From a virus, in the IMG/VR virus record IMGVR_UViG_3300030380_000506, positions 1-22,944 of that record: a stretch of 22,944 bases of DNA, one strand, 5' to 3'. Positions 1 through 22,944 of the stretch are shown here, in pieces. The notes beneath the pieces were generated by a model that was not told the DNA's origin, did no database searches, and worked only from the letters and a program-made list of their open reading frames with translations. The first letter of the stretch is position 1; every line of letters starts with the position of its first letter. A program made the translations under genes and the position numbers.

Positions 1-101
1 TTTGAATTAATTTATTAAAAAGATTTTATGCTGGTTATTAATATAATTGATTGTACTTTGCACAAATGACATGCGATTTGTTTTTATTGTAGATGCTCTT
101 T
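1..101. other. AT-rich non-coding left edge
   Basis: No convincing gene is seen here. The only long open frame, on the minus strand over 7-288, has no recognisable family features and runs through a terminator-like hairpin and a promoter, so it was not accepted. A weak six-base inverted repeat (62-67 with 76-81) is followed by a T-rich run. It is too short and AT-rich to call a terminator. Confidence 0.5.
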
Positions 102-168
102 CGCCATCGTTGCAGTCAATATGTGCGACTAGCAATGCCTTGTATTGACTGCTGTTTTTTCGATGGCG
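102..168 (+). terminator. intrinsic terminator with extra outer arms
   Basis: A perfect 10-bp inverted repeat, GCAGTCAATA (112-121) with TATTGACTGC (143-152), has a 21-base loop and is followed at once by TG and six Ts (155-160). That is the form of a rho-independent terminator on the plus strand. Outside it a second perfect 8-bp pair, CGCCATCG (102-109) with CGATGGCG (161-168), encloses the whole element, T-run included. It probably ends transcription arriving from genes left of the window, just before the promoter of the packaging and structural genes. The large loop lowers certainty. Confidence 0.6.
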
Positions 169-179
169 TGAAATATAGG

Positions 180-271
180 ATTTCGGTTGTAATGAAATCA
201 ATGCGTTATGTTGGGTAGCTTGACAGATAGAACGGCAGTAGTTACTATCGAAGAACGACAACAACCGAAAT
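180..271. repeat. 11-bp inverted repeat bracketing the terS promoter
   Basis: ATTTCGGTTGT at 180-190 and its exact reverse complement ACAACCGAAAT at 261-271 lie either side of the promoter at 220-248. The arms are 70 bases apart. The right arm falls in the predicted untranslated leader just ahead of the ribosome-binding site of the terminase small subunit gene. The arrangement would suit a pair of protein-binding sites joined by a DNA loop, or a long-range RNA stem if transcription arrives from further left. Which of these is true cannot be told from sequence. Confidence 0.5.
220..248 (+). promoter_or_regulatory. sigma70-type promoter for the packaging genes
   Basis: A perfect -35 TTGACA (220-225), a 17-base spacer and a -10 TACTAT (243-248; four of six, with the key A at position 2 and T at position 6) give a good bacterial vegetative promoter. 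Transcription would start near 255, leaving a leader of about 32 bases before the ATG at 287. It lies just after the terminator at 102-168, which makes a clean module boundary. Confidence 0.6.
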
Positions 272-286
272 ACACATCGAGGTAAC

Positions 287-688
287 ATGGCTCAACTAAA
301 AAACGTTTCCGCAATATTACCGAAAAAGCCGCCTTCGCTGAACAAGAGACAACGAGCGTTAGTAGACACATTAATCTCTACTGGGTGTTCTGTGAGCGAG
401 GCGTCAAAGCTCGCTGGATTCAAGGGAAAGACTCCAGGTACACAAGGCTATGCAACTCTCAAGAAGCCTCATGTAGCCGAGTATATGTACCAGCAGATCC
501 AAGAATCCTTTGGTATCAACAGTCTCAAGGCACAACATCAGCTACTCAAGCTCTCACAGAACGCTAAGAGTGAGTATGTTCAAATGGAATCAGCGAAGGA
601 TATACTTGACAGAGCAGGATTCAAAGCACCTGATAAACATCAGCATCAGATTGTTGGCGACTTCAAAGTTAATATCGACCTGGGATAA
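287..688 (+). CDS. terS: terminase small subunit
   Basis: A 133-residue protein that should bind the phage genome and present it to the large terminase for packaging into procapsids. Residues about 20-70 look like the helix-turn-helix DNA-binding part of phage small terminases: a helix with NKRQRALVDTL, then SVSEASKLAGFKG and a short helix around KPHVAEYMYQQ. The tail (about 95-125), with SAKDILDRAGFKAPDKHQHQ, is typical of the oligomerising and C-terminal part of this family. The ATG is preceded by GAGG (279-282). The gene lies about 2.7 kb before the large subunit, separated from it by the small basic gene cassette, whereas the two usually adjoin. The call rests on sequence pattern and context. 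Confidence 0.75.
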   Translation: MAQLKNVSAILPKKPPSLNKRQRALVDTLISTGCSVSEASKLAGFKGKTPGTQGYATLKKPHVAEYMYQQIQESFGINSLKAQHQLLKLSQNAKSEYVQMESAKDILDRAGFKAPDKHQHQIVGDFKVNIDLG

Positions 689-692
689 TCTG

Positions 693-772
693 CTCTGACT
701 TTTCTACAAAAAACGTAAAGGCGTAGGACCCCCAATAAGGCGAGGGGGGTTCTAAAAAATCACTCTGACCTT
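693..772. repeat. G/C-rich hairpin between short direct repeats
   Basis: TAGGACCCCC (724-733) can pair with GGGGGTTCTA (745-754) over ten positions, counting one G-U pair, around an 11-base loop. No T-run follows on either strand (the plus strand continues with As), so it is not a standard terminator. A near-identical direct repeat, CTCTGACTTT (693-702) and CTCTGACCTT (763-772), lies on each side. The position directly after the small terminase gene makes a packaging-recognition site one possibility; an RNA-stability or RNA-processing hairpin is another. Confidence 0.4.
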
Positions 773-818
773 ACAATAGAGGTAGTTTACACGCATTATT
801 TTTTCTCAGAACTCGGTC

Positions 819-846
819 TTGAAAAATATTTTTTTTTAGCTATAGT
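819..846 (+). promoter_or_regulatory. sigma70-type promoter for the basic-protein cassette
   Basis: TTGAAA (819-824, five of six) and TATAGT (841-846, five of six) are separated by 16 bases that include a long T-run. Transcription should start about seven bases beyond the -10 box, almost exactly at the ATG of the next gene (853). The message may therefore be leaderless, or translation may begin at a later Met. The surrounding sequence is AT-rich, so chance matches are possible. Confidence 0.5.
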
Positions 847-852
847 GAAGAA

Positions 853-1284
853 ATGATTGGACAAGAACATTTAAGAAAGCAGATGCAAGATCCGTTCTTC
901 AGGTACTTTAAAAGAGTGCCTAGACCTGACGGTGTGGTGACCTTTCAACGCAGATTAGAAGTACCTCCAGGTGGAAGGATGCAGGACTTTGATAAGGGTG
1001 TAACCAGAGAAGCGGCTGATATCTACAAACAAAAGACAGGTACAGCATATACAGGCAAACTATTGCCACGTGCCAAAGACACAACCTACAAGAAATTCTC
1101 GTTTGGTATATCCGATGCAGCAAGAGCCGCAGCGCAAGCCAAAGAAACCAGACGTACCTCAGGTCAACGTACTTTGTTTGGTGGCAATGTCAGAACTCTA
1201 TTTCCTTCTTTACGCAGGGATTTGACCAGACGTAGAGCCGCTAGACGTACGGCTGAAAAGACTAAGAAAGTCTTAGGCACATAA
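853..1284 (+). CDS. basic protein of unknown function
   Basis: A 143-residue, strongly basic protein that I do not recognise. Its N-terminal third is mixed (a segment around DPFFRYFKRVPRPDG). The centre carries a short motif GTAYTGK that resembles GGTYSGK and GTLFTGA in the next two genes. The C-terminal third is arginine-rich (around LRRDLTRRRAARRTAEKTKK) and would suit nucleic-acid binding. There are no cysteines and no membrane segment. The start at 853 has only a weak GAAG upstream and lies at the predicted transcription start; Met11 (883) is the next choice. Its stop overlaps the next start as TAATG. Noticeably more G+C than the genes after 2428. Confidence 0.65.
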   Translation: MIGQEHLRKQMQDPFFRYFKRVPRPDGVVTFQRRLEVPPGGRMQDFDKGVTREAADIYKQKTGTAYTGKLLPRAKDTTYKKFSFGISDAARAAAQAKETRRTSGQRTLFGGNVRTLFPSLRRDLTRRRAARRTAEKTKKVLGT

Positions 1285-1667
1285 TGAGTACCGCAACCAA
1301 ACGTGATCCTGCTAAATGGGCCAGAGCGAAAGCCAGAGCCAAAGCGAAGATGGGTGGTAAACACTCGGCACGTGCCATGCAATTAGCAGTTAAGTATTAC
1401 AAAGATGCTGGCGGTACGTACTCAGGCAAAAAGAAGTCGAGCAACAAACTATCCAAATGGTCCAAGCAAAAATGGCGCACCAAGTCAGGCAAGAAGTCTA
1501 GTGAGACTGGCGAACGCTATCTACCAGACAAGGCCATTAAAAGGCTATCGGCCAAAGAGTATGCCAGAACCACCGCCAAAAAACGAGCCGATACGGCAAA
1601 GGGCAAACAGTTTAGTAGTCAACCGAAAGATATCGCAAAGAAAACCAAAAAGTATAGGAGAGCATAA
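1284..1667 (+). CDS. lysine-rich basic protein, DUF5872-like
   Basis: A 127-residue protein with about 41 Lys/Arg and only 8 Asp/Glu. The first part (about 8-50) has repeated AKAR/AKAK and a YYKDAGGTYSGKK motif. The second (about 55-105) reads KWSKQKWRTKSGKK, then TGERYLP, LSAKEYARTTAKKR and KGKQFSSQPKDIAKKTKKYR. This pattern matches, from memory, a virus-associated family of unknown function (DUF5872) seen in marine phages and large algal viruses. It probably binds nucleic acid, by charge only; no catalytic residues are apparent. It starts within TAATG, overlapping the previous stop by one base, and ends the same way, so its translation is likely coupled to both neighbours. Confidence 0.75.
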   Translation: MSTATKRDPAKWARAKARAKAKMGGKHSARAMQLAVKYYKDAGGTYSGKKKSSNKLSKWSKQKWRTKSGKKSSETGERYLPDKAIKRLSAKEYARTTAKKRADTAKGKQFSSQPKDIAKKTKKYRRA

Positions 1668-1879
1668 TGAAAGGCGTACCGCATTATACCAAGACTGGCA
1701 CATTGTTTACAGGTGCAACCCACAAGATGAAAGATGGCTCTTTACATTCTGGTAAGACTCATACAGAATCAAGTAAACCATTGATGCACTTTAAGGATTT
1801 ACCTAAAGCAATGCAAAAAAAATTATTAGTAAAACATTTACAAGCGAAAGCGAAAATGAAGAAGGAGAAGAAAGCATGA
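1667..1879 (+). CDS. small His/Lys-rich protein of a marine-phage type
   Basis: A 70-residue basic protein. The first half has a repeated small motif, GTLFTG, then THKMKDGSLHSGKTHTESS, followed by LMHFKDL and a lysine-rich helical tail (about 45-70). Small proteins with this 'H-M-DG-HTG-TH ... HF-DL' layout are, as I recall, common in marine phages and have no known function. The regularly spaced histidines (residues 6, 19, 27, 32 and 42) could bind metal or nucleic acid, but no known zinc site is clear. It starts in TAATG (overlap with the previous stop) and ends in ATGA, where the 19-residue gene begins. Confidence 0.7.
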   Translation: MKGVPHYTKTGTLFTGATHKMKDGSLHSGKTHTESSKPLMHFKDLPKAMQKKLLVKHLQAKAKMKKEKKA

Positions 1880-1935
1880 AGGGTATGAAGAAAAAAAAGG
1901 TCAAAACACCTAAACCAAAAAAAATTAAATATTAA
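1876..1935 (+). CDS. 19-residue lysine-rich microprotein
   Basis: A tiny open frame, MKGMKKKKVKTPKPKKIKY, with ten lysines in 19 residues and no acidic residue. Its ATG shares ATGA with the stop of the previous gene. Its TAA shares TAATG with the next start, so both ends have the overlaps used throughout this operon. The upstream GAAGGAGAAG (1861-1870) gives a ribosome-binding site about five bases before the ATG. Its opening MKGMK resembles MKGMKRK inside the next protein (residues 57-63). It would suit a polyamine-like DNA-neutralising peptide, which is inference. The frame could be a chance link that only carries ribosomes to the next gene. Confidence 0.55.
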   Translation: MKGMKKKKVKTPKPKKIKY

Positions 1936-2195
1936 TGGCAACTCCAGCGTGGCAACGCAAGGCTGGTAAAAACCCAAAGGGTGGCTTAAATGCCAAAGGG
2001 CGTGCCAGTTACAACAGATCCACAGGTGGCAACCTTAAACCGCCTGCGCCAAAGCCCAAGACTAGCAAAGACAAAGCTAGGCGTAAGTCTTTCTGTGCTA
2101 GGATGAAAGGTATGAAGCGTAAACTCACATCAGCTAAGACTGCCAATGATCCGCAGTCAAGAATCAACAAATCACTAAGAGCCTGGAACTGCTAG
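1935..2195 (+). CDS. small basic protein, DUF6321-like
   Basis: An 86-residue basic protein with about 24 Lys/Arg. It has a conserved-looking opening (MATPAWQRKAGKNPKGGLNAKGRASY), a Pro/Lys-rich linker (33-47) and a second block RRKSFCARMKGMK (49-61). It ends with DPQSRINKSLRAWNC, Cys being the last residue. This layout matches, from memory, a phage and virus family of unknown function (DUF6321). Cys54 and Cys86 are the only cysteines and could form a disulfide or bind metal. The start is in TAATG, coupled to the microprotein. The function is unknown; charge and position between the terminase genes suggest a DNA-associated or virion role. Confidence 0.75.
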   Translation: MATPAWQRKAGKNPKGGLNAKGRASYNRSTGGNLKPPAPKPKTSKDKARRKSFCARMKGMKRKLTSAKTANDPQSRINKSLRAWNC

Positions 2196-2203
2196 GAGGT
2201 AGT

Positions 2204-2428
2204 ATGCCAAAAGTAAAACCACTCGGTAAACCCAAAAAAAAATTAACTAAGTTAGAGAAAGCAGAGATTACTGCACAAAAAATTATAGCCAATGAAAAAG
2301 CGGCTGACACAGCAGAGAAACAAAGACGTTTTGAGCAATGTGTTGAGATGAAGCTATTGAAAGGGCATCCACAAGAACTGGCTGAGAAGATGGCCAAAGA
2401 GATTATCTATAATCAACAGGTGGTGTAA
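2204..2428 (+). CDS. small charged helical protein, unknown
   Basis: A 74-residue protein, lysine-rich at the start (PKVKPLGKPKKKLTK) and then an Ala/Glu/Lys-rich stretch (about 17-70) that looks continuously helical and may be a coiled coil. One cysteine (Cys46) is present. I do not recognise a family. The start is well fixed: AGGAGGT (2194-2200) overlaps the stop of the previous gene and lies just before the ATG. Its TAA overlaps the lysozyme ATG as TAATG. It is probably the last member of the basic-protein cassette. Confidence 0.65.
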   Translation: MPKVKPLGKPKKKLTKLEKAEITAQKIIANEKAADTAEKQRRFEQCVEMKLLKGHPQELAEKMAKEIIYNQQVV

Positions 2429-3201
2429 TGGATATTAAAGTTCCTTTTGCTGCTTCTGAAAAACAAAAAGCAATTTATAGACGTGATGCTAATGCTGTAA
2501 TAAATATTTTATTAAATAAATTAAAATATCCGCCCAATGCAGTAGCAGGCATTATGGCAAATATTGCTATTGAGACTGGATATACTTATGATTTTAAAAA
2601 GAAACAAGATAAAGGTGGCCCAGGTCGAGGTTTATTTCAAATGGAAGTAGGCAGAATGTTTGATGCTTATCAAAGGTGGATGAAAGCAAATAACAAACAA
2701 GATTCTGCATTATCACAATTAGAATACATGGATGCAGCAATAAAAGGGACAGATGGATCACATCCAACTGATAAAGGTAGAGCATTCTTAGGAACTAAGA
2801 TACCATTACATTTAAATAAATCATTACATGATGAATTAAATACTGTTGATAAAATGACAATGGATTTTAGAGATAAATTTGAAAATCCAAAGTCAAGAAA
2901 CAGCGACAAAGAAAGATTAATGCAAGGTCAAAATTTTTTAAAAACATTAAAAAGCAGACAAACATTTGAAGGTGATTTAGGCAGAACGCATATAGATTAC
3001 AAATATAAACAGAAAAAAATTAAAGACAATGTTAATAATAATTATTCAAAAGCGCACATAAAAGATATAACTAGTGCAGATATTGTGTCAACTGGAATAG
3101 ATACTTTTACATCGCAATCTTTTTCAAAAAAACAAATATCAGATTCATTTGCAGATAACGAATATTATCAAAATTTTTTTGAAAAGGAGAGTATATCGTG
3201 A
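2428..3201 (+). CDS. phage lysozyme-like peptidoglycan hydrolase
   Basis: A 257-residue protein whose first part (about 10-115) resembles phage-tail-type lysozymes. A helix (AVAGIMANIAIETG) carries a candidate catalytic glutamate, Glu49, and is followed by GRGLFQM (66-72), the 'G-GL-Q' signature that faces the active site in the goose-lysozyme/transglycosylase fold. It should cut the glycan strands of the cell wall. There is no signal peptide or membrane segment, so it would need a holin (none seen) or work from the virion. Residues about 180-257 are lysine/asparagine-rich and unrecognised. The base composition is far more AT-rich than the genes before it, which suggests separate acquisition. 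It starts in TAATG and ends in GTGA with the next gene. Confidence 0.65.
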   Translation: MDIKVPFAASEKQKAIYRRDANAVINILLNKLKYPPNAVAGIMANIAIETGYTYDFKKKQDKGGPGRGLFQMEVGRMFDAYQRWMKANNKQDSALSQLEYMDAAIKGTDGSHPTDKGRAFLGTKIPLHLNKSLHDELNTVDKMTMDFRDKFENPKSRNSDKERLMQGQNFLKTLKSRQTFEGDLGRTHIDYKYKQKKIKDNVNNNYSKAHIKDITSADIVSTGIDTFTSQSFSKKQISDSFADNEYYQNFFEKESIS

Positions 3202-3425
3202 ATAATGACTGGATAAATAAACCAAGAGAAGTAGTCAACCCTAATGTTTATAGCAAAGAGCAATGGAATAAAGTTAGAACTGTTGTTAAAACGCAACACA
3301 TGAAGCACTATCCAAAAGGTTTTGTAACTGATATGGAGGCAGATAAAATACTTGCAGCCATGTCGCCACAAACAGTAGAAAAACTTTATGAGCTAGCAGT
3401 CAAATATGGCATCTCTCAACTATAA
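3198..3425 (+). CDS. small protein of unknown function before TerL
   Basis: A 75-residue protein of unrecognised family with the look of a small soluble helical protein (C-terminal SPQTVEKLYELAVKYG). The start is a GTG, chosen because AAGGAGA (3184-3190) lies seven bases before it and because GTGA overlaps the lysozyme stop. No in-frame ATG occurs until residue 35. Its last 20 bases overlap the start of the large terminase gene in another frame, so the two are probably co-translated. No membrane segment is visible, so it is not a holin candidate. Confidence 0.65.
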   Translation: MNNDWINKPREVVNPNVYSKEQWNKVRTVVKTQHMKHYPKGFVTDMEADKILAAMSPQTVEKLYELAVKYGISQL

Positions 3426-4917
3426 AGCACCAGGTCCTGTTGTAAAAACATTTATGAAAGATGATAGTTTCTTTCGTGGTTTGCGTGGGCCTGTAGGTAG
3501 TGGCAAGTCAGTTTCATGTTGCATAGAGATATTGCGTAGAGCATTGGCACAAGAGCCAAATGCAGAAGGTATAAGGAAAAGCAGATGGGCTGTCATAAGA
3601 AATACTAATCCACAACTCAAAACAACCACCATGAAAACATGGTTGGATTGGTTTCCAGAAGAAGAATGGGGTAAGTTTACCTATAGCGTACCTTTTACCC
3701 ATATGATTAAAAAAGGTGATATTGAGTTAGAAGTAATCTTTTTAGCATTAGATAGGCCAGAAGATGTCAAGAAACTACTATCCCTTGAACTAACAGGAGT
3801 ATGGATTAATGAAGCAAGAGAAATACCCAAGTCTATTGTCGATGCCTGTACTATGCGTGTTGGTCGTTATCCTAGTATGCGTGATGGTGGTCCAAGCTGG
3901 TATGGGGTTATCGCTGATACTAACGCACCTGATACGGAGCATTGGTGGCCAATACTTGCTGGTGAAACAGTATTGCCTGACTACCTTACTAAGCAAGAAG
4001 CCAAGATGCTAGTCAAGCCTGATAATTGGTCATTTTTTAATCAACCACCTGCAATGAATGAGATTATGGGTGAAGATAAGATAGTTGATCGTTATGAACG
4101 TAATGATGATGCTGAGAATATAAACAACCTTACCAAAAATTATTATACCAATATTATTAGAGGTAAAACAAAATCCTGGATTGATGTGTATGTACTTAAC
4201 AAACTAGGACTAATAGAAGATGGTAAGCCTGTTTATGATTCCTTTAGACATGATGTGCATGTGGCTAGAAGTGATTGTTTGGTAGCAGATCAGTTGCCAA
4301 TCTATATGGGAATAGATTTTGGTTTAACACCAGCTTGTGTGTTTGCTCAACGCATACGAGGCAGATGGGTATTACTAGATGAGTTGGTAGCGGAGGATAT
4401 GGGTATTGTAAGGTACTCTGACTTGTTAAAACAGCATATGTCTTTGTATATGCCACGTACTTTTCACATTTTTGGTGATCCAGCAGGAGATCATAGAGTT
4501 CAAACAGATGAAGCTACGCCCTTCCAAATACTTAGAAGTAAAGGAATTAATGCTAGACCAGCACCTTCAAATGATGTTTTAATTAGATTAGAAGCAGTTA
4601 ATGCTACGTTAACCAGAATGACAGATGGTGAATCAGGGTTGTTAATTGACCCAAAATGTATTAACTTGATAAAAGGATTTAGTGGTGGTTATCATTACAA
4701 GCGTATACAAACAAGTGGTGAACGCTATGATGAGAAGCCAAACAAAAACAGATTTTCGCACATACATGATGCTTTGCAGTATTTATTGTTAGGTGCAGGA
4801 GAAGGGAGAAGTTTAGTGCTTGGAGGAAAGACAAGTAAACCTTTTGTAGCAAAGCGAGACTTTGATGTTTATACTATGAAACCAAAGCGTACTATTCATG
4901 ATAGGAGAAATAGATAA
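3406..4917 (+). CDS. terL: terminase large subunit
   Basis: A 503-residue packaging motor: an ATPase that pumps DNA into the procapsid, joined to a nuclease that cuts the genome. Walker A is GPVGSGKS (28-35). A candidate Walker B with the catalytic acid is VWINE (132-136). The nuclease half starts near residue 300 and shows candidate metal-binding aspartates in MGIDFG (Asp304), FGDPAGD (Asp358) and HIHDAL (Asp455), as expected for an RNase H-fold terminase nuclease. Length is a little below T7 gp19 (586). The ATG lies inside the end of the previous gene with only a weak ribosome-binding site, so coupling is likely. Its TAA shares TAATG with the next gene. Confidence 0.93.
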   Translation: MASLNYKAPGPVVKTFMKDDSFFRGLRGPVGSGKSVSCCIEILRRALAQEPNAEGIRKSRWAVIRNTNPQLKTTTMKTWLDWFPEEEWGKFTYSVPFTHMIKKGDIELEVIFLALDRPEDVKKLLSLELTGVWINEAREIPKSIVDACTMRVGRYPSMRDGGPSWYGVIADTNAPDTEHWWPILAGETVLPDYLTKQEAKMLVKPDNWSFFNQPPAMNEIMGEDKIVDRYERNDDAENINNLTKNYYTNIIRGKTKSWIDVYVLNKLGLIEDGKPVYDSFRHDVHVARSDCLVADQLPIYMGIDFGLTPACVFAQRIRGRWVLLDELVAEDMGIVRYSDLLKQHMSLYMPRTFHIFGDPAGDHRVQTDEATPFQILRSKGINARPAPSNDVLIRLEAVNATLTRMTDGESGLLIDPKCINLIKGFSGGYHYKRIQTSGERYDEKPNKNRFSHIHDALQYLLLGAGEGRSLVLGGKTSKPFVAKRDFDVYTMKPKRTIHDRRNR

Positions 4918-5183
4918 TGTGTAATCCATTTAGTACTCCGAAGCCACCAGGCCCATCGGCAGAAGATATAAGAGCAAGAGAGTCAGCTAGACAAGCGCAA
5001 AGAGATGCGTTGAAAGAAGAAAGAAGGTCTGCTGAACAAATTAAAGAAGAACAATTAGAACTAGCACAAGCCGCAGCAGCAGGCAGACGAGGCAGAAGAA
5101 GTCTTATGGCTGGAAGAAAGAAAGGCGGTAGTGGTTTTGATGTTGCCGATATATATCAAACTAAAGGAACATTAGGTGCTTGA
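4917..5183 (+). CDS. small conserved-type protein between TerL and portal
   Basis: An 88-residue protein with an unusual start, MCNPF, a proline-rich segment (residues 8-13), a charged coiled-coil-like middle (about 16-52) and a basic Gly/Arg motif GRRGRRSL (56-63), ending in a glycine-rich tail. Small proteins with an 'RRGRRSL' block next to the portal gene are familiar from short-tailed phages, but I know of no proven function. A minor head or connector role is plausible from position. The start is in TAATG. The gene at 12737 also begins Met-Cys-X-Pro. Confidence 0.65.
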   Translation: MCNPFSTPKPPGPSAEDIRARESARQAQRDALKEERRSAEQIKEEQLELAQAAAAGRRGRRSLMAGRKKGGSGFDVADIYQTKGTLGA

Positions 5184-6769
5184 TGATAGATAGCAAACCA
5201 AGTGTAAATGTAAAAAATATTGATAATCCTGCTAAAAAAATTTTAGCAAAGTACGAGCATGCAAAAACATTAAAAGATCAGTGGGTTTCTGTTTTTGAAG
5301 AATGTTATGAATATGCTTTACCGCAAAGAGAATCTTTTTTTAATGAAACAGCAGGGAGAAGAAGAACTGACAATATCTTTGATGAAACAGCCGTTGTTGG
5401 AGTACAAGAGTTTGCAAGTAGATTACAATCAGGCATAGTACCTAACTATGCTAGATGGGCTGAGTTTGTTGCAGGTACAGAAATTCCAGAAGATATGCAA
5501 AAAGAAACTAATCTAGCATTAGATGAAGTTACAGAATATGTTTTTGAAATTTTACAAAATAGTAATTTTTCTCAAGAAGTTCATGAAACATTTTTAGATA
5601 TAGCTTTAGGCACAGGAGTTTTATTAGTTGAAGAAGGCGATGCAGTTCAACCAATAAGATTTAAAGCTATTCCATTACCTCAAGTTTGTTTAACAAGTGG
5701 CTATGATGACAAAGTAGATGCAGTTTATCGTACACGCAAAATGAGATTAAAAGAACTTACTTTTGCTTATGCTAAACCAATTTATAATGACAAAATGGCA
5801 ATGGATATGGAAGCAAATCCTGACAAGGAAATTACTATTATTGAGTCTGTATATAGAGATTATTCACAAACAAAAGAAGAAGTTAATATATTTTGTGCTA
5901 TTGCAAAAGATTATGAGCATAAAATATATGAAGAAGAATATAGAGGAGCAGGAAGCAATCCTTATATTACCTATCGTTGGTCTAAATGTTCTGGTGAAAC
6001 ATATGGTAGAGGACCATTACAGTTTGCGTTGCCTGCAATTAAAACTGCTAATTTAGTCGTTGAGCTAATATTAGAAAATGCACAGATGAGTATATCTGGT
6101 ATGTACCAAGTGGAAGATGATGGAGTCATTAATGTTGACAACATTGCACTTATTCCAGGTACAGTAATTCCGAAAGCAGCAGGCAGCGCAGGTTTACAAC
6201 CAATAGCACAAGCAGGTAGCTTTAATGTGTCTGACTTAGTTTTACGTGATATGAGAACTAATATTAAAAAAGCGTTATACAATGATATGTTAGGGAATCC
6301 AAATGAGAAAACACCAATGTCAGCAACAGAAGTAGCTGAAAGACAAGCTGATTTATCTAGGCAAATAGGTGCTGCATTTGGTAGATTACAAGCAGAAATG
6401 GTAAATCCTGTACTAGCTAGAGTAATTCATATATTAAAAAAACAAGGACGTATAGAAATACCTACAGTTAATGGTAAAGAAGTACAAGTAAAATCTTCAA
6501 GTCCATTAGCACAAGCACAATATCAATCTGATGTAGTAAATATAGACAGATTTTTAGGATTAATACAGGGTAGAGTAGGACCACAATTATTAAATGCAAT
6601 GATAAAACAAGATGAAGTTGCTAAATATATTGCAAAAAAACTTGGTATTCCAGAAGAACTAATCAGATCACCACAAGAAATTGCACAAATGATGCAACAA
6701 ATGCAACAATTACAGCAAATGCAACAAGCAGCTCAAGGAACGCCAGCAGAAGGAATAATGGACGGCTAA
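5183..6769 (+). CDS. portal (head-tail connector) protein
   Basis: A 528-residue portal, close in length to T7 gp8 (536), and of the podovirus head-tail connector family (PF12236 type). Twelve copies should form the ring through which DNA enters and leaves. Family-like segments include the N-terminal KDQWVSVFEECYEYALPQRE, the DNIFDETAVVGVQEFASRLQSG block (about 55-80), and the later MSATEVAERQADLSRQIGAAFGRLQ stretch typical of the wing/stem region. The C-terminus is a Met/Gln-rich repeat (about 503-518). The start at 5183 is preferred over a TTG at 5180 because it makes a TGATG overlap with the previous stop and AGGT lies at 5174-5177. It probably shares a transcript with TerL. Confidence 0.92.
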   Translation: MIDSKPSVNVKNIDNPAKKILAKYEHAKTLKDQWVSVFEECYEYALPQRESFFNETAGRRRTDNIFDETAVVGVQEFASRLQSGIVPNYARWAEFVAGTEIPEDMQKETNLALDEVTEYVFEILQNSNFSQEVHETFLDIALGTGVLLVEEGDAVQPIRFKAIPLPQVCLTSGYDDKVDAVYRTRKMRLKELTFAYAKPIYNDKMAMDMEANPDKEITIIESVYRDYSQTKEEVNIFCAIAKDYEHKIYEEEYRGAGSNPYITYRWSKCSGETYGRGPLQFALPAIKTANLVVELILENAQMSISGMYQVEDDGVINVDNIALIPGTVIPKAAGSAGLQPIAQAGSFNVSDLVLRDMRTNIKKALYNDMLGNPNEKTPMSATEVAERQADLSRQIGAAFGRLQAEMVNPVLARVIHILKKQGRIEIPTVNGKEVQVKSSSPLAQAQYQSDVVNIDRFLGLIQGRVGPQLLNAMIKQDEVAKYIAKKLGIPEELIRSPQEIAQMMQQMQQLQQMQQAAQGTPAEGIMDG

Positions 6770-6776
6770 TAAGTCC

Positions 6777-6804
6777 TTGACTTTTGGTAACATTTTTATA
6801 TTAT
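6777..6804 (+). promoter_or_regulatory. sigma70-type promoter for the capsid unit
   Basis: TTGACT (6777-6782, five of six) and TATTAT (6799-6804, five of six) with a 16-base spacer lie in the only sizeable gap between portal and capsid genes. Transcription would begin near the GGG at 6811, about 100 bases before the next ATG. It would give the scaffold and capsid genes their own promoter, matched by a terminator at 9611-9648. Confidence 0.6.
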
Positions 6805-6811
6805 CGTAGTG

Positions 6812-6868
6812 GGAAGTAAAGCACATTTAACCCCCACAACAGTTAATGATGAAAGTACCTTTGCTTCC
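6812..6868 (+). promoter_or_regulatory. nested hairpin in the capsid-unit leader
   Basis: GGAAGTAAAG (6812-6821) pairs with CTTTGCTTCC (6859-6868) over ten positions, including one G-U pair. Within its 37-base loop TTAAC (6827-6831) pairs with GTTAA (6842-6846). The outer stem would begin at the very 5' end of the predicted transcript, a position often used to protect messages from 5'-end decay. No T-run follows, so it is not a terminator. No known riboswitch is recognised. Confidence 0.4.
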
Positions 6869-6870
6869 TC

Positions 6871-6890
6871 AATGTTTCACGTGAAACATT
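6871..6890. promoter_or_regulatory. parS: perfect parS-type palindrome (candidate ParB-binding site)
   Basis: AATGTTTCACGTGAAACATT is a perfect 20-bp palindrome. Its inner 16 bases, TGTTTCACGTGAAACA (6873-6888), are identical to the consensus bacterial chromosomal parS, the site where ParB loads and spreads to help segregate DNA. This form is usual near parAB in Alphaproteobacteria. It lies about 60-80 bases after a predicted transcription start and just before the ribosome-binding site of the capsid unit's first gene. As RNA it could also fold as an 8-bp stem with an ACGT loop, but no proper T-run follows. The sequence match is certain; binding by a host or phage ParB is inference. Confidence 0.8.
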
Positions 6891-6911
6891 TGTAATCACA
6901 TGAGGTGTAGC

Positions 6912-7199
6912 ATGGCAGAAAATAAAGTAAAAACTCTTATAGGGCTTGATGGCATGGAAAGAACGCCAGATCAAGAAGAAGCACTTAATGCAGTTGCAAG
7001 AGCATTATTCACATCAGATGCAGGCAAAACATTTATCCAGTATTTAAAATCAATTACGATTGAGACTGTTGCTGGACCTGATATTGATGATAAACAATTA
7101 AGACATTTAGAAGGACAGCGCTATATTGTAGGTTTAATACAACGTAGAAGTAATAAAGGACAATCACAAAAAATAGTGGAGGACAGTAACAATGGCTGA
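6912..7199 (+). CDS. Bbp19-like small virion-region protein
   Basis: A 95-residue protein sitting between portal and scaffold. Residues about 30-80 (FTSDAGKTFIQYLKS, then RHLEGQRYIVGLIQRR) resemble the small Bbp19-type domain found at this place in BPP-1-like and other short-tailed phages, whose exact function I do not know. The ATG at 6912 is chosen over an in-frame ATG at 6900 because GAGGTG (6902-6907) lies at proper distance before it. It is the first gene after the predicted promoter and parS-type palindrome. It overlaps the scaffold gene by eight bases. The family call is moderate. Confidence 0.65.
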   Translation: MAENKVKTLIGLDGMERTPDQEEALNAVARALFTSDAGKTFIQYLKSITIETVAGPDIDDKQLRHLEGQRYIVGLIQRRSNKGQSQKIVEDSNNG

Positions 7200-7929
7200 T
7201 GAACAAATAACTGAACAAGAAATCTTAGATGAAGTTCCTGCAAACGAAGTACCGCAAGAAGAACGACCTGAGCATATACCTGAAAAGTTTTGGAAAGATG
7301 GCAAAGTTGATACTGATGAAATGGCAAAGTCATATACTCAATTAGAGTCATATAGCACAGGAAAAGAAGAAACCATTAAAGAAAAATTAATGGAAGAACT
7401 TGCTAATGAACATGCAGAAAATGTTCCAGAAGCATATGAAATACCTAAATTACCAGAAGGTATAACAGAAGAAATGGTTACTGAGAATCCAATGACTACA
7501 TGGTGGAATACTTTTGCTAAAGAAAATGGGTTTACACAAGAAGAATATGATGCAGGTATTACTGCTTATGTTGAAACTATGCAGAGTCAACAGCCAGATA
7601 TTGATGCAGAAATGGCAGCTTTAGGAGAAAATGCTAACTCAAGAGTAGATGCAGTTAATGCTTGGGCTAGTAAAAACTTTCCGCCAGAAGAATATGATGC
7701 AATACAATATTCTTTAGGAACATCTGCTAGTGGCATACAAGCTCTTGAACGTATCATGGAAATGGGTAAAACAGGTGTTAGATCTGAGCAGTTTTCACAA
7801 CCAGAAAAACAGCTTACAATGGCTGATGCTAGGGCTATGATGCAAGATAAAAGATATTATGATCCAAGATTTAGAGATGAGGCATATGTAGCAAAAGTAG
7901 ATGCTGCATTTAGAATGTTGACTAAGTAA
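7192..7929 (+). CDS. capsid scaffolding (assembly) protein
   Basis: A 245-residue, very acidic protein that should fill and shape the procapsid and then leave. It is of the T7 gp9 capsid-assembly type. The diagnostic N-terminal segment RPEHIPEKFWKDGKVDTDEMAKSY (about 25-48) is typical, as are the Glu/Asp-rich helical middle, the FPPEEYDAIQYSLGTSASGIQALERIME stretch (about 163-190) and the C-terminal YYDPRFRDEAYVAKVDAAF, which is likely to contact the capsid. T7 gp9 has 307 residues. GGAGG precedes the ATG. The stop shares TAATG with the next gene. Confidence 0.9.
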   Translation: MADEQITEQEILDEVPANEVPQEERPEHIPEKFWKDGKVDTDEMAKSYTQLESYSTGKEETIKEKLMEELANEHAENVPEAYEIPKLPEGITEEMVTENPMTTWWNTFAKENGFTQEEYDAGITAYVETMQSQQPDIDAEMAALGENANSRVDAVNAWASKNFPPEEYDAIQYSLGTSASGIQALERIMEMGKTGVRSEQFSQPEKQLTMADARAMMQDKRYYDPRFRDEAYVAKVDAAFRMLTK

Positions 7930-8480
7930 TGATTTATGTAGAAAAAACAATCCCAGATGATTGTTTTCGATTAGCTCCCAATCTACAACAGCTAGATAAA
8001 TATGAACTAGCTACTTTGGGAGTTGATCCATTAACTGCGCTAGTAAATCCATTTCGTTATAACAGACCTAATACACATAGTTTTACTATTTTTGAAAAAG
8101 ATACTGATAAAATAGTTGCTATATGGGGAGCAATGCCAATTAGCAAAACTAATCCTTACAGAGCAGCCGTATGGTTTTTAGCGAATGATTTGATACACAA
8201 AAACAAAAGAAGTATCTTAAATGCTAATTTAAGATGGGCTAAATACTTAGAATCTCATTATTCTTTTCTGTTTAATTTTATATCTTTTGAGCATAAAAAG
8301 AGCATAAAGTGGTTAAAATGGCAAAAATATACCTTTGCAAAGCAACCAACACTTGTAAATGACATTAAAATGTATTATTTTTATAAGCATCTACCAAAGG
8401 TAGATACGGAAATACAGCCCATTATTTCGGAGATAGGCCCTAAATGGACAACCGAATTGAAGGATAAAGGACAACTGTGA
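7929..8480 (+). CDS. GNAT-like protein (T7 gp13 / DUF2833 type)
   Basis: A 183-residue protein resembling the acetyltransferase-fold phage proteins related to T7 gp13 (138 residues). The opening MIYVEKTIPDDCFRLAPNL, the strand FTIFEKDTDKIVAIWGAMP (about 52-70), AAVWFLANDL (about 79-88) and the helix of the NLRWAKYLESHYSFLFNFI region fit that pattern. Whether it transfers an acetyl group is unknown. In T7, gp13 is needed for proper virion maturation. It lies between scaffold and capsid, starts in TAATG with the scaffold stop, and is unlike T7 in placement, since gp13 there follows the tail-tube genes. Confidence 0.65.
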   Translation: MIYVEKTIPDDCFRLAPNLQQLDKYELATLGVDPLTALVNPFRYNRPNTHSFTIFEKDTDKIVAIWGAMPISKTNPYRAAVWFLANDLIHKNKRSILNANLRWAKYLESHYSFLFNFISFEHKKSIKWLKWQKYTFAKQPTLVNDIKMYYFYKHLPKVDTEIQPIISEIGPKWTTELKDKGQL

Positions 8481-8511
8481 AATATTAATTTAATTTAACA
8501 GGAGATAAACG

Positions 8512-9336
8512 ATGAGTACATCTATATCAACTGCCTTTATTAAACAGTTTGAAGCAGAAGTTCATATGGCTTATCAGCGTATGGGTTCAAAATTAATGAA
8601 TACTGTAAGGCAGTCTAAAAATGTAAAAGGTAGCCAAGCACGTTTCCAAAAAGTAGGGAAAGGTACAGCCGTTACTAAAAATCGTCATGCAGAAGTTCCA
8701 ACAATGGACATCTCGCATAGCACAGTTGATGTAACACTTTCTGATTTCTATGCAAGTGATTATGTTGATACACTAGACGAGTTAAAAACAAACATAGACG
8801 AAAGACAAGTTCTAGCTCAATCTGCTGCGGCAGCTTTAGGTAGACAAACAGACAAGCTAATCATTGATGTATTGGATGCAGGTTCAAACTCTGCAAACAT
8901 AGCGCATGGTTCTGCTGGTCTAACATTAGCAAAAGCATTAACAACTTATGAAACATTTGGTGATGCAGATGTTCCAGATGATGGCGGAAGGCACTTTGTA
9001 GTGTCGCCTGCTGGATGGGCTGACTTGCTACAAATTGACCAATTCTCAAGAGCAGAATATGTTGGAGAAGGTGAACTACCTTACTCTGGCGGTATGACAG
9101 CTAAGAGATGGTTAGGGTTCTTATTCTTCACACATTCAGGATTGACACTTGCTAGTACAACTAGAGATTGTCATGCTTACCACAAATCTGCTATTGGCCT
9201 TGCTACAGGTGCTGATGTAAGAACTGAGGTAAACTATGTTCCTGAGAAGGTAAGTCATTTAACAACATCTATGATGAGTATGCAGGCAGTAGCTATTGAT
9301 GCGACTGGTTTCATGCAAATCCAGATTACTGAATAA
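8512..9336 (+). CDS. major capsid protein
   Basis: A 274-residue shell protein, likely of the HK97 fold, resembling capsid proteins of BPP-1-like and marine podoviruses rather than T7 gp10. Recognisable stretches are STAFIKQFEAEVHMAYQRMGSKL at the start, the loop-like KGTAVTKNRHAEVPTMD (about 50-66), DYVDTLDELKTNIDERQVLAQSAAAALGRQTDKLI (about 83-118) and the late RWLGFLFFTHSGL. AGGAGA lies at 8500-8505, just before the ATG. The short gap before it (8481-8511) is AT-rich. The gene is followed after 12 bases by a small decoration candidate, then by a terminator. Confidence 0.88.
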   Translation: MSTSISTAFIKQFEAEVHMAYQRMGSKLMNTVRQSKNVKGSQARFQKVGKGTAVTKNRHAEVPTMDISHSTVDVTLSDFYASDYVDTLDELKTNIDERQVLAQSAAAALGRQTDKLIIDVLDAGSNSANIAHGSAGLTLAKALTTYETFGDADVPDDGGRHFVVSPAGWADLLQIDQFSRAEYVGEGELPYSGGMTAKRWLGFLFFTHSGLTLASTTRDCHAYHKSAIGLATGADVRTEVNYVPEKVSHLTTSMMSMQAVAIDATGFMQIQITE

Positions 9337-9348
9337 GGGAGGTTAATC

Positions 9349-9597
9349 ATGGCTTTAACAGCATCTACATTAAAGTTAGTCGCTGGTGGTGGAACAGGTA
9401 ATATATTTCACTATGAAACAGCAGATGCACCAGGAACTGTTGCAGGAAGTGGTTACTTCAACTCGGTAACTGACAACCTAAAACAATTTGATATTATTCT
9501 TGTTGCAGGTACAACAGGTGGCACAGTAACTGTTGATATGTTGATCGTAACATCAGCAACAGGTGCGGCAACTGTTACAACAACTAACGGAACGTAA
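9349..9597 (+). CDS. small capsid-linked protein, decoration candidate
   Basis: An 82-residue protein, almost free of charge and rich in Thr, Gly, Ala and Val, apparently all beta-strand (LKLVAGGGTGNIFHYET, QFDIILVAGTTGGTVTVDMLIVTSATGAATVTT). It follows the capsid gene with a GGGAGG ribosome-binding site (9337-9342), before the terminator, so it should be made at capsid-like levels. This suits a head decoration or cement protein, and BPP-1 has such a protein beside its capsid gene. The assignment is by position and composition; similar proteins appear next to capsid genes in marine phages. Confidence 0.6.
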   Translation: MALTASTLKLVAGGGTGNIFHYETADAPGTVAGSGYFNSVTDNLKQFDIILVAGTTGGTVTVDMLIVTSATGAATVTTTNGT

Positions 9598-9610
9598 GTT
9601 CTGCGATATC

Positions 9611-9648
9611 GAGGGAAGGTCGACTACACCCTTCCCTCTTTATCTTTT
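9611..9648 (+). terminator. intrinsic terminator after the capsid genes
   Basis: A perfect 9-bp G/C-rich stem, GAGGGAAGG (9611-9619) with CCTTCCCTC (9630-9638), has a 10-base loop and is followed by TTTATCTTTT (9639-9648). It is the clearest terminator in the window. It lies between the capsid/decoration genes and the gp11-like tail gene, the same place as T-phi in T7, and probably lets only part of the transcripts continue into the tail genes. Confidence 0.85.
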
Positions 9649-9659
9649 AAGGAGGTATT

Positions 9660-10274
9660 ATGTTATCAGAAACTAGGTTTGACATATGCAACAAAGCATT
9701 GGTATTAGTTGGTGCTAACATAATAACTAGCTTTGAAGAAGCCACTACAGAATCAACTGTAGCTGGACAACTTTACGAATCAACCTTAGAAGCAATGCTA
9801 ACTAGAATACGTTGGAGATTTGCAGCAAAACAAGTCCAACTTACAAAACTAGCAGAAAATCCATTAGGTAGATTTACAGCATCATATCAATTACCAGCAG
9901 ATGCTTTGCTTATTCACACAGTTACAGTTAATAGCAATGTTATTGCGTATGATAGATATGGTGATAAGATTTTTGCTGACACAGGTTCAGGCGATACATT
10001 AATTTGTGATTATACATTCCAGGCTAGTGAAGCAGAGTTTCCACCATATTTTAAACAATGTATGGTGTTTGAACTTGCTAGTTTATTTGCAGGTGCGATT
10101 GCAAGAAATGATAGTTTGTCTGAGTTATATAGAAATAGAGCATTAGGACAAATAGCTTTAGCTAAATCAACTGATGGTCAAGCACAAACAACTAAGCGTA
10201 TGGATGTAAATAGAATACGCAATAGAAGAAATCGCACTCATTTTAATAATGTTAACGCAACAGTATCGAGCTAA
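9660..10274 (+). CDS. tail tubular protein A (T7 gp11-like adaptor)
   Basis: A 204-residue protein, near T7 gp11 (196), expected to form the twelve-fold ring between portal and nozzle. The start LSETRFDICNKALVLVGANIITSFEE and the middle RIRWRFAAKQVQLTKLAENP, ending in YQLPADAL, are highly typical of this family. FPPYFKQCMVFELASLFAGAIARND (about 133-157) is the next conserved helix. The strong AAGGAGG (9649-9655) directly follows the terminator's T-run, so ribosomes would load on read-through message. Only three bases separate its stop from the next ATG. Confidence 0.9.
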   Translation: MLSETRFDICNKALVLVGANIITSFEEATTESTVAGQLYESTLEAMLTRIRWRFAAKQVQLTKLAENPLGRFTASYQLPADALLIHTVTVNSNVIAYDRYGDKIFADTGSGDTLICDYTFQASEAEFPPYFKQCMVFELASLFAGAIARNDSLSELYRNRALGQIALAKSTDGQAQTTKRMDVNRIRNRRNRTHFNNVNATVSS

Positions 10275-10277
10275 TGG

Positions 10278-12737
10278 ATGCCTACACAAAGAATACATCA
10301 AGCCAGTTTTGTAAGAGGCGAACTAGATCCTAAGATTGTATCTAGGGTTGATGTTATAGCATATGAGCAAGGATTAAAAAAAGCTCGTAATGTATTGACT
10401 CTGAATCAAGGTGGTATTGAAAGACGACCAGGCTCAGTTTATCGTGCAACAGCTCCAGGCAACGGCAGAATAGAACCTTTTATTTTTAGTGATGATCAAG
10501 AATACATTATTCTTTTTACAAACACAGTAATAACTATCTACAGTAGTAATGGTACTTTGTTACAAACTATTACATCTACTGGTATTGCTACAGCAGAACT
10601 TATGGAGCTAACAGTAACACAACAAGCTGATACAATGATTATTACACATAAAAGTTTTGCTCCAAGAATGTTAAAAAGAACTGGCGCAACTACATTTGCA
10701 TTATCAGTATTTCAGTTTGATGTAAGCGTCAATGGTGAAAAAACATATCAACCATATTTTAAGTTTGCAGATGATTCTATAACTTTAGATATAAATCAAA
10801 CAGCAAAAGGAACAACAGGTGTAACCTTAACAACATCTGCTGCTTATTGGACATCTAGTTATGTTAATACTAGAGTACGATATCATGGCGCAGAAATATT
10901 TATTACAGGATTTACTTCTTCTACAGTCGTTACTGGTACATTGTTAGATGATGTTGAAATAGAACTTGATGCAAATCCATTTAGAACTAGACAGGGTAGT
11001 GGTGTCGTAGAAGTAACAATGGCAGCACATGGTTTTTCGACAGGTGCTAGTATAACTATATCAGGCGCACAAGATATATTTGATTTAGATGGTGATGGTT
11101 TAGCTACCGCAAACATTAATGGTACATTTACAATTACAACTATTGATGATGATAGATTTACTTTTACAGCAGGCAGTAGTGATACAGCAACAGAATCGGT
11201 TGATGGTGGTGGTGCTAGTGTAAAAATAGTAGGCCATCCACCTACCAGAAAATGGGATGAACAACTATATAGTGAGCCAAATGGTTTTCCAAGAACTTGT
11301 TGTTTTCATGAGCAAAGATTATATTTTGGTGGTAGTGAAACAGCGCCTGATTATTTAACTTCTAGCAAAGTAGGATCATTTTTTAACTTTGATGCAGGTA
11401 CAGCAAAAGATGATGAAAGTTTACAAATGCAAATAGCATCAGATCAAATCAATGAGATTAGACATTTAGTATCAGGGCGTGTATTAGAGATATTTACTAG
11501 TGGTGCAGAGTTTTTTTTAAGACCACAAACAGGTAAAAATATAACACCAACTGACTCAATGATAATTAGGCAGACATCGTTTGGTGTGCAACAAGCAGGC
11601 ATGCCAAGACCATTTGATGGTGGTACTTTGTATATACAAAAAAATGGTAAGAACATAAGGGATTATGTTTTTGCCTCAACCACAGAATTATTTGATAGTA
11701 ACAATACTAGTTTGGAGTCATCACATTTAATTGTAACTCCTAATGACACAGCAACTGCAACATCATTACCAGATAGAACTGAACAACTATATTTTTTAGT
11801 TAATAGTGATGGCACTATGTGTATTTACAATAGCCAGAAAGAACAAAAAATATTTGGTTGGACACAATGGAATACAGATGGCAAATATAAATCTATTGCT
11901 TGTTTATCATCTACAATATTTTCTTTAGTAGAAAGAACTATTAATAGCAGTACTGCATATTACTTAGAGCAGTTTGCTACTACACAGTTTGACATACCTA
12001 CTGATATGTCCTTTACCAAAACTATATCAGCTAGTTATCAACCACATGGTACAGTTAAAAACAAAGGTGCAGTATCTAGTGGAGTAAGTCAGTTTATTAT
12101 TGATGGTGCAACAGCTAGCCCTAATCAAGGAGATACCTTTCAGTTTGCTGGTACTGGTACAACACATACAATTACAAGTGTTACAGCAACAGGCACAAGC
12201 AATGAATATCTTATATCAGTTAGTCCTGTAACAGCATCAGTTAGTGATAATACTGATTTAGTATTTTTAACCAGTCGTGTATTCACAGGCATTACACAGA
12301 TAGGTAAAACAGTACATGCGACATCAGGTTCTACAGAAGATGGAGATTTTTTTTATTATGGAAGTGGCGTAGTAACATCAGCAGGTACAGTTACATTTCC
12401 ATCACCAGCAGCAGCTTGTGATATAGGTATGGACTATGACATTACCGTAGAGACTTTGCCACAAGACGTTAGATTAGGTGATGGTGTATTAACAGGTAAG
12501 CCACGTAAGATAGGTAAAGCTATATTAGAATTATCAACCACATACAATGTTACGATTAATTCTAATCAAGTTTTGATTGGTAGTAACCCTAATGATGATA
12601 CAACTGGATTACAATCCTTGACAGGCAAAAAAGAAGTGCATACGCTTGGATATGAGCTAGATCCAACATTGACAGTATCGCAAACAGCGCCACTACCAAT
12701 GAGAGTTTTAGGTATAACATCGGAGGTTTATTACTAA
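10278..12737 (+). CDS. tail tubular protein B (T7 gp12-like nozzle)
   Basis: An 819-residue protein (T7 gp12 has 794) that should form the six-fold nozzle at the tail tip. The opening RIHQASFVRGELDPKIVSRVDV, with GGIERRPGSVYR soon after, is the family signature. The centre carries NGFPRTCCFHEQRLYFGGS (about 334-352), also typical. Residues about 235-312 look like an inserted beta domain (VVEVTMAAHGFSTGASITISG ... FTITTIDDDRFTF) holding an acidic loop DLDGDG (269-274). The ATG at 10278 is used; an ATG at 10274 opens only a short frame. Its stop overlaps the next gene as TAATG. Confidence 0.92.
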   Translation: MPTQRIHQASFVRGELDPKIVSRVDVIAYEQGLKKARNVLTLNQGGIERRPGSVYRATAPGNGRIEPFIFSDDQEYIILFTNTVITIYSSNGTLLQTITSTGIATAELMELTVTQQADTMIITHKSFAPRMLKRTGATTFALSVFQFDVSVNGEKTYQPYFKFADDSITLDINQTAKGTTGVTLTTSAAYWTSSYVNTRVRYHGAEIFITGFTSSTVVTGTLLDDVEIELDANPFRTRQGSGVVEVTMAAHGFSTGASITISGAQDIFDLDGDGLATANINGTFTITTIDDDRFTFTAGSSDTATESVDGGGASVKIVGHPPTRKWDEQLYSEPNGFPRTCCFHEQRLYFGGSETAPDYLTSSKVGSFFNFDAGTAKDDESLQMQIASDQINEIRHLVSGRVLEIFTSGAEFFLRPQTGKNITPTDSMIIRQTSFGVQQAGMPRPFDGGTLYIQKNGKNIRDYVFASTTELFDSNNTSLESSHLIVTPNDTATATSLPDRTEQLYFLVNSDGTMCIYNSQKEQKIFGWTQWNTDGKYKSIACLSSTIFSLVERTINSSTAYYLEQFATTQFDIPTDMSFTKTISASYQPHGTVKNKGAVSSGVSQFIIDGATASPNQGDTFQFAGTGTTHTITSVTATGTSNEYLISVSPVTASVSDNTDLVFLTSRVFTGITQIGKTVHATSGSTEDGDFFYYGSGVVTSAGTVTFPSPAAACDIGMDYDITVETLPQDVRLGDGVLTGKPRKIGKAILELSTTYNVTINSNQVLIGSNPNDDTTGLQSLTGKKEVHTLGYELDPTLTVSQTAPLPMRVLGITSEVYY

Positions 12738-13348
12738 TGTGTCATCCAGCAGTATTTACGGCAATGGGAACAAGTACAGCTACAGCAGCTACAGCAGCAA
12801 TTTATACCAATATTGGTTTAGGTGCTATGTCTATAATGCAAGCAAAGTCGGCTCAAAAAACACAAATTGCTTTAGCAAATCAAGCATATCAAGATAAAGT
12901 AGAGCAGATAAAAGATAATAGAGTTAGTGTTAAATTAGAAGCAATACAAAAAAGTAATTCTTTAGCGCAAGAATTTTTAAGAAGGCAAGCAACTAATAGA
13001 GCATTATTATCACCAAGCGGTATTGGACAAAGCAATTCTTTTGAAGCAGCAATGAGATATAACAAATCGCAATATCATCAAGAATTAAATGCTATAGCTA
13101 TTAATGAATCAAGACGACAAGCAGATTTAGCGTATGCATCTCAAGAAGCTAGAATACAATTACAGTCGACTAAAGTTGCAGCCAAATCAGCATTTCAACA
13201 AGCGCTATTAAAAAGTGCTGTAACAACATCAACTGCTATTAGCGGAATAAAACAACCGCCTGATGCTACAAGCACACTTACTAATGAAAGAAGAATTATG
13301 GGTGGTTTTAATGGAGAATATAGTCCATTAGGAGGAGCAAAAAGTTAA
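12737..13348 (+). CDS. internal virion protein (T7 gp14-like)
   Basis: A 203-residue protein, close to T7 gp14 (196), the ejected protein that forms the outer-membrane pore. The N-terminus MCHPAVFTAMG is followed by a long Ala/Thr/Gly-rich hydrophobic stretch (about 13-37), a candidate membrane segment. A Gln/Ala-rich coiled-coil-like region follows (about 38-160), including RRQATNRALLSPSGIGQSNSFEA. The C-terminus has GGFNGEYSPLGG. CGGAGGT (12721-12727) precedes its ATG and TAATG overlaps mark both ends. The assignment rests on position between nozzle and gp15-like genes, length and N-terminal pattern. Confidence 0.8.
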   Translation: MCHPAVFTAMGTSTATAATAAIYTNIGLGAMSIMQAKSAQKTQIALANQAYQDKVEQIKDNRVSVKLEAIQKSNSLAQEFLRRQATNRALLSPSGIGQSNSFEAAMRYNKSQYHQELNAIAINESRRQADLAYASQEARIQLQSTKVAAKSAFQQALLKSAVTTSTAISGIKQPPDATSTLTNERRIMGGFNGEYSPLGGAKS

Positions 13349-15912
13349 TGGCATTTGAATTTCAAAAAAGAAGATTATTTAATCCAGCTACTATAGGAGT
13401 AAATAGAGGTGGTGCATTAGAAAGAGCAGCTCAACAACAAGGAGCTGCTAAATTAAATTTATCAGAAGGTCTAAGAAGATTTGTTGATAAAACAACAGCA
13501 GAAACAAAAAAATATGAAGAAGAACGAGGAAAAAAACTTGGTGCTGGCGCTACTATAGTATATGAAGATATAACATATACAGGTGCTGATGGTATAGAAA
13601 GAACAAGAAAAATTGCTAAAAATTTTAAAACACCAGAAAACATATTAAGCTCATCATGGTCTGCAGTTACGTTTGATGAAGAAGCTACAAAAGTTTTTAC
13701 AGATGCAGCATTAGGAACAGCTAATGAGATTTTAAATATGGAAAAACAATTAACCCAAGAAAATTCTAGGTTTAATCAAGATGTTGCAGAAGTAACAGCT
13801 TTGTTTGATGCAAATATACAAGAACCATTACAAGCATTAAGACAAACAATACCTGCTGAATTAAAAACTATATTTGAAAGTGGACTTAAAACTAATATAG
13901 AAAGAACAAGAAGTACTATTGCAAACATGCAACATCAAAAATTAATAGGTTTTAAAAGAGCATCTTTTAATAAAAAAGCAACAGATTATGAAAGTCAATT
14001 TGGCTCTTGGTTTGCTGGTAGTCCAGAAGAAGGGATGAAAGCATTAAAAATTTTAAAAAATGAAGCAGATCAAAAAGCATTACAAGGAATTGAAAGCGCA
14101 CATATATGGAGTACACAATTGTTTCCTGCCTATGAAAATATGTTAAAAGCAGGAGAACGATTACAACGGTTTTTGCAAGTAGATTATAGTGATGTAGACT
14201 CATTAGCGGAAAACCATGCAAATTTAAAAAATGTTGAAATATTATTTAATTTACAAGGACAACAAGTTACTTTAATAAATAATGAAGGTGTAGCAGAAAA
14301 AGTAACTTTAAAAGATTTTGGATTAAGTGGTAATGATAATCAAATAGCAAGAAGTAAAGTAATGTCTGTTATATCAAAACAAAGAAATTTAATTTCAGAT
14401 TTATATGTTAAAGAAAAATCAACTACAAAAAATATTGACTACATAAATAACACATTAAAAATACAAGCAAGTGGCCAAGATAATAGTGTAGATAGCACAA
14501 CTTTATCTGCAAAAGGCGATAGTATGGCGTTTAGTTCTGCTATAGATAGAAATGGTACAGAAGAAACAAAAATATTAGTAGATTTATATGTTGCAGAATA
14601 TTATCCAGATGGTGGAACAACTATTGATAGCACTAATATTATTGGTCATCCAGAAGAACCACAATACAGACAATGGATTGCATCTAAATTTCAAAAATTA
14701 GGACAGCAACAGAATATTGAAATAGTATCAATGGGTGAGTCTTTAGCAAAAGTAGTAGATGATGAGACTAGAGTTCAATTAAAAAATGATTTAGTAAGTT
14801 TTTTGCAAAGACAAGCATGGACAAATGCAACATCTGCAATACATAGGTCTGATAAAGGAACAATAATAGCTTCGAATTTAATAGATAAAATACCAGGCTT
14901 AGATGCAAAACCAAAAACTGAATTTTCTCATTTATCTTTTGCATTATCGCAAACATCAACAGTAGAAGATGCTGCTGATTTATATATTTCAAATAGAATA
15001 CTTGAACCTAAAGTAAATGATAAACATTTTAAGGATGTATACGGAGAATCAGTAGGAGCAATAGACGAAAAAATAAAAAAAGAAATTGAAAGTGAGTTTA
15101 GCGATGTTAAATTTGGTGCTGATAATATGATTGGATATCGTTTTTTTAGCAACATAAGCAGACAAGTTAAAATAAATTTAGCTGGTTCATCTATGAAAAT
15201 GGATGTTCAATCAGAAACTCGTAGAGTGATGAATAATTTAATTAACACACAAGGTTATGGATTTAGTGAATACGCATATGCGTTTACTGCAAGCACAGAT
15301 GATCCAGATGAAGTTGATTTCGATCAAGGAAAAGTTTTTACAAGATGGAGCACAGATGAATTTTTTAATACACATCCATCAAGACTTCCAGATGATTATG
15401 AAGTTCCGCCAGGAACATCAGGATTATTAAACCCATATGAAATATCAACTTTGTATGATCCAAATTATTTATTACATGTAGAAGAATATGGTCAAACTGG
15501 ATCAGTTAAAAGACAAAAATTATCTAAAACTGTTTTATATTATGAAATGCAAGAAGAACTAAAAGAACATGTAAATATTAATAATACAAATAATCCACAA
15601 TTCCAAATAGAAGAAGAACCTATATTAGGTAAAAATATAAAATTATTTTCTATTGGAAACTCACCTACAGCAGATGGTGTAGTTTATCAATATATGTATT
15701 TACCTAATATAGCTGGAACAAAAGCAAGACCAATACTTGATTATTTAGGAAATAATTTAACTATTAGTCGTAAAGAATTAGTATCAAGAAGTGGTAGCAA
15801 CAATACAAATATAGACAAACATGTAAAAACAAATTTAAATTATGGCAAAGTGTTTAATCAAAGCGCAGATATGCTAGCAAAACAATTTGCGCCATTTTAT
15901 AAAGGTAACTAA
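13348..15912 (+). CDS. internal virion protein (T7 gp15-like)
   Basis: An 854-residue protein (T7 gp15 has 747), soluble and largely helical, with a long helical region around residues 110-260. It should be stored in the head core and ejected to form the periplasmic part of the DNA channel. The start FEFQKRRLFNPATIGVNRGGALERAAQQQG is a plausible head-core anchor. No catalytic motif is evident. It is very AT-rich with many AAA and ATA codons. AGGAGG (13330-13335) precedes the start, and both ends overlap neighbours as TAATG. Assignment is mostly by size and order. Confidence 0.72.
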   Translation: MAFEFQKRRLFNPATIGVNRGGALERAAQQQGAAKLNLSEGLRRFVDKTTAETKKYEEERGKKLGAGATIVYEDITYTGADGIERTRKIAKNFKTPENILSSSWSAVTFDEEATKVFTDAALGTANEILNMEKQLTQENSRFNQDVAEVTALFDANIQEPLQALRQTIPAELKTIFESGLKTNIERTRSTIANMQHQKLIGFKRASFNKKATDYESQFGSWFAGSPEEGMKALKILKNEADQKALQGIESAHIWSTQLFPAYENMLKAGERLQRFLQVDYSDVDSLAENHANLKNVEILFNLQGQQVTLINNEGVAEKVTLKDFGLSGNDNQIARSKVMSVISKQRNLISDLYVKEKSTTKNIDYINNTLKIQASGQDNSVDSTTLSAKGDSMAFSSAIDRNGTEETKILVDLYVAEYYPDGGTTIDSTNIIGHPEEPQYRQWIASKFQKLGQQQNIEIVSMGESLAKVVDDETRVQLKNDLVSFLQRQAWTNATSAIHRSDKGTIIASNLIDKIPGLDAKPKTEFSHLSFALSQTSTVEDAADLYISNRILEPKVNDKHFKDVYGESVGAIDEKIKKEIESEFSDVKFGADNMIGYRFFSNISRQVKINLAGSSMKMDVQSETRRVMNNLINTQGYGFSEYAYAFTASTDDPDEVDFDQGKVFTRWSTDEFFNTHPSRLPDDYEVPPGTSGLLNPYEISTLYDPNYLLHVEEYGQTGSVKRQKLSKTVLYYEMQEELKEHVNINNTNNPQFQIEEEPILGKNIKLFSIGNSPTADGVVYQYMYLPNIAGTKARPILDYLGNNLTISRKELVSRSGSNNTNIDKHVKTNLNYGKVFNQSADMLAKQFAPFYKGN

Positions 15913-18900
15913 TGGCAGTAGTAGAAAGAGATAAGTGGTTTGAAAATGGTCCATTTCCTGCGCAAGAGCCAATGGCTAGTCGCAGACAAAAACTTATACC
16001 AGATGCTTCATACTGGGACACAATAAGTGCAGCATGGCAACTTGAACCAGTAGGACAATTGTATTTATCTAATGAAAGCACATTTTTAGATTTACCTGAA
16101 AATCCAGTTATTGATATAGACACACAAATAGAAGATGCAGGATTAAGTTATTATTCTGAATATTTTAATGACATTAGAAATCAAGAACATTTTGATTATC
16201 TTGTAGAAAAAATACATTTCAACAATCATCAAAGAGATATTAGAGATAATGGTGGTTTTATGCCAGAAATTATTGCTGCATTTCTTGATCCAATTACATA
16301 TCTTCCTATACCATTTGTAAAAGGCATGACTTTTGGCACAAGATTTGTTAAAGGCGCAGGATATAGTGCGGCAGCAGTAGCATCAGGAGAACCAATAAGA
16401 CATGCATATGATCCAACAGCTACAGCAACAGAGTCAATTATGTATGTAGGAGCTGGCTCTTTGCTTGGTGGTAGCATGATTGCTGCATTTGGTAAACGTG
16501 GTATTAAAGGTTTTGATGATCCAGATTTATCATTAAAGACAACAGAGGAAAAAGCTCAAAAAGTATTTAAAGAATCTTGGAATATGGAAAACGATACTTT
16601 TGTATCCGATATGTATGATGCTGATAGTCCTATTACATATGATTTAGAAATAGATGGCGTTGTTGATGGTTCAAGCTATAAATTAGAAAATGGCGGTCAA
16701 TTAGAAGGTATAGACAAACCAATTAAAATACTTAATGCTGGTGATTTATATAATGGCAAAAAACTAGAACAAGACACTATTATAATAGATCATGCTATTA
16801 TAGAAAGAAAGTTTAGAGATGGTACATATGTAAATCCTGATATACCAGGCAGCATAAAATTACCTGATCAATTTGCATCAACCGATGATTATTTAAAATT
16901 TTTAATAAAAAAAGAACATATTAAACAAAAAGGTCAAGCTCCAGATGGCTATGATGCAATAGATAGTGAAAATTTATTAAATCAAGAAGTATTAGAATCT
17001 ATACGTGCATCTAAAATTGGTAGACAAACATCAGGTAGAAATTCAGAAAGAAGTTGGTTTGCAGAAAATGTTGATAGATTTATTACTCCAGTTGGAGAAT
17101 TGTTAAATAATAAATTACGCAATAAAGAAATGAATAATAAAGTTGCTGATTTAGCATTAGAAATGTTTGGCGACTCAGCTACAGTAACTAGAGCATCTAA
17201 AGCTGGATATTCAGTACCTCAATCAGCTTTAGTAAAAGCAACAGCAAACCATTTTAAAACAGTAGGTGGATTTAATAAAGTTTTACAAGATGCATTTCAA
17301 AAATATAGAAAACAAATAAATACAGTATCAGAACAAGTAGCTGGATATAATCTTGGAGCTACTGGAATAAGAACAGCAGATATAATAGATAGTGGTATTA
17401 GAAAATTAGGCGGAAGAAAAAATATAGAAGAACCAATAAAGTTTAGAGAATTTAATGAACTTATAACAAAAGCTATAAGAGATAAAGAATATTATGCAAC
17501 CGCACCAAAAGAAATAAAAGAAGTTGCTGACAAGATAAGAAATATATATCGAATGATTGGTGAAGAAGCAGATAAACTAGGTATGTTTAAAAATTTAAAA
17601 ACTATAGCAAATCAAATAGAAATTTATACAAATAATGTAGCTAGAGCAACAGCAATGTTAAAAAACCACAAAAAAAAATATCCTAATGATAAAGTAGGAT
17701 TAGAAAGAATAAAAACAAATAGAGATTATGCTGCAAAACAATTAAAACAATTTAAGTTTCAAGAAAAAGAATTGTTAGATGGTACAACAGAAGCATTTAA
17801 TCCATTAGTAGAAAATTATGTTAATCGTATTTATGACATTGATGCAATATTAGATGACCTTGCAAATGAAGATTGGATTGCTCCAACTACACTACCAAAT
17901 ATAGATATAAAATCAGGTTTAGCTATAGGCATGCAAGTTAGAAATAATGATGCAATAGGTAGAATTACTAATATAGATAACAAAGGAAATATAAAAGCAC
18001 TTATTAATGAAGAAACAATTACTATAAAAAAGAAAGATATAGATTTAGTTGGTAAAAAACTAAATGATAATTATGATGCTAGATATTTTACTGTACCAAA
18101 AGAAAATACATTTAGAGGAATTATATTTAACTCATTTGTGCGAAATAAAAATATTACAAATCCTTTAGATATATATCAAGTAAATGCAAGAGTTGATAAA
18201 ACTATTAAAGATATAACAAGAGATGCACAAAATATTGATATGGATGGTGATACTATACATCAATATAGTCCAGATGCTGAAAGAACAATAACAGCAGAAA
18301 ATTCATTACATCATCGTTCAATAAATGCAACAGATAAAGAACTTATGCCATTTTTAATAAATGATATAAATTATTTAATGAGAGCATATTCAGAACGTAT
18401 GCACAAAAGAATTGAAATGACCAGAAAATTTGGTGAAGCAACAGCAGAAAATAAATTATGGAATATGGAGATGGATCTTTTAGAGTTTGAATATAAAGGA
18501 AATGGTGATTTAAAAGAAATCACAAAGTTAACTAATCATTTAATAGATAGCAGAGATAAAGTCTATAATTTATTTAATACAGCAGATCCAGAAAGTTTTA
18601 TGAAATCAAGACTGCCAGCTACAATTAGAAATTGGGCTAGCACAGCTATGATGGGTAAAGTTTTATTTGCATCTATTGTTGATTTTGCTCGTATACCAAT
18701 GGTTCATGGATTGTCAAACACAATGAGATATTTAAATAGTAAACATCTATTTGCAGCAGACAAAAAAGAATTCAATGAACAAATAGCACAAAATGCATGG
18801 CTAGGTGATGTATTTGATGTTGTTATGAATAATAGTTCTTATAGACAAATGGCTAATACTGAGCAAAGAGTTGGTCGAGGTGTATCTGCATTTGATAGAT

Positions 18901-19937
18901 TTTTTGATAAAAGAATTATGAAACCAACAGAAGCAGTACAAGCACCATTTTATCATATGAATTTATTGTCTGCCTGGACACATAAAATGAAAGAAATGAC
19001 ACAGCATATTTCAACACATAGATTTTTAGAAGATGCGCAAAAAGTTGCTAATAATACAGCAACAGATTTTGATATTACAAGATTAGCTAGTTATGGAATA
19101 TCAAAACAAGAAGCAAGAGCAATAGGTAAGTTACCTATGCATAAAACAACCAATGGAATGTTATATGTAAAACAAAAAGAATGGGCTGCAACAAAAAATG
19201 GTTTAGAGTATGGTGATAAATTAAGATTTGCATCATTTCAAGATGTGCAAAGAACAATTATTACACCAAGTCTTGCAGATAAACCAAACATGATGTTTGG
19301 TGTTATACGTATACATGATGAAGGATTAGCAGAAACATTTGATAACTCTGTATTTAGATTTTTAGGTGGTTTTGAAAAAACTAAATATGGAGGTAAATTT
19401 AATAATGGCTTTTTAGCATTACCATTTCAATTTTATGCATGGTCATTTGCAGCAAACAGAAAATTATTATTATCAGGATTGTCAGGTAGAGAAGCTGATA
19501 TAGCAGCAGGTATTGTAGCAATGATAGGTTTTGCAGCTATGGGTGATTATTTAAAAAACCCAACATATTATATGCATAAGTCTAATGAAGAAAGAATATA
19601 TAGAGCAATAGAAATGTCTGGAATTACTGGATTAGTAGGAGATGTAAACTTTGCTTTAGAAGTTGTATCAGAAGGTATGTTTGATACTCCAATGGGAGTT
19701 AGACCTATATTAGGCATACCAGGAAGATTTGGAGAAGCTAATATTGCTGATGCAACAGGTGAATTTATTGGACCAGCACCAGGAATGTTTGCTGATGTAA
19801 TACATGCATTAGGCACAGATGCTCCATTTGACGAAAAAGCCCAAACATTTAGGCGTTTAATTCCATTTAATAATTTGATATTCTTAGATGGATTGTTTAA
19901 AAAAATATACAATCAAGGAGTAGAGGTACTAAGATGA
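15912..19937 (+). CDS. internal virion protein (T7 gp16-like)
   Basis: A 1341-residue protein, nearly the length of T7 gp16 (1318), the large ejection protein that spans the inner membrane. Three hydrophobic stretches are visible: about 117-140 (IIAAFLDPITYLPIPFVKG), about 174-195 (ESIMYVGAGSLLGGSMIAAFG) and near the C-terminus about 1197-1214 (GIVAMIGFAAMGDYL). The middle is long, helical and lysine-rich. I see no clear transglycosylase motif at the N-terminus, unlike T7 gp16; the lysozyme gene at 2428 may supply that activity. AAGGT (15901-15905) precedes the ATG in TAATG; the end shares ATGA with the fibre gene. Confidence 0.78.
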   Translation: MAVVERDKWFENGPFPAQEPMASRRQKLIPDASYWDTISAAWQLEPVGQLYLSNESTFLDLPENPVIDIDTQIEDAGLSYYSEYFNDIRNQEHFDYLVEKIHFNNHQRDIRDNGGFMPEIIAAFLDPITYLPIPFVKGMTFGTRFVKGAGYSAAAVASGEPIRHAYDPTATATESIMYVGAGSLLGGSMIAAFGKRGIKGFDDPDLSLKTTEEKAQKVFKESWNMENDTFVSDMYDADSPITYDLEIDGVVDGSSYKLENGGQLEGIDKPIKILNAGDLYNGKKLEQDTIIIDHAIIERKFRDGTYVNPDIPGSIKLPDQFASTDDYLKFLIKKEHIKQKGQAPDGYDAIDSENLLNQEVLESIRASKIGRQTSGRNSERSWFAENVDRFITPVGELLNNKLRNKEMNNKVADLALEMFGDSATVTRASKAGYSVPQSALVKATANHFKTVGGFNKVLQDAFQKYRKQINTVSEQVAGYNLGATGIRTADIIDSGIRKLGGRKNIEEPIKFREFNELITKAIRDKEYYATAPKEIKEVADKIRNIYRMIGEEADKLGMFKNLKTIANQIEIYTNNVARATAMLKNHKKKYPNDKVGLERIKTNRDYAAKQLKQFKFQEKELLDGTTEAFNPLVENYVNRIYDIDAILDDLANEDWIAPTTLPNIDIKSGLAIGMQVRNNDAIGRITNIDNKGNIKALINEETITIKKKDIDLVGKKLNDNYDARYFTVPKENTFRGIIFNSFVRNKNITNPLDIYQVNARVDKTIKDITRDAQNIDMDGDTIHQYSPDAERTITAENSLHHRSINATDKELMPFLINDINYLMRAYSERMHKRIEMTRKFGEATAENKLWNMEMDLLEFEYKGNGDLKEITKLTNHLIDSRDKVYNLFNTADPESFMKSRLPATIRNWASTAMMGKVLFASIVDFARIPMVHGLSNTMRYLNSKHLFAADKKEFNEQIAQNAWLGDVFDVVMNNSSYRQMANTEQRVGRGVSAFDRFFDKRIMKPTEAVQAPFYHMNLLSAWTHKMKEMTQHISTHRFLEDAQKVANNTATDFDITRLASYGISKQEARAIGKLPMHKTTNGMLYVKQKEWAATKNGLEYGDKLRFASFQDVQRTIITPSLADKPNMMFGVIRIHDEGLAETFDNSVFRFLGGFEKTKYGGKFNNGFLALPFQFYAWSFAANRKLLLSGLSGREADIAAGIVAMIGFAAMGDYLKNPTYYMHKSNEERIYRAIEMSGITGLVGDVNFALEVVSEGMFDTPMGVRPILGIPGRFGEANIADATGEFIGPAPGMFADVIHALGTDAPFDEKAQTFRRLIPFNNLIFLDGLFKKIYNQGVEVLR

Positions 19938-21754
19938 CAATAGCAACAGCTAAAAATAACCCAAGAAATACCTATACCGCTACTGGTGGACAAACAGTAT
20001 TTACTATAGGTTTTGAGTTTTTTGCCACAGGAGATATTAAAGTATTTCGTAATGGCACAGCACTAACATTTAATGCTGCACCGAGTAGTGTTGCACAGTT
20101 TAGTGTGCAAGGTGTATCAAACGCTAGTGATAGTGCATATGAGTTTGGTGCAGGTGGTACAGTAACATTGGGAGCTGGTGCTACAGCAGATGACAGTATT
20201 GTAATTGTACGAGACATAACAGTAGAAAGAACCACAGACTTTACTCCAGCCGCATCATTTGATGTAACAGCATTAAATACACAGCTTGATACGTTAATGG
20301 CTATGATGGCAGAGAGAGAAGAAAGCACCTCAAGATCATTACGATTACCACTAGCAGAAACAACTACAAACTTTGACATGCAACTACCTGTCAAAGCAAC
20401 TAGAGCAAACAAAATATTAGAATTTGATAATGATGGTAATCCAGCAGCTTTAGTAACATCAACAAACTTAGCTACACTTGGCAACATTACATCTGATATA
20501 AGTGCTGTTGCAGCAGTAGCTAGCAATGTAACAACTGTTGCAGGTGTTGCAAGCAATGTTACAACAGTAGCAGGTATAGCTACTGATGTTACTGCAGTCT
20601 CAGGCAAAACTACTGAAATAGGTAGATTAGGTACAAGTGATGCAATAGCAGACATGGCATTACTAGGAACTTCTGCGGTAATAACAGATATGGGCTTACT
20701 AGGAACTTCTGCAAACGTTACTGCTATGGGCCATTTAGGTACATCAGGAAATGTAACAGCAATGGGTTTGTTAGGCACAAGTGATGTTGTAGCAGATATG
20801 GCATTGTTAGGAACAAGTGATGTTGTAGCTGATATGGCTTTACTTGCAAATGCAGATGTTATAGCTGACATGAATACATTAGCAACCAGCGACATTGTGA
20901 GTGATCTAAACACACTTGCAACTAGCGATATAGTAGCTGACTTAAATACACTAGCTACATCAGATATAGTTTCAGATATTAATACGTTAGCTACATCTGA
21001 TATAGTTTCTGATTTAAATACATTAGCCACATCAGATATTGTTAGTGATATAAATACATTAGCAACCTCAGATGTTGTTACTGATTTAAATTTATTAGCT
21101 ACTTCTGATTTTGTATCAGATTTAAATACATTAGCGACATCAACTAATGTAACTAATATAGCTACAGTAGCTACAAATATATCTGGAGTTAATAGCTTTG
21201 CAGCAAGATATAGAGTAACTAGTGGTGATCCAGGCTCAGACAATGATGCTGGTGATCTAAACTTTAATACCTCTAGTAATGTGTTAAAGTTTTATAATGG
21301 TAGTGCATGGGTAACTATAGATAGCACTACAGCTTTAGATAGTGAGGTTACTGGCACGTTACCTGTAGCTAATGGTGGTACAGGTGCTACTTCACTAACA
21401 GCAAATGGAGTATTAATAGGTAATGGTACATCAGCAGTAACGGCTGTTGATATGTCTACCAAAGGAAATATACTAGCAGGGGATGGCTCAGGCAATCCAT
21501 CTGCACTTGGTGTAGGTACAAATGATTTTGTACTAACAGCAGATAGCAGTACAGCAACAGGACTAAAATGGTCAGTAGCTGCGGCTGGTGCAACAGGTGG
21601 TGGTACAGACCAGGTGTTTTATGAAAACGCTAGAGTGATGACTACCAACTACACCATAACATCTAGCAAATCAGCTAGTACGGTAGGACCATTAACTATT
21701 AATAGTGGTGTAACATTAACCATACCAAGCGGAGAGAGGTTAGTAATCTTATGA
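19934..21754 (+). CDS. tail fibre with T7 gp17-type anchor and 12-residue repeats
   Basis: A 606-residue fibre. Residues 1-150 match the T7 gp17 N-terminal anchor that binds the tail: YTATGGQTVFTIGFEFF, DIKVFRNGT, a gap, then DDSIVIVRDITVERTTDFTP and a helix LNTQLDTLMAMMAEREE. A shaft follows, made of three 10-residue repeats (195-224) and fifteen 12-residue repeats (232-411). The distal part has GDLNFNTSSNVLKFYNGSAW, then PVANGGTGATSLTANGVLIGNGTS and a short beta end with INSGVTLTIPSGE. It should reach for the host surface. The start and end both use ATGA overlaps, tying it to the ejection gene and to the S74 fibre gene. Confidence 0.88.
   Translation: MTIATAKNNPRNTYTATGGQTVFTIGFEFFATGDIKVFRNGTALTFNAAPSSVAQFSVQGVSNASDSAYEFGAGGTVTLGAGATADDSIVIVRDITVERTTDFTPAASFDVTALNTQLDTLMAMMAEREESTSRSLRLPLAETTTNFDMQLPVKATRANKILEFDNDGNPAALVTSTNLATLGNITSDISAVAAVASNVTTVAGVASNVTTVAGIATDVTAVSGKTTEIGRLGTSDAIADMALLGTSAVITDMGLLGTSANVTAMGHLGTSGNVTAMGLLGTSDVVADMALLGTSDVVADMALLANADVIADMNTLATSDIVSDLNTLATSDIVADLNTLATSDIVSDINTLATSDIVSDLNTLATSDIVSDINTLATSDVVTDLNLLATSDFVSDLNTLATSTNVTNIATVATNISGVNSFAARYRVTSGDPGSDNDAGDLNFNTSSNVLKFYNGSAWVTIDSTTALDSEVTGTLPVANGGTGATSLTANGVLIGNGTSAVTAVDMSTKGNILAGDGSGNPSALGVGTNDFVLTADSSTATGLKWSVAAAGATGGGTDQVFYENARVMTTNYTITSSKSASTVGPLTINSGVTLTIPSGERLVIL
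20516..20605 (+). repeat. three 30-bp units coding 10-residue repeats
   Basis: The units encode VASNVTTVAG, VASNVTTVAG and IATDVTAVSG (20516-20545, 20546-20575, 20576-20605). The first two are identical in protein but differ in several codons. They start the fibre shaft and lead into the 12-residue repeats. Confidence 0.85.
20627..21166 (+). repeat. fifteen 36-bp units coding 12-residue repeats
   Basis: Fifteen back-to-back 36-base units encode 12-residue repeats. Units 1-6 are of the type LGTSDVVADMAL, unit 7 is intermediate, and units 8-14 are of the type LATSDIVSDLNT; unit 15 drifts to LATSTNVTNIAT. The hydrophobic spacing (L, then I/V-V, then L/M/I) suits a regular trimeric shaft. Codons differ widely even where the protein is identical. 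Confidence 0.9.
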
Positions 21755-22650
21755 CATGTAAAATTAATGCAGATACCAGCGATGGTTTAAAGATAGTTTC
21801 TGACACAAGTGGTGAAATAGAAATACAAGACAATGGTGCTACTAGGCTAACTGTTGGTGATACATCTACATTTGCTACTGATTTAACAGTTACTACCGCA
21901 GGTAGTGGTGTTACAGATATTTTAAAATTAACAACAACTGCTTCAAATACTGTGCCTAGTATACTTTTTAATTCTGATATTGGTGGCACTCAACATGATG
22001 TAGGAAGAATTAGAGCATTTCAAGGAAGTTCTTCGGCTGGTGGTATTATTTTTGAAACAGAAGATAGCGGTTCAATAGCAGAAAGAGTAAGAATACAAGC
22101 TACTGGTAATGTATTGTTAGGTAAAACTTCTGAATCTTATGGCACTGATGGTTGGTGTATTAAACAAAATGGTCGTATGCACTCATCTGTATCAGTAAGT
22201 GATGACAATATAGCATTAGATAAAGATGGCACAGGAAACTTTATTTATTTTTCTACTGGAACAACACAGCGAGGGCAAATAAGTTATGACGGCTCTAATG
22301 TTTTATATGGGACAAGCTCTGATTATAGGTTAAAAGAAAATGTAGATTATAGTTTTGATGCAACTACAAGATTAAAACAACTTAAACCTTGTAGATTTAA
22401 CTGGATTGCTGACGATACCAATACTTTGCAAGATGGATTTATAGCACATGAGGTTGCTAGCGTTGTAGCAAATGCTGTATACGGAACTAAAGATGCTACA
22501 AAACAACAAGATGTATACGATTCAGATGGAGAAAAAACAGGTACAGAAACAATACCTGATTACCAATCAATAGACCATAGTAAACTTGTACCATTATTGG
22601 TTAAAACTATACAAGAACTTGAAGCAAGAATAACAGCATTGGAGAGTTAA
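21751..22650 (+). CDS. tail spike/fibre with S74 intramolecular chaperone domain
   Basis: A 299-residue protein. Residues about 1-185 are beta-rich fibre repeats (GLKIVSDTSGEIEIQDNGATRLTVGD, NVLLGKTS, GTTQRGQISYDG). The C-terminal 110 residues are a peptidase S74 chaperone: SSDYRLKENV with candidate catalytic Ser190 and Lys195, five residues apart as in known members, then LKPCRFNWIADD, DGFIAHEVASVV and YQSIDHSKLVPLLVKTIQELEARI as the final helix. Such domains help the trimer fold and then cut themselves off. The start is in ATGA with the fibre gene's stop. It has no tail-anchor domain of its own, so it may bind the preceding fibre. Confidence 0.88.
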   Translation: MTCKINADTSDGLKIVSDTSGEIEIQDNGATRLTVGDTSTFATDLTVTTAGSGVTDILKLTTTASNTVPSILFNSDIGGTQHDVGRIRAFQGSSSAGGIIFETEDSGSIAERVRIQATGNVLLGKTSESYGTDGWCIKQNGRMHSSVSVSDDNIALDKDGTGNFIYFSTGTTQRGQISYDGSNVLYGTSSDYRLKENVDYSFDATTRLKQLKPCRFNWIADDTNTLQDGFIAHEVASVVANAVYGTKDATKQQDVYDSDGEKTGTETIPDYQSIDHSKLVPLLVKTIQELEARITALES

Positions 22651-22651
22651 G

Positions 22652-22944
22652 ATGGCATTAACATTACATGGCACAGTAGCAGATAACACCGTAGCTTTAG
22701 ATAGAAGAAATGCTAAACCTATTATCATTAATGGTGATATGGCAGTTGCTCAAAGAGGTACAAGTGTGGCAAGTCTTAGCTCTGATTCATATGCTACTGT
22801 TGATAGAATGAAACAAAAATTAAATGACGCTGGTACATATACTATAAGTCAAAGCACAGATGTTCCGTCTGGTTATGGATTTACTAAAAGTCTTAAATAT
22901 GATGTTACAACTGCAAAAGATTCACCTTCTTCTGGTACATTAGG
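22652..22944 (+). CDS. partial fibre / receptor-binding protein, cut by window edge
   Basis: An open frame that continues past the right end (97 codons seen). It begins MALTLHGTVADNTV, then PIIINGDMAVAQRGTSVAS and SYATVDRMKQKL. This 'INGDM-AQRG ... TVDR' layout is common at the head of phage fibre or carbohydrate-binding modules, which are usually beta-sandwich receptor binders. GGAGAG (22641-22646) overlaps the previous gene's end and lies before the ATG, so it belongs to the same fibre operon. Function is by resemblance and position; the distal binding part is not visible. Confidence 0.7.
   Translation, partial: MALTLHGTVADNTVALDRRNAKPIIINGDMAVAQRGTSVASLSSDSYATVDRMKQKLNDAGTYTISQSTDVPSGYGFTKSLKYDVTTAKDSPSSGTL

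Follow-up and report, generated by a model that had tools for sequence, protein, structure and literature searches.

A host-type parS site under DNA-level selection in Hodr-related phages with no detected ParB

We found an exact copy of the bacterial chromosomal parS site, TGTTTCACGTGAAACA, in a stretch of viral DNA of 22,944 nucleotides (IMG/VR record IMGVR_UViG_3300030380_000506), which is called the window below. Comparison with relatives indicated that the phage site is a real parS of the host type, selected at the DNA level, in phages in which no ParB was detected. Phages that carry it probably borrow the chromosome-segregation protein of their host. Recruitment of host ParB by the phage site is strongly favoured by the comparisons given here and, with slightly less assurance, the site is likely to mimic the host centromere and load host ParB clamps on phage DNA. 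Coupling and organisation of the phage genome is our tentative choice of main payoff.

Results

An exact chromosomal parS between the portal and capsid genes

The window is a linear 22.9-kb podovirus fragment with terminase genes, a portal, a Bbp19-like ORF, a T7-type scaffold, a capsid, and tail and internal virion genes. The closest named phage is Pelagibacter phage EXVC031P Hodr (portal 74% and capsid 78% identical), the genome of which is 34.2 kb, and the complete genome of the window phage is probably ~34 kb. A tail-fibre-like gene at 19934–21754 contains tandem 36-bp repeats at 20505–21175, encoding runs like LATSDIVSDLNT.

The original prediction of a perfect 16-bp parS between a promoter and the capsid unit was borne out. 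The exact 16-mer is enclosed in a perfect 20-bp palindrome, AATGTTTCACGTGAAACATT, 103 nt past the portal stop and 23 nt ahead of the next ATG; a promoter-like sequence lies upstream, and Bbp19-like, scaffold and capsid genes follow downstream (Table 1). An exact 16-mer is expected by chance ~5e-6 times in a sequence of the size of the window, and no second match was found in the window even at ≤3 mismatches (0.11 expected at that tolerance) or in the whole record at ≤2 mismatches. For the promoter-like sequence, a consensus scan gave 0.7 such matches expected by chance. The Noc-binding site (NBS; consensus TATTTCCCGGGAAATA, PMC7383237) is a related palindrome of a paralogous clamp, but both half-site specificity bases of the phage site differ from the NBS consensus and are of the parS type.

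Table 1. Coordinates of parS and neighbouring features in the window
Feature	Position	Strand	Basis
Portal (head-tail connector), upstream of parS	5180..6769	+	phrog_332, E 5e-98; 74% identical to Hodr
Sigma-70-like promoter TTGACT-16-TATTAT, upstream of parS	6777..6804	+	consensus scan, alignment
Imperfect inverted repeat GGGAAGTAAAG ... CTTTGCTTCC, between promoter and parS	6811..6868	+	alignment
20-bp palindrome around parS	6871..6890	.	sequence
parS TGTTTCACGTGAAACA	6873..6888	.	exact match; kept in relatives; shuffled-palindrome control
Small Bbp19-like ORF, first gene 3′ of parS	6912..7199	+	PF25181 over cut-off
Scaffold (T7-type capsid assembly) gene	7192..7929	+	PF05396 over cut-off
Gene with internal virion protein family match	7929..8480	+	phrog_308
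Major capsid protein	8512..9336	+	phrog_3437, E 1e-61

The 16-bp core is kept in the window's own clade

Relatives with a portal at least 82% identical make up the window's clade, class A. Almost all of those with the region sequenced carry parS about 30–104 nt past the portal stop. In an alignment of 24 class A loci, mean pairwise identity was 0.92 over the 16 parS columns versus 0.60 in the upstream intergenic DNA, as anticipated for a palindrome that is conserved while its flanks drift; the ribosome-binding stretch 3′ of the site reached 0.84 in the same loci. The outer base pairs of the 20-bp palindrome drift and the 16-bp core is kept. Most changes affect position 5, position 12 or the dyad centre, and two loci (L148 and L150) share a symmetric change on both sides of the site (TGTTCCACGTGGAACA). 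Some class A variants alter the central CG (CACATG), which may count against a reading of the site by host ParB.

The elements beside parS are less constant. The promoter-like sequence is kept in most of class A, and the inverted repeat is missing from some relatives whose parS stays. In L133, L134, L135 and L145 the ~65 bp just upstream, including the inverted repeat, have been lost and the −35-like part alone is left of the promoter-like sequence; parS is retained.

The site is relocated in sister clades

Relatives with 72–78% portal identity, as well as a sister group at ~59%, had no intergenic site after the portal. In class B, the 16-mer or a variant with ≤2 mismatches was found within the N-terminal linker of the scaffold gene, a hypervariable stretch, where it is translated V-S-R-E-T in a variable register. 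N-terminal comparison revealed that the linker varies in both length and sequence, and that in scaffolds without the site the island is simply missing. The class B codons were GTT TCA C(GT/AT/AA) in 27 of 27 distinct contexts, with GAA as the next codon in 26 and GGA in 1; given VSRE, the string GTT-TCA-CGT-GAA is expected from codon usage at 0.025 per independent case. Class B has no intergenic cassette like the promoter-like and inverted-repeat stretch at 6777–6868 of the window, and there is often hardly any gap between the portal and the gene after it.

Further positions were found in other relatives. In L403 and L404 the site precedes the capsid gene and has one mismatch. Three genomes without a scaffold site have parS elsewhere, inside the gene of a 1272-aa virion protein (G265) or where an early HTH gene starts, translated M-F-H-V-K-Q (G264 and G257); class D sites thus belong either to a late virion gene or to an early module. 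At 3342–3665 of L450 and 2430–2744 of L451, parS overlaps the start codon of a small HTH protein gene and is read MFHVKQ; the neighbours of this gene are, by eye, exonuclease-, ERF- and SSB-like, marking an early recombination module.

In the portal tree, a fully supported branch has class A on one side, with class B rows adjacent. The five site states need 8 changes on this tree versus 35.8 in shuffles. Such a relocation pattern would not be expected of an incidental peptide, an RNA hairpin or a single-promoter operator.

One copy per genome, and losses

Across 162 related loci, parS was found at ≤1 mismatch as 62 sites in 62 different loci, and 150 shuffled, composition-matched palindromes gave a mean of 0.01 loci at that tolerance. 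Exact matches numbered 27 for parS, and none of the 150 shuffled palindromes had any. Together with the low chance expectation and the recurrence in relatives, these controls uphold the earlier view that coincidence is unlikely. Among the 45 records with a length of 15 kb or more, one site was present in 32 cases, none in 13 and two in 0; a Poisson distribution with the same mean gives a probability of 4e-4 for this single-copy pattern, a value that is optimistic since the records are related. More generally, the statistics are overstated by these counts, because related sequences do not provide independent cases.

The site is not universal. No parS was found in ten named pelagiphages that belong to other groups, including some on the same host strain, or in the Methylophilales phage compared, and it is missing from several relatives (G029, G256 and others). 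Hodr itself (L202) has a damaged core with two mismatches, TGTTTCAAATGAAACA, in its scaffold gene at 5018–5033. Within the Hodr sub-clade, graded erosion of the site (CACATG, CACAAG) or its loss was seen. Since other pelagiphages and some relatives do without the site and the core is damaged in Hodr, parS is dispensable; it is a lineage-level option rather than a requirement.

The likely host has the same site and a matching ParB

Because Hodr is the nearest isolate and the GC content is similarly low, the window phage likely infects SAR11. SAR11 genomes found by a 16S probe mostly have one perfect or near-perfect parS, and in the loci checked this parS is located within the 5′ portion of rsmG; parA and parB come next, and the ParB match is reached ~1.45 kb after the site. 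Exactly one perfect 16-mer was present in 43 of 148 SAR11 family members and two in none. At relaxed matching a parS-like site was found in 62 of 68 order members, where some extra one-mismatch matches look like chance. A second, weaker parS-like palindrome (TATTTCACGTGAAATA or its one-mismatch form) was noted at L328:1169–1184, in G091 and in G162, 332 bp from the main parS in SAR11.

The host parS variants TGTTTCACGTGAAACT, CGTTTCACGTGAAACA and TGTTCCACGTGAAACA, which include changed end bases, recur in the phages. When SAR11 ParB was aligned with the Caulobacter ParB–parS structure 6t1f, the equivalents of R173 and G201 were kept; both are reported to be absolutely conserved in ParB (PMC7383237). 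The ParB of the presumed host thus has the parS-reading residues.

Searches for ParB, integrase and RNA structure

A ParB-domain profile search of the window was empty, in agreement with the earlier statement that it holds no partition gene. Among related phage records, the ParB domain PF02195 was found in 0 of 29 (several of them 32–37 kb) and the ParB HTH domain PF17762 in 0 of 22; the window is incomplete, and absence of parB from its missing part rests on the near-complete relatives. These empty searches disfavour a phage-coded ParB elsewhere in the genome, which had been raised as an option, and they set the phages apart from phage- or plasmid-encoded ParABS with its own ParB. Tyrosine integrase PF00589 was detected in 0 of 24 records, so integrating temperate phages, as defined by that enzyme, were rejected as a category. 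A structured RNA element was also rejected: the fold of 6800–6915 had z = −1.4 and no Rfam family matched.

The same site recurs across IMG/VR

In IMG/VR the exact 16-mer was present in at least 120 contigs, compared with 11 and 5 contigs in full scans for two matched control palindromes, one of which had the same half-site dinucleotides as parS. Among the matches listed (L002–L121), parS-bearing contigs covered all GC contents, mostly with a single site and mostly without ParB. Chromosomal contamination was rejected as the source of viral parS: 119 of the 120 loci among the matches listed had no similarity to gidA, gidB or parB with SAR11 queries, by which distant homologues could be missed, and 1 of 120 did. 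PF02195 matched in 4 of 50 parS-bearing records and in none of the other 46, and some sites are internal to genes for phage DNA polymerase or primase. Clusters were also seen among the matches listed, with five sites in L017 and L044 and three in L053 and L063. A large protein encoded at L012:3–4064 matches a PHROG family described as ParB C-terminal domain, and a parS lies near the end of the same gene. On these sequence matches, the window appears as one case of a wider pattern.

Discussion

The phage site and chromosomal parS (ParABS, ParB/Spo0J family) share an identical 16-bp palindrome, and the variants tolerated in relatives, at position 5 or 12 and at the ends, are as in the host. Conservation, codons, shuffles and the tree each bear out selection at the DNA level. 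The VSRET reading occurs both within host rsmG and within the class B scaffold gene. The phage copy differs in having no detectable parB, in lying among structural or early genes on a phage genome rather than near parAB and the origin, and in being present once per genome. It thus appears to work like parS, yet it is no chromosomal centromere locus.

We propose that, when phage DNA enters the cell, the chromosomal ParB of the host, a CTP-dependent DNA clamp, would recognise the phage parS, close on it and slide over the flanking phage DNA. The phage would supply the cis site only, and the protein would come from the host. Through the clamp the phage genome could be coupled to host ParA/SMC, giving positioning, compaction and retention while a slow host passes through a long latent period; one site per genome would be enough for such coupling. 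Conservation of the core against drifting flanks, relocation, single copy, the host parS and the specificity residues of ParB argue for this reading, and they give strong support to the suggestion in the original prediction that host ParB could load here as on a real chromosomal parS. Retention in a slow host is plausible because another pelagiphage has a latent period of ~18 h (PMC12753301).

Other consequences of ParB loading were also weighed. Replicating phage copies of parS might pull ParB off host parS, so that segregation and division stop and the cell is kept as one factory. SAR11 typically has one perfect parS, so that few phage copies would outnumber it; the free location of the site and the failure to find a tyrosine integrase in 24 records would also fit such a decoy. 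A dose effect should, however, tolerate or even favour extra copies, and the total of 0 two-site records argues mildly against it, so we regard the decoy as unlikely, if worth keeping in mind. A little further down the scale we place an effect on timing, in which ParB clamps in the capsid module would impede late-gene transcription by host RNA polymerase until ParB is diluted through replication. In classes A–C the site lies within the portal-to-capsid stretch, in class A it stands just 3′ of the conserved promoter-like sequence, and the ParB-family protein KorB, a sliding clamp, is reported to silence genes at long range (PMC11790492). The site does not, however, keep a fixed place with respect to promoters and genes, as the class D sites illustrate. 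Because the site wanders among genome positions, a single-promoter function is argued against, and a specific block of capsid transcription, as first suggested, is disfavoured as the shared function since the contexts differ among relatives.

Readings without host ParB fared worse. It is improbable that a phage-coded DNA-binding protein other than host ParB reads the palindrome: palindromic operators are frequent in phages and a 107-aa HTH gene in L450 begins inside the site, but the sequence is the exact cellular parS, host-type end variants included, and the near-complete records hold no ParB-type domain. We give very little credence to an RNA hairpin or a conserved VSRET peptide with an incidental parS match. 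Palindromes can indeed fold into hairpins and class B does encode VSRET, but the fold is unremarkable, the class A site is intergenic, class D uses another frame (FHVKQ) and synonymous codons are fixed in class B; relocation and the frame change rule out peptide conservation as the cause. Chance, against which the expected number of exact matches, the recurrence in relatives and the control palindromes all speak, is practically negligible.

Recruitment of host ParB by the phage parS can be set beside known systems. In the phage and plasmid ParABS systems of P1, N15 and mycobacteriophage RedRock, a partition site likewise sits on an extrachromosomal element, but those elements encode partition proteins of their own and have the sites cognate to them. 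In the phages compared here the site corresponds to that of the host chromosome, and the searches found no ParB. CTX phage uses host XerCD through a cis dif site and so also brings a DNA site and borrows a host protein, for recombination there and for a segregation clamp here. Lacachita-type staphylococcal phages have a lone ParB gene without parA and no integrase (PMC10286716); they too have an incomplete partition system in a phage without integrase, but the opposite half, a ParB gene there and a parS site without ParB here. In the open-access journal literature covered, we found no description of phages carrying a host parS, and parS and pelagiphage were not combined.

A more general proposal, which we put at slightly under an even chance, is that widespread phages without integrase or partition genes use a single host-type centromere and host ParB, and thereby ParA or SMC, to place, compact or retain their genomes, with many independent instances in the virosphere, the capsid-region site of the window among them. 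Should host ParB indeed be loaded on phage DNA, phages that likely infect SAR11, the most abundant bacteria of the sea, would have chromosome segregation as a target or a resource, and the same might apply in many other hosts. In that case viral parS without parAB should not be taken as a sign of a plasmid prophage, and 16 bp would provide a position-independent handle on the whereabouts of phage DNA in the cell.
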